From the NCBI GenBank assembly GCA_039707465.1, contig CM077648.1, forward strand, positions 71,629,619-71,693,618: a stretch of 64,000 nt of DNA, in the 5' to 3' direction. Each line of letters starts with the position of its first letter. Position 1 is the stretch's first letter. Under the pieces are notes generated by a model. It saw nothing but the letters and a program-made list of their open reading frames with translations, was not told the DNA's origin and made no database searches. Source of the stretch: Rhabdophis nuchalis. Its lineage: Eukaryota; Chordata; Lepidosauria; Squamata; Natricidae. The translations under genes and the position numbers were made by a program. Positions 1 to 64,000 of the stretch are shown piece by piece.

Positions 1-657
1 TCTTTATTGACTTAATGGAGGCATACTTGTATGTACCCATTCTGTTATGGTAATTGTCATTATCAATATAGGGCCTCGCCTTTTGGTCTTTCTTCGCCTC
101 CTAGAGCCTTTACTAAGATTGCCATGACAGCAGAACAGGTGTTCTTTTCTGAGGAGAGACTGTACAGCATCAGGCAGCTGGTAACCCAGGTTGAGAGGGG
201 GAGTAAAGCTCATTAGCTACACTTCCGAAGCTGCTGGAAAAAATGGTATCTACCATTGCAATTGTACCCTAGGTTACATACCAGGGATCTGCAATGGTTC
301 CTGTTGCCCTTTCAAAAGAGGCGAACCAGCACATGTCTGGCTACGATCACCATAACAAGGAAGGTCCGTCAGTCCCAATGCTGGTGGAGATACCCAGCCA
401 TCACTAAGGGATGCCACTTTAGGGTCACGATTACCACAAACACCAGTCTCCATGCCTGGGGGGCACAACTTGGGAGGCAGATAGCCCAGGGCCAGTGGAA
501 CCCAGAGGAGGCAGCTCAGAGCATTAATCTGCTGGAGCTTAGAGCCATACGTCTGGACCTCCAGTGCTTCACCCACTCCATCAGGGGACAGCATGTTTTA
601 GTTCTAACCGATAACATGACTGCTAAGGCACATGTGAACAGGCGGGGGGGGCACTAG
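1..657 (+). pseudogene. DIRS reverse transcriptase / RNase H remnant
   Basis: Positions 31-216 encode the RT stretch with YRASPFGLSS and PRAFTKI, matching the DIRS RT region just before the catalytic centre. The sequence then jumps to a more C-terminal part, so the catalytic YxDD region appears to be deleted. Positions 256-657 contain LQWFLLPFQ and then an RNase H fold: a WGAQLG motif near residue 69 of that frame, INLLELRAI in the middle and VLTDNMTAKAHVN at the end. In DIRS elements RNase H degrades the RNA of the RNA/DNA hybrid. A stop follows the final GG motif. The fragment is non-functional because of the internal deletion and frame breaks. Confidence 0.8.
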
Positions 658-673
658 ATCAAAGCGGCTGATC

Positions 674-1391
674 TTGCACTGTTTTGGGGTTCCAGTTATG
701 GACCTGTTTGCCTCCCCAACCAATTCACAGCTGCCCAGGTACCTTATGAGGTTCCATACGCCGGGTGCAGAGGGAGTGAATGCCCTTTGTTGTCCCTGGC
801 CTTGGGGACTCCTATACGCTTTTCCATCAACTTCACTGATAGCCAGAGTCATACGCAAGGTCATCTCCGTCAGGGCAGAAGTCATCCTCATTGCCCCGCA
901 CTGGCCACATCAGCCATGGTTCGCAGACCTCCAAGCATTGTCCGTGGAGAGACCCTGGAGTATCCCACCAGACAAAGTATCCCTCAGTCAGGGGTCGCTG
1001 GAGCATCCAGACCCTCAGTGGCACCACCTGACGATTGAGCAGGGCGCTCTAAGGCAAGGCAATTTCTCCTCCAGGGTCATTGACACGATCCAGGCCTCTA
1101 GGAGGCCTTCCACGGACTGTATTTATAATGCGACATGGCAGACTTTCTGTACCTGGTGCCTGGCCAAGGACATCTCTCCTACCACGTCATCTGTTCCTCA
1201 AGTCCTAGAGTTCCTCCAGAACAGTTTGGAGAAGAGGTTATCACCTAATGCTATTAGGAGACAGCGGCTCTGGCTACCATATTGACCTGGGAAGGGGGTC
1301 AAACTTTATCACAATACCCCACCATACAGAGGTTCCTTAAAGGGGCTGCCAATCTCAGGCCATCAGCAGTTCACAGGTATCCCACCTGGGA
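674..1391 (+). pseudogene. DIRS tyrosine recombinase, N-terminal part
   Basis: A 203-codon open stretch (674-1285) contains the conserved DIRS linker (MDLFASPTNSQLPRY, then AEVILIAPHWPHQPWFADL) and then the recombinase core-binding region (RPSTDCIYNATWQTFCTWC, LEFLQNSLEK, LSPNAIRRQ). The frame shifts after the NAIRRQ motif, near 1270. Similar sequence continues in another frame to 1391, where the antisense L2 begins. The catalytic half lies on the far side of that insertion at 3747-4380. Confidence 0.8.
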
Positions 1392-3746
1392 TTTAGTTTA
1401 GTTTTAGTTTTATTTGATTTATATACCGTTCCTTCTCCATCAAGATGGACTCAGGGCGGTGCACAGGGATTTTTAATTAAAAATCAGCAATAAATAACAA
1501 TAAATACAATAGTAATATCTAAAAATGCAATTAAACTTAGAACCTGTGCTAAAATATTCCCATTAAAATTCTAAAATCCATTTACTTATTGGCTAAGATT
1601 GTGTCGCATTTGAGCTCTAGCTCTAAGCTAGACTGGCTTGCTGGAAAAGATACGTCTTAAGTGAGCGGCGAAAGAGGGGAAGGTCTGTGATAGTACGAAG
1701 TTCAGGGGGTAGGTCGTTTCAGAGGGATGGCCCTGCCATTGACCGGCGGTTGGCACCCTGAGGAGACCCTCCCTATGGGAGCGGATCGGTCGCTGGGAGG
1801 TGTGCGGCAGGAGACGGTCCCGCAAATAACTAGGCCCCGTGCCATGGAGCAATTTAAAGATGGTAACAAGCACCTTGAAGTGCACCCGGAAGGCCACCGG
1901 CAGCCAGTGCAGCTCGCGCAGGAGAGGTGTTACATGGGAGCTTCGGGATGCTCCCAGAATCCCCTGTGCGGCCGCATTCTGCACTAACTGGAGCCTCCGG
2001 ATGCACCTCAAGGGAGGCCCCATGTAGAGAGTGTTACAATTGTCTAGGCAGGACGTGACAAGCGCTTGAGTGACAGTGCGGAGGGCATCCTGGTCAAGAA
2101 AGGGGCGCAACTGGCGTACCAGGTGTACTTGGTAAAAAGCCCCCCTGGTCACGGCCATCACCTGGTCATCCAGGGATAGCCGTGAATCCAGGAGGACGCC
2201 CAAGTTGCGGGCCCTTTCCACGGAGGCTAGTGACTCGCCCCGATGACCAGCGATGGAATCAGCTGGTTATGCCGGGACGCCGGGAACCACAGCCACTCGG
2301 TCTTGGATATGTTGAGCTGAAGTTCGTTACTTCCCATCCAGACCTGCATGGCTTCCAGACACCAGGACATCGCTTCGACGGCCTCGTTGGGGTGGTTGGG
2401 GGTAGATATGTACAGCTGAGTATCGTCAGCGTACTGATGGTACTCTACCCCACAACCACGGATGATCTCATCCAGTGGCTTCATATAGGTGATAAACAGG
2501 AGAGGCGAGAGGACCGACCCCTGAGGCACCCCACACGTTAGGGGCCTCGACCTCTGCCCTCCTGTCAGCACAAATTGCGACCGACCGGAGAGGTAGGAGG
2601 AGAACCACTGTAATACAGTGCCCCCCAGTCCCAACCTCCCCAGTCGGTGTAATAGGATATCATGGTCAATGGTATCAAAAGCCGCTGAGAGGTCTAACAG
2701 GACCAGGATACAGGAATAACCTCTATCTCTGGCCCTTAAGAGATCATCCACCAACGTGACCAATGCTGTCTCGGTACTATGCCCGGATCGGAAGCCGGAC
2801 TGGCGCAGGTCTAGATAAGCAGTTTCCTCCAGGTGCCGAGGGAACTGCTGTGCCACCACATTCTCAACAACCTTCGCAAGAAAGTGAAGGTGGGAGACCG
2901 GACGATAATTAGTTAACAATGCTGGGTCCAGGGAAGGCTTCTTGAGGAGGGGTCTCACCACCGCCTCTTTCAAGGCGGCCGGCAAGAACCCCTCACTCAA
3001 GGAAGCGTTCACTATTACCTGGAGCCAGCCTTCGTGTAACCTCCCAGGAGGCCAGTACCAGCCAGGAGGGACACAGGTCCAATAAACATGTGGTAGCATT
3101 CAGTCGCCTTGGCAACCTGTCCATGTCTTCAGAGGTAACAAAGTCAAACTCGTCCCATAAAACGATCTCAAGACCCGCTTCGGATGGTCCGCCCAGATCC
3201 ATCTCAGTGGAGGCCAACTCGTCCCGGATCCTGCAGATAATCTCCAAATTCCTGCAGATAATCTCCAAATTCCTCTGCTCTGCCCTGCCAAGGAGCTTCC
3301 CGCGGCCCCTGTTGGAGAAGGGAGCGGGTCACTCTAAACAGGGCGGCAGGGTGGTTATCTGCAGATGCGATAAGAGTGGCTAGATAGCTACGTTTCGCCA
3401 CTCTTATCGCCACTAGGTAGGTCCTCAAATGGGACCTAAGCCGCGTTCGGTTGGATTCAGAGCGAGTGGATCTCCACCTGCTCTCTTGCAGTGCTTCATC
3501 ACCCTTAGCTCCTCGGAAAACCAAGGGACCAGGGTGGATCGGCGCCACGTGAGAGGCCGCAAGGGCACGACCCGGTCCATGACCCCCATGGCCGGACTAT
3601 TCCATGCGGCCACTAGGCCCTTGGTTGAGCCGTGGGTTAGGGTTACAGGTATCGGCCCAAGCTCCATCTGGAACCTCTCTGGGTCCATCAGGCGCCTGGG
3701 GCGGAACCATCTTGGTATCTCTGGCTCCACCTCCCCGTGGTGGGGT
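1392..3746 (-). mobile_element. L2/CR1-group LINE, copy A, 5'-truncated, inserted in DIRS
   Basis: This copy reads on the minus strand. The 3' end at low coordinates has the family tail signature (aaattaaactaaaac-like, with a 'cgccctgagtcc' motif in the complement of 1420-1465). Coding remnants run from the end of the endonuclease at about 3730 to the ORF2 stop at about 1628. The insertion junctions are clean relative to the DIRS recombinase frame. The element is 5'-truncated because the N-terminal endonuclease motifs are missing, which is typical of LINE retrotransposition. Confidence 0.88.
1628..3730 (-). pseudogene. L2-group ORF2 (endonuclease end plus RT), copy A
   Basis: RT motif A is [13 protein letters not shown], motif B is [13 protein letters not shown] and motif C is [10 protein letters not shown], all inside 2227-3099. 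The C-terminal SRLD/CNTLYMGPPLRC and LHWLPVAFRV region follows in another frame at 1628-2221. At least two frameshifts are present, including one between 2221 and 2227. A 21-bp perfect tandem duplication at 3230-3250/3251-3271 repeats seven codons of the segment linking endonuclease and RT. Copy A is non-functional. It lacks the endonuclease N-terminus. Confidence 0.85.
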
Positions 3747-4474
3747 CCTCACTGCCCTCACCAAACTGCCTTTCACGCCTCTCCAATCTGTCTCACTACA
3801 GTTCCTCACCTTGAAGGTATACTTCCTGGTAGCCATTACCTCCGCCAGGAGGATTTCAGAACTATAGGCCCTGTCTATTCGAGAGGACTTGTGTACCTTC
3901 CATGGGGACAGAGTGGTGCTCAGATTAGATCCCTCCTTTGTGCCAAAAGTTAGTTAATGGTTCCACCGGGTCCAAGAGGTGATCTTACCTAACTTCTGTC
4001 AGTCCCCGACCTGTCCATTAGAAAGACAGTGGCATAAGCTCAATGTACAATGTGCCCTTAAAATCTATATCCACTGGACAGCAGAATTCCGGAAATCAGA
4101 GACTCTCTTTGTCTCTTTCCAGCCCACATCACTAGGACAGAGAGTATCGGTTTCTACCATTGGTCAGGAAATGTATAGCTATTGCATATGAATCTAATCA
4201 GGAGTTGGCCCCTGGGGGTGTTACTGCTCACTCAACGAGGAGTGCTGCCATCACTGCTGTATGGGTGACACAGACTATCCTACATGAGATTTGCAGGGCG
4301 GCCACTTGGGCATCACCTTCGCACTTTATTAATAACTATAAAATAGATAAATTTGCATCAATGCTGACGCAGCATTGGGCTGTAGGGTCTTGTAATTGGT
4401 CCATTCTGAAAGATAATTTGTACCAGTCTTCTCCCTCCTGTGAGGACAGTGGATGCTATCTCCACCTCTATTGA
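3747..4474 (+). pseudogene. DIRS tyrosine recombinase, catalytic part
   Basis: After the L2 insertion the frame reads VLTALTKLPFTPL and then ITSARRISEL, which supplies the first catalytic arginine region. A later frame (4160-4474) supplies the H-x-x-R box as TAHSTRSAA and the region of the catalytic tyrosine as HFINNYKIDKFAS. These match the R-H-R-Y signature of tyrosine recombinases, which join DNA through a 3'-phosphotyrosine intermediate. Several frameshifts and a stop after RISEL make it inactive. Residue identities were judged by eye. Confidence 0.8.
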
Positions 4475-4531
4475 GAAAGGGTGTTGGTACTTACCTGATA
4501 CGCCTCTTCTAGTAAGGTGGAGATAGCATCC
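4451..4531. repeat. 17-bp inverted repeat (hairpin) at DIRS 3' end
   Basis: Positions 4451-4467 (GGATGCTATCTCCACCT) are the exact reverse complement of 4515-4531. The loop is 47 bp. The hairpin lies just after the recombinase end. DIRS elements carry inverted terminal and internal complementary repeats used to form circular intermediates, so this may be part of that apparatus. Confidence 0.75.
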
Positions 4532-4720
4532 AGCCCCACCCTGAGGGACGACTGGTCCTCATTTCTGTGCACAAGGGAGGGTTGCCTTTTGTCTGTATAG
4601 GGACAATTATAATTGAACGTGGCATTTTGATGTGTTATTAAACAGTTTGCATTTCTCTATTACTACAGTTTTGATTTCTTGGATAAAACGCTGAGTCTGT
4701 GTATGTTTTCTTTGCCGGAA

Positions 4721-6776
4721 GCTGGGTGCACCAAAAACACCAAAAGCACCAAAAACAGAATAAAAATAGATTAGGCAAAATGGAAATGTTAATTATCCAG
4801 AGCCATTGCAATATTTCACCAGCCCCCTGGGATTGCTGATACAACAATATTTCACCAGTCCCCTGCTTATACAACTAAATCTTGGGGGAACCTCTGGACA
4901 GCTAAAAGGGGTGAAGCTAATTTCAGCTTGGGGGAAAGGATATTCTATTAAGTGTGGGGCACAGCAGAAAAGTCTGCATCTTCCTTGACTATTCCTTTTA
5001 CTTCTTCATGATCTAACAGCCTAACTACTTCCCTGGTTGGCTGGTCTTATGCGTTGAATCAATTTCTCTCTCTCTTTCTTAAACTTTTAAAACCTGAATG
5101 TTTTTTTTCCTGCCAGAGCTTATGTTCCTTTCTGTTCTTCTGGTTATGTCAGGCCTTCCATTTCCTGAATAAAATCTTTGGAACTTTTATAGCTTCCTGG
5201 ACACTAGCAGAAAGTTATGCTGGCTTCTGCCTTGATTTAGTTGTTCCCTTTTTCCATTATAGAATACATTGTACTTCAGCTTCAATTACTGTGGTTTTAT
5301 ACAAAAATAAATACACTTTTAATATCAATATACAGTTATTGAAATGTGCATCTGTTGTAAAAATGTTTCGCTATGTGCAACCGTCCCATTCACACGATGA
5401 TGTTATTCATGTACAGAAACTGACTGCATGGGATCAAGTTACCCCCAAATGGCTGCCATATGGCTCTGGCTGCAAATGTCTGCAAATAAAAAGCAGCAGT
5501 TTGATTGAAAAGCAGAGCTGAAAGTTCTAACTGGAAGAATTAGCTTAAATGAATGGGTAAGATAAGAGCAGGAGAGAGACCAAAGACTGCTCAAATGCAC
5601 TGCTTAGTTTTGGAAAATTAATAAACGTGACGAGACCCACCCATGTAACCTTTCAAAACACATGAACAAAAATGTTCAACAGATTATGTTAAAGTTCATA
5701 TTGAAGTGAGAGACCTTAATGAACTTCAATACAAGCCAAGAGAATGGAAGGCAATCATCATTCTAGAAGTAGTATGTTGCTCTATCAGTGAGTGTCGGGG
5801 CAGGGGATAAAACCTGTTCCCATGTTCCTGATAAGCAAAGCTCTGTAAGTGTGGGTGGGTCAGGAGGATGCTGACATCCTATCAAGACTTTTGCTGCATG
5901 ACTTAATAACCAGACAAGAGCCCTTTAGTGCTGCAGAATCTGTGGTCCTCTGGATGTATTGAATTTTCTGTGCTGAGGTTCAACTGGCATGGCCAAAGAG
6001 GAAGAGTACTTCCATATCATAACTGTCTGGACAGCCACAGGTTCTCCATCCCTTACCAGGCTACTTAGGGCTTTAAAAAGTAATATTAAAGTTGTGTTTT
6101 GCAGCAAATGGCCATGGACGCTCGCACTCTTTTTAAAAAGATTTCCACAGGGATGTGGAGAGCAACAGTATCTAATAACCAATGAACAGCTGCTATGAAT
6201 TTGCATTTTGTTCTATACATTATTTATGAAGTGAGCTAAATTTTTGTGGCTTGTGGCTGCATTTTTGGAAGGGAATTATTTTCAGTTCTTGGGAGCCAAA
6301 GACGAGGTACAGTGATCTCATGACATTACAAAGTAAGCAGATTTAATGTTCAGATTAGTTGGCTGGTTGGTAATTGGGAGGTTCCATTTGTTTGAGGCTC
6401 CAGGTATATTTACCAGTGAACTTTGGTGTAATTAGATTCTGGGAGTCTAGTGGAAGGGGGTGCAAAAATTTGTTCAGAGCCATTGTGTAAGCCATTAATG
6501 ACAGGTTGTTCATCTTTACATTTCTTCAGTTATGCAGAATGTTCCAATAACTCATTCTAATGCTCCCTGAGGCCGTTGGAACAATTTTAGAGTTTAATAT
6601 TTAATTCCTTGAATGTATATGAGCCTGATTTTAAAAGGGTTGACATTTCTGGAACTATTAGGAAAAGATCTAAAAATAATATCCCACATGATGCTGTCTA
6701 TGGTGGTGGTTGTATTACATTTCTTTATTTGACTTAATTTATATGTTATTTTTCCATGGATATTTTAGTTGATATG
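4721..6776. other. Unassigned non-coding DNA
   Basis: No recognisable gene or known element is seen. A short direct repeat, 'caatatttcaccag', occurs at about 4809-4822 and 4845-4858. An open frame at 5054-5521 resembles no known protein and has the composition of chance sequence. The region is AT-rich with short homopolymers. Confidence 0.4.
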
Positions 6777-6961
6777 TAGAGATCCCCAACCTTTTGACTC
6801 CCTGAACTGGTGATAGCAGTTACTTTGGTAGAAGAGGGAATGATTTCATGCACACAACCTAAATCCCATGCATGCACAAATGAAGCTTCACATGCTTGCC
6901 CACCACTTCAGCAGCCTGGTACCCAATGGGCAATTTGCAGCCTGGGGGTTGGGGAACCCTG
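6777..6961. mobile_element. hAT-type MITE with imperfect 8-bp TSD
   Basis: The element begins near 'GATCCCCAACC' and ends 'GGTTGGGGAACCCTG', which are inverted termini typical of hAT non-autonomous elements. The flanking octamers TTGATATG (6769-6776) and TTGCATAC (6962-6969) match at six of eight positions, consistent with an aged target duplication. It has no coding capacity. Confidence 0.7.
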
Positions 6962-7011
6962 TTGCATACCACTATTATGTACCGCTTTAAAATCCATCAC
7001 AACTATTTCTC

Positions 7012-8115
7012 ATTTTTTTTATAACTATTCTTATATCTTTAATCTTACAGTGTGTCATCTGGGTACAATCTTTGAGTCATCATATTTAACAGTTACATAA
7101 TTTTTAATCTATTTTTATCTTCCATTTGCCTTTACATTTATATTTCAATTGCCTTTTAATTCAATTCCTCCCTTAATATTCTGTGTTCTTTTCCAAATTA
7201 TTCAATTTTCTGTTTCTTTTTGTCTATATTCATTTTCTATCCAGTAATAAAAACATCCCCATATCTTATAATAGTCTTGATTCTTCTTTCTCTTTAATAG
7301 CCAATGTTAATCTGTTCATTTCTGTACAGTCTAATATTTTTTTTAATTTAACTCTCCCTTTGAGGGAATTTTTTTCCATTTTCCAATTTTGTACAAATAC
7401 AATTCTAGCTGCAGTTATTACATGAATAATTAAATATATATTTTCTTTACTATATTTCTCTGATAAAATACCCAACAAAAATGGTTCCGGCTTTAAATCA
7501 ATATGCTGCTGTATCATCCTTTCCAACTACATACAAATTTTTGCCCAATATTTTTTTGCCTCTGCACATATTCACCACATATGATAATGCGATCCCAGCA
7601 TCTGGTGACACTTCCAACACTTGGTTGATTTATCTTTAAACATTTTTGCCAATCTTTCTGGTGACATATGCCATCTATAAAACATTTTATACAAATTCTC
7701 TTGATATGCTCTTGCCATTGTTAATTTATAATTCCTTTCCCATAATTGCTGCCACTTCTCAAGTTCTTTTGTATATCAAAAAAATTTTTCCCAGGCTATC
7801 GTTATTTCTTTTACTTCTTCTAACTTAATATGAAGTAAATAATTATATAATTTTTTAATCATTTGCTCTTCTGTTCCTGTATTTCATCCAATTTTGTCAA
7901 CTCCAAATAAAAACCATAAAGCTTTGCATCTTTTTCATATCTCGATTGTATTTGCAATTTTGTATACCAAGCCATGTCTATCCCTCGTTCTTCTAACTCG
8001 TTTCCTTTTTAATTCTCCCTTTTCTTTATATCTAATGATATTTTACATCTTAATACAGTTTGGATGTATCAATGCTTCCATTGTCGAAAGCCATATTGGA
8101 TTTTTTAAATAGTAT
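7012..8115 (-). pseudogene. L1 ORF2 C-terminus and 3' end, 5'-truncated
   Basis: On the minus strand an A-run (complement of 7013-7020) marks the 3' tail. Upstream coding remnants include a cysteine-histidine region with CWKC near 7600 and the segment IDLKPEPFLLGI ... ITAARIVFVQNWK at 7266-7526. This parallels the better-preserved L1 copy at 62532-63500 (LDLKPETFLLGL ... IIAARLAFAQEWK). L1 ORF2 encodes endonuclease and reverse transcriptase; only the region after the RT survives here. Multiple stops are present. Confidence 0.7.
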
Positions 8116-8582
8116 TTTCCTCTCACCCTTCCCCAAACTAATAATAGAGTGTTTTTTGTGTAATGCCTTTGAAAATAACTATGTATCTTATTTTTCCACC
8201 ACAACTATTTTTAAGGGTCTGACCAAATTGGTCAGACCAAAGTGGTGAAACATACTGAAGTTCTTAAAATTTGGCTGCCAGTTGCATTGATTTTATTTTT
8301 TAGTTTAGTTTAGTTTTAGTTTTAATTCGATTTATATCCCGCCCTTCTCCACGAAGGACCCAGGGTGGCGCACAGGAATTTAAAAACATATAAAAGAGAA
8401 TATACAAAATTTAAAAGCATATTATATTACATGAAACAATCCTATGCTAAAAACCAAATTAAAAACCCCAATTTAAAACTATCTAAAATAGCCCCAACGG
8501 GAGGTTAGGCTAGGCCGGCTTGCTGAAAAAGATGTGTCTTTAGACACTGGCGGAAGAGGCGGAGGTCCAAGATGGTACGAAG

Positions 8583-10099
8583 TTAAGGGGGAAGGTCGTT
8601 CCAAAGGGCAGGGCCTGCCACAGAGAAGGCTCTTCCCCTGGGTGTCGCCAGATGGCATTGCCCGGCCGACGACACCCTGAGAAGGCCCTCTCTGTGGGAG
8701 CAGATCAGCCATAGGGATGTATGGGGCAGGAGACGGTCTCGCATATAACTAGGCCCCGAGCCATGGAGCGATTTAAAGCTGGTCGTCAGAACCTTGAAGC
8801 GCACCCGAAAGACCACAGGAAGCCAGTGCAGCTCGCGCAGGATTGGTGTTATATGGGAGTATCTCGGAGCTCCCGTTATTACTCGCGCGGCTGCATTCTG
8901 GACTAGCTGTAGCTTTCGAGTGCACCTCAAGGGAAGCCCCATGTAGAGAGCATTGCAGTAGTCGAGCCGGGATGTCACGAGTGCTTGAGTGACTGTGCGA
9001 AGGACAGCCCGGTCCAGTAAGGGGCGCAATTGGCGCATCAGGCGTACCTGATGAAACGCCCCCCTGGCCACGGCTGTCACATGATCATCCATGGACAGCC
9101 GGGAATCCAGGAGGACACCCAAATTGCACGCCCTCTCCACGGGGGCCAGTGTTTCGCCCCCGATGGCCAGAGTTGGAATAATCTGGCTGAACTGGGGTGC
9201 CAGAAACCACAGCCACTCAGTCTTGGACGGGTTGAGTTTGAGTTTGTTACTACCCATCCAGATCCGTACGGCCTCCAAACACCGGGACAGCACCTCGGCG
9301 GCATCGTTGGGGTGGTCTGGGGTGGATATGTACAGCTGGGTGTCATCGGCGTACAGACGATATCCCACCCCAAAACCACGGATAATCTCGCCCAGCGGCT
9401 TCATATATGTGTTGAACAGAAGGGGCGAGAGGACCGACCCCTAAGGAACCCCACATGAGAGAGGTTTCGAGGTCGACCTCTGCCCTCCTGTCAATACATA
9501 TTGCGACTGACCAGAGAGGTAGGACGAGAACCACTGTAAAATGGTGCCTCCCAGTCCCAACCTCCCCAGTCGGTGCAATAGGATACCATGGTCGATGGTA
9601 TCAAAAGCCGCTGAGAGGTCTAACAGGACAAGGATAGAGGAACAACCTCTATCCCGTGCCCTCCAGAGATCATCAACCAACGTGACCAATGCCGTCTTGG
9701 TGCTGTGACCGGGTTGGAAGCCGGACTGGCGTGGGTCTAGATAATCAATTTCCTCCAAGTGTCGCGGAAACTGTTGGGCCACCACACTCTCAACAACCTT
9801 CGCTAGAAAGTGGAGGTTGGAGACTGGGCGGTAATTCTCCAATAATGCTGGGTCCAGGGAGGGCTTCTTGAGGAGGGGCCTCACTACCGCCTCTTTCAAG
9901 ATGGCAGGCAAGGACCCCTCACTCAAAGAAGCGTTGACAATCTCCTGGAGCCAGCCTCGTGTCGTCTCCCAGGATGCCAGTACAAGCCAGGAGGGACACG
10001 GGTCCAATAAACATGTGGTAGCCTTAAGTCTCTTTGACAACCTGTCCATATCCTCGGTAGTAACAAAGTCAAACTCCTCCCAGGATGTTACCTCAAGAC
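8583..10099 (-). pseudogene. L2-group ORF2 reverse transcriptase, copy B
   Basis: Minus-strand frames contain VTSWEEFDFVTTEDMDRL, the RT motifs [21 protein letters not shown] and [10 protein letters not shown], and the C-terminal [20 protein letters not shown]. The frame is broken just after the CGVP of motif B (around 9441-9444), where a nonsense codon replaces the glutamine codon of GVPQGS. The 9404-8583 part is then open to near the normal terminus ([10 protein letters not shown]). With the 5' section at 14866-15575 this would be about two thirds of ORF2, missing the endonuclease N-terminus. Confidence 0.85.
10092..10099. repeat. 8-bp target site duplication (left), CTCAAGAC
   Basis: CTCAAGAC at 10092-10099 is repeated exactly at 14858-14865, immediately outside the inverted termini of the 10100-14857 element. 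Confidence 0.95.
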
Positions 10100-10170
10100 C
10101 AGGGGTGGGTTTCAAAAATTTTGGAACATATTCTATGGGTGTGGCCTGCTTTGTGGGAATGGCTTGCTGG

Positions 10171-10337
10171 CCATGTGACTGGGTGGGAGTGGCTTGCCGG
10201 CCATGTGACCGGGTGGGAGTGGCTTGACAGCCATGTGACCGGGTGGGAGTGGCTTGACAGCCATGTGACCGGGTGGGAGTGGCTTGCCGGCCATGTGACC
10301 GGGTGGGAGTGGCTTGCCGGCCATGTGACCAGGTGGG
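10171..10337 (+). repeat. 30-bp minisatellite, about 5.5 copies
   Basis: The unit begins CCATGTGACCGGGTGGGAGT and ends with GGCTTGCCGG, with a period of exactly 30 bp. Units start at 10171, 10201, 10231, 10261, 10291 and 10321 (partial). Variants alternate GCCGG and GACAG. The same unit occurs about four times at 45232-45345 and about once in the copies at 24436-24475 and 42310-42350 (opposite strand), so it is a VNTR of this family. Confidence 0.95.
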
Positions 10338-11274
10338 AATGTTAGCAGCTGCTGGAATTATGTTTGTACAACAGTGGAAAAACAGATATGAAAATGAATA
10401 AATACTACAATGTGCAGGAATAAATAAAGTGACAATTAAAATCAAGAAGGCTTTGAATATTTTCTCACGTGGGATTTGTTTTAGCAATTGCTAAGTAACA
10501 GAAACAGAAAATAGAAATCCAAAAGTATGAAAGACAACACCAATTATGTAAGGAAAGGTCACTAAAATGCACCAACCTGGCAGCCCATAGAAAAGCAGCC
10601 ACTTTATAAACCTGGTCTGAACACTTAAAAGCAACATATTGCATCTCAAAGAAAACATTTGCAAAAAGGAATAACATTTCATGTAGTAAATATATTTTAT
10701 AAACAATTAAAAAATAGAAATTCCCTAAAAGAATGTAAAAAAAAGATATTCTATAAGGTTGATACAGGTTGTTGCCAACATCCTAGGTATCAATTACATC
10801 CTCAATTACCATTCTTAAACTTGTAAGTGAAGTTGAGCTCCACTGCTTATGACGTGTGTGGCACATCCCTATAGTTTACTTGGCAGCATTACAGAAGTGG
10901 TTGTCACTGTTTTATTTTATTTTTTTAATTGCCTAGCCACTTATAGGCCTGTTCTTTTGTAGTGACTTCCCAATCAAGTACTAATCAAATGCAACTTACA
11001 TTTTTTTCACATCAGCCAAGGGCCACTGATTTCCAGATAAAAAGTGATTTCTTATGCATACATATACCTTTAACAGTCTATTTTTAAGAAAATATATGTA
11101 GAAAAATACTCTGAAAATTTACCCTGAAAAAGGTCAACATAGTTTCCACTGAATAAATATTTTATGATTTTATAATTAATTGTGTTATCCCAAGCAACAA
11201 TATTTTATTGGGCAAAGAAATATAAAATAACATCAGAAACGTGTTAGATTATGTATATAAAGTCATAATAAACT

Positions 11275-11385
11275 ATAAGCCACCCAGAGTCACTGCATCA
11301 GTGAGATGGACAGCATAATTATTTTTTAAAAAATAATATAGTATTAATATTATTAATAGTATAGTATAGTATAGTGCACAATACA
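11275..11385 (+). mobile_element. LINE-like 3' tail with (ATAGT)n
   Basis: The text 'gccacccagagtcactgcatcagtgagatgg' (11279-11309) resembles the 3' end of a CR1/L3-type LINE. It is followed by AT-rich sequence and a short (TATAG)n run at about 11357-11378. It lies inside the large hAT-type element, so it is either a passenger or a later insertion. The boundary is uncertain. Confidence 0.45.
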
Positions 11386-11927
11386 GTATAATAAAATTAA
11401 AACAAGGCAAATAATGTATCAAGGTAAAAAAAATACTCCAATTCTATTTTTGATATTAAAAGCAGTTTTCCAGATATAAAGTGCTGGAAATTCACATCGT
11501 TTATAAGCCTGAAAAGTGGATACAGATGCAAATAGAATACAGGTGAAGGATGCCAGCTGTTTTGTTATTCCTATTTGGGGAGGGGGGAAGCAGCATAAAA
11601 ACCAATCGATTTGCCAAAGAGGAAAGGCATGAAGCTCAGCCATTTTCATGCGAATAACTTATATGGGTAAAACTGACATACTTTTCTCATTTAATTTAAT
11701 CGGTAAAAGTTCAGAGTCCCAGTCCCAAGATAGGTGGCCATATAAATCATTTAAATAAACAAGCAACTTCCATTGATTTACTTACAAATAAGAATGTAAG
11801 TCCTAAATACAGCAGCTGCGTATTCAGGAGAGGCGGTGGGGACGGTTTACAGAGCAACGTGGAGCGGTAGGGAAACGCGTGTGTCCTGCCGCCGCTCTGC
11901 GCCGGAAGTCCCTGCCAACCAGGGACG

Positions 11928-14545
11928 CTAGCCGGGGGTGGGAAGCAGTTGCAGAGAGGCGCGGGCGAGCCTGCGAACTTCGCACACGCGCTCGCCCGCG
12001 CCTCTCCGCAACTTCTTCCCACCACTGGCCAGCGAGTTTAGCGAGTTTAGCTGGCCGGGGGTGGGAAGCAGTTGCGGAGAGGCACGGGCGAGCCTGCGAA
12101 CTTCACACACGCGCTCGCCCGCGCCTCTCCGCAACTTCTTCCCACCACTGGCCAGCGAGTTTAGCGAGTTTAGCTGGCCGGGGGTGGGAAGCAGTTGCGG
12201 AGAGGCACGGGCGAGCCTGCAAAGTTCGCACACGCACTCGCCCGCGCCTCTCCGCAACTTCTTCCCACCACTGGCCAGCGAGTTTAGCGAGTTTAGCTGG
12301 CCGGGGGTGGGAAGCAGTTGCGGAGAGGCACGGGCGAGCCTGCGAACTTCGCACACGCGCTCGCCCGCGCCTCTCCGCAACTTCTTCCCACCACTGGCCA
12401 GCGAGTTTAGCGAGTTTAGCTGGCCGGGGGTGGGAAGCAGTTGCGGAGAGGCACGGGCGAGCCTGCGAACTTCACACACGCGCTCGCCCGCGCCTCTCCG
12501 CAACTTCTTCCCACCACTGGCCAGCGAGTTTAGCGAGTTTAGCTGGCCGGGGGTGGGAAGCAGTTGCGGAGAGGCACGGGCGAGCCTGCAAAGTTCGCAC
12601 ACGCACTCGCCCGCGCCTCTCCGCAACTTCTTCCCACCACTGGCCAGCGAGTTTAGCGAGTTTAGCTGGCCGGGGGTGGGAAGCAGTTGCGGAGAGGCAC
12701 GGGCGAGCGCATGTGCGAACTTCGCAGGCTCACCCGTGCCTCTCCGCAACTGCTTCCCACCCCCGGCCAGCTAAACTCGCTAAACTCGCTGGCCAGTGGT
12801 GGGAAGAAGTTGCGGAGAGGCGCGGGCGAGCGCGTGTGCGAACTTTGCAGGCTCGCCCGTGCCTCTCCGCAACTGCTTCCCACCCCCGGCCAGCGAGTTT
12901 AGCGAGTTTAGCTGGCCAGTGGTGGGAAGAAGTTGCGGAGAGGCACGGGTGAGCCTGCGAAGTTCACACACGCGCTCGCCCGTGCCTCTAAGCAACTGCT
13001 TCCCACCCCCGGCCAGCTAAACTCGCTAAACTCGCTGGCCAGTGGTGGGAAGAAGTTGCGGAGAGGCACGGGTGAGCCTGCGAAGTTCGCACACGCGCTC
13101 GCCCGTGCCTCTAAGCAACTGCTTCCCACCCCCGGCCAGCTAAACTCGCTAAACTCGCTGGCCAGTGGTGGGAAGAAGTTGCGGAGAGGCGCGGGTGAGC
13201 GCGTGTGCGAAGTTCGCAGGCTCGCCCGTGCCTCTCCGCAACTGCTTCCCACCCCCGGCCAGCTAAACTCGCTAAACTCGCTGGCCAGTGGTGGGAAGAA
13301 GTTGCGGAGAGGCGCGGGCGAGCGCGTGTGCAAAGTTCGCAGGCTCGCCCGTGCCTCTCCGCAACTTCTTCCCACCACTGGCCAGCGAGTTTAGCGAGTT
13401 TAGCTGGCCGGGGGTGGGAAGCAGTTGCAGAGAGGCACGGGCGAGCCGGCGAACTTCGCACACGCGCTCGCCCGCGCCTCTCCGCAACTTCTTCCCACCA
13501 CTGGCCAGCGAGTTTAGCACATTTAGCTGGCCGGGGGTGGGAAGCAGTTGCGGAGAGGCACGGGCGAGCGCATGTGCGAACTTCGCAGGCTCACCCGTGC
13601 CTCTCCGCAACTGCTTCCCACCCCCGGCCAGCTAAACTCGCTAAACTCGCTGGCCAGTGGTGGGAAGAAGTTGCGGAGAGGCGCGGGCGAGCGCGTGTGC
13701 GAACTTTGCAGGCTCGCCCGTGCCTCTCCGCAACTGCTTCCCACCCCCGGCCAGCGAGTTTAGCGAGTTTAGCTGGCCAGTGGTGGGAAGAAGTTGCGGA
13801 GAGGCACGGGTGAGCCTGCGAAATTCACACACGCGCTCGCCCGTGCCTCTAAGCAACTGCTTCCCACCCCCGGCCAGCTAAACTCGCTAAACTCGCTGGC
13901 CAGTGGTGGGAAGAAGTTGCGGAGAGGCACGGGTGAGCCTGCGAAGTTCGCACACGCGCTCGCCCGTGCCTCTAAGCAACTGCTTCCCACCCCCGGCCAG
14001 CTAAACTCGCTAAACTCGCTGGCCAGTGGTGGGAAGAAGTTGCGGAGAGGCACGGGTGAGCCTGCGAAGTTCGCACACGCGCTCGCCCGTGCCTCTAAGC
14101 AACTGCTTCCCACCCCCGGCCAGCTAAACTCGCTAAACTCGCTGGCCAGTGGTGGGAAGAAGTTGCGGAGAGGCGCGGGTGAGCGCGTGTGCGAAGTTCG
14201 CAGGCTCGCCCGTGCCTCTCCGCAACTGCTTCCCACCCCCGGCCAGCTAAACTCGCTAAACTCGCTGGCCAGTGGTGGGAAGAAGTTGCGGAGAGGCGCG
14301 GGCGAGCGCGTGTGCAAAGTTCGCAGGCTCGCCCGTGCCTCTCCGCAACTTCTTCCCACCACTGGCCAGCGAGTTTAGCGAGTTTAGCTGGCCGGGGGTG
14401 GGAAGCAGTTGCAGAGAGGCACGGGCGAGCCGGCGAACTTCGCACACGCGCTCGCCTGCGCCTCTCCGCAACTTCTTCCCACCACTGGCCAGCGAGTTTA
14501 GCGCATTTAGCTGGCCGGGGGTGGGAAGCAGTTGTGGAGAGGCGC
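11928..14545. repeat. 123-bp palindrome-rich satellite array, about 21 monomers with higher-order structure
   Basis: The monomer period is 123 bp (for example CTGGCCG at 12051, 12174 and 12297). Each monomer holds two hairpins: GTTGCGGAGAGGC ... GCCTCTCCGCAAC around a spacer with a TTCGCA core, and CTTCCCACC ... GGTGGGAAG around GGCCAG ... CTGGCC. The first six units follow a three-unit order (369 bp: spacers with gaacttcgc, gaacttcac, aaagttcgc, repeated). A later block repeats at 861 bp (7 x 123; 12701 versus 13562), with one extra unit in the second block, giving 984 bp (8 x 123; about 13431 versus 14415). Several segments appear in flipped orientation. Because 123 is a multiple of 3 and the units lack stops, long open frames occur on both strands; these are not genes. 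Confidence 0.95.
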
Positions 14546-14857
14546 GGGCGAGCAGGCGAAGTTCGCATGCGCGGCACCTCCGCAACCGCTTCTCACAGCC
14601 AGCCAGTGAGTTAGCGCCGGGCAGCAGTGGGAAGCGGAGTGGGGGAGCATGCAAACTTCACACGTGCCTCTCCGAGTTCCAAGCCACCGGCGGCCAGCGA
14701 TTTTAGCGCTGGCTAGGCGGTGGTGGGGAGGGGCGTGGACGTGCGCGGGGGACCTACTTACTTCCGGGTCCACCGGTCCAAGCGGATCGCTCGGGATCAG
14801 TAAATTTGACGAAAGGGCTCGCGGGAGCCCGTGCGAACCCTTAGGAACCCACCCCTG

Positions 14858-14865
14858 CTCAAGAC
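14858..14865. repeat. 8-bp target site duplication (right), CTCAAGAC
   Basis: An exact copy of 10092-10099 directly follows the CCCCTG end of the hAT-type element. Confidence 0.95.
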
Positions 14866-15575
14866 CAGCTTTGGGCAGTCCGGCCAGACCACTCTCGATG
14901 GAAGGTAACTCATTCCGAATCCGAGTGATTTTGTCCTGCAGATAAATCCCAAATTCCTCTGCTCGTCCCTGCAGCGGGGCTTCCCGCGGCCTCTGGTGAA
15001 GGAGGGAGCGGGTTACCCCAAACAGGGCGACAGGGCGGTTATCTGCGGATGGAATAAGGGTGGCACAATACTCACGTTTGGCCACCCTTATCGCCACTAA
15101 GTAAGTCCTAATATGGGCTCTCACTAGTGTTCGGTCGGCTTCGGAGCGAGAGGATCTCCATCTGCTCTCTAGGCATCTCCTGTGGCGTTTCATCTCCCTC
15201 AGCTCCTCAGTAAACCAAGGAGCCTGGGTGACTCGTCGCCGCAAGAGAGGCCGCAAGGGCGCGACTCGGTCCAAGGCCCCCGTGGCCGCACTTAACCATG
15301 TGGTCACTAGGTCCTCAGTCGAGTCGCGGGGCAGGGTCACAGGAATTGGCCCAAGCTCCCTCTGGAACCCATCTGGGTCCATCAGGAGCCTGGGGCGGAA
15401 CCATCTAGGAATGTCGGGCTCCGCCTCCCCGCGGTGAGGTTAGGCGATTGGAAAGTCCAGCCGGAGGAGAGCGTGATCTGTCCATGACAAGGGTGTGATG
15501 GCTAAATCCCCTGTTCCCAGATCACTACTCCACTGTCCCGAAACGAAGATCAAATCCAGGGTGTGTCCTCCCTCA
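14866..15575 (-). pseudogene. L2-group ORF2, copy B, 5' portion (endonuclease end)
   Basis: This continues copy B on the far side of the hAT insertion. Minus-strand coding runs from HTLDLIF and SWTDHALLRLDF (end of the AP-type endonuclease, about 15575-15440) through FRPRLLMDP and FTEELREMKR to SIESGLAGLPKAGLE at 14866. There is a frame break at about 15437. The LINE stops at about 15575, so the copy is 5'-truncated. Confidence 0.85.
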
Positions 15576-16545
15576 TAGTCTCTCTGTCTATGGGGTATTA
15601 TATTTAATTGGGAATGTTATTTTAGTTTAACTTAGTTTTAATGGGGATTTTTAGCACAGGTATAGCCTGGGTACACTATGTAATATAATAAAAAGTGCAA
15701 TAGGAAAAAAAGCTCTTCTATGTGACAATTTATAAGATTAAGAACAAAAACTGTACAGAATATAGAAAAATCAGTCTCAAAGTGCATTCTTCAACATGTC
15801 TCTAATCACTGTAGAAGCATCTTATTATTCTGCTTGAACAATGACAATGTGGACTTTCTCACTAACTTACAAATAAGCACATCTTTTTTTCTCCATCAAA
15901 TGAAAAATGTGTAGATATTTTTTCTATGTTACTTCAACTTGAATAGTTCCATTAGGTTTAATTGATCAATGTTGCAAATGTCAACATCTGCACATTGATA
16001 CCACTGAGCAGAGCAGGAGTGCCCAGATGGAACATTTCTACCAGAGCCCTGTCATAATCAGACAGGTTTTATAATTAACAAAGAGAAGAGCACTAGAAGA
16101 TTTTGTGTGTGTTCTTCCTGTGAATATATTCGCCGTGGGTGGCTTAATTTAACAAAGAGGCTTGGGTAGAGCTGAGGAGCTACCAAGGGTATGCTTGCTG
16201 CCAGTATATCACAGTTTAAAGTTAATAGCATTAGTTCTTTCTTTGTATATTGTAGGTCCCAAACAATCTCCTACAAAATGAAAAGGTCCTTTTTTCAATC
16301 AAAGGGTAGTTAAAACTCAGTGTACAATCACAAGCAAAACACTGAGATAGATGCTTTTATACCTTAGACATACAATCTGTCCTTGCAGTAGTTGCTTGCA
16401 ATTTGCAATTTGGGAACTCAGCAGCAGGACCTTCATCAAGGCAAGACCCTGGGGTTTCTCTGTGGTTTAGTTAACCAGCTCTGTCTCCTAGCTGTTATCC
16501 TTTCATTTATTGTCTGCCTTACTATCTCATCCTTCTTGCCGTTAC
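15576..16545. other. Unassigned non-coding DNA
   Basis: AT-rich sequence. A stretch at 15620-15700 ('agtttaacttagttttaatggg', 'tttttagcacagg') weakly resembles the 3' UTR of the L2 family, but no tail or coding sequence confirms it. No gene is seen. Confidence 0.35.
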
Positions 16546-16622
<77 letters not shown>

Positions 16623-16670
16623 TTATTAAATTTATAGACCACACCCTCTCCCCGAAGGGACCTAACCACT
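16546..16670 (-). repeat. (AAT)n microsatellite joined to an L2 3' end
   Basis: About 25 AAT units (16546-16622) lead into 'tttattaaatttatagaccacaccctctccccgaagggacc', the reverse complement of the 3' end shared by the L2-group copies. The microsatellite is therefore the expanded tail of an extremely 5'-truncated antisense LINE. Confidence 0.85.
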
Positions 16671-18897
16671 ATCTGCCATCATAAAAAATTGACATGCTGG
16701 CCAGATGGCTGTAGCTGCAGCCGCTTGTGCATCAGTTTAAAATTAAATATATTCTCTTAGCCTAGCTGTGATCAATCAGCCACACCCTTGAGTGAGCACT
16801 GGCTGATGAGAGACCTGTCTCCCTTTTGCCCCAATGTTCCCATAATTAGCTAGGTGCCCCCAAATTATCAGATAATTTGGCCACAGTCATAAGTATTGTG
16901 TTCAGAAAATCACCTTAAAGGCTGCACATCACCTACCATTCCGCCACAGCACTGTTCCTGAGGGGGAGGGGGAAATGTTCTCCATGTTGGATATTTAACT
17001 TCCATCTATTACCATTAATATATGGTCAAAATGTTAGATGTCAAAAAACATCAGAAAAGCCAAAGATTGTTCCTTTCCACAGACATCTGATTTTCTAATA
17101 TTACAGAGTACACTCTTCTGTGCATGGACTGTTTTCTTGCATGTATTTGCAAAAACACAAGCAAGGAAAAGTAAATTCTGCCTTGAAAATAAAGGAGATT
17201 TTGGGAGAGTGGGGAATACTAGGTGGAAAATGGAATTTCTAAAATTGTTCTTGGCCCAAGTTTGTTCACTATAAACAAGTTTTTAAGATAAAAACTATTC
17301 TTTAAAAAAACATTTTGCAAATATGAAAGGTTCTGTCCATTTAATTTTTCTAGACATTTTTTTCAAATTCAGAAAATTGAATGAAAGATTTTGCTAGCTA
17401 ACAATCACTATCAGGAGCCTTAAATAAAGAACATTTGTCTTTTACTAAAAAGAAGAATTAAGTTTACAATCCTTCAACTACCTGTATCCATCTCTCTCTC
17501 ACACATAGGCATTAAGAAAATATACTGACGCACAGAGATCTATCTGTAATGTCTACTCAGAATCAATCTAAATCAAGGCAAGGTAGAATAAGAATCTCAA
17601 ATATCTTGTGGGAATTGAAAATCATATTCCAAAGTAATGGGATGACTATGGAGCTAATTTATTATCTTAAACGCAGCTCAGGAAACTCAAGTGAAGGATT
17701 TTTAACAGGACCTCCTTGGACATTCAGAAACAGGCAGAGTCAATTCTGCCAAAATAATACCTGTTGCATGCTTCAACTGTGCTTCACAGGGTTTGAAAAC
17801 TTTGAACTGGGTTATGAAACCTACTGGCAATAGTTAGATAATCTTAAAATATTTGTTATCTTGCACACTTCAGCTGCCACATTGTGTACTAATTATAGTT
17901 TTTTTGTTATGTGCGCAAAACCTCATGTAGAACCTACAACAGTAATCCAAGCAAAAGGACCTCAGGCTATAAATTACCAGGGCATAAGCTGCACACCAGC
18001 CAAGTCTAGGCAAAAGCCACTCTGATCATGACTTCCACTTGCTTATGCAGAAGTTTAAATCCAGACAGACTCTCAAGTCACAAACAAAAATGTTTAATGT
18101 GTATATTACATACATTATATATGTAAAAAGGGAGGGGTTTCACTAATACAGTCTTGTTCATCATCTTGACCCCCTCCCCCCTCTCCTGGATTCTTCTCTC
18201 TGTCACTTTTGCTCTGTCCATGACCACCTGGGTTTCACTCGACCCCGTAAGACTGGATTCAACTGTATCTGTAAGTTATATAGTACAATAAATGTTAAAA
18301 CATTCAGAAGGCCAGCAGCTACCAGTGTGGAATTTGATTTTCCAGCTATTGCAGGTATTTATCTTTCACTGTATCTATCTCACAGGGAGATATTTCTTGG
18401 CAGTCACCACAAGTGATAAATATAATGGATTTTGTTGCTTAAGTAATTGTTTTAGATGAGATGACAGGTTTCAGACATGCCTTTTCTTTCCAGTGTTGTT
18501 CAAGGGATATGCTTGCTATTGGATTCCACTTCTCCTTTTTAACGCCAAAAGTTATTGAACTCCATCTTTTTCTAGAATTGGTTGTCAAAGTTTTATAAGT
18601 TTTTGAATCATTTTACTTGTTTCTTGTATTTATTCTGTTACCTTTCCAATAGTAGTTCACTGTCTAGCTGAAGAGTAGATTATACTTAGTGAATTTCTAT
18701 GTGTAAATAATTACTGAGCAAACCTTATAGTATATAAGATGCCAATACTAGGAAAATTACACTTACGTACAAAAAAGACAAGAAACATTGTGTGAATGCT
18801 AGTAAGCATTAAGGATATGCCATTTCACAGTGAACAATTTGAACCACTACTTATTTTACATTCTTAATATGATTTGGAAGTGACAGTTCACAGAATT
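16671..18897. other. Unassigned non-coding DNA
   Basis: No gene or confident repeat was recognised over 2.2 kb. Open stretches (17038-17274 and 17549-17833) have no known domain. A near-palindromic 'acatacattatatatgt' occurs at 18109-18125. Confidence 0.35.
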
Positions 18898-18960
18898 TTA
18901 TTTATTTATTTATCAAATTTATACCCCGCACCTTCTCCTAAAAAGGACACAGGGTGGCGT
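18898..18960 (-). mobile_element. L2-group 3' tail fragment
   Basis: 'tttatttatttatcaaatttataccccgcaccttctcc ... gacacagggtggcg' is the reverse complement of the family's 3' terminus (the 'gccctgggtcc ... gggcgggatataaatt' motif). Only about 60 bp are retained. Confidence 0.75.
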
Positions 18961-19049
18961 AATTGCTTGCTAGAGTTGAAGTATCCCAATAAAAACAATG
19001 AAACACAATGTTAAACACAATGAAAGTGTCTACAGACCAAAACACGGCT

Positions 19050-19310
19050 GTCCCATGGGTTCACCTGTGTCCCCCCATTGTGGCCAATCTCCATGGAAGA
19101 GATAGAAACCAAAGCCCTAAACTCCTTCACAGGAATTCCAGCCACTCATTGGCATAGGTATGTGGGCGATGCTTGGGTCAAAATCAAAACAGAGGAATTG
19201 GAAGCATTCATCAAACATCAACTCTGGACAGTTACATCAAATTAATCCAGGAAGATGTTAAGAAAAATAGTGTAGCCTTCCTGGATTAATCAGAACCCTA
19301 CACCACCAAG
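19050..19310 (+). pseudogene. Penelope-like reverse transcriptase fragment
   Basis: Plus-strand translation around 19055-19240 gives MGSPVSPHCGQSPWKR-type sequence, then FTGIPATHWHRYVGD and WVKIKTEELEAF. The Penelope RT catalytic motif is YxDD within a similar context; here the second aspartate context reads YVGD, so the motif is mutated. Frameshifts follow. Confidence 0.75.
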
Positions 19311-19479
19311 CTGAAGGTCTGCCTACCAGCAAACATGGGGGGAAGAACTAAAACACAATAAGAAACCCACAGAATGTGCAGTTATCTCAAATGGGCCTTC
19401 AGCAAATCCCAAAAAAAGATCCAGCAGGAGCTCCTCTGTAATAGACCATGAAGAGAACAATAAATGAAGCAATGTTGTT

Positions 19480-19850
19480 ATTCCATATGTTACAGGAATA
19501 TCTGAAAAGCTCAGGAGGATCTTCAGCCAACACAACTGGGTCCGTTTGGAGAAGGGCGGGGTATAAATTTAATAAAAAAAAACAAAAACATGCATGCACA
19601 CTTTAAAGCCAAGAATACACGAAGGCAAAAGCTTGTCCACCCCAAGGGTAAAATACCCAGACACCAACTGAGCAACGTGGAATGCAGTGAGACTTGTGCA
19701 GATCTGTACATTGGGGAAACTAAACAACAACTTCATAAACACATGTCACTACATAGAACAAACCCATTAGGACAAGATTCAGCAGTCTAACTGCATTTTA
19801 AAAGACAAAGGCCACTATTTCGAAAACAGCAAAGTCCCCATTTCCAACAC
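19480..19850 (+). pseudogene. Penelope-like GIY-YIG endonuclease fragment
   Basis: The text IPYVTGISEKLRRIFSQHN (about 19483-19540) precedes the nuclease, as in PLEs. After a short LINE-tail insertion the frame 19590-19790 carries KLVHPKGKIPRHQLSN, a conserved CSETC segment and DLYIGETKQQLHKHM, the GIY-YIG core in which the tyrosine and glycine are visible. DSAV follows and then a stop. The fold would cut target DNA to prime reverse transcription. Confidence 0.78.
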
Positions 19851-19867
19851 AGGACCACTGGTCAAAG

Positions 19868-20050
19868 AGGCCATCTAAAAGGGGTTTTTATTGTGATTTT
19901 AGTACTGGCATTTAGTTTAATTTATTTTTAAGATGTTTTATGGTATTTGTTGTTTGTTGTTGTTTTATCAGTGCCTGTTCACCGCCTTGAGTCCCACAAG
20001 GGAGATAGGGCGGTATATAAAATACGAATAAAACTAAAACTAAAACTAAA
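19868..20050 (+). mobile_element. L2-group LINE 3' end inserted in PLE
   Basis: 'gtgcctgttcaccgccttgagtcccacaagggagatagggcggtatataaa' and an (AAACTA)n tail form a plus-strand LINE 3' end. PLE coding stops just before it (KEAI) and the PLE C-terminal part resumes directly after it. The tail pattern matches L2 copy F more closely than copy E. Confidence 0.8.
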
Positions 20051-20682
20051 ATTGAACAGCCCTCTCTTAACAGAGGGGGAGGGATATGGCATCCTCTATC
20101 TCCAGTCTACAACAGTCCTTTTAACAGTTCCAAGAAAGCTCCACCCCCATTTGCACTACTCAGGTGACCCTGAGAACACAGATAAACCTCCAGTGGCCTC
20201 AGCAACTCTCTAAAATAATGCAAATGACCAGCTCTCTGTAAAGAATATAAATCCTTCCATTCCCCACCATCTAGTCAGAGCTAAAGAAGCTTCTTGGATG
20301 AGAAGTGAAACATCTTTAAAGAAAAACAAGAAAGTCCAGTTGCCTCTTGAACAAAGCACATTTGGGACGTTGACTAATCAGTGAGGAACTTTACAGTAGC
20401 ATCCATGAGGTTCATATTAACCCACCTTTTTTGTTAGATTGAAAATCACAGCTACAATCACCTTCATTCTTGCTATAGCTCAGTCATTAAATAAAGCAAA
20501 TCCAGAGATAAAGTGCAGCAGTTAGAAAGTGTTCCTGTAGGATCCTAATATTCAGGGTTCTTTACCAAATGTACTATGCTCTCAGCATAACCACTTCAAA
20601 GAGCTCTTTCATGTTCCACATATTTCTACCAAACCCTCAGTTTGTCTGCAAATAAGAAGGCAGATATGGCATATGTATCCCA

Positions 20683-21127
20683 GCGCTCCATGGCACGGGA
20701 CCTAGCTATCTGCGGGATCGCATCCTACCCCATACATCCCTGCGGCCGATCCGCTCCCACAGAGACTTCTCCGGGTGCCGTCCACCAGGCTATGCCAGCG
20801 GGCGACGCCCAGGGGAAGGGCCTTCTCTGTGGCGGGCCCGACCCTCTGGAATGACCTTCCCCCCGAAATTAGAACAACCACGGACCTCCGCTCCTTCCAT
20901 CAAAAATTAAAAACACATTTCTTATGCTTGGCTGGCCTGGGATAGCTTAACTGTTTTTAGGGTTTTTTAGGGGTTTGTCTTAGTTTTAACATGGGATTTT
21001 AGCGCAGGGTTTTAGTTTAATTCTTTTTAATACTGTATTGTTTGTGGTTTTTATATGTATTTTTAATTTCCCTGTGCCCCGCCTCGAGTCCCTTTGGGGA
21101 GAGAGAGCGGGTTATAAATTAAATTAA

Positions 21128-21219
<92 letters not shown>
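20683..21219 (+). mobile_element. L2-group LINE, copy C, 3' end with (ATT)n tail
   Basis: The frame encodes the last part of ORF2 (ALHGTGPSY-equivalent, HPCGRSAPT, then GPTLWNDLP-equivalent near 20850) and the 3' UTR ending 'cctcgagtccctttggggagagagagcgggttataaatt', followed by about 31 ATT units (21126-21219). It is severely 5'-truncated. Confidence 0.85.
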
Positions 21220-21221
<2 letters not shown>

Positions 21222-22194
21222 GTGAACCTTAATACTGTTGCAACTTAGGCAGGCTTTGTTTGAAATGGCTGTGGACTTTGCAGACATCTCTGTAGACATG
21301 ACAAACATGGATGTTTCTTGCAATTACCTTGGAGTTGTATTTTGAGACTATTATCTGAAACAGCTTTCAGAATGCAAAAAAGCAGAGACCCTTAAAAACA
21401 ATCAGCTCTGGCTGCTTACATTTTACCAAATGAATTTCAAAATTGTTTTGGGTCATTAATGGTTTAAGAGTCAAATATTGGGAGAGCATACGTATCCAGC
21501 TACACATCTTCCTTCATATTAAGATCTTCAAGAGACTCTACCAAGACAAGAATTTGCTTATTTGTAAGAAGGCCTTCTCCATGCAGAAATGGGCAAAATT
21601 TGCAGATTGGGAAATTGCATTACATCAACCAAGCCCCTCATATATATAACAATTTTTATGAATTATTCTTCAGGCCGCACAATTGCAGCAGCCAAATCCA
21701 TTTGACTTGAGTGTGTGGTGCTAACCTAGCCATGGTAACTAGATCATGGTTCAGTGTTGTGTTATGCCAAGCCAGAAAGTTTTGTTAATTGATTAAACCA
21801 TGGATTAGTGAACTATGCATGAGTTGCCTCTTCTCTCCCATCCTCTCATTAGGAGCAAGTCATTTTCCCATTTGCTGCCTTTATAGATAGCAATTTTACT
21901 GTAGTGAATTATAAATCATGAAGCTGACAAGGGTCACTCCCAGTCTGGGGTCACCTGGGAAAGCATTGTCTGATCCATTTATGAGCCATTGGTGTGAGCT
22001 TAGTTTCCAAACTAAGAGTACTGGTAATTTTTAAAGTTCACAATGTCCCAAATCAATTATGAAAGAAACGGTACAGGAGAACTACCCCAAAAATGGCTCA
22101 GATATGAGTAATGTAAGGCAAAGATTTTTTAAAAACTGCACTAAAAAGAGTCTGTTTTGGAATTGCTTTTCATTCTGAGGTGTTTAACTTTCTG
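21220..22194. other. Unassigned non-coding DNA
   Basis: No gene was found. The 21700-21830 stretch (repeated 'aaccatgg', 'ctagatcatggttcagtg') looks like a degraded interspersed repeat, but the family is not identified. Confidence 0.3.
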
Positions 22195-22530
22195 CAGATT
22201 AGAATTCTTTATTGGCCAAGTGTGATTAGACAGACATACAAGGAAATTGTCTTAGATGCATAAGCTCTCATAAAAATACATTCTTCAAGAATCATAAGAA
22301 ACAACACTTAATGATAGTCATAGGATAGTAAATAAGCAATCACATAATACTAGGAAACCAAATAAAACAATATAAATTGTAAATATACAAGCAACAAAGG
22401 TTATAGTCATAAGTAGGAGGAGATGTAAATGATGAATAATGATGGCTGATATATGCCAAATAGCAGCATTACTAACAGTCAAGATATTGCCTAGATCCTG
22501 TTCTTCAGCTCAGTTCTGGAAAAGTTGGGT
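22195..22530. repeat. Probable interspersed repeat fragment, family unknown
   Basis: 'ttctttattggccaagtgtgattagacagaca' and following text ('aaggaaattgtcttagatgcataagctctca', 'acagtcaagatattg') resemble a repeat I recall as common in squamate genomes. No coding sequence or termini are visible to name its class. Confidence 0.4.
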
Positions 22531-22535
22531 AGATG

Positions 22536-22543
22536 GTTCATTC
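22536..22543. repeat. 8-bp target site duplication (left), GTTCATTC
   Basis: GTTCATTC at 22536-22543 is exactly repeated at 24526-24533 across the hAT-type element. Confidence 0.95.
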
Positions 22544-22969
22544 CAGGGGTGCGTTCCTAAGGGTTCGCACGGGATCCCGCGAGCCCTTTCGTCAAATTTC
22601 CCGATCCCGAGCGATCCCTTTGGACCGTGGACCCGGAAGTAAGTCCTCCGCGTTCGTCCCCGCCCCCCCGCCGCCCAGCCAACGCTAAAATCGCTGGACG
22701 CCGGGGGGGGCTTGGAACTCGGAGGGGTGCCCGGGACGCGTGCGAAGATCGCCTCTCCGTGCCGCTTCTCACCGCCGGCCAGGGAGCTTAGCGCCAAGCG
22801 GCAATGAGAAGCGGAGCAGAGGGGCGAGCTCTTTCACACAGAGACACAGACACGCACACACACACGCTGGCGTGCTCCGAGAGGCTGGCTCTTTTCTCTA
22901 GCCGAGGCTGACGTCTGGCTGAATCTCTAGCCCGCTCCCTTATCCTCACGACGGGGTCGGCAGCGGCGC

Positions 22970-23600
22970 TCTCTTGTGCGGCCACTTCAGCTTGGCAGCC
23001 TTTGCCCCGCTAAGAGACGACGCTGTGACAGCCGCCGCCGCGCTCCCTTCTCTTTCCTCGCCTCTCCTCCCTTCGCCGGCAGGAGCATGCGCGCCTGCTG
23101 CTGCCACCGCCGCCGCCACTTCTAACTGCTGCTCCCTCAGCTGGGGCGGGCAGGCAGGAAAGCAAGCAAGGCGGCTGCGCTGTCTTCTTTTTCCCTCAGC
23201 GAAGCGCCGCCGCGGCCGCCTCCTCCTCGCCCATCGAAGGTGGCGGCGGCCGCGGCGGCGCTTCGCTGAGGGAAAAAGAAGCCAGCGCAGCTGCCTTGCT
23301 TGCTTTCCTGCCTGCCCGCCCCAGCCCCTGCTGCTGCCGCCGCCGCCGCTGCTAACTGCTGCTCCGGAAAAGATCGGCGCGCACATGCCCCGCTCGATTA
23401 CAGCCTCGGAGAGCTTGTAGCGGTGCGAGTCTGCGCTGTAATTTTGCAGGACCTGCACGCGCCTATCTTTTCAGCGCACCGTGGAAAAGCGCCAAGTTTC
23501 TGGACGGCCCCTGATCACTCTAGACGCCATCGGGGAAGACGGGGAACGCGAGGGGGACCTCGCGGATGGCGTCGCCGGCAGCGCAGAGTCGCTGCTGCTT
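22970..23600. other. CpG-rich block inside hAT-type element
   Basis: Dense CpG with mirrored copies of 'ctgcgctgtcttctttttccctcagcgaagcgccgcc' (about 23175-23215) and its inverted counterpart (about 23250-23290), so the block contains an inverted repeat with arms of tens of bases. It also appears, in reverse orientation, at 46200-46830. A CpG-island-like promoter role is possible but not shown. Confidence 0.65.
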
Positions 23601-23632
23601 CACACGGTATTCTGTGGACACAGTGACCGGAA

Positions 23633-23647
23633 GACAGAGAGAGGCAC

Positions 23648-23711
<64 letters not shown>

Positions 23712-24309
23712 AGGGAGGGAGGGAGGAAGGGAATCAGAATCTGACAGACACAGAGAGAATGGCAGAGAGAGACAGGAAGGGAGGGGAGAGACACAGAGAT
23801 AAGAGGGAGGGAGAGAAAGATAGAGACACAGAATGAGTGATTAAGTGCCTGAATGCGAGACAGGCAGACACACACACACACAGAGTGACAGAGATGGGCG
23901 GACGAAGGAGAGAGAGACAGAAAGAAAAAGAGAGAAAGAGAAAGAAAGAAAAAGAAAGTGGGAGAGAGAGAAAGAAAGACAGAGAAAAAGAGAAAGAAAG
24001 AGACAAAGGAAAGAAAGAGAGAGAGAAAAAAAGAGAGAGGGAAAGAAAGAAAGAAAGACAGAAAGAGAGAGAGAAAGAGAGGGGGAGAGAAAGAGGGAAA
24101 GAAAGAGAAAGAGAAAGAAATAAAGAGAGAGAGAAAGAGGGAAAGAAAGAAAACATGAGAGAGAAAGAAAGAGAGAAAGAGGGAAAGAGAAAGAAAGAGA
24201 GAAAGAGAAAGAAAGAGAGAGAGAGAGAAAGAAAGAGGGAAGGAAAGAAAGAGACAGAGAAAGAAAGAGAGACAGAGAAAGAGAGAAAGAAAGACAGAAG
24301 GAAAGAAAG

Positions 24310-24354
<45 letters not shown>
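23633..24354 (+). repeat. Purine-rich (GA/GAAA)n array, about 720 bp
   Basis: Almost pure purine on the plus strand, made of GAGA, GAAA and GGGA units, with a CA-rich break at 23870-23885 (cacacacaca). The same array occurs on the opposite strand at 45421-46160. Such homopurine-homopyrimidine tracts can form triplex DNA. Confidence 0.95.
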
Positions 24355-24525
24355 TTATGACCACAATTAAGCCCAAAAGTTTGGTTGCTAACCAAGACCA
24401 TTGTTAAGTGAGTTTCACATTTTCCAAATTGGCCACTCTCACCCGGTCACATGGCCGGCAAGCCACTCCCACAAAGCAGGCCACACCCACAGAACCTGTT
24501 CCAAAAATTTTGAAACCCACCCCTG

Positions 24526-24533
24526 GTTCATTC
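24526..24533. repeat. 8-bp target site duplication (right), GTTCATTC
   Basis: Exact copy of 22536-22543. Confidence 0.95.
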
Positions 24534-24924
24534 CCAGGTGGTCATGTGATTGTTTTAAATCCCTAGATATTCCTGATGAGGCTTTTCTATCTTGCTTCTT
24601 TCACAAGATTTTAAATGACATTCAGACAACCATTTCTGCCTGCTGCAACTCTCCCACTGTCTGTCTTTTCTTCCCCACATAGTGAACAGACATCTCATAA
24701 AAGGTGAAGCACTAGCTTAATTGTATAATATATTTTGACTAATGTCCTAAAAGCTGTCCAGTTGGAAACACAGCAAATGCTACATCAGCCTTCCCCAATG
24801 TAGTGTCTACTTGACATGATGGCATCCTGGTTCTGAGGTTACCAATTATGGAAATTATAATTTCAATACTTCTGCGCTATGTAAATGATTCCAAAGCAGT
24901 TCACGAATCTACTATGAAATAGGC

Positions 24925-25433
24925 CAGCGATGGCAAACCTTTTTTGGCTCGCATGCCAAAAGCGGGGGGAGTGCAGTGGGTTTGTGCATGGGCGTGCCAC
25001 ATCTATAATACTATGCATACGACCACAGCATACATGCGTGCATGACCAGTGCTCCCCCCCAGTTTTGGCCTGCTTTTTTCGCCCTCCTCAGGCTCTAGAG
25101 GCTTTGTAGGAGCCTGGGGAGGGCAAAAACAGCCTCCCCCTGTGCCCCCCCACCTGGAGGCCCTCTGGAGGCTTCAGGAGTGTGAAAAACTGCCCCTATG
25201 GGTAAACCAGAAATTTGGGAACAAACTTCCAGGTTGCTCATAGGGCTGGTTTTAGCCATCCGAAGCCTTCAGGGAAGTCTCCGGAGGATGAAAAATGGCC
25301 TCAAAAGAAGGCCGAAGTCAGCTGGCCAGTGCACGCATGCGTGCTGGCCAGCTGACAGAGCAAACCTCGTGTCCCCTGACAAATGGCTCCACGTGTCACC
25401 TGTGGCACACGTGCCATAGGTTTTCCATCACAG
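24925..25433. mobile_element. hAT-type MITE, 509 bp
   Basis: The element starts CAGCGATGGCAAACC and ends GGTTTTCCATCACAG, imperfect inverted termini. It is flanked by AAATAGGC (24917-24924) and AAGTAGGC (25434-25441), an 8-bp duplication with one mismatch. The motifs 'ttggctcgcatgccaaaag' near the left end and 'gtggcacacgtgccatagg' near the right are typical of a widespread non-autonomous hAT family. It is non-coding. Confidence 0.82.
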
Positions 25434-25441
25434 AAGTAGGC

Positions 25442-26283
25442 GTTTAAATTGCTTTGTTTCTGCTGTCCATTTGTCCACTTTAATCAATAATGTACACAAG
25501 AATACCATAGTTGTCAAAGGCAGCTATCTTTTTTACTTTTAGGAGAGGTGTAATTGTAATGAAGAGACTTCAAATACACAATCCTTTCTCCTGTCTGCTC
25601 TTTTGCCAGTACAGCAGGTTAGAAGATTGAGCAGTTGTCTGGATGTCCTTCCATTGAGAAAAATTACCATAACAACATCATGTTTACAAAATGTTTGCAA
25701 TCATAATGGACTTTTCTTAGCTTTTCTTCTCTTATTTTCTACTAATCGTAGCTCAGATTACATCTAGAAATTAATTCCTTAAGGGGACATATTCATTTTT
25801 ACAATTTGGCAAAAGTTAAGGAATTTTCCTTCAAAGCAGAATATCTCTTTGATTTTATATAGTTGCATATTTCTAGAATAGACTGGACTTGGGTGAAGTA
25901 ATCACAATGTGTACAGGTTATGAGTTGCTATGATCATATCCATTACCAAAGCCACCTGAAGTATTATCTGAGCCAAAATAGCATTTTAGTTAAAATGATG
26001 GAAATTACCCCCTCTCATCTGCCTTCATTCTCTTCATTTGTTTGCTCAAATTCTCCTTATTTAATCATGAAGGAATGTGCCTCAAAAAAGTGGGTAGTAA
26101 TTCCTCAATAAATCAATCCAGATACACTCCTATGTATGGCAAACTTTAAAAAATGGTTTTAATCTCAGAAATTCTCCTACGATATTTGGTTCTCAATTGC
26201 AAGCAACCTTTCTCTGTTGCAAATAGGAGAATACTGTAGTAAATGTGAAATCCTGAATCCAAACCAAGCTCCAGGACAGCAGT
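25442..26283. other. Unassigned non-coding DNA
   Basis: AT-rich sequence with no recognisable element or gene. Confidence 0.35.
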
Positions 26284-26507
26284 AGCAATAGAACTTATGT
26301 TACATACCGCTTCATAGTGTTTTATAGCCCTCTCTAAGTGGTTTACAGAGTCAGCATATTGCCTCCAGCAATCTGGGTTCTCATTGTACCCACCTCGGAA
26401 CAATGGAAGGCTGAATCAACCTTGAGCCAGTAAAGATCGGACTCCTGGCAGTGAGCTGCATTAGCCTGCAATACTGCATTATAACCACTGTGCCTCCACG
26501 GCTCCTG
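26284..26507 (-). mobile_element. tRNA-derived SINE (squamate type)
   Basis: Read on the minus strand it begins near 'gagccgtggaggcacagtgg' (A-box-like), continues through 'ggctcaaggttgattcagccttccattgttccgaggtggg' and 'aatatgctgactctgtaaaccacttagagaggg', and ends 'aacactatgaagcggtatgtaac' followed by a 'ctattgctact' tail. SINEs are RNA polymerase III transcripts copied by LINE enzymes. I recognise the family as one frequent in snakes and other squamates, from memory. Confidence 0.78.
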
Positions 26508-27164
26508 AGCATAAACTAGCAGCCCACAAAATATGTCCAGGAACCATAAACTCATATCTAAGGCTATATTCTTCACATTAGTTTTGACTGAAGGTCAAAA
26601 GATAATGTAACCCAAACCCTACATTCACTAAATCTCCAGTAGTAATTCTAGAATAAAAGAAGCCTAGAACAAACTCTGAAACAAAATATAAATTTAAGAC
26701 ATCTACTAACTCTGCACTTGTATAGTGCTCGTATGCACTATAACATTTGACATTAGTTTTAACCAGCACCCTTAATGAAACAGTAATAACTGTAACTTCA
26801 AATATTTGTGTAGCACTAACCCTTATAAGGGACACTGGAGTCTGGGTTCTCCTGACCCTCTTCGTATGGCTGCCAGTCCAACCTCATCCCTCTCTGATGC
26901 ACCTCTACTTGACAGGATCACGTTATGGGTGGTGGTCAGCCTTTTCTCAGCAGGCAGGTCACGGATGGGGTGGCGTTCAGGTGGCTGGTTGAAGCTTCTT
27001 CCTCTTTCTCTGTCTTCACTCTCTCTTGAACTGTCTGCTGAGCTCTCCTTCCACAGCCTCTGCTCCTTCGTTGTTTTCTCAGCTTGCCTCCTTTCACTCA
27101 AACTCTTCTGTCCCTCAGGCTTGGCCCACAGAAGCCTCTGCTATCTTCTCTCCCTCAGGTTCTG

Positions 27165-27445
27165 TCCAGTTCTGGAGAACCGGTAGTGGAAATTTTAAAT
27201 AGTTTGGAGAACTGGTAAATACCACCTATGACTGGCCCCACCCCCATCTATTCTCTGCCTCTCGAGTCCCAGCTTATCGGGAGAGAATGGGGATTTTGCA
27301 GTAACCTCCTGGAGTGGGGAGGTAATGGAGATTTTACAGTATCCTTCCCCTGCCACACCAACCAAGACATGCCCATCAAGACATGCCATGGCCACCAAGC
27401 CATGCTCACAGAACCAGTAGTAAAGAATGTTGAATCCCACCACTG
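27165..27445 (-). mobile_element. hAT-type non-autonomous fragment
   Basis: The right end 'GAATCCCACCACTG' is the complement of a CAGTGGTGGGATTC hAT terminus. Adjacent text includes 'cacagaaccagtag', 'ccaccaagccatgc' and 'tttacagtatccttcccctgccac'. No matching left end or duplicated octamer was found, so the left boundary is approximate. Confidence 0.6.
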
Positions 27446-27849
27446 GGTAAATCTAATGTTTTAGGTTTTCTCAGTTTTTCATTTCTACAAATCTATTAGG
27501 ATTTTTCATATTTAATTTTGATGGACATGTATAAAATCTTAGAATTTTTAAAATTAATTACTTAAAAATTTAAAGATTGAATGCATTTTGATGTACATTT
27601 CTCCAAACATTTGCATATTGACTTCCAATCTTGCATAACATGCAAAGTTAATGCAAACAATTTTCTGTAATACATATTACACATTATTGTCATTAATGCT
27701 TGATTTTTTTTTACAGACTTTTCAGGTACTGAGGATTTAATAGCTGTCAGCTGATGTAAGATTGTAAACTATAATTTGTAAACTGATGCAATGAGGATGA
27801 TTCAGTAATACAGTCATCGCCTATTTAAGACATTGGTGGGGTCCATATA

Positions 27850-28198
27850 AGTCATTTACCTTTTAAAGAGTTGTCTATATATATATGTGGCCATCGGAGG
27901 GCTTTTCTCTCTCGTTGTATATATTTCATTTCTCTCCTTGTGTTCATAGTGGAGTAGTAAGGGATTTTTATCTCCATGTTTATGTCTGTATTATGTATAT
28001 AAACCACTATTGTCTAGAAGCTGTGTGTACTGCGTGCTCTGTTTTTCTCCTTGGTTTATCTCATAATAATAATCATTGCTGCCAAAACTCTGACAGGTTG
28101 TGGTCCCAGTCCAGAGAGTGGGCCAGAGTGACTAGAGAGCTTGGAGGGAAGAGTAACCCAGAGTGAGCTTGCACCAGAGTAAGTTGTTAGCAGGCAGC
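27850..28198 (+). other. Possible copia LTR/leader
   Basis: The region upstream of the copia gag contains 'tatatatatatg' (27876-27887) and, just before gag, 'actctgacaggttgtggtcccag' (28087-28109), which could be an LTR end and primer site. No second LTR is present to confirm this. Confidence 0.35.
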
Positions 28199-28903
28199 AT
28201 GGCCTCTGTATGCATAATGGGAGGAGGTTTCCTGGTGTCTCGGCTGAATGAGACAAACTACCTCTCCTGGAGTGTGAAGATGGATATGTACAGTACCTGC
28301 GAAGGGAGGAGTTGTGGACAATTATTACTAATCCACCAGCAGTTCTGGATGATGGAGACCAGAGATGAAACAAAAAAGCATTAGCCAGCATAATTCTTGC
28401 TTTGGAAGACAGTCAGCTGCTACACATAAGAGGTTTCCAGTCTATGAAAAATTGCTAGGAGGCATTGCACAGTGTGTATGTGACAGAGACTGCTGGCAGT
28501 AAGGTGTTGCTGATTAGTAAACTGTATAAGGCACAGCTGTATAAGGACCAGCTGAAGCCGGAAGAGTGTATGTCCACATATTTGCAGAATATGAGGACAT
28601 TCCTTGAGTTGGAAGAAAGAGGAATGATTTTTACTGAAGCACGCAAGATGTATGTGATGCTTAGTTCCTTGGACAGTTCATGGGATGTTCTTGTGACCAG
28701 TCTAGAGTCCATTCAAGAACAGGATTTAACCATGGCATATTTAACTGATCGGTTGTTGGAGGAGGAGCAGAAACAGCTAGAGGGGAGACCAGGAAACGGA
28801 GAAGAGAGCGTTCAGCACAGACCAGCATCTGAAACAGTCCAGGATGCCAGCAAAGAAACTAAAAGAGTTAACTTTGTGAAAAGTTACCTGGAAAAAGCAG
28901 AAA
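28199..28903 (+). pseudogene. Ty1/copia gag fragment
   Basis: The start ATG at 28199 is followed by a gag N-terminus with LNETNYLSWSVKMDMY near residue 20, typical of copia Gag (UBN2-like). A frameshift near 28300 and a stop at about 28455 interrupt it. A continuous stretch from 28465 gives VYVTETAGSK, LISKLYKAQLYKDQ, MSTYLQNM, LSSLDSSWDVLVTSLE and LTDRLLEEEQK. Gag would coat the RNA in virus-like particles. No protease, integrase or RT follows; a CT-rich run begins at 28942. Confidence 0.78.
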
Positions 28904-29138
28904 TCATATTTGAATATTTCTATTCGATATATCTGAAATATCTCTCTCCCTCCCTCTCCCTCTCTCTCTAGCTTTGACTATTTTGTTAAAAATAATGTTC
29001 GAAATATCACATTAGGATATTTTTACTGTGCTTTGATATTTGAAAGCAAAGTCTAGCAAATTCTGTCAGAGAAACAAATTTTTCAAAAATGAGTAAATGT
29101 AATCAGACCCAATACCAGCAGGCACATTGGGTACAAAA

Positions 29139-29390
29139 CGAAGGTGGGTTCCTACTGGTCCGGACCGGTCCGCCCGTACCAGTTGCGGAAATTGGGCGTC
29201 TGTTTCCGTACTGGTGGAAGCAGAGCCCCCGTACCAGTACGATCCCTCTCTTGGCCTGCCCCCACTCGCTACCCCTGCCCGCACGGTCACCGCTCTCTTG
29301 CTCTCTCGCCCTGTCCATCCAGTAGCTGCTCACTTGCTCTCTCACCCCGCCCGTCCACACCATGCTTGTTACATTCCACTTCTCATTAAT
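29139..29390 (+). mobile_element. Possible hAT-type end fragment
   Basis: 'gaaggtgggttcctactggtccggaccggtccg' (29140-29171) resembles the terminal region of a related GGTGGGTTCC-starting hAT family, with palindromic 'ggtccggaccggtcc'. No second terminus or TSD was found. Confidence 0.4.
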
Positions 29391-29435
29391 TAGAGTTGTT
29401 TAAGATATGTTGGTTAGAAGAAACTCAAATAAAGC

Positions 29436-29910
29436 CTCCTTATTTTATTTATTTTTATTAAATTTATATCCCGCCCTTCTCCACGAAGGACCCAGGGCGG
29501 CGCACAGGAATTTAAAAAACATATAAAACAATAAAATACAGAATTTAAAAACATATTAAATTACAGTCGTATGCTAAAATCCAAATTTAAAACCCCAATT
29601 TAAAACTATCTAAAATAGCCCCAACGGGAGGTTAGGCTAGGCTGGCTTGCTGAAAGAGATGTGTCTTTAGACACTGGCGGAAGAGGCGGAGGTCCGAGAC
29701 GGTACGAAGTTCAGGGGGTAGGTCGTTCCAAAGGGCAGGGCCCGCCACAGAGAAGGCTCTTTCCCTAGGTGTCGCCAGTCGGCATTGACCGGCCGATGGC
29801 ACCCTGAGAAGGCCCTCTCTGTGGGAGCGGATCGGCCGGAGGAATGTATGGGGCAGGAGACGGTCTTGCATATAACTAGGCCCCGAGCCATGGAGCGCTT
29901 TAAAGATGGT
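29436..29910 (-). mobile_element. L2-group LINE, copy D, 3' end
   Basis: Antisense tail 'tattaaatttatatcccgcccttctccacgaaggacccagggcggcgcacagg' at 29456-29508, then the end of ORF2 ([29 protein letters not shown] and [14 protein letters not shown]) open from 29895 to 29632. It is truncated at 29910 in the segment before the LHGSGPSY region. Very similar to copy B. Confidence 0.85.
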
Positions 29911-31154
29911 CCTAATCTCTTTTAAAGACACAGTCTTTTCAAATCAAAATTCCAAGCTTGTGTTTGAATGGGTTTGTCATTTCTCTGCTTTCTTCTTTCT
30001 TGTCAGGCCAGCCTCCTTCATTAACCAAGAAAGAAACCACTCAATGCCATTTTGAAGAATTAAGAGTACTGGTTATGAAAAGAAAGCAGCTAGGTAAAGC
30101 AAGGTCTGAAGCCAAAGCGTGCGAAATCATACATATCAATATATGTCTAACCCCCTCCCCCCAACATTCCCCACCCTATGGTCCAATCCGCAAATCCCTC
30201 TGGTATCATGTGGGCTGCATGTCCAGAAGCATCAGCAGGTTGGTATGCAGGACGGTTGGCCTTGACCATCTCAAGGCACCAGCCATCAGCATGCGCAGTA
30301 GATGATGACAACATAACTCCCTTTTCCAATATCTCTCCTGCACCAGTTAATCCCATTCCCAAATACCAAGCCCCCCCCTCCCCGTTATAATGGCAGCCGA
30401 AGCAAGCAGCAAAGGAGAGGCTGACATTCTGTCTCCAAGTTGTTTAAAGCAAGTATTTCTTTTCGGGCTAGTGATTGAACCCTCCATTTTCCCCCTTCTT
30501 TCTTACCAAAATCCTGATCTGTCCATTGATATTATTTATACTCTCAAGGTTCTTTGCCTTTTCCAAATTCTGATTTATGTCTATGGGTTAATTAAATCTT
30601 CTTACCAGGCTTTTCATCCCATCTCCTACATGCTCCTGCTCAGGTGCTTTAGCCAGAGCCAGCAGCTTCTAGTGCAGCCATGTTGCCATGCTCCCTCCCC
30701 CGACACCGATTCAGAGGGCAAATCTCTGACTAGGAGGGACCTGTTGCACAACCTCTGGGTCTGAGGACTCTGCCCCTTCTTCACCTCCACACACACCCAG
30801 GAGGTTCTGATCCAAAAGGATCTTGGCATTGGTTTGTCAGACAGAGTTGTGAGGCTCTTCGAAACCCAGACCTCCCCAGTCTGTGTTGCTGAGGAACTTC
30901 TGGTAGAGTCCCGACATAACTAACTTGAATAGCTACTTGGACTGACCTAACTACTGAACCTAATTCATATATTCCTGTTTTTTGAACTGAGGAATAAATT
31001 TCAGAAAAAGAAATCTGTATTGCTCTGTGAATCTACCTATGACATTCATTCTTCTCGATCTAACTTAGAAAAACAATATTTATTTCTTGTTCATTGGGGG
31101 ACATCCTTCCTGAAAAGACTGTGCATTGTTGGGTGAAAACAGAGGTCCCTTCTG
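29911..31154. other. Unassigned non-coding DNA
   Basis: No recognisable gene. The stretch at 30100-31000 has no stop-free domain homology that I can identify. It may include an old LTR (C-rich 'ccccctccccccaac' at 30150 and 'aaccctgac'-like words), but this is not supported enough to call. Confidence 0.3.
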
Positions 31155-31210
31155 TAACTTGTAGTCCTCAGCTTATAACCACAATCGAGCCCAAAACACA
31201 ATATTGTTTT
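31155..31210 (+). repeat. MITE-type motif shared with the hAT elements
   Basis: 'tgtagtcctcagcttataaccacaatcgagcccaaaac' resembles the end of a common squamate MITE. The core 'accacaatcgagcccaaaa' is matched by 'accacaattaagcccaaaag' at 24361-24380, by the complement at 45400-45419, and by 'atcacaattgagtccaaaat' at 42240-42259. Confidence 0.5.
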
Positions 31211-31240
31211 ATTTCTTTTGCAGGGAGGCAACAGAGTATG

Positions 31241-32325
31241 ACCACTTTCTTCTCCAAAAAACCAAGAGAGGAGCAATCAACTGATCCACAACAGTCACCA
31301 GCACCAGCACCAGCAGTGCCAGCACCACCAGTACCAGCACCACCAGCACCAGCACCAGCACCAGCACTTCCGCCACTTGAAGTCGGAGAAAGCAGCAAGT
31401 CCATCTCCTCCAAAACTTCCTGACTGCTGGAGTGTGCAGCAATATCGAAACTTCAAGGACAAGTATGATGGACTGGCAGTATCCAGCAAAAAGTTAGGTT
31501 GAGAGTACTATGCAAAACACGGGTTCTCATTAGAGAAAGGTATTCATGTTTCTAGAGAATGGGAAAATTTCCAGGTTGAGGCAGCAGAGACAAATAAGAA
31601 TAATCGGCAATCAGAAAAAAAATGAAGGAACATTTTCAGTCAAAATCACACATTATTTGTAGAGAGAACAGTAAACAACGGGAGCAGGATGCTTTAACCA
31701 GATCCATAAATAAGTCAACTGACAAACATTTATCCAGTACTAGCACAATATATTTTACTGTTTACAATCTGGCACAAAGATGCAAACCATTCTCAGACAT
31801 TGAAGGCAGGTAGATTTGCTAAGTGCAATTGGAGTAGATCTGGGAGCAGGCTTGCATTCACAGAGATCCGCAGTGAAAATAGTTGAATTCATTGCAAACG
31901 AAATTAAAACCACTGTGTTTGCCAGAATTATTGCAAAGAATCTGAAAGTTTGATAATTGATGAAGCCTCAACGCTATCAATGAAAGCAGTTCTGATAGTT
32001 TTTGTTAAAGTTGAGGATTTAGAATGCCCAGCAACCATTTTCATTGAGCTGGTGGAATTGGAGAAACAAGATGCGGAGACCATATGTTTTGCAGCGATGG
32101 GAAGCTTACATAAAGTTGGGTTTACCACCAAATATCTGCAGAAGAATTTAATAACATTCTGCTCTGATGGTGCTGCGTCATGCTTGGGAGAAAACCTTGA
32201 GTCAGCACCAGAATAGCTAAAGACTTCCCAGACATTGTAATCTGGCACTGATTGAACCATCGCCTCCAACTTGTGTTGGATGATGCCATAAAACAAATCA
32301 AACAAGTCAGATGTTTTAACATCTT
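31241..32325 (+). pseudogene. hAT-type transposase / KIAA1586-like (DUF4371-type) pseudogene
   Basis: An open start (MTTFFSKKP) leads into a P/A-rich stretch encoded by a CCAGCA repeat. Later frames give a CWSVQQYRNF segment and an EKGIHVSREWENF segment. Frame 31950-32216 gives LIIDEASTLSMKAVLIVFVK, ATIFIELVELEKQDAETI, GFTTKYL and SDGAASCLGENLESAPE. In this family the IIDEAST motif carries an RNase H-like catalytic acidic residue and SDGA is a second conserved site. A splice-acceptor-like 'tttatttcttttgcag' lies at 31208-31223. Several frameshifts and stops are present, and the C-terminal half is replaced by L2 copy E from about 32330. Confidence 0.7.
31291..31371 (+). repeat. CCAGCA-type repeat encoding P/A-rich segment
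   Basis: Repeated 'ccagcaccagca' units within the transposase-like frame encode Pro-Ala dipeptides; coding-frame microsatellite. Confidence 0.8.
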
Positions 32326-32332
32326 AGGCAGT

Positions 32333-35300
32333 TCTCCTTGTGAGCCAATGAGGCCTATAGAATGCCACTGTACTCAAGGTTAGACCTCCTCTGCCTGCAG
32401 GAGGTTCCTCTCTCGCAGGCCTGGCCCCCTAGTCTAACACGGGCCCACCTTGAGGATGGATTGATAGATCCAGAGAGATGGGCGAAGCGCAAACTTAGGG
32501 GGTTCCAATTTAAATTTTTAATTCGGCTTTTAGGGGGTTCCAGGGAGGAGGGGGGGGACAGTCAGGCGAGGGGGCGTCAAACTACAGGGCCGGCCAGCGG
32601 AAGTAGGGAAACGGAGAAGGGGGAAGGGGGGGTCGTTTCCACTGAGGTATTTTCCATCAGTTCGGTTTTGGGGAGGGGCAGGGGCGGTGAGAGATGGGAT
32701 GGGCATTACCTGTTGGAGGACCATGGCCGCTGGTTATGGGCGGTCACGCGCTCCAACCCCCCATGCTCCCATCGCAGACTAGGAGGGCAAGGACCACAGA
32801 ACCGGGGTCCTAGGCTGATGTTATGCAACGCCAGGTCCGTGGTACAAAAAGCCCCCCTCATCCATGACCTTTTGTCACAGGGGGACCCGGACCTGGTGGG
32901 TATAACGGAAACCTGGTTGGGCCACGAGGGAAGATTACCCCTTGTAGAAATGTGCCCACTAGGCTACCAAGCCTTTCATCAGCCTAGGGCCCTAGGGAGG
33001 GGTGGGGGTGGTGATTATGGTTAGGGAAGGTCTTGAGCCAAGGGAGATCACGATCCCTCAGACGACCGGGTGTGAGTCCCTCCTCGTGAAGTGGGGCCTA
33101 GGGAGGCAGTTGGGCATGTTAGTTGTATACCTGGCTCCCCGCTATGTAACAACAGCCCTGCCCGAGCTCCTGGAGGTGATAGCCAAGGCAGCGGATGAGA
33201 CCCCCAGACTGCTGGTCATGGAGGATTTTAACCTGCCGTCAGGAGGCGAAACCTCCGGAGTAGCTCGGGAGTTCATGGCCTCCATGACGGCCATGGACCT
33301 GACCCAGGTAGTTTTAGGCCCTACTCACGAGGGAGGACACACCCTGGACTTAATCTTCATCTCAGGACAGTGGAGTAGTGATCTGGGAATAGGGGATTTA
33401 GCCATCTCACCCTTGTCATGGACAGATCACGCTCTCCTCCGGCTGGACTTTTCAATCGCCACACCCCACCGCAGGGAGGTGGAACCTGAGATTCCTAGAT
33501 GGTTCCGCCCCAGGCTCCTGATGGACCCGGAAAGGTTCCAGAGGGAGCTTGCGCCAATACCTATGGCCTTGCCCCGCGACTCGACTGAGGACCTAGTGGC
33601 CGCATGGCTGAGTGCGGCCACAGGGGCCTTGGACCGAGTCGCGCCCTTGCGGCCTCTCATGCGGCGCCGAATCACCCAGGCTCCTTGGTTTACCGAGGAG
33701 CTGAGGGAGATGAAACGCCGCAAGAGAGCAGATGGAGATCCTCTCGCTCCAAAGCCGACCGAAGACTAGTGAGAGCCCATATTAGGACTTACTTAGTGGC
33801 GATAAGGGTGGCCAAACGTGAGTATTGTGCCTTATTGCATCCGCAGATAACCGCCCTGCTGCCCTGTTTGGGGTGACCCGCTCTCTCCTTCACCAGAGGC
33901 CACAGGAAGCCCCTTTGCAGGGACGAGCAGAGGAATTTGGGATATATCTGCAGGACAAAATCACTCGGATTCGGAATGAGTTACCCTCCATCGAGAGTGG
34001 TCCAGTCGGATTGTCCGAGGCTGTTCTTGAGACACCATCTTGGAAGGAGTTTGATTTTGTTACTATCGAGGATATGGACAGGTTGTCAAGGAGACTTAAG
34101 GCTACCACATGTTTATTGGACTCGTGTCCCTCCTGGTTTGTACTGGCATCCTGGGAGACGACACAAGGCTGGCTCCAGGATATTGTGAATGCTTCTTTGA
34201 GTGAGGGTTCCTTGCCTGCCGTCTTGAAAGAGGCGGTAGTGAAGCCCCTCCTCAAGAAGCCTTCCCTGGACCCAGCATTATTGGAGAATTACTGTCCGGT
34301 CTCCAACCTTCACTTTTTAGCGAAGGTTGTAGAGAGTGTGGTGGCCCAACAGTTTCCGTGACACCTGGAGGAAATTGATTATCTAGACCCGTGCCAGTCC
34401 GGCTTCTGACCCGGTCACAGCACCGAGACAGCATTGGTCGCGTTGGTGGATGATCTCTGGAGGGCACGGGATAGGGGATGTTCCTCTATCCTAGTCCTAT
34501 TAGACCTCTCAGCGGCTTTTGATACCATCGACCATGGTATCCTATTGCACCGACTGGGGGGGTTGGGGCTGGGAGGCACCGTTTTACGGTGGTTCTCGTC
34601 CTACCTCTGGTCGGTCGCAATATGTGTTGGCAGGGGGACAGAGGTCGGCCTCGAGACCCCTCTTATGCGGGGTTCCTCAGGGGTCGGTCCTCTCGCCCCT
34701 CCTGTTCAACACCTATATGAAGCCACTGGGCGAGATCATCCGTGGTTTTGGGGTAGGATATCATCTGTACGCTGATGATACTCAGCTGTACATATCCACC
34801 CCAGACCACCCCAACGATGCCGCCGAGGTGTTGTCCCGGTGTTTGGAGGCCGTACGGATCTGAATGGGTAGTAACAAACTCAAGCTCAACCCATCCAAGA
34901 CTGAGTGGCTGTGGTTTCCGGCACCCCGGTTCAGCCAGGTAACTCCAACTCTGGCCATTGGGGGCGAAACACTGGCCCCCGTGGAGAGGGCGCGCAATTT
35001 GGGTGTCCTCCTGGACTCCCGGCTGCCTATGGAGGACCATGTGGCGGCCGTGGCCAGGGGGGCGTTCCATCAGGTATGCCTGATGCGCCAATTGCGCCCC
35101 TTACTGGACCGGGCTGCCCTTCGCACAGTCACTCAAGCACTCGTGACATCCCGACTTGACTACTGTAATGCTCTCTCTATGGGGCTTCCCTTGAGGTGCA
35201 CTCGAAAGCTACAGCTAGTCCAGAATGCGGCCGCGTGGGTGATTACGGGAGCCTCTAGATGCTCCCTCATAACACCGCTCCTGTGCGAGCTGCACTGGCT

Positions 35301-35803
35301 ACCTGTGGCCTTTCGGGTGCGCTTCAAGGTTGTGACCACCATCTTTAAAGCGCTCCATGGCTCGGGACCTAGTTATATGCGAGACCGTCTCCTGCCCCAT
35401 ACATCCCTTAGACCGATATGCTCCCACAGAGAGGGCCTTCTCAGGGTGCCGTCGGCCGGACAATGCTGACTGGCGACACCCAGGGGAAGGGCCTTTTCTG
35501 TGGCGGGCCCTGCCCTGTGGAACGACCTACCCCCAGAACTTCGTACCATCACCGACCTCCACCTCTTCCGCCAGTGTTTAAAAACACACCTCTTCCATCA
35601 AGCCGGCCTAACATAGCCTCCACTGGGACTAGCCATAGATAGTTTTAATTCGGGGATTTTAATTGGTTTTAGCGCAGGATGGGGATCTAATAGATTTTTA
35701 AATTTTGTATTGTGTTTTTTGTATGTATTTTAATTTCCTGTGCGCCGCCCTGGGTCCTCTTGGAGAAGGGCGGGATATAAATTTAATAAATAAAATAAAA
35801 TAA
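32333..35803 (+). mobile_element. L2-group LINE, copy E, near full length
   Basis: Plus-strand copy with a short 5' leader, an ORF2 that includes endonuclease and RT, a 3' UTR and a 'gccctgggtcctcttggagaagggcgggatataaatttaataaa' tail (35746-35790) with AAATA repeats. Its start aligns with copy H at about 59640, so few bases are missing. It abuts the truncated transposase on the left and the gypsy 5' LTR on the right. Confidence 0.9.
32362..35600 (+). pseudogene. L2-group ORF2 (endonuclease + RT), copy E
   Basis: Motifs in order: MLCNARSV and ITETWL (endonuclease), DFNLPSGGE, GGHTLDLIF, SWTDHALLRLDF, then the linker with QAPWFTEELREMKRRK. RT motif A is [21 protein letters not shown]; motif C is [10 protein letters not shown]. 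The endonuclease nicks target DNA and RT copies the RNA from the nick. Breaks: frameshifts at about 33010, 33770 and 33830, a CGA-to-TGA-like stop at 34359-34361, frame changes at about 34400-34530, a stop at 34861-34863 and a stop at 35467-35469. Length is close to that expected for the family, but the copy is inactive. Confidence 0.88.
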
Positions 35804-35805
35804 AA

Positions 35806-36134
35806 GTAAAGTGCTTCCATGACTACTATCGTTGACATAAGAAAAGGGAGGAGAATTCCATGCATACCTTTGGCCAGAATCAGTTCTCATATTCCTACAG
35901 CTGGCGTGTGAACTGTGCATGTTCATAGCTTGCCGTAGCACCTTGTTGGTGGATGTGATTTATGACACAGACAGAAATGAGGGGATACAGGGGTAAAGTT
36001 CAAACACAATTAAGCAAAAATCAGTTTCAGCTCTGCAGAAGAACATGCCAAAATGTTGATCCTAATAAATGAATGGATTTCTTATAAGCTTTGTCTTGAG
36101 GCTCATAAATTAATTAGGTAATCTTTTGGAAACA
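35806..36134 (+). repeat. Gypsy 5' LTR (slightly truncated)
   Basis: Aligns with 39991-40320 from 'gtaaagtgcttccatgac' onwards. Contains 'taataaatgaatgg' (36063-36076) with an AATAAA signal. The first nine or so bases of the LTR are missing. Confidence 0.85.
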
Positions 36135-36834
36135 GAGAGCCGAAACTGACTTTTAAAATCTATCAAGATTTCCGGATTTCCTGAATCCCGGGCTCTCCAA
36201 GCACTTCCCCAATATTTGGGGTGCTTAGAGGGAAAATCAGGCAACCATGGCTGAAGAGAGAGAGGGACTGATTGCAACTGGAGGTATGCGGCTAGCTCCA
36301 GACATCAAAGCTCCATACAGCCAAGCTTCGATGCCTTTCCCAGCCACAGAAGCAAGAAAGGATGAGTACTGATGGAAATTAGCCCCTGAGGCAGCTGAAG
36401 CAGAGTTCTCTTACCTTAGTCCCCAGATACAGGGAAGGGTCTCAAGCTAGCTGGCAAGGGTGGACTGAAGGTGGGACTGAGTACAAGCCAGGCTGCCAAA
36501 GTCCCAGATGGAATTCCTGGAGAGTGTGATAGAGCAAAAGAGGATTTTGACCAGACCACCCTTGCTGATGAGAAGCCATCATGCAGCCCAAAAGAGAGGA
36601 GAGGGACATCTGATCCTGTTGAGGAGAGGAGACACAGACTGGAGCGCAGCCCCCCTTCTCCACCCAATAGAAGGAGAAGGAGCCCAAAACTGCAACCACT
36701 TCCTCTCCCATGCAGCAGGCAGGCTTCCCAGGGCAGGCAAACTCCATCTCTCCCTCCGAACTAGAGGTGAGGAAGATGGTCAAGCCATATCAGGTGCAAG
36801 CATACAGAGGCTGACAGGAGGTTGGAGGAGTAGG

Positions 36835-37504
36835 GTTGAATGACCCGCCCCAATTCAGCAGAAAGTTTGACAGGGACTCAGACCAGATAACTCTATTACT
36901 TGATTCAGCTGATATCCACCTAGAATGCTATGGGCATCTCTACCCATCCCCCAGGGCCATGGTGAATACCAATGCAGAGGGGCTAGAGGGAGAAACAAGG
37001 AAATGGTTAGATGCCCTCCACAAGAAGAGAGCCCCCCCCCAACTGCAAGACATAGATGACTTCCTGCAACTGCTAGAAGCCAGATTTGAGGAGGTAGAGG
37101 AGAACCCATATGCAGAAGAGGAACTCAGCAACCTAAAGCAGAGGGGCTGTCCCATCAAAGAACACAGCCGTGAATTTAGGAGGATCATAGGAAGGCTATC
37201 CCCTTTACCAGAGTGGCGGCTGGTGCATTTTTTCAGAATAAGCCTGGACAAGCAAATTGCCCAGGTAACTGCATATTGCGATATCCCAAATCGACTCTCT
37301 GAGTGGTTCCGAGTAGCAATAAAAGTCGACAGTGGGCTGTATGCCAACGACATGAGAAAACAACCGGACACAAAAGAGAGAGGTCAACCTGACCTGAAAC
37401 CACCCAGCCGATGGGGAACCACAGCACCACAGCAGGCCCTGAGACCAGCCCTCCTTGAAATGCTACAGATGCAGAGGGATGGACCCCATGGTTTTGGGGC
37501 CTAA
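36835..37504 (+). pseudogene. Gypsy Gag (retrotransposon gag domain)
   Basis: A 222-codon frame contains PPQFSRKFDRDSDQI at the start, LEGETRKWLDALHK in the middle, LLEARFEEVEENPY and FRRIIGRLSPLPEW. These match the capsid-like Gag core of sushi-type gypsy elements. A remnant CYRC at 37460-37470 is what is left of a zinc knuckle. The frame ends at 37504, with a shift before the protease. Gag would assemble particles around the RNA. A preceding open stretch (36508-36843) may be the Gag N-terminal part in another frame. Confidence 0.8.
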
Positions 37505-37659
37505 CCCCAGCCCCAAAACCAAGGCCAGATCCACTGCCCAGGGCATGACCAGAACAAGATCCCAAATGGACCAACAACACATCCGGGAAAGCCCTCCATG
37601 CTGCAAAGGCCCCTTCCTCTTCAGGCAAAAATGGTGGAACCCCAGGCAACGACAACCAG

Positions 37660-38121
37660 TTGCCCAAATCATATGACAGCGAGGACGAGGGAGAAAATGA
37701 TCCAATGGTGAGCGAACCAATTCACCCTTTCCTTTTTCCAATATGCCTCACAGCCCCAAAAACAGGAAACCAGGGGGGTTTTCAAGCCCTAATAGACTCA
37801 GGCTGCATGAGGTGCTTGATCAACCTAACCACAGTCTTGAAACTGAGGATCAGAGCAAAAAGACTGACCCAGCCAATCCAGTTCGAACAGGTCGACGGGT
37901 CCCTAATGGGAGGAGCCTATGCCACCCACCTGACTGAACCAGTGGGGCTAGAGCTAGCAGATCACTGGGAAGTAATTCAATTCATAATAATGCCCAAAAT
38001 GACAGACACAGTCATACTGGGACTTTCCTGGCTAGACAAGTGGGGACTGACCATCTGGTGGCAAGGGGGTACCCGCAGACTTAGGATATCAAGGGGCCCC
38101 AACCCCTCCCACACCAGCTAG
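37660..38121 (+). pseudogene. Gypsy aspartic protease
   Basis: The frame contains the catalytic triad context ALIDSGCMRCLIN near residue 43 (D-S-G), and VILGLSWLDKWG near residue 125, the typical flap-to-end segment of gypsy proteases. It cleaves Gag-Pol into mature proteins. A short stretch after the stop (38215-38290, EVFSEADCDILPPH) is the beginning of the RT domain, which then ends at the AT-rich replacement. Confidence 0.82.
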
Positions 38122-38315
38122 CAGAAACACCACCCGCACAGGAACCCCCCCAAAAGAGTCCACAAGAACAACTGGCAACCACATCCAACAAAACCCCAGA
38201 GGCCGAACTGATTCCAATGGAATATCAGGACCGCACAGAAGTATTCAGCGAGGCCGATTGCGATATTCTGCCTCCTCACAATGAGGCAGCTGTGTCATCA
38301 AAATTGATATTAAGG

Positions 38316-38756
38316 TACATGATAAATTTTTAAACTTAAAATATATAAAATGGGATTACTTATGAACAATAACCACTCCAGAGATGCACAGAATTTATGA
38401 ATACCCGGTTAGCATGTCTTTTAAAGGACACAATTTAGAGTGGACTTTTCCTTTTTAAATCTATCTTCCCCCCCCCCCTTTGTTTGCTTTATAAATAGAA
38501 TGCCATTACATAGTCATACTTATATATAAAAGGATGTTAAAATAATTAATAAGATCAGGGTTGAGTTACAAGAATTGTAAAAATTGATATGGAAAATAAG
38601 TGATAATTACTTATAGAAACTTGTGATTAATTGATACATTCTTAAAAATTTGTAACCTGTAATGGAAGATGGCTTTTTGATGTTTCTTTTTTTTGGTGAA
38701 GTTTGTATTATCTGTGTTTATGTAAAATAATTAAAAAATATTATTAAAAAAAAAAG
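38316..38756 (+). mobile_element. AT-rich insert with A-tail replacing RT/RNase H
   Basis: About 440 bp of AT-rich sequence ending 'aataattaaaaaatattattaaaaaaaaaa' interrupts gypsy pol. The tail suggests a LINE (possibly L1) 3' end on the plus strand. RT and RNase H coding (about 1.3 kb in related elements) is missing at exactly this point, so a deletion accompanied the insertion or preceded it. Confidence 0.6.
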
Positions 38757-39910
38757 ATGTGGATAGTTATGTGAAAAGTTGCACCGTGTGCGCCACAATG
38801 AAGAGACAACCGGGAAAACCCTACGGACTGCTGTAAACAGTAGCAGAGCCAATGAGGCGATGGGAGATTGCAATGGACTATAAAGTAGAGTTGCCGAAAA
38901 GTGGGGAAACATGGTGATTTGGACTGTAATAGACCTGTTCTCCAAACAGGCACATTTCATACCCTTCAGCGGACTACCCTCGGCTCACAAGATGGCTAAA
39001 CTGTTTGTGAAGCATATCTACCGACTGCATGGAGTACCTTGAAGAATTATTTCAGACAGAGGGGTTCAGTTCACGGCTAAGTTCTGGAGGGACTCCCTGC
39101 GGTCCATTGGGTCATCTCAGGGTCTTAGTTCAGCTTTTCATCCGAGCCCCAATGGGGCAGCAGAGAGACTGGATGCCATGGTAGAGCAGTACCTGAGGTG
39201 CTATGTGAACTATCAGCAGTCCAGTTGGGCAGACCTTTTATCTTTTGCTGAGGTCACATACAATAATGCTGTTTACAGAAGCAGAGGACTCACTCCGTTC
39301 AAAGTAGTGAGTGGCATGGACTTCGTCCCAATGCCTGAGTATCCAAGGGATCCTCCCTCCTCAGTCAGTTTGACTGATTGGATGTCAATGCTGAAAGCAA
39401 CCTGGGAAAATGTCAAAAAAACACTGGCTAAAGCGGCACAGACCTATAAGAAACAGGCAGATAAAAAACGGACTCCACAACGCCCATTCCAGGTGGGAGC
39501 GATGGTCTACCTCTCCACAAAAAAATTGAGATTAAAACTGCCTAGCAAGAAACTGGGGCCAAAGTTTATTCCCCATAGTAAAGATCATTAACCCAGTCAC
39601 AATGCAATTGAAACTGCCTCGATTGCTGGGGAAGATACACCCAGCGTTTCATAGTAGCCTCTTAAAAACCGTGATTGGATCCACTCTGAAACCACTACCC
39701 CAGGATCCCTGGGCCCGGTGGTCATAGGGTGCCAAACCCATTATGAAGTTCAATGAATCCTTGATTCGAGGTGGCACAGAAGACAACTCCAATACCTAAT
39801 CAAGTGGAAGGGTTATCTCTTATCAGAGGCATGGGGGGGGGTGAAACATAGAAACATTCAAGCTTATAGCAAAATTTCATGCAGAAAATCCAGGACAGCC
39901 TGGGGGAGGG
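38757..39910 (+). pseudogene. Gypsy integrase with C-terminal chromodomain-like region
   Basis: CTVCATMKRQPGKPYG marks the zinc-binding region near 38785. The catalytic residues appear as VIDLFSKQ (D), DRGVQFTAKF (D) and NGAAERLDAMVEQ (E), in different frames. The stretch 39178-39591 is open (TYNNAV, TPFKVVSG, AYKKQADKK-like, RPFQVGAMVYLSTK). Beyond it, at about 39600-39840, is a GKIHPAFH region and a chromodomain-like EV.. W.. .QYLIKWKGY segment in broken frames. It inserts DNA into the genome. Stops and frameshifts are present. Confidence 0.82.
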
Positions 39911-39990
39911 ATGCATCCCTAAGTTTTACACCTGTACTCAAATTGTTTTTGTGTTACACAGGTCGCTTTCAGGAAGTGAGAGGAGCCGGA

Positions 39991-40320
39991 TGTCAACTTG
40001 TAAAGCGCTTCCATGACTATCGTTGACATAGGAAAAGGGAGAATTCCATGCATACCTTTGGCTAGAGTCAGGTCTCATATTCCTACAGCTGGCATGTGAA
40101 CTGCGCATGTTCATAGCCTGCCATAGCACCTAGTTGGTGGATGTGATTTATGACACAGACAGAAGAGAGGGGATACAGGGGTAAAGTTCAAATGCTATTA
40201 AGTGGAAATCAGTTTCGGCTCTGCAGAAGAACATGCCAAAATGTTGATCTTAATAAATGAATGGATTTCTTTTGAACTTTGTCTTGAGGCTTGTAAATTA
40301 ATTAGGTCATCTTTCAGACA
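39991..40320 (+). repeat. Gypsy 3' LTR
   Basis: Starts TGTCAACTTG after a purine-rich tract (aggaagtgagaggagccgga) and ends ctttcaGACA; the TGTC/GACA ends are complementary. Contains 'taataaatgaatgg' (40250-40263). Confidence 0.88.
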
Positions 40321-40700
40321 TTTCATATGCTAATAAAAAAAGTTTCCACACCTTCTCTATTTCAATGCAGCTGTGATCTTTTTTATAATACATGGAAATT
40401 GCTTTCACATATGTTAACCTATAGTTTATTTTAGCTAGTATGACAAGCCAGAATCAGTCTTGTAAAGAAGGAAAGTGATCATAACCTAAGCCTGTTTTTT
40501 TGCTTTTTATGTCCTTATTTGGTCAATTCCAAATCTCTGTTCTAGATCATTATACAATACCACTCTTTGAATTAATTAGAATATATATTAGAATATATTT
40601 CTATTTGTTGCTCATATTCAGTCACAGTTATGAACAATAAGCTAATAAAAACTATAGTTTCAACCTTTGATTTATTCTTCTCCAAATAATAAAAACAAAG

Positions 40701-40938
40701 ACTGTGTTTTCCCAAAAATAAGACAGGATTTTTTTTCTTTTGATCCCTGAAATAAGCACTTGGCCTTATTATTTTTGAGGTGCAGGAGGTGGTGAGCATG
40801 GTCACCTCATGGCTGCAGCTGTGTTGCAATATTTTTGGGAGGACTTATTTTGGGAGGAGGGCTTATTTTAGCACACGTGCTCAAAAGCTCGATTGGGCTT
40901 ATTATCCTGGGAGGTCTTATTTTCAGGGGAAAAGGGTA
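40701..40938. mobile_element. MITE with AATAAGAC-type inverted termini
   Basis: Left end 'actgtgttttcccaaaaataagac' and right end 'gtcttattttcaggggaaaagggta' are imperfect inverted repeats. Internal 'gggcttatt' motifs recur. It matches a repeat type I know to be common in reptiles. No TSD was resolved. Confidence 0.65.
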
Positions 40939-41929
40939 TGCTGATTTCCCATTTACATTTCAGATAAGCCACAAACAATAAACAAACCACAGTGTTTATA
41001 GAGTCAGCTAGTGCAATGCTTTTAAACTACATATTTAAGAAAAATATATTTTCAAAGACATATTTAAATACATTTGATATAATTTAATTTGTGTGGGAAA
41101 AGTATAGAAGATTTACAAAACTCAGACAAGAAACTAATATATACCAGAAATTGGCTGATTGTAGCTTCTCCTAGCTGTACTGGGCTGATCAGTTACTAGG
41201 TTGTAAACTAGATTAGGAAGTAAATAAAAATCGTGGAAAAAGGTAATGCTAAACTACACCTAAATTGTTATCAAGAAACTGTCATGGATGTATTCATAAA
41301 AAATGAAATCATCTGGTGTTGAGTTTAACTCCAGAGGACCTTTGAAATATGGTTTATTTAGTCAATGTCCAGCAAAATTTGAAAAAATACAACAAAAAAA
41401 TGAAATCAATTAAATAAATTTAATACTGTTTTAATTTTATCTTTACAAGTTGCTGATTTATTAAGGAAATGGGCAACAGATAGTTATAAATATAGCCAAG
41501 CAAATACAACTCAATTGATCAATTGTATTGGGCAGACTCCAGACTTTGGCCTCCAGGAGGTGTTTCCATCTTTCAAATGTCATAGGTTTGGTATCTAGCA
41601 GCTGTACCTTTTTGCAGTGGTAATTCTCAGATAAAGTCTGTCACACCTCATTAGCAAAGTTTGATTGATTAGAGGAACAAAATAAACAGCTTCTTTGTTT
41701 TGTTGCTTTGTTGGTGAAAAGAAAAAATATGCAAGGTCACAAAAGGTCACTCATCTCTTCATCGTTTGTTTCCTCTTTTGGTGATGAAAATGTTTAACCT
41801 TAGAACATTTTCCCAAAAAGAAATCATTGAAGCAGAGTTTACATAAAACTTCTTTCATGACTGGGATCTCTAGTTAATTTACGAACATAAGAAAAAGTCT
41901 CTCATCTTTTATTTTCGTTTGTGACAACT
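40939..41929. other. Unassigned non-coding DNA
   Basis: AT-rich, no gene recognised. Confidence 0.35.
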
Positions 41930-42030
41930 AACCATCAGTAGGCGAAACATCTGAGACGGCCCGGGAGTTCATGGCCTCCATGACGGCCATGGACCTGACC
42001 CAAGTAATTCAGGGCCCCACTCACACCGGG

Positions 42031-42038
42031 GGTCACAC
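42031..42038. repeat. 8-bp target site duplication (left), GGTCACAC
   Basis: GGTCACAC at 42031-42038 is exactly repeated at 42410-42417. Confidence 0.95.
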
Positions 42039-42409
42039 CAGTGCTGGGGTTCTGCAGGCTCGCACCTACTCGCGAGAGCCGGTTGGTGAAATTTAGAGAA
42101 CCGGTGAGAGGGGGTTCCACCGGCGTACCTGGAAGTAAATCTGGCCCGCCGCTGCCAGTGACCCAACGGGAAGGAAAGGAAAGGAAAGGAAGGAAGGAAG
42201 GAAGGAAGGAAGGAAGGAAGGAAGGAAGGAAGAATTTATCATCACAATTGAGTCCAAAATTTTGGTTGCTAAGCAAGAGCATTGTTAAATGAGTTTCACC
42301 ACATTTTAAAAGGTGGCCACTCCCACCCTGTCACATGACTGCCAAGCCACGCCCACAAAATAGGCCACACCTACAGAGTAGGTTCTAAAAAATTTGAAAC
42401 CCACCCCTG
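42039..42409 (-). mobile_element. 371-bp hAT-type element (short family member)
   Basis: Left end CAGTGCTGGGGTTC, right end GAAACCCACCCCTG, perfect 8-bp TSD. Contains an AAGG array (42170-42232), the 'atcacaattgagtcc' motif (42240), one copy of the 30-bp VNTR-like unit and 'ccacaaaataggccacacc'. It lacks the GC-rich block and GA array of the long members. Copy F reads through normally once it is ignored. Confidence 0.9.
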
Positions 42410-42430
42410 GGTCACACACTGGACCTAGTT

Positions 42431-44713
42431 TTGGTCTCCGGCCAGTGGATGAGTGATCTAGGATTAGGGGACTTAACCATCACACCCTTGTCATGGACAG
42501 ACCACTCTCTCCTTCGGCTAGACTTCCCAACCACTACACTCCACCGCGGGGAGGCGGAGCCAGAAATTCCTAGATGGTTCCACCCCAGGCGCCTGATGGA
42601 CCCAGAGAGGTTCCAGACGGCGCTTGGGCCAATTCCTATGACCCTGACTCGCGACTTGACTGAGGACCTAGTAGCCGCTTGGAATATGGCAGCCGCCAGG
42701 GCCCTGGACCGAGTCGCGCGCTTGCGGCCTCTCACTCGGCACCGATCCACCCTGGCCCCTTGGTTTTCCGAGGGGCTGAGGGTGATGAAGCGCCAAAAGA
42801 GATGCCTAGAGAGCATTTGGAGATCCACTCGCTCTGAATCTGACCGAACACGTGTAAGGTCCCATTTGCGGACCTACCTCGTGGCGCTAAGGGCGGCAAA
42901 ACGTAATTACCTCGCCGCCCTCATCGCATCTGCAGATAACCGCCCTGCTGTCCTGTTTAGAGTGACCCACTCCCTCCTTCAACAAAGGCCGCAGGAAGCT
43001 CCCTTACAGGGTTGTGCAGAGGAATTTGGATGTTATCTGCAGGATAAAATCGCTCAGATCCGGGACGAACTGGCCTCCAATGAGGGTAGTCTGGGTGGGC
43101 AGATGGAGGCAGGCCTTGAGACCATTTTATGGGAAGAGTTCGTCCTTGTGACTCCAGATGACATGGACAGGTTGCTGGGGTGGCTGAATGCCACCACATG
43201 TTTATTGGACCCGTGTCCCTCCTGGCTTGTACTGGCATCCCGGAAGGTTACACGAGGCTGGCTCCAGGAAGTTGTGAATGCTTCCTTGAGTGAGGGGTTT
43301 CTATTGGCCGTCTTGAAAGAGGAGGTGAGGAAACCCCTCCTCAAGAAGCCTTCCCTGGACCCAGCGGTATTGGCTAATTATCGTCCGGTCTCCAACCTTC
43401 GCTGTCTTGCAAAGGTTGTTGAGAGTGTGGTGGCACAACAGTTCCCCCTGCACCTGGAGGAAACTGTCTATCTAGACCCGCGCCAGTCTGGGCACAGTAC
43501 AGAGATGGCATTGGTCGCGTTGGTAGATGATTTCTGGAGGGCTCGGGATAGAGGCTGTTCCTCTATCCTGGTCCTATTAGACCTCTCAGCGGCTTTTGAT
43601 ACCATCGACCATGGTATCAAAAGCCGCTGAGAGGTCTAATAGGACCAGGATTGCACCGGCTGGAGGGGTTGGGGTTGGGAGGCACCGTGGTTCTCCTCCT
43701 ACCTCTCCGACCGGTCGCAATTTGTGTTGGCAGAGCAGAGATCGACGTCGAGGCCCCTCACATGTGGGGGTGCCTCAGGGGTCGGTCCTCTCGCCTCTCC
43801 TGTTCAACACCTATATGAAGCCGCTGGGTGAGATCATCTGTGGTTTTGGGTAGAGTACCATCAGTACACTGATGACACTCAGCTGTACATTTCTACCCCA
43901 AACCACCCCAACGATGCCGTTGAAGTGATGTCCCAGTGTCTGTATGCCGTGCGGGTCTGGATGGGGAGGAACAAGCTTCGACTCAACCTGCCCAAAACCG
44001 AGTGGCTGTGGTTTCCGGCGTCTCGATATAGCCAGCTGGTTCCATCGCTGGCTATCGGGGGCGAGGCATTAGTCCCCACGGAAAGGGCTCACAACCTGGG
44101 CGTCCTCCTGGACTCACGGCTGTCCTTGGATGACCATGTGACGGCCGTGGCCAAGGGGGCTTTTTATCAGGTTTACCTGATACGCCAGTTGCGCCCCTTT
44201 CTAGATCGAGACGCTTTACGCACGGTCACTCAAGCCCTCGTCACTTCCCGCCTAGATTACTGCAATGCTCTCTACATGGGGTTCCCCCTGACGTGCACCC
44301 GGAGGCTCCAGCTAGTACAGAATGCAGCCGCGCGGCGGATTTTGGGAGTCCCACGATACTCCCACGTAACACCACTCCTACGCGAGCTGCACTGGCTGCC
44401 TGTGGCCTTCCGGGTGCGCTTCAAGGTGTTAGTAACCATCTTCAAAGCGCTCCATGGCACGGGACCTGGTTACCTGCGGGACTGCCTCCTACCACATACC
44501 TCCCTTCGACCTGTCCACTCCCACAGGGAGGTCCTCCTCAGGGTGCCGTCCGCCGGTCAATGCCGGCTGGCGACCCCCAGGGGGAGAGCCTTCTCTGTGG
44601 GGGGCCCGGCCCTCTGGAATGACCTGCCCCCGCATCTTCGCACCACCACAGACCTACGCCTCTTCCGCCGGGGGCTCAAAACGCATCTTTTTCATCTAGC
44701 CGACCTGGCATAG
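42431..44713 (+). pseudogene. L2-group ORF2 (endonuclease end + RT), copy F
   Basis: A 399-codon stretch (42431-43630) carries SWTDHSLLRLDF, the linker, and RT motif A ([14 protein letters not shown]). It is broken at 43606 by a 41-bp inverted duplication that removes the coding between motif A and the next segment. Motif B follows as [21 protein letters not shown] (43783-43853). The YADD motif C region is mutated (the frame around 43870 reads through an altered 'acactgatgacact', giving TDD in place of ADD). The C-terminal 262 codons (43925-44713) are open to the normal end, including [13 protein letters not shown] and [10 protein letters not shown]. Confidence 0.87.
43565..43651. repeat. 41-bp perfect inverted duplication in copy F
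   Basis: 43565-43605 and 43611-43651 are exact reverse complements with a 5-bp spacer (CGACC). The left arm is normal RT motif A coding; the right arm is a reversed copy. In copies E and H the equivalent sequence simply continues. The natural sequence ACCATCGACCATGGT is quasi-palindromic at this point. Confidence 0.97.
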
Positions 44714-44910
44714 ATTTAATTGTTTAATTTTAATATGACGTTTCTAAACTGTTTTTAATGATTTTTAGCACAAACTTACCAAATTTAATCCTATTTTATC
44801 TCGTTGTCTGTATATTATTGTGTTTTTACCTTTTCTGTGCACCGCCCTGAGTCTCACCAGGGAGATAGGGCGGTATAAAAATGTGATAAAATAAAATAAA
44901 TAAAATAAAT

Positions 44911-45059
44911 TATAACTAAGGGGGGTGTATGTGCAAAAAAAATGCCAAATAATTGAAAATTTTTGCCAAGAAGACACCTATTAGAAATAAGTAGGGCCAG
45001 AAAACTCTCCTCCTATAAGTCTTTTTAATTTAGGATACAATTTGATATAGAATTATTCC
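44911..45059. other. Unassigned spacer between copy F and half-L1
   Basis: Short AT-rich spacer with no recognised feature. Confidence 0.3.
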
Positions 45060-45160
45060 ACCATCTTCAACAGTATTTATGATTTGGTTGATGCCCGAAG
45101 GAATGTTAGTGTTCTGGGAGGGGGGGAGAGTAAGAATTAAAACAATTGCAGAGGCGGAAG
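45060..45160 (+). pseudogene. Half-L1 ORF1 fragment, left piece
   Basis: Encodes the segment WLMPEGMLVFWEGGRVRIKT and then IAEAEA, equal to the C-terminal part of ORF1 at 54147-54995. The frame is cut at 45160 by the hAT element and resumes at 47253. Confidence 0.85.
45153..45160. repeat. 8-bp target site duplication (left), GGCGGAAG
   Basis: GGCGGAAG is exactly repeated at 47253-47260. Confidence 0.95.
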
Positions 45161-46104
45161 CAGGGGTGGGTTTCAAAATTTTTGGAACAGGTTCTGTGGG
45201 TGTGGCCTGCTTTGTGGGAGTGGCTTGCCGGCCATGTGACTGGGTGGGAGTGGCTTGCCGGCCATGTGACCGGGTGGGAGTGGCTTGCCGGCCATGTGAC
45301 CGGGTGGGATTGGCTTGCCAGCCATGTGACCGGGTGGGAGTGGCCAATTTGGAAAATGTGAAACTCACTTAACAATGGTCTTGGTTAGCAACCAAACTTT
45401 TGGGCTTAATTGTGGTCATAAGTTCTCTCTCTCTCTCTCTCTCTTTCTTTTTCTTTCTTTCCTTCTGTCTTTCTTTCTCTCTTTCTCTGTCTCTCTTTCT
45501 TTCTCTGTCTCTTTCTTTCCATCCCTCTTTCTTTCTCTCTCTCTCTCTTTATTTCTTTCTCTTTCTCTCTTTCTTTCTCTTTCTCTCTTTCTTTCTCTTT
45601 CCCTCTTTCTCTCTCTTTCTTTCTCTCTCATTTTTTCTTTCTTTCCCTCTTTCTCTCTCTCTTTATTTCTTTCTCTTTCTCTTTCTCTTTCTTTCTTTCC
45701 CTCTTTCTCTCTCCCTCTCTTTCTCTCTCTCTCTTTCTGTCTCTTTCTTTCTTTCCCCCTCTCTCTTTCTTTTTCTCTCTCTTTCTTTCCTTTGTCTCTT
45801 TCTTTCTCTTTTTCTCTGTCTGTCTTTCTTTCTCTCTCTCCCACTTTCTTTTTCTTTCTTTCTCTTTCTCTCTTTTTCTTTCTGTCTCTCTCTCCTTCGT
45901 CCGCCCATCTCTGTCACTCTGTGTGTGTGTGTGTCTGCCTGTCTCGCATTCAGGCACTTAATCACTCATTCTGTGTCTCTGTCTATCTTTCTCTCCCTCC
46001 CTCTTATCTCTGTGTCTCTCCCCTCCCTTCCTGTCTCTCTCTGTCATTCTCTCTGTGTCTGTCAGATTCTGATTCCCTTCCTCCCTCCCTCCCTCCCTCC
46101 CTCC

Positions 46105-46146
<42 letters not shown>

Positions 46147-47252
46147 GTGCCTCTCTCTGTCTGCCGGTCACTGTGTCCACAGAATACCGTGTGAAGCAGC
46201 GGCGACTCTGCGCTGGCGGCGACGCCATCCGCGAGGTCCCCCTCGTGTTCCCCGTCTTCCCCGATGGCGTCTAGAGTGATCAGGGGCCGTCCAGAAACTC
46301 GGCGCTTTTCCACGGTGCGCTGAAAAGATAGGCGTGTGCAGGTCCTGCAAAATTACAGCGCAGACTCGCACCGCTACGAGCTCTCCGAGGCTGTAATCGA
46401 GCGGGGCATGCGCGCGCCGATCTTTTCCAGAACAGCAGTTAGCAGCGGCGGCGGCGGCAGCAGTAGGGGCTGGGGTGGGCAGGCAGGAAAGCAAGCAAGG
46501 CGGCTGCGCTGTCTTCTTTTTCCCTCAGCGAAGCGCCACCACGGCCGCCGCCACGTGCGATGGGCGAGGAGGCAGCGGCCGCGGCCGCGGCTGCACTTCG
46601 CTGAGGGAAAAAGAAGACAGCGCAGCCGCCTTGCTTGCTTTCCTGCCTGCCCGCCCCAGCTGAGGGAGCAGCAGTTAGCAGCGGTGGTGGCGGCAGCAGC
46701 AGGCGCGCGCGCTCCTGCCGGCGAAGGGAGGAGAGGCGAGGAAAGAGAAGGGAGCGCGGCGGCGGCTGTCACAGCGTCGTCTCTTAGCGGGGCAAAGGCT
46801 GCCAAGCTGAGGTGGCCGCACAAGGGAGCGCCGCTGCCGACCCCGTCGTGAGGATAAGGGAGCGGGCTAGAGATTCAGCCAGACGTCAGCCTCGGCTAGA
46901 GAAAAGAGCCAGCCTCTCGGAGCACGCCAGCGTGTGTGTGTGCGTGTCTGTGTCTCTGTGTGAAAGAGCTCACCCCTCTGCTCCGCTTCTCATTGCTGCT
47001 TGGCGCTAAGCTCCCTGGCCGGCGGTGAGAAGCGGCACGGGGAGGCGATCTTCGCACGCGTCCCGGGCACCCCTCCGAGTTCCAAGCCCCCCCGGCATCC
47101 AGCGATTTTAGCGTTGGCTGGGCAGCGGGGGGGCGGGGACGAACGCGGAGGACTTACTTCCGGGTCCACGGTCCAAAGGGATCGCTCAGGATCGGGAAAT
47201 TTGACGAAAGGGCTCGCGGGATCCCGTGCGAACCCTTAGGAACCCACCCCTG
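45161..47252 (+). mobile_element. 2092-bp non-autonomous hAT-type element with CT array
   Basis: Starts CAGGGGTGGGTTTC and ends GGAACCCACCCCTG: a perfect 12-bp TIR with an exact 8-bp TSD. The order is a VNTR of about four 30-bp units (45232-45345), an 'aacaatggtcttggttagc' block (45371-45389), a pyrimidine array (45421-46160), a CpG-rich block (46200-46830), a TG-rich stretch, a GC-rich palindrome zone (46980-47050) and a right end. It has the same structure as 22544-24525 in the opposite orientation. No transposase is encoded, so it must rely on an enzyme supplied in trans. Confidence 0.93.
45421..46160 (+). repeat. Pyrimidine-rich (CT/CTTT)n array, about 740 bp
   Basis: Mirror counterpart of the GA array at 23633-24354; plus strand almost pure pyrimidine with a 'gtgtgtgtgtgt' break near 45919-45932. 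Long open frames here encode S/L/F/P repeats and are not genes. Confidence 0.95.
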
Positions 47253-47650
47253 GGCGGAAGCCTTTCTTAAAAAACATTCCTCAATCCTGGAGGATGAAAA
47301 TGGGGGAGCGGGAGGGGCCACGACTCCGCCCACTGGCAGCAGGGGAGAAGAGGATGCAATAGCTAAAAGACTCAGATCTCACAAATGACTTTCTATTATA
47401 TAGTAACTCTTATCTGGATGTTTATAGAAATAAATGATTGATTGCATGAAGTTGGGAAATGATATATGTATGTATCTCACTCCACTTTGTAGAGAAATGG
47501 AAAAATTATTGTATTGTTGTTTTTTGTATGAAGCCTCGGAGGGGGCCGACACCTCCGACATGGATGTCCTCAAAATGACTTAATAACACCTTATACCCTT
47601 TTCCTACAATTTTTTTTTGTAAAAACCAATAAACCTTTTTTTGATCGAAT
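47253..47650 (+). pseudogene. Half-L1 ORF1 fragment, right piece, and 3' UTR
   Basis: Continues as FLKKHSSIL and ends near IAKRLRSHK with a stop at 47384-47386. A 3' UTR of about 265 bp follows, with 'gaagcctcggagggggccgac' (47531-47551) and an AATAAA-containing 'accaataaacctttttttga' end at 47624-47643. No ORF2 follows, as in the intact copy at 53862-55853. Confidence 0.83.
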
Positions 47651-48900
47651 ATGGGACTTATTGAGCAACTAAAACCAATATTGCAGAAACAAAAGAGTCA
47701 GACAGAGATACAATATTTGAGTTTATGTGTGAAACCTGTTAATAGTCCATTTCTGTTGGAGGAATGTGGAGGTAGTGTATATGTGTTTCTATGTTGTGTC
47801 ATTTCCAAGACTTGGGAGAGGAGTAAGATCCTCTAATAACAATAAACAAAAAGGCTTTCTTACTGTTTATTATTCTACCTTTAAAAAAAGAGAGAGAGAG
47901 AGAGAGAGATTTGGAAAAAATGGAGCTTATTGGCTTCTGAAAGCTCCCTAAAATAATGATAATGATGATTGGTTTTGCTGGAGAAACTATGAAAGGAAAT
48001 ATTTGTATGTGGATTTTTATGCAAGCAGTTTGAATGGAGGATAAATGTGTAAATATGCTGATGTGTAAATGCTTGTTTGTGTTGAGTTCCTATCCCTAGA
48101 CTGTGAAAGGGGTTCATTATTTTGATTCCCTTTCTTATAAAGAATCCCAGTGCTTCTCTGGTTAAACTGGAGGACTCTGAGACTGCTTTGCCACCCCTGC
48201 TTACTAATGGAACGGGACACTCCAGGCAAAGAGATCCCAGAGAAGGGGGGGGAGGCTGAGAAACAATGTAATCAAACAGTGAGTGAATCTTGTGAAATCC
48301 CATCTCGTTCAAATCTAAAACCAGGGATCTAAAGCCTCGGCTCACTCCGAGAAAATATTGTGATAGGAGGAGGCAATAGATTCTGTTGAGTTGTTGTTGT
48401 TTATATACCATTTTCTACTTTCTGACCTTTATAACTGGAAGCAACAACATCCCAGTCATAGGGAAGACCTAGAGAAAATGCACTCCCCACTTGGGCAGAC
48501 ATTCAGACATTGCTCGATGTCCTTTTAACACCAGAGGAACGGAGACTGGTGAGGGAGGCAATGAAACGGCAGTTTAAAAAAAAAAAAAGGAGAAGCAGCA
48601 TGAGAATGCCAGCTGCTGGGAATGCCCCCCCCCCCCCCCACTCTTACGAAGCCAGAATGGACTCTGGATGATGATAGGGACAATATGAGGCTACAGAATT
48701 CTCAATCTTATATGGAACTTGAAAAAAATGGAGTTCCTTAAATTAAGATTCTTGCAAAAGTAAGAGGAAACTCCTGAGGACTTTTCTTGAACGGATAAAC
48801 CAGGATTTTACGTAATACACTGATTTAGATCCTGAAGCTTCCGTTAATCAGGAAAGAAAGTTACAGAAAGTAGACGGAGGTCTGTGGAAAGGTATTTCAG
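47651..48900 (+). pseudogene. ERV gag remnant
   Basis: The ATG at 47651 begins MGLIEQ, with a glycine at position 2 as in myristoylated retroviral Gag; that identification is weak. A clearer piece lies at about 48483-48575, where a capsid-like stretch contains PTWADIQTLL and TPEERR motifs typical of gammaretroviral capsid. Frames are broken and a C15-type run occurs at 48626-48642. Confidence 0.6.
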
Positions 48901-49149
48901 ATTTTGTTGAGATAGCTTACTGAAGAGAAAGAAGGAATGAGAAGAGATTCAGAAAACTCGCCAAAATGCTATCTTCCTAGCAGATGCCCCTAGGCAGGAA
49001 AAGGGGGGAGGAAGGAGGACATGCGGAAGAGGAGTGGTGAGGAGTTGGAGTTTAGGGAATCTGAAAGTAGTTATGGGCATGGAGGAGGAAAGGTCCCCTT
49101 GGGACCCTATCCGTGTGCTATATGCAGAAAAGAAGGATATTGGAAGTGT

Positions 49150-50620
49150 AGATGCCTGGTGGCTATAGCCATGCAAGCAGAAAAAGGAAGATGAAGAGGC
49201 CAGGGGCAGGGAGCTGTTGCTCCCCCAACCCACCTCTGTGGAAGTCTTTCAAAGTGCGGCTGCACTTAGCCAAAGCTCTTTTGACAAATTCAAGGACAAA
49301 ATGTTATCTGTGTGTCTGGTGAACCATTTTATTCTCATGAAACAACTGTAACAATTAGAAGGCAAACTGTAGATTTGGATTAGGTATAAAGGGAGGGGCA
49401 GGGCATGATATTCCTGTGGTGGTTTCCAAAACTTCAAAAGAACAATAAATGGAACTCTCAGGCCTATTGTTTATAGGAGATGCAATTGTACAGATTAGTG
49501 GAATTAATATAAGAAAATGCAGGCATGGAGAAGTGACAATTATCTCTTGGTGCCATAGCACATGGATTTCAGGATTGCATGTGAAGAATCAAAGATAGGG
49601 ATTTGTTTGCTGCATGGTGGTAATCAGGAGCCAGTAGATCTGTTTCTCACAGATGTATTGCTCCGTGGACTATTGATACTTTTTGTTGGGACTTTAGGAA
49701 CGGCTATAATGTGCCTGAAACAACAAAAGCCCAACTTGCACAGCAAGAGGTTAAATACTTAGGGTATGGCATCTCAACCGGACAGCAGAGGCTGTTAGAC
49801 TAAAGAGGGAACCAATCTATTAAAGCTCTCTCTTAATAGAAAACAATTGGGATTCTTGGGGTGGCTGGTTTTTGTAGAATTTGGATTCTTAATTTTTGAT
49901 TTATTGTCAAGCCCCTTTATGAGGCTGTTAAAGGGGGGGTGGAAAATATTTGAATATACGGAGAATGCCAACAAGCATTCCCACAAATAACGAGTGAACT
50001 TATGAAAGCACTGGCACTGGGGCTTCCGGACCCCACCACACCTTTTTTTACCTTCTTTGTACATGGGTTATTGCAGCAGGAGTTCTCACCCAGAAGCATA
50101 TTTTCGTAAGCAAATAGATGGGGTGGGCATTGGGATGGCCTGGATGTCTGAGAGCTGAGGCAACAACTGCCCTGCTGGTTGAGGGAGCCCGAAAGTTAAC
50201 ACTGGGACAACATCTAATAGTCAAAGTACCACATGGGGTTCAGGAGATTATTGCTATGAAAGGGGTATTTTGGATGACTAGGGGCCCTAAGCCAAGTATC
50301 AGGCTCTCCTGCTTGACTCCCCAGCCATGCAATTAGAGGTATGCTATACCCTCAATCCAGCTACACTATTGCCCCGTATTTGCGTACATGTGGTGGATTC
50401 TGTATCTGCCAGTAGACCCGATCTTAGTGATCAGCCTCTCCCAGATGCTGAATGTGAATGGTTTACAGATGGTAGTAACTTTATTATGGAAGGAAAGAGG
50501 ATTATTAAATGCGAAAGGGAACCAGGCTGCAGATAGGGCTGCTAAGGAAGCTGCCCTACAACACTCCAATTGAACAGTTTCCCTATTTCCGATGTCTCCT
50601 TCCATGCCCACTTCCCTGCT
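49150..50620 (+). pseudogene. ERV pol: reverse transcriptase and RNase H remnant
   Basis: A YLGYGIS motif (RT, about 49758-49780), ALGLPDPTTPF (about 50010-50042), QALLLDSP (about 50298-50325) and TLNPATLLP (about 50348-50375) form a chain matching the RT thumb/connection of gammaretroviruses. RNase H follows with EWFTDGS near 50455, holding a catalytic aspartate. The sequence upstream of 49700 is too decayed for confident protease or palm calls. RT would copy genomic RNA. Many stops are present. Confidence 0.78.
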
Positions 50621-50699
50621 CTCTTATACACCTGGGGACAAGGCATGGGCCAAGTTTTTCAGAGACATGGAGGGGAATGATGGGTGGTAGAGGGCAGAT

Positions 50700-51061
50700 A
50701 CACCTCTAAGGATTCATTTATAACAAATACATGCTGGCACACATTGGGGGTCAAAAGCACTGGTAGATTGTATGACATGCTGTGTAGTAGGCAACGGTCT
50801 CTATTCCGCTACCTGTGGCAACTTGTCTGATTTGTGCCAGAAATAATCCAAAAGTAGACAGGCACCCACACCTATGAGTTCAACTTAAAGGCAACTGCCA
50901 AGGAACAATTTGAGAAATAGACTTCACTGAATTAAAGCAAGGCTTTAAGTATGTTTTGGGACTAGAATGTACCTTCACAGGATGGCCTGAGGCTTTTGCT
51001 TGCAGGACTAATAAAGATCATGAAGTAGCAAACGTCCTACTGGAAGCAATGTGACCCATAT
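50700..51061 (+). pseudogene. ERV integrase N-terminal half
   Basis: A C-x-x-C pair occurs at about 50825-50840 (CLICARN). It is followed by EIDFTELKQGF near 50920, holding the first catalytic aspartate, and by FTGWPEAF near 50975. The frame ends at VLLEAM, where L2 copy G is inserted; the other half is at 52906-53425. Confidence 0.78.
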
Positions 51062-52905
51062 TTTTTTTATTATTATTATTATTATTTATTGGACTTCTAG
51101 ACCGCCCCCTCTCCCCGAAGGGACTTGGGGCGGTGTACAGGTACAAATTAAAACCATTACAATCAATAATACATATAACTAAAATCGAATTAAATAAACC
51201 CCTGTACAAATTTATAAAAATTAAAAACTTAACCTTAAAACCAAATCGCAAAATTTAAAAATACAAACTGAAGTGGGAAAGCTGGGATTAGGCCAGGCCG
51301 GCTAGATGAAACAAGTGGGTTTTGAGTTTCTGGCGGAAGGTGCGGAGGTCCGTGGTCGTTCTAATGTCAGGGGGAAGGTCATTCCAGAGGGTCGGGCCCG
51401 CCACAGAGAAGGCCCTTCCCCTGGGCGTCGCCCGCTGGTACAGCCTGGTGGACGGCACCCGGAGAAGTCCCTCTCTGTGTGAGCGAATCGGCCGAAGGGA
51501 TGTATGGGGCAGGATACGATCCCGCAAATAACTAGGTCCTGTGCCATGGTGCGCTTTGAAGATGATAATCAACACCTTGAAATGCACCCGAAAAGCCACA
51601 GGCAGCCAGTGCAGCCCGTGCAGGAGAGGTGTTACGTGGGAGTATCTAGAGACTCCCGAAACTGCCTGCGCGGCCGCATTCTGAACCAACTGCAGCCTTC
51701 GGGTGCATCTCAAGGGGAGCCCCATGTAGAGAGCGTTGCAGTAGTCTAGACGGGACGTCACAAGCGCATGAGTGACTGTGCGAAGGGCATCCCGGTCCAA
51801 TAGGGGGCGCAATTGGCGCACCAGGCGAACCTGGTGAAACGCCCCCCTTGCCACAGCTGTCACATGGTCGTCCATTGACAGCCGGGCATCTAGAAGGACG
51901 CCCAAATTGCGTACCTGATCCACGGGGGCCAGATGTTCGCCCCCAATGGCCAGTGATGGAATCAACTGGTTGAACCGGGGTGCCGGTAGCCACAGCCACT
52001 CAGTCTTGGACGGGTTGAGCTTGAGTCTGTTACTTCCCATCCAGATCCGTATGGCTTCCAGACACCGGGACATCACTTCGACAGCATCGTTGGGGTAGAG
52101 ATGTACAACTGGGTGTCATCCACGTACAGATGGTAATCTACCCCAAACCCACATATGATCTCGCCCAGCGGCTTCATATATGCATTGAACAGGAGAGGCG
52201 AGAGGACCGACCCTTGTGGCACCCCACAAGTGAGCGGCCTTGAGGTCGACCTCTGCCCCCCTGCCAATACAAATTGCGCTCGACCAGAGAGGTAGGAGGA
52301 GAACCACCGCAAAACGGTGCCCCTCACCCCCAACCCCTCCAGTCGATGCAATAGGATACCATGGTCGATGGTATCAAAAGCCGCCAAGAGGTCTAATAGG
52401 ACCAGGATGGAGGAACAACCCCCATCTCTGGCCCTCCAGAGATCATCCACCAACGCGACCAATGCCGTCTCCGTGCTGTGCCCGGGCCGGAAGCCGGACT
52501 GGCGCGGGTCCAGATAATCAATTTCCTCCAAGTGGCGTGGAAACTGTTGTGCCACCACACTCTCTACAACCTTCGCCAGAAAGCAAAGGTTGGAGACGGG
52601 ACGGTAGTTGACTAACAAAGCTGGGTCCAGAGAGGGCTTCTTCAGGAGGGGTCTCACCATCGCCTCTTTAAGGGAGGCAGGCAAGAAACCCTCACTAAGA
52701 GAAGCGTTGACAACCTCCTGGAGCCAGCCTCGTGTAACCTCCCAGGATGCCAGTACAAGCCAGGAGGGACACGGGTCCAGTAAACATGTGGTAGCTCGCA
52801 GTCGCCTACGCAACCTGTCCATATCGTCGGAAGTAACAGAGTCAAACTCCTCCCAGAATGGAACCTCAAGACCCGCCTCCGATGTCCCCTCCAGACCACT
52901 AGTGG
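51062..52905 (-). mobile_element. L2-group LINE, copy G, inserted in ERV integrase
   Basis: Antisense copy with an ATT-type tail (51062-51087) and 'gaccgccccctctccccgaagggacttggggcggtgtacagg' at 51101-51142. ORF2 coding runs from RT into SGLEGTSEAG at 52903. The tail type matches copy C and the 16546 fragment, a subfamily with (ATT)n tails. Confidence 0.87.
51288..52900 (-). pseudogene. L2-group RT, copy G
   Basis: Two long frames (52918-52073 and 52076-51288) are separated by a deletion of about 10 bp near 52095. Motif A is [22 protein letters not shown] is [13 protein letters not shown], and C reads YVDD rather than the YADD of copies A, B, E and H. The C-terminal half is open to GPTLWNDLPP. 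It contains RT and the C-terminal part only; the endonuclease is missing. Confidence 0.87.
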
Positions 52906-53425
52906 GAACCAACTTCACAGCTAAGTTTATGTGAACAGTTAAACAGCTATGCCAGGAGGCTCACCTGTTCTCACCACAAACTTTGCCACTCACATTGTTA
53001 GGGCTTCACTTTGCACCTTGAAAATGAATGGGCTTGAGCCCCTTTGAGGCCCTTATCCCTTCTTGAAGGCAGGGGAGAGGTCCATCCCACTGGTGGGCAA
53101 ACTGACCTTGTACCAAAAATGTAAGACAACTCGCTGGGGTTATGAATTTTCTTTCCCGTTATCTGCAGGACTAGATCATCCAGCACATCCATTTCAGCCT
53201 GCAGACTGGATGCTTGTGAAGACGTGGGGACCAACAAATTCCTTGGATAAGCAGTGGAAGGGACCGTTTCAAGTGCTTCAGACCGCCCATACAGCACTAA
53301 AAGTGGAAGGCCTGGCATCTTGGATACATCACTTCCAGAGTGAAGAAATACCCACGATCTGCCCTTCCTGTTTCTTGGACTGCGCAACCTGTGACTTCCA
53401 CAGTAGCAGAACTGGAATTTAAATT
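52906..53425 (+). pseudogene. ERV integrase C-terminal half
   Basis: Resumes with GTNFTA near 52909, the segment after the second catalytic aspartate. It ends in an open stretch (53063-53422) with HPFQPADWMLVKTW and then a KWKGPFQVLQT-like segment and SWIHH, the SH3-like C-terminal domain of gammaretroviral integrases. The middle is frame-broken. Confidence 0.78.
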
Positions 53426-53849
53426 ATTGTTCCAGCATCAAAAGTTTCCGAAACCATAGTTGGGTGAGAGGAGAACTGCCATCTTCCATAGGTGTTTCCT
53501 CAATTAGAACATTTCCCCAAAAGCTATTTGTAGCTACTCACACTAGAAGTTACCCCATTATTACCACTAGCTGATTGGTGCGTCTATGTGTGTGAAGACT
53601 AAGACATTAATACAAATAGTCTTAATAACTGTTGGGATGAGACCATATGGTTTGTTATGTCTCTGTGGTCTTCCCACCCACCTACATTATGCCCACTTGG
53701 TACCTGAAAGAGAGATTGGAAACCATAGGAACCTTGAACAATTCAGAAAGTACTTGAAGAACTACCAACTCCTCACTTTGTTCTGTGGGGCATGGTCCCT
53801 CAATAATGCTTTGTTTCATATAAAAGCGGTGGAGGAAATCCTGGCTAAT

Positions 53850-53861
53850 GAGACTGGGGAG
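53850..53861. repeat. Half-L1 target site duplication (left), GAGACTGGGGAG
   Basis: GAGACTGGGGAG at 53850-53861 equals 55854-55865, enclosing the antisense half-L1. Confidence 0.9.
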
Positions 53862-54146
53862 GTTTTTTTTTTTTATATTGAAAAAGTTTTATTGGTTTTA
53901 CATTTTTTCTGTAGGATAGGGTAAGGGATACAAAGAAATTTTGAAAGCATTCACGTCGAGGTCGTCGGCTCTTCCGGGACCTCAAAATACATTAATAACA
54001 ATAAAAAGAAAAACATTTTTCATCAAACTACAAAGTGAAAGCGTGTACATATATCTAAATTCTCAATTCAATACTGTCAGTCCTTTACAAAAAATCCAAA
54101 TACAAATATTATGCAAAATTGTTCAAAAAGAAAAGTCAAGGCAAAG

Positions 54147-54995
54147 TTATTTTTTTGATCTAAGTCTCTTGGCAATTGGATCTTCTTTTTCTCCTTCCAG
54201 GCCCCCAGTGGGCGGGGCCGTGGCCCCCTCCGTCCCCCCTGGATCTTCCCCCAGGATAGAGGAATGTTTTTTAAGAAAGGCTTCCGCCTCAGCAACTGTT
54301 TTAATCCTCACTCTTCCTCCTTCCCAGAACACCAGCATCCCTTCGGGTGTCACCCACTTGAACCAAATCCCATGATCAAATAAAATTTTAGACAAGAAGG
54401 AAAATTTCCTCCTTGCTTCTCGAATCTTTCTAGGGATCTGCTTCAAGATAGCAACCTCTTTTTGTTGGTAGATTAATGGACTACCTCTCTGCACTTTCAG
54501 GATTTCCTCTCTGGTTGACCTTCTAACAAATTTCACATCTATCTCTCTAGGCACTTCATTTATCCTGGCATATGCTGAGTTAATTCTGTAGGCTAGGTCA
54601 ATGTCCCCCCTGATCTCATCCTTAGATTTTTGTAAATAGTCTGCTAAAATTGTGCTCATAAGATCAGGGAGGCATTCACCAGATTCCTCAAGAACGTTCT
54701 GAAATCTCAAAAAATATGTCATTCTTTCCATATCAATCCTAGACACATGCCCATTTGTTTCCCCAACCTCTTTAGTAACATTTTTAATCTCTCCCTTAAC
54801 CCCCGCCAACCCCCCTTCCAATTCTTCAGTCTTCTGTGTGTTTTCCAGCACTTCCTTCCGTGTGTCCAATAGCTCCTTCTTGAAATTGATGTTTTCTGCC
54901 CTCTTGGCTTGAATCTCTTGTACCAAAGTTTGTATAACAGTTTCAAGAGAAGCCATCCGTCGTTCTAAACTTGTCAGTGCTGTTTCTTGAGCCAT
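54147..54995 (-). CDS. L1-type ORF1 protein, intact (282 codons)
   Basis: The ATG at 54995 and stop at 54147 give an unbroken frame. Residues about 5-100 are a coiled coil rich in L, E and K at heptad spacing (LERRMASLETVIQTLVQEIQ). Residues about 105-200 match the RRM-like core (YFLRFQNVLEESGE, LSTILADYLQ-type), with DLAYRINSAYARINEVPRE near 145. Residues 200-255 match the C-terminal domain (ILKQIPRKIREARRKFSFLSKIL). ORF1p trimerises through the coiled coil and binds L1 RNA. Members elsewhere in the window are broken; this is the only plainly intact LINE protein. The basic KRLRSKK C-terminus is retained. Expression is unproven. Confidence 0.88.
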   Translation of the reverse strand: MAQETALTSLERRMASLETVIQTLVQEIQAKRAENINFKKELLDTRKEVLENTQKTEELEGGLAGVKGEIKNVTKEVGETNGHVSRIDMERMTYFLRFQNVLEESGECLPDLMSTILADYLQKSKDEIRGDIDLAYRINSAYARINEVPREIDVKFVRRSTREEILKVQRGSPLIYQQKEVAILKQIPRKIREARRKFSFLSKILFDHGIWFKWVTPEGMLVFWEGGRVRIKTVAEAEAFLKKHSSILGEDPGGTEGATAPPTGGLEGEKEDPIAKRLRSKK

Positions 54996-55559
54996 GATTA
55001 ACTGTTAAAATCAATGCCACCAAAATGGCGTTTTCAGGGTGGGGTTGGTGAGACTAACCGGGAGCCAAAAGTTCTGATCAAGGTTGTAACGTTGTAAAAT
55101 ACAGGAACCAAGAGAGAGACAGTTTTCCAACTCAATAGATGTAATAGCGAAGGTACTCCAGAAAAGAAATCACAAATCCAAAAGAAAAAATTTCTTCATT
55201 AAAAACCAGAGATAGTCCAAATTGCAAAGAGACACTGGAAATTTTCCATAAACAAAATAGTCAATCAGGAACAAAGAGAGGCCATTTTCCACCGCCCAGC
55301 TCAGAGCCCGCAGGAGAGAGTAGTGAGAGAAATTGTATCAGCCAGACCTAGAAACATTGTTGCAAGCAAGCCGCAATCCACTTTCCCTTAACGCAAACAG
55401 TCAGGATTGAAAATTTCCGCTCCTCGCCGCGAGGAACCATTTCCAAGTGCCGCTTAGATCCGAGGTTTTTTTTTTTAAAAACAAACACCCCCCTCCCAGT
55501 CCTTTCAGCCCGGCTGACAGTAGAAAAAAAAGTTTTTGAACACTCACTCTCCCCTTGCA

Positions 55560-55853
55560 GCTGAAGCCTCGGGAAGCCTTCCGACATCGACGTTCAGCCC
55601 TCTACATAGATGTGAATGGCGCCGTCGTCCTTAGGCGAAGGGAGAACCCCCCGCAGCATGTTCTCCTTCACCTAGGCCGCGGCAAAAGGGTCACCTCCCC
55701 CACCGCCGTGAGGGGGGGCGTCCCTGCCGAGCCGGCCCTACGGGAGACCCCCCAAAAAGGGGCGTCTCGCCCCCGTGGGGGGGCAGAAAAAGCAACAAAA
55801 CGGCGAGCGAGCGCTAGGCTCGCTCGTCGCCGCTGGAGCCGGAACCGGAAGTC
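55560..55853 (-). promoter_or_regulatory. GC-rich 5' region of half-L1
   Basis: CpG-dense stretch at the 5' end of the minus-strand half-L1, inside its target duplication. LINE 5' UTRs hold internal promoters; no specific site is recognised. It carries 'gggggagg' and 'gccgcg' words only. Confidence 0.5.
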
Positions 55854-56358
55854 GAGACTGGGGAGTTTTTTATTGCTGCAGCAAAAGAGAACAAGGAGCC
55901 ATTCGGACAATGACTGTTCAGAATAGAGTGGCTCTAGATGTGATATTGGTATCCTAAGGAGATGTGTGTGCACTATCTGGACAAATCGGAGGAATTCCAC
56001 AGCTGAACTATACACATTGCAAAGATAGCTGCAACACCCCCACCCCCACATGAACCAACGGAATGGCTAGTGGCATTGACTGACAGAATGGTTGCCTAAT
56101 TTCACTGGTTAGTACCTAATAATGACTCTGGCAGGCAGAGTCATTGTTCTCATAATTTATTTTATTTATTTTATTTATTCGAATTTATACCCCACCCTTC
56201 TCCTTGTTAGGACCCAGGGCTGCGCACAGGCATTATTTAAAAACCACAATAAATACAATATACAACATTAAAATATATTAAATTATTTACCCATGCTAAA
56301 ACCAATATTTAAAAACCCTACCAAATTATAATTTATGTATAAAAGTCAGAACGGGGGG

Positions 56359-59300
56359 CTATCCTAGGCCGGCTTGTTGGAATAAATGCGTCTTAAGACG
56401 TTGGCGGAAGAGGCGGAGGTCCGAGGTAGTGCGAAGGTCGGGGGGTAGGTCGTTCCAGAGGGCCGGGCCCACCACAGAGAAGGCCCTTCCCCTGGGTGTC
56501 GCCAACCGGCATTGCCCAGCCAACGGCACCCGGAGAAGGCCCTCTCTGTGGGAGCGGACCGGACGAAGGGATGTATGGGGCAGGAGGCGGTCTCGTATAT
56601 AGCTAGGCCCTGAGCCATGGAGCGATTTAAAGATGGTGGTCAACACCTTGAAGCGCACTCGAAAAGCCACAAGCAGCCAGTGCAGCTCACGCAGGAGAGG
56701 TGTTACGTGGGCTTGCCTTGAGGCACCCATAACCACCCGCGCGGCCGCATTCTGCACTAACTGTAGCTTTCGAGTGCACCTCAAGGGGAGCCCCATGTAG
56801 AGAGCGTTACAGTAATCCAGCCGGGATGTCACAAGCGCTTGAGTGACTGTGCGAAGGGCCCCCCGGTCCAGTAAGGGGCGCAACTGGCGTATCAGGCGAA
56901 CCTGATAGAACGCCCCCCTGGCCACGGCCGCCACATGGTCCTCCATGGACGGCCGGGAATCCAGGAGGACGCCCAAGTTGCGCGCCCTCTCCATGGGGGC
57001 CAGTTGTTCGCCCCCAATGGCCAGTGTTGGACTTATCTGGCTGAACCGGGGTGCCGGAAACCACAGCCACTCGGTCTTGGACGGGTTGAGTTTGAGTTTG
57101 TTACTACCCATCCAGACCCGTACGGCCTCCAGACACCGGGACAGCACCTCGACGGCATCGTTGGGGTGGTTTGGGGTGGATATGTACAGCTGGGTATCAT
57201 CAGCGTACAGATGGTATTCCACCCCAAAACCACGGATGATCTCGCCCAGCGGCTTCATGTAGGTGTTGAACAGAAGTGGCGAGAGGACCGACCCCTGAGG
57301 AACCCCACATGTGAGGGGCCTCGGGGACAACCTCTGCCCTCCTGCCAACATCCATTGCGACCGACCAGAGAGGTAGGACGAGAACCACCGTAAAACGGTG
57401 CCTCTCAGCCCCAACCCCCCCAATCGGTGCAATAAGATACCATGGTCGATGGTATCAAAAGCCGCTGAGAGATCTAACAGGACCAGGATAGAGGAACAAC
57501 CTCTATCCCGTGCCCTCCAGAGATCATCTACCAACGCGACCAATGCCGTCTCGGTGCTGTGACCGGGCCGGAAGCTGGACTGGCGCAGGTCTAGATAATC
57601 AACTTCCTCCAGGTGTCGAGGAAACTGTTGGGCCACCACACTCTCAACAACCTTCACTAAAAAGTGAAGGTTGGAGACGGAACGATAGTTCTCTAATAAA
57701 GCCGGGTCCAGGGATGGCTTCTTGAGGAGGGGCCTCACCACCGCCTCTTTCAAGACGGTAGGCAAGTACCCCTCACTCAGAGATGAATTCACAATACCCT
57801 GGAGCCAGCCTCATGTCACCTCCCAGGATGCCAGTACAAGCCAAGAGGGGCACGGGTCCAATAAACATGTGGTGGCTCTAAGGTTCCTCCGCAACCTGTC
57901 AATATGCTCGGTAGTGACAAAGTCAAACTCCTCCCAAGGTGTAATCTCAAGACCAGCACCGGACACTTCGACTGGGTCACTTTCAGTGGAGGGCAACTCG
58001 TTCCGAATCTGAATAATTTTGTCCTGCAGAAACACTCCAAATTCCTCTGCTCGACCCTGCAAAGGGGCTTCCCGCGGCTTCAAATGAAGGAGGGAGCGGG
58101 TCACCCCAAACAGGGCAGCAGGGCAGTTTTCCACGGACGCGATAAGGGTGGCACAATACTCACGTTTGGCCACTCTTAGCGCTACTAAGTAAGTCCTAAT
58201 ATGGTCTCTCACTAGTGTTCGGTCAGCTTCGGATCGAGAAGATCTCCACCTACTCTCTAGGCGTCTCTTACGGCGTTTCATCTCCCGAAGCTCCTCGGTA
58301 AACCAAGGGGCCTGGGTGACTCGACGCCGCATGAGAGGCCGCAAGGGCACGACTTGGTCCAAGGCCCCCGTGGCCGCACTATACCATGTGGCCACTAGAT
58401 CCTCAGTCGAGTCGCGGGGCAGGGACATAGGTATTGGCCCAAGCTCCCTCTGGAACCTTTCCGGGTCCATCAGGCGCCTGGGGCGGAACCAACTCGGTGT
58501 CTCCGGTTCCGCCTCCCCGTGGTGGGGTGTGACGGTTGGAAAGTCCATCCGAAGGAGAGAGTGATCTGTCCATGACAGGGGTAAGATGACTAAATCCCCT
58601 GTTACAAGATCACTTCTCCACTGTCCAGAGACAAAAATCAGATCCAGCGTGTGTCCTCTCTCGTGAGTGGGGCCCTGAACTACTTGGGTCAGGTCCATGG
58701 CCGTCATGGAAGCCATGAACTCCCGAGCTGCCTCGGATGTTTCGCCCGCCGATGGCAGGTTAAAGTCCCCCATGACTAACAGTCTGGGGGTCTCCACCAC
58801 CATCGCGGCGATCACCTTGAGTAGCTCGGGCAGGGCTGCTGTTACATAGCGGGGAGCCAGATCAGCAAGCCCAACTGCCTCCCTAGGCCCCACTTCACGA
58901 AGAGGGACTCACAGCTGGTCGTCTGAGGCACAGTGGTCTCCCTCGGCTCCAGACTTTCCTTAACAATAACCGTCACCCCCCCACCCCTGCCTAGGGCCCT
59001 GGGCTGATGAAATGCACGGTAGCCTGGTGGGCACATTTCCACGAGGGGTAAGCCCCCCTCGGGGCCCAACCAGGTTTCCGTAATTCCCACCAGGTCCGGG
59101 TTCCCCTCTGACACAAGGTCATTAATGAGGGGGGCTTTGTTCACCACGGACCTGGCATTGCAGAACATCAGCCTAGGGCCCCGGCTCTGTAGTCCCTGAC
59201 TGCCTAGCCCACGAGTGGAGCACAGGGGGTTGGGGCAGGCGACTGCTCGTAGCCAGCGACCACAAGTCCCCAACCCACGATGGACATCCTGTCTCCCACC

Positions 59301-59636
59301 GCCCCTGCCGCTCCCCAAGACCAATCGAATGGGACGGCCCTCAACAGAGATGACTCCCAATCCCCCCTCCCTAGTGGACTCCTCCTTTATCCTTCTTCCG
59401 CTGGCCGGCCCTATGTCTTGACCCCCCTCTGACTGAATAAACCCTCCCCCCACCCCAGAACCCCTTAAAAGCCTAATTAAAAATTTGCTTAAAAACCCCC
59501 TGAGCTTGCGTTTTTCCCAACTCTCTGGATTAATTAATCCATCCTCGAGGTGGGCCCGAGATAAACCAGGGGGCCAAACCTGCAAGAGGGGGGACTCTCG
59601 CAGATAGAGGAGGTCGGACGTTGAGTAAAAAAGCAT
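56359..59636 (-). pseudogene. L2-group ORF2, copy H: endonuclease + RT, two lesions
   Basis: The frame starts near 59636 (MLFYST). Endonuclease motifs in order: MFCNARSVVNK, ITETWLG, GDFNLP, HTLDLIF, SWTDHSLLRMDF. RT motifs: [46 protein letters not shown]-terminal: [34 protein letters not shown], ending [11 protein letters not shown] at 56359. Only two lesions were found: a 7-nt deletion near 58862 relative to copy E (frameshift), and an in-frame stop at 57811-57813 replacing the arginine of the WEVTRGWL segment. The last 477 codons (57792-56359) are uninterrupted. This is the least decayed ORF2 here. Confidence 0.88.
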
Positions 59637-59999
59637 CCCGTGACTCCATTGCTGGCTTTAAGGGGAGGAACGCCTAGATAAAGTGCAAGTGCAAGTCAAG
59701 TCAAGTCAAACAGGGAATTGATAATAGTCTGAGTCAGTCAGTTCTTCCTCGGGTAGGGGCTTTCCACGGGGTGGCTGGAACTGTTCTCCTTCAGGCTGTC
59801 CTTGCTTCGCTCTCACCCCCCTCCCCGTAGATGTTTTACCGTGGGGTCCTGTGGGGGGAGGGTTACTGGGATTAGTCCGCCACAGTCTTAGTCTCTTGCT
59901 GCAGGGTTTCTCGCGGCTCATCACCCCCCTCCAAAGATGTTTACCGGGGGATGGTGGAAGGGGAGGCGATGGGGCTTTCACTGGAAGCTGTTGGGACTG

Positions 60000-60560
60000 C
60001 TGGGGCTATAGATGGTTCTCCCCAGGACCAGCAAGCCACACCAAGGCCTCCGCCGCGTCACCGGCTCGCCACTCCGCACCTGGGCCTCCGCCGGGGCCTC
60101 CGCTGTTCTGCCAGGCTCCGCAGGGCCTCACCACGTTGCAAGCTCGCCACTCCACGCCAGGGCCTCCATCAGGGCCTCCGCCACTCCACCAGGCCTCCGC
60201 CGGGGCCTCCGATGCCCCATCGGTCTGCCGCGCCTCCCATCTCTCCGCGGCCACCACCTCGCCAGCCATCCCCTGCGGAGGCCTCCACCTGGCCTCACTG
60301 CTCCACGAGGGCCTCCACCGGGATCTCAGATGATCTGCGCAGCTCCGCCGCTGCTCCGCCGCCGCTCCGCCATTCCGCCGGGGCCTCCGGCCTCCGCCGG
60401 GGCCTCCGGCCTTCCGGCGTTCCGGCGCTCCCTCCAGCGCTCCGCTGCGGCTCTGCCACTCTGCCGGGGCCTCCGGCCTTCCGGCGCTCCCTCCAGCGCT
60501 CCACCGCGCCTCCCGTCTCAGCCGTCACACTTACCGGCGTTGGAAAGGCCTCAGTGTGAC
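60000..60560. repeat. GC-rich tandem-like repeats (CCTCCGCCGGGG type)
   Basis: Repeated 'gcctccgccggggcctccg' units with CpG density. They lie upstream of ORF2 of copy H (minus strand), so they may be its 5' UTR. The frames in them (P/G/R-rich) are compositional. Confidence 0.75.
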
Positions 60561-60824
60561 GGCTGGCTCTTCGACTTGCTGGGCTGGCCCTTATCGATCA
60601 CCCCAAGGGGGCCGGCCGCGTCCTCCGGAGCCAAATGGGCCTCCGGTCGTCATCGCCTCAAAGCACCGCCACCATTCCTTCACGCATGCTCAGTTTTCCT
60701 GTTGTGCATTACAATGCCCTCTGTTTTGCCTTTCCACCTATATGCAAACTGCAGGGTGTGTGTGTGTCTCCCAGTACACAATACTGACGTGTGAATCTTG
60801 GAAAATTAGATCATTTTCAGATTC

Positions 60825-60835
60825 AAAGGGGGGAA
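60825..60835 (+). promoter_or_regulatory. ERV polypurine tract
   Basis: 'aaaggggggaa' directly precedes a TGATG LTR start at 60836, the position where plus-strand priming occurs in retroviruses. Confidence 0.75.
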
Positions 60836-60933
60836 TGATGGATTGGATCATGACACACATTTGAAAGTAAAACAGGAAGACTGGAATTGGGGGGGGGGTG
60901 TCTGTCTGCCAAGAACAAAGAATGCTTATCAAC

Positions 60934-60949
60934 AAGAAATATGGATGGG
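60934..60949. repeat. L1 target site duplication, 16 bp (left)
   Basis: AAGAAATATGGATGGG at 60934-60949 equals 61585-61600. Confidence 0.95.
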
Positions 60950-61584
60950 GTTCAATACTGGAAAAAAGATTTTTTACCGACAATTGATCAATGGATTCAG
61001 AAAGTGGCAGGGTTTGCGAAAATGGCAAAAATTTCAGCTTTTTTAAAAGGTCAGAAGCAGGAGAATTATACACAGGAATGGGTAAAATGGATTGATTATA
61101 TACAGAATAAACATCAGACTAGGAAGTATTATGTAGCCTTTAGGTAAGAATGTTTAGATTGACAGATGAACAGAGTAAATAATATATGGGATGTTTGGAA
61201 TTACTAGAGTGGTGTATAGCGGAAGTCAGGGGGGTGGGTTTGTTTGGGAGGTGGGGGAGGGTTAGGGTGGTGGGCGGGGAAATATATATGTATAACTAAT
61301 TTAGAAGATGGGATTAATGGGATATGGTTACCTCAAGAGAAATTTATATTATGATTTATATATGTTTAATTAACTTAGAAGATGGGGTTAATGGGATATT
61401 GTTACTTTAAGAGAAATTTATTTTATGATTGTTGGGAGGTGAGGGGGTATAATATCTGAATGAGAAATTTATTTTAAGACGGGGGGAGGGGAGGGGGTAC
61501 AGTATTTGTATGTGATTTATATTATATGTCAGGGGGGTAAAAGGGGGGGAAATTTGTTTGTGTAAAACTTTTTCAATAAAAAAA
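60950..61584 (+). mobile_element. L1 3' end, 5'-truncated, in ERV LTR
   Basis: Contains the last ORF2 residues (about 60950-61146; WVKWIDYIQ and then KYYVAFR) and a 3' UTR with repeated 'tgggatat' words, ending 'ctttttcaataaaaaaaaa'. Flanked by a perfect 16-bp target duplication. Confidence 0.88.
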
Positions 61585-61838
61585 AAGAAATATGGATGGG
61601 TAAAATGTGTAGCAATTATGGGGTAAGAGGTAACAAGTTTGCAGACCTCAGCTAAAAGTTAGAGGCGAAGAAAGGCTACAGCAAATGAAATGTGTATTAG
61701 ATAATTCCTGGGGCATTCATTAGCTAAGAGCTAGGAATGGGACAGCTATAGACCAATAGAACAAATTGTAGAATTATTACTAAAATGTTTATTAGATGAT
61801 GTCTCTTGTTATCCCACCTTCTCCTTTAGTGAAAATGT

Positions 61839-61845
61839 ATAAAAG
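61839..61845 (+). promoter_or_regulatory. LTR TATA box
   Basis: TATAAAA about 70 bp upstream of the LTR AATAAA, fitting a retroviral U3/R layout. Confidence 0.65.
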
Positions 61846-61911
61846 CTTTCTTAATCCTTTGTTCTTGGTTCTTGGCCTTTTGACCAGGAACAATTTTCCT
61901 TGGAGTACTCC

Positions 61912-61917
61912 AATAAA
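61912..61917 (+). terminator. LTR polyadenylation signal
   Basis: AATAAA in the LTR R region (61912-61917). Confidence 0.65.
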
Positions 61918-61999
61918 AAGCAACCAGAAAACCTGCACCTCGTGTCAGGCGTTCATCATTGGCTTCGGCACCAGGCTCAGACCCGAATTGGGGACATCA

Positions 62000-62271
62000 C
62001 AATCACGGAAACTCCACCTATTTTAACCAAAATAACTATCCAGATGACTCCTGTTTCAAGTCTAAAAAAAAAATCATGGTTTTTTTTAAAAAAAGGAAAC
62101 AGAGAAACAATGTGAAATTTTCAAATTATTTATCAAGTCTTCCTTAAGAGTCCCTTGGCTTTGTAAGTTGTGTATTTACATCTTCAGCCCCAGATGAGCT
62201 CATCTTTATGTAATATGAATTTTAAATTATAAAGCAAGGAATGGAAGAATAAATCCAAATCATAAATACTG
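62000..62271. other. Spacer between ERV and L1
   Basis: AT-rich sequence with A-runs, no gene. Confidence 0.35.
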
Positions 62272-63528
62272 TTTTTTTTATTTATTCTTATAAAAATGAA
62301 ATCATACAAACATAATTTTAAACATATTGCCGTCACAGCGCGAGAAAGCATAACATTTAAATAACCAAACTTAACATTACCGTCCTAATAATAGGCCTAA
62401 TATTTAACACCAACATTTACACTCTATACAGCCCATCTAGTCAACGTACCTACTTCATCAATTCTTATTCGTCCTTTAATTTCTGATTAATATTATTTAC
62501 CAATATCTGATTTTAAACATATATTATTGCTTCAGTTGTTATTATTCGGTCGTTCCCGTATCCAGTTATACCACCTCTTCCACGAGTTGTAGAATTCTGA
62601 GTCCTTTTTTCCTTTAATTAATTTTGTTAATCTATCCGATTCTGCGCACTCATTAATTTTATTTATTACTGCCCTATCCATTGGTATTTGATCACTCTTC
62701 CATTCCTGGGCAAATGCCAGTCTTGCCGCAATAATTATGTGCAACACCAAAAACCATATCTCCATGTTGATATCTGGGGGTTTAAGTCCTAACAGGAAGG
62801 TTTCAGGTTTCAAATCTAATTGATGTTGGGTGATTTCTATTAACCACTGCCTAATTTTTTTCCAGTACTTAATCGCCATTGGGCAGGTCCACCACTCATG
62901 GAAATAGGTCCCCTCTCTGTGACCACATTTCCAGCAATTAGGCATGGTCCCAGGGAACATTCTGGCAAGTCTTGCCGGGGGTAGATGCCACCGATATATC
63001 ATTTTATATGTATTTTCCTTATACGAGGCTGCCATAGTCAATTTCATATTTTTGAACCAAATTTCTTCCCAACTTTGAAAGTCCAATGTGCGTCCTATAT
63101 TCCGTCCCCAAGCAATCATGCAGTCTTTGACCACTTCTTCCCCTACGTCTAATAACAATAGATGTCCGTAACACTTGGAGAGCATCCCTTTCTCTGTTCC
63201 AAAAAGAACCTTGTCCAGTTCTTGTTTATAGGGATATATACCTTCAGTCTTCTGATCTTTTTTGAACCTTGAGAATATCTGGGAATATGGCCACCAGTCG
63301 ATATGGTATCCTAGCGAAGCTAATGATTCCCTGGTCTTCAAATTCCCCTGTGAATCTAAGATCTCCTCATATGTCAAGATCTTCTCCCCTCTATATCGTG
63401 TTGGGTAAACAAGGGCTTCCTGAGTAGAGATCCAGCATGGCACCTTCAAATATAACTTCCTCCTCAACTTCTCCCAAGAATAACTCAAGGTCCTACGCAC
63501 CAGGTGGTCATTGAAGTGTTTGGGTCGC
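62272..63528 (-). mobile_element. L1 LINE 3' end (ORF2 C-terminus), 5'-truncated in view
   Basis: Antisense L1 whose 3' tail is the complement of the T-run at 62272-62282. ORF2 coding reaches 63528, where an LTR element begins. The remainder may lie beyond that LTR element, outside this window. Confidence 0.85.
62532..63500 (-). pseudogene. L1 ORF2 C-terminal region (322 codons open)
   Basis: Unbroken frame of 322 codons. Includes WWPYSQIFSRFKKD, WGRNIGRTLDFQSWEEIW, YRWHLPPARLARMFP and a cysteine-histidine zinc-knuckle-like motif (CWKCGHREGTYFHEWWTC). It ends KRWYNWIRERPNNNN. The part before (RT) is absent because the LTR element begins at 63529; the reading frame itself extends upstream to about 63526. 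Similar to the 7266-7526 fragment but better preserved. It is marked as a pseudogene because it is partial. Confidence 0.88.
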
Positions 63529-63908
63529 TGTCAGCCTTCGCTTTGCTGCATGCTTGGCTGCCATGGAAACGGGAGGGTGGGGTTATGGGGTTAACTATGT
63601 GTGCTGGTGGAAGATGGTACGGGCCAATGTTATCTCAAACCTAACGGTATCACATTCCATTCTGATGATGGCGTTGGACGTGAGGCCCACCTGATGTCTT
63701 GGAGAAATCTGCATTGGACACTGTTGTAGAGGGCATGGGTTATTGGGGTTGGCTTAAGCTTTGATATACACGCTTCGCGCCTAAACTAGTCACTTCCTGC
63801 TTGACCTTCGTTTGCTGTTCTTCTGTATTCAGTAAAAGTAACCTTAATCATTTTGAAATATGCTTAAGTGTGGTCTTTCTCGAGTATTCGAAGAAGTGAA
63901 CCCTGACA
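63529..63908 (+). repeat. LTR (380 bp) of an LTR retrotransposon
   Basis: Begins TGTCAG (63529-63534) and ends CTGACA (63903-63908), perfect complementary 6-bp ends. Inserted in L1 ORF2. 'cagtaaaagtaacc' and 'cattttgaaatatgc' lie within. The partner LTR would be outside the window. Confidence 0.75.
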
Positions 63909-63940
63909 TTAAGCAGGAAGTCACTACACTCCTGAACCCC

Positions 63941-64000
63941 ATGTCGGAGCCTGGGAAAGACGAACCGATGGGAGAGGCCGCCTCTCACCCCGCTGCCCAA
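63941..64000 (+). CDS. Start of an LTR-retrotransposon gag-like frame (partial)
   Basis: An ATG at 63941, 32 bp after the LTR, opens a frame (MSEPGKDEPMGEA...) that runs off the window with no stop for 20 codons. Leader and start spacing fit gag of a Ty3/gypsy-type element. The family is not identifiable from 20 residues. Confidence 0.45.
   Translation, partial: MSEPGKDEPMGEAASHPAAQ

Follow-up and report, generated by a model that had tools for sequence, protein, structure and literature searches.

In Drosophila virilis, the non-autonomous DNA transposon Tetris/TIR-220 carries internal tandem repeats that expand into satellite-like arrays (PMC4079207), and a review of MITE-derived satellites describes how tandem arrays grow within inverted-repeat transposons (PMC12628747). 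Inversions at hairpins are also on record. In rRNA genes, template switching has inverted hairpin loops while the stem was kept, with 69 cases of 'loop inversion only' entered in Table 1 of the report concerned (PMC8794818), and in chloroplast genomes short inversions occur at the hairpin-forming palindromes of stem-loops, the same sites being affected repeatedly (summarised in PMC3123225). Recurrent, overlapping short inversions have been reported from the nuclear genomes of birds as well (PMC3123225).

How does the present locus compare with these systems? In the window, by which we mean the whole 64,000-nucleotide stretch of Rhabdophis nuchalis DNA that was analysed, a palindromic array with a 123-bp unit lies in copy A, but not in copies B and C, of a transposon. 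We consider it probable that this array of paired hairpins expanded from the hairpins at the right end of a young non-autonomous hAT transposon, that it moves with the transposon, and that it flips via its arms. The transposon copies and the array have the following positions in the window.

10092..10099, no strand: left target site duplication of 8 bp, CTCAAGAC
10100..14857, plus strand: copy A of the non-autonomous hAT transposon, 4758 bp; terminal inverted repeat of 12 bp, CAGGGGTGGGTT, and target duplication of 8 bp
10153..10338, plus strand: minisatellite with a 30-bp unit, 6.2 copies, in the left end of the transposon; copy B has it at 45214-45344
10345..11780, plus strand: AT-rich interior of the transposon, common to other genomic copies, with mostly 97-100% identity where present
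11930..14512, plus strand: palindromic array of 21 units of 123 bp, in exact register
14586..14637, plus strand: single terminal hairpin adjoining the array; its counterparts in B (46983-47035) and C (22762-22814) have the opposite orientation
14858..14865, no strand: right copy of the target site duplication
22544..24525, minus strand: transposon copy C, without the array; target site duplication GAATGAAC
45161..47252, plus strand: transposon copy B, without the array; target site duplication GGCGGAAG

The ends of copy A, CAGGGGTGGGTT and AACCCACCCCTG, are short terminal inverted repeats starting with CAG, which are typical of hAT elements, and the target site duplications of A, B and C each match at 8 of 8 bases. 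Moreover, copy A is inserted in a LINE, and the flanks, once joined, align gap-free to an uninterrupted copy of this LINE. The LINE that hosts copy A carries reverse transcriptase domains and is presumably of the L2 type. By its ends and its target duplication, the element at 10100-14857 is classed as a non-autonomous hAT transposon, and the proposal of an earlier, sequence-only reading that the array lies inside a transposon is thereby borne out. Tandem repeats grow at both ends of the transposon, the 30-bp minisatellite GTGGGAGTGGCTTGCCGGCCATGTGACCGG being present in 6.2 copies in A and 4.4 copies in B. The 1.4-kb AT-rich interior (10345-11780) is common to many array-bearing copies, but B and C lack it and have a CT-rich microsatellite in its place; this is one family with different interiors. 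The long CT/AG microsatellites of B (45424-45898) and C (23632-24352) run in opposite orientations in the window.

Where did the monomer of the array come from? Against the right ends of A, B and C, the array unit outscored all 200 shuffles, and it did so in both directions, as expected of a palindromic unit; no alignment above the shuffles was obtained with the transposon interior or the left neighbourhood. Because the array unit matches the right end only, the monomer most likely derives from the right-end hairpins of the transposon. The terminal hairpin beside the array is turned between copies. In inverted alignment, that of A has 26 (B) and 25 (C) identities over 35 columns, and 0 of 2000 shuffles were as good; in direct orientation, 287 (B) and 157 (C) of 2000 shuffles scored at least as high. 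When 42 sequences were scanned and orientation was counted only at a score above 60, which left out 27 of them, 15 were confidently oriented, 13 in the same way as A and two, B and C, in the opposite way.

Dissection of the array gave 21 units in register and in mixed orientations, that is, no single simple orientation. Each unit consists of an arm, a spacer, an inverted arm and a core, in that order, and holds two hairpins, a description already given in the sequence-only reading and upheld both by the dissection and by folding far beyond chance. In the forward consensus, the two 40-base arms of a unit differ by 4 mismatches. One of the spacer hairpins, folded as DNA, reached -51.7 kcal/mol (z -11.2), with 0 of 200 shuffles as good. 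When the units were stacked, coordinated complement swaps became visible in the core (22 bases), in the spacer (21 bases) and at the arm markers in columns 5/97, 7/95 and 17/85. These swaps are in-register inversions rather than point mutations. Core, block and spacer each occur in both orientations within the array, as had been claimed, and there are 13 distinct sequences among the 21 units. The extent first assigned to the array, 11928-14545, also matches ours, the host transposon being larger.

Since 123 is divisible by 3 and one unit makes 41 codons, several frames on either strand run open through the array (e.g., 11807-12952 on the plus strand), the longest at 381 aa, and spurious repeat proteins over the array may come from automatic gene callers. 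We rejected the array as a protein-coding sequence: Pfam matches were scattered over unrelated families, and the sole match above its cut-off, DHBP_synthase, falls in the repeat translation and is taken as spurious. A protein search with the 381-aa frame gave nothing at E <= 0.001 among 7993 candidates scored. The exact arm pattern had 0 matches in viral and prokaryote collections, and Rfam, at its gathering threshold, had 0 matches over 9700-16700.

The order of orientations along the array can be divided as follows.

11930..12684, plus strand: forward run, comprising units 0-5, which are a 3-unit repeat and its single duplicate (3 differences), and the beginning of unit 6
12685..13366, minus strand: proposed 682-bp reciprocal inversion; both breakpoints can be placed within hairpin arms, no more finely than that
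12888..12917, plus strand: core turned relative to its flanks (13134-13163 as printed in the re-inverted frame)
12931..12997, plus strand: spacer hairpin turned relative to its surroundings, unit 8
13054..13120, plus strand: spacer hairpin turned relative to its surroundings, unit 9 (a near-duplicate of unit 8)
13529..14512, no strand: units 13-20, a segmental duplicate of units 6-12 with one unit added; the core flip recurs at 13749-13778

The window array needs four inversions, or three if units 8 and 9 share one. In the first 13 units, undoing all four reduced the mismatches to the forward consensus from 162 to 35: the 682-bp inversion alone brought them from 162 to 71, the spacer flips of units 8 and 9 from 71 to 58 and then to 45, and the core flip from 45 to 35. 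These gains of 91, 13, 13 and 10 were obtained with inversions at palindrome-register centres, as against a best gain of 5 out of register; such centres make up 26 of the 3188 possible, and every gain above 5 falls on them. Another agreement is not rewarded by consensus fitting: once the 682-bp inversion and the two spacer flips have been undone, the original unit 6 has the non-consensus states 37T, 49G and 70T in common with units 8-9. CpG-type transitions account for 21 of the 35 residual differences, 37T and 70T included, and shared marker states may arise twice because many markers are CpG transitions. The 682-bp inversion (units 6-11) is reciprocal, since the marker pairs at its two junction hairpins, C/G and A/T, are complementary and its inner units retain the mismatched A/G, so that the arm mismatches are preserved inside.

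The second half of the array largely repeats this history by duplication. Comparing units 6-9 with 13-16 gives 1 difference in 492 bases, and comparing units 10-12 with 18-20 gives 2 in 369; unit 17, which is extra, is identical to unit 16. Because units 6-12 recur near-identically as units 13-20, the core-flip sites at 12888 and 13749 represent one event that was duplicated. The sequence-only reading had pointed to a forward core within reversed flanks at 12890-12925 and again at 13755-13785 and had concluded that the segments flip separately. The arrangement is indeed present at both sites (12892 and 13753), but the second is not independent of the first, owing to the segmental duplication; similarly, the nested segments do flip separately, but not in many independent flips, because 3-4 inversions together with duplication suffice. 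A fourth nested level, in which an inner 13-mer of the spacer would be flipped in unit 11 relative to units 2, 5 and 7, was rejected, as one CpG transition plus one transversion explains it equally well.

The source genome (1.918 Gb, 348 contigs) was searched for the array unit; 40 of 148 candidates were scored, and 38 loci were retrieved for comparison with copy A. The right-end match was present at all 38 of these loci, and 14 had the left end, more than 1200 bases of the interior, array units and the right end (among them L022 and L024, whose interior is in pieces, and L037, whose right end is partial), the others being shorter or truncated. Interior identity to A was mostly 97-100%, falling to 91% in pieces of L014, L022 and L024. 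In 27 of the 32 copies with paired left and right ends (A, B and C included), at least 7 of the 8 bases of the target site duplication match; the five other paired copies match at 3-6 of 8, L014 and L023 having a spurious left end. A census with the core pattern, allowing up to 2 mismatches, gave 98 matches at 27 places, two arrays 2 kb apart on contig C5 being counted as one place, and 0 matches with a reversed control pattern. Of these places, 26 were among the copies retrieved earlier, and the remaining one was added. The census is a lower bound, because shorter or more diverged cores escape the pattern. The window array holds 20 of the 98 cores. Among the 40 of 148 candidates scored, the arrays are dispersed in transposon copies and mostly shorter than 1 kb, the longest being the 21 units of the window, rather than forming the long, many-unit arrays of a satellite.

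Are segments also flipped in these other copies? Parsing of orientation at 39 loci yielded at least one hairpin call at 31, with 134 spacer hairpins and 108 core hairpins. The commonest states were a forward spacer with arm markers C/T (69/134) and a forward core with S-left and L-right arms (60/108). Twelve of the 134 spacer calls were undecided, of which ten are degenerate (on the right-end side or similar), one is the hybrid of L014 and one is in L043. Relative to the right end of the transposon, flipped or hybrid segments were found at 11 of the 27 census places, namely A, L010, L014 (hybrid spacer), L022, L024, L025, L026, L027, L035, L036 and L047, the last of which was read by eye from the sequence and not by the parser. 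None was found at the other 16, some of which have only one to three hairpins and some a degenerate last spacer with no call. A single R call at L037 (score difference 6, degenerate spacer), a locus outside the 27 census places, was left out of the count. The 1436-bp interior parallels the right end in the copies having it, the exceptions being reverse matches of 31-39 bp, most of them within one internal repeat, and one further reverse match of 117 bp with 75% identity in L044. Because this non-palindromic interior keeps the direction of the right end, flipping is tied to the palindromes.

Configurations are common within each of the groups L022/L024, L025/L026 and L035/L036/L047, the members of which therefore look like transposed copies of a flipped parent. 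The 11 flip-bearing places would then represent about seven lineages, a number that is approximate because the interior tree has many near-zero branches and support ranging from 0.04 to 1.0. This tree comprises 21 copies, with L025, L026, L035 and L047 left out; it is star-like, with a nearest-copy distance of about 0.4-1.4% for copies with a full interior, and in it the flip-bearing A, L010, L014 and L027 are not grouped together and L022 and L024 are sisters. Besides A, six flip-bearing copies (L010, L025, L026, L027, L035 and L036) match at 7 or more of the 8 bases of the target site duplication, and matches are weak at L022 (4/8), L024 (6/8) and L014, which lacks a true left end (3/8). If the L-cR-L blocks seen at L022, L024 and L035 are flips that took place in older, symmetric arms, as they could be, they are silent on mechanism. 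In L035, L036 and L047, about 10 bases within both arms of a core hairpin appear to be inverted (GCGGAGAGGC to GCGCCTCCGC on one side), so that internal flips of the arms may occur in this lineage as well. We also considered whether flips go with interior deletions and set this aside as too confounded by shared descent.

What process might have turned these segments? Hairpin-arm recombination or template switching, which the sequence-only reading had put forward, seems to us the best explanation of the flips: that proposal gains from the flips in other copies, from the one reciprocal inversion and from the flip at L010, non-reciprocal as it stands, and loses only the many independent flips imagined for this array. 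A tandem hairpin array would grow from the right-end hairpins and travel with the transposon, and whenever two of its arms, whichever they are, took part in an inversion or a template switch, a core, a spacer, a block or several units would be cleanly flipped. Such flips would keep the 123-bp register because all arms of the array match one another in inverted orientation. The flips of 20-70 bp would arise mainly by template switching, during replication or repair, at extruded hairpins, since on physical grounds such short loops would bend poorly for a crossover between duplexes; the 682-bp flip would be a crossover between inverted arms; and flips would spread by transposition, as the sister copies with common flips suggest.

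Two loci bear on the choice between these modes. At L010, one reversed spacer lies between two forward blocks, with the arm markers 17A/85T, the left arm matching the unchanged right arm. We read this as a template-switch mark, because one reciprocal flip across that column would give A/G, not A/T. An A/T pair with a reversed spacer is also found at junction units 11 and 19 of the window array, so that L010 could be a junction unit left behind after an inverted stretch was lost. Such a remnant would be a two-step story, because the inner arm markers of L010 (columns 5 and 7) are of the forward type. The L010 flip thus appears non-reciprocal in its present state, as template switching predicts and as later exchange could also produce. 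At L014, the left half of the spacer is reversed and the right half is forward; the halves are joined at the inner palindrome, and the spacer is 4 bases longer than usual. Non-reciprocal copying, in which the loop is inverted and one arm is rewritten, fits both L010 and L014, with the reservation that the A/T pair also marks the inversion junctions of the window. Template-switch-like and crossover-like modes would both fit the observed flips, and it is with moderate confidence that we ascribe the short ones to template switching.

Could reciprocal crossovers between inverted arms have produced all of the flips, large and small, without template switching? We think this rather unlikely. The 682-bp inversion behaves as a crossover should, keeping the inner arm mismatches and showing the junction pairs C/G and A/T; however, L010 and the hybrid spacer of L014 are not products of one reciprocal flip, and loops of 21-30 bp would, by a physical argument, be too short for easy synapsis of duplexes. 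An account that we judge unlikely supposes one ancestral array of mixed orientation and little flipping since then, the orientations having been sorted later by unequal exchange, gene conversion and transposition. It draws on the units having clearly spread by duplication, on the flips common within L022/L024, L025/L026 and L035/L036/L047, and on the state A-R-T of L010, which is that of junction units 11 and 19 of the window. However, 16 of the 27 census copies are flip-free, the flip-bearers are ungrouped in the weakly supported interior tree, and configurations and breakpoints vary between lineages. By analogy with other hAT elements, the array might be maintained because its hairpins are putative binding sites for a hAT transposase, and this we hold to be very unlikely. 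hAT transposases do use subterminal repeats, as in Hermes (PMC10368747), and the array adjoins the right-end match in the array-bearing copies examined; yet B and C, whose target site duplications are intact, have no array, so that the array is not needed for movement, and in the available text of their report the Hermes authors place the BED site at AAGT and want the older GTGGC proposal re-evaluated (PMC10368747). Finally, assembly error, to which a 2.6-kb tandem array of near-identical units might seem prone, deserves hardly any credence, although locus by locus it is weakened rather than dismissed: on five other contigs of the same genome (C1, C2, C3, C4 and C5, the window being on C6), 10 further places have flipped or hybrid segments, which disfavours misassembly of one array, eight of these 10 places are in arrays shorter than 1 kb as judged by their unit matches (L036 spans 1.9 kb), the duplicated units differ by 3 bases and one extra unit, unlike a simply copied error, and the window is without any N.

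If, as we favour, the paired hairpins flip through their arms and are carried by the transposon, the array might be an active inversion recorder, in which each hAT excision followed by gap repair, or each replication, could flip segments by template switching, and the orientation codes would differ between copies and still be changing, and individuals of the species would be polymorphic for them. This is a tentative extension that we regard as doubtful. Short hairpin inversions are hard to study in nuclear genomes, where there is one event per locus. Here, about a hundred near-identical hairpin cores have known positions and orientations relative to the transposon ends, and arm markers can separate reciprocal inversion from template switching. 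It should be possible to count how often hairpins flip, and by which mechanism, in one vertebrate-type genome and to test this in a population, and the flipped hairpin pieces in several copies are a legible trace of a mutation process that is seldom visible.

The sequence-only reading knew of no described satellite with such combinatorial flipping, and we noticed no transposon-borne hairpin array with repeatedly flipping nested segments in the literature searched, which is weak evidence given its thin subscription coverage. The novelty is nevertheless narrower than first claimed, because hairpin-loop inversions have been described in other systems. Tetris resembles the present transposon in having internal repeats, there perhaps duplicated from part of its own end (PMC4079207). 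However, Tetris is foldback-like, with its repeats in long inverted ends, whereas here the array is at one end and the monomer is two hairpins; the foldback plan does not extend to copy A, in which the terminal inverted repeat measures 12 bp, only the right end has the array and the left end has a different, 30-bp minisatellite. The words 'palindrom' and 'hairpin' are absent from the Tetris text as available (PMC4079207), and the available text of the MITE-satellite review lacks the whole word hAT and describes no orientation flips (PMC12628747). The inverted loops of rRNA are typically 4 nt long, with some of 7-8 nt (PMC8794818), whereas here segments of 21-30 bp, whole blocks and a multi-unit run are inverted in a mobile array. 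The chloroplast inversions concern plastid DNA (PMC3123225) and those described here a tandem nuclear array; the avian hotspot inversions are, in the text available, not associated with stem-loops (PMC3123225), whereas here the flips fall in strong hairpins. Hairpin flipping and transposon-borne arrays were therefore both known already, and the new part is a transposon-borne hairpin lattice that flips repeatedly.
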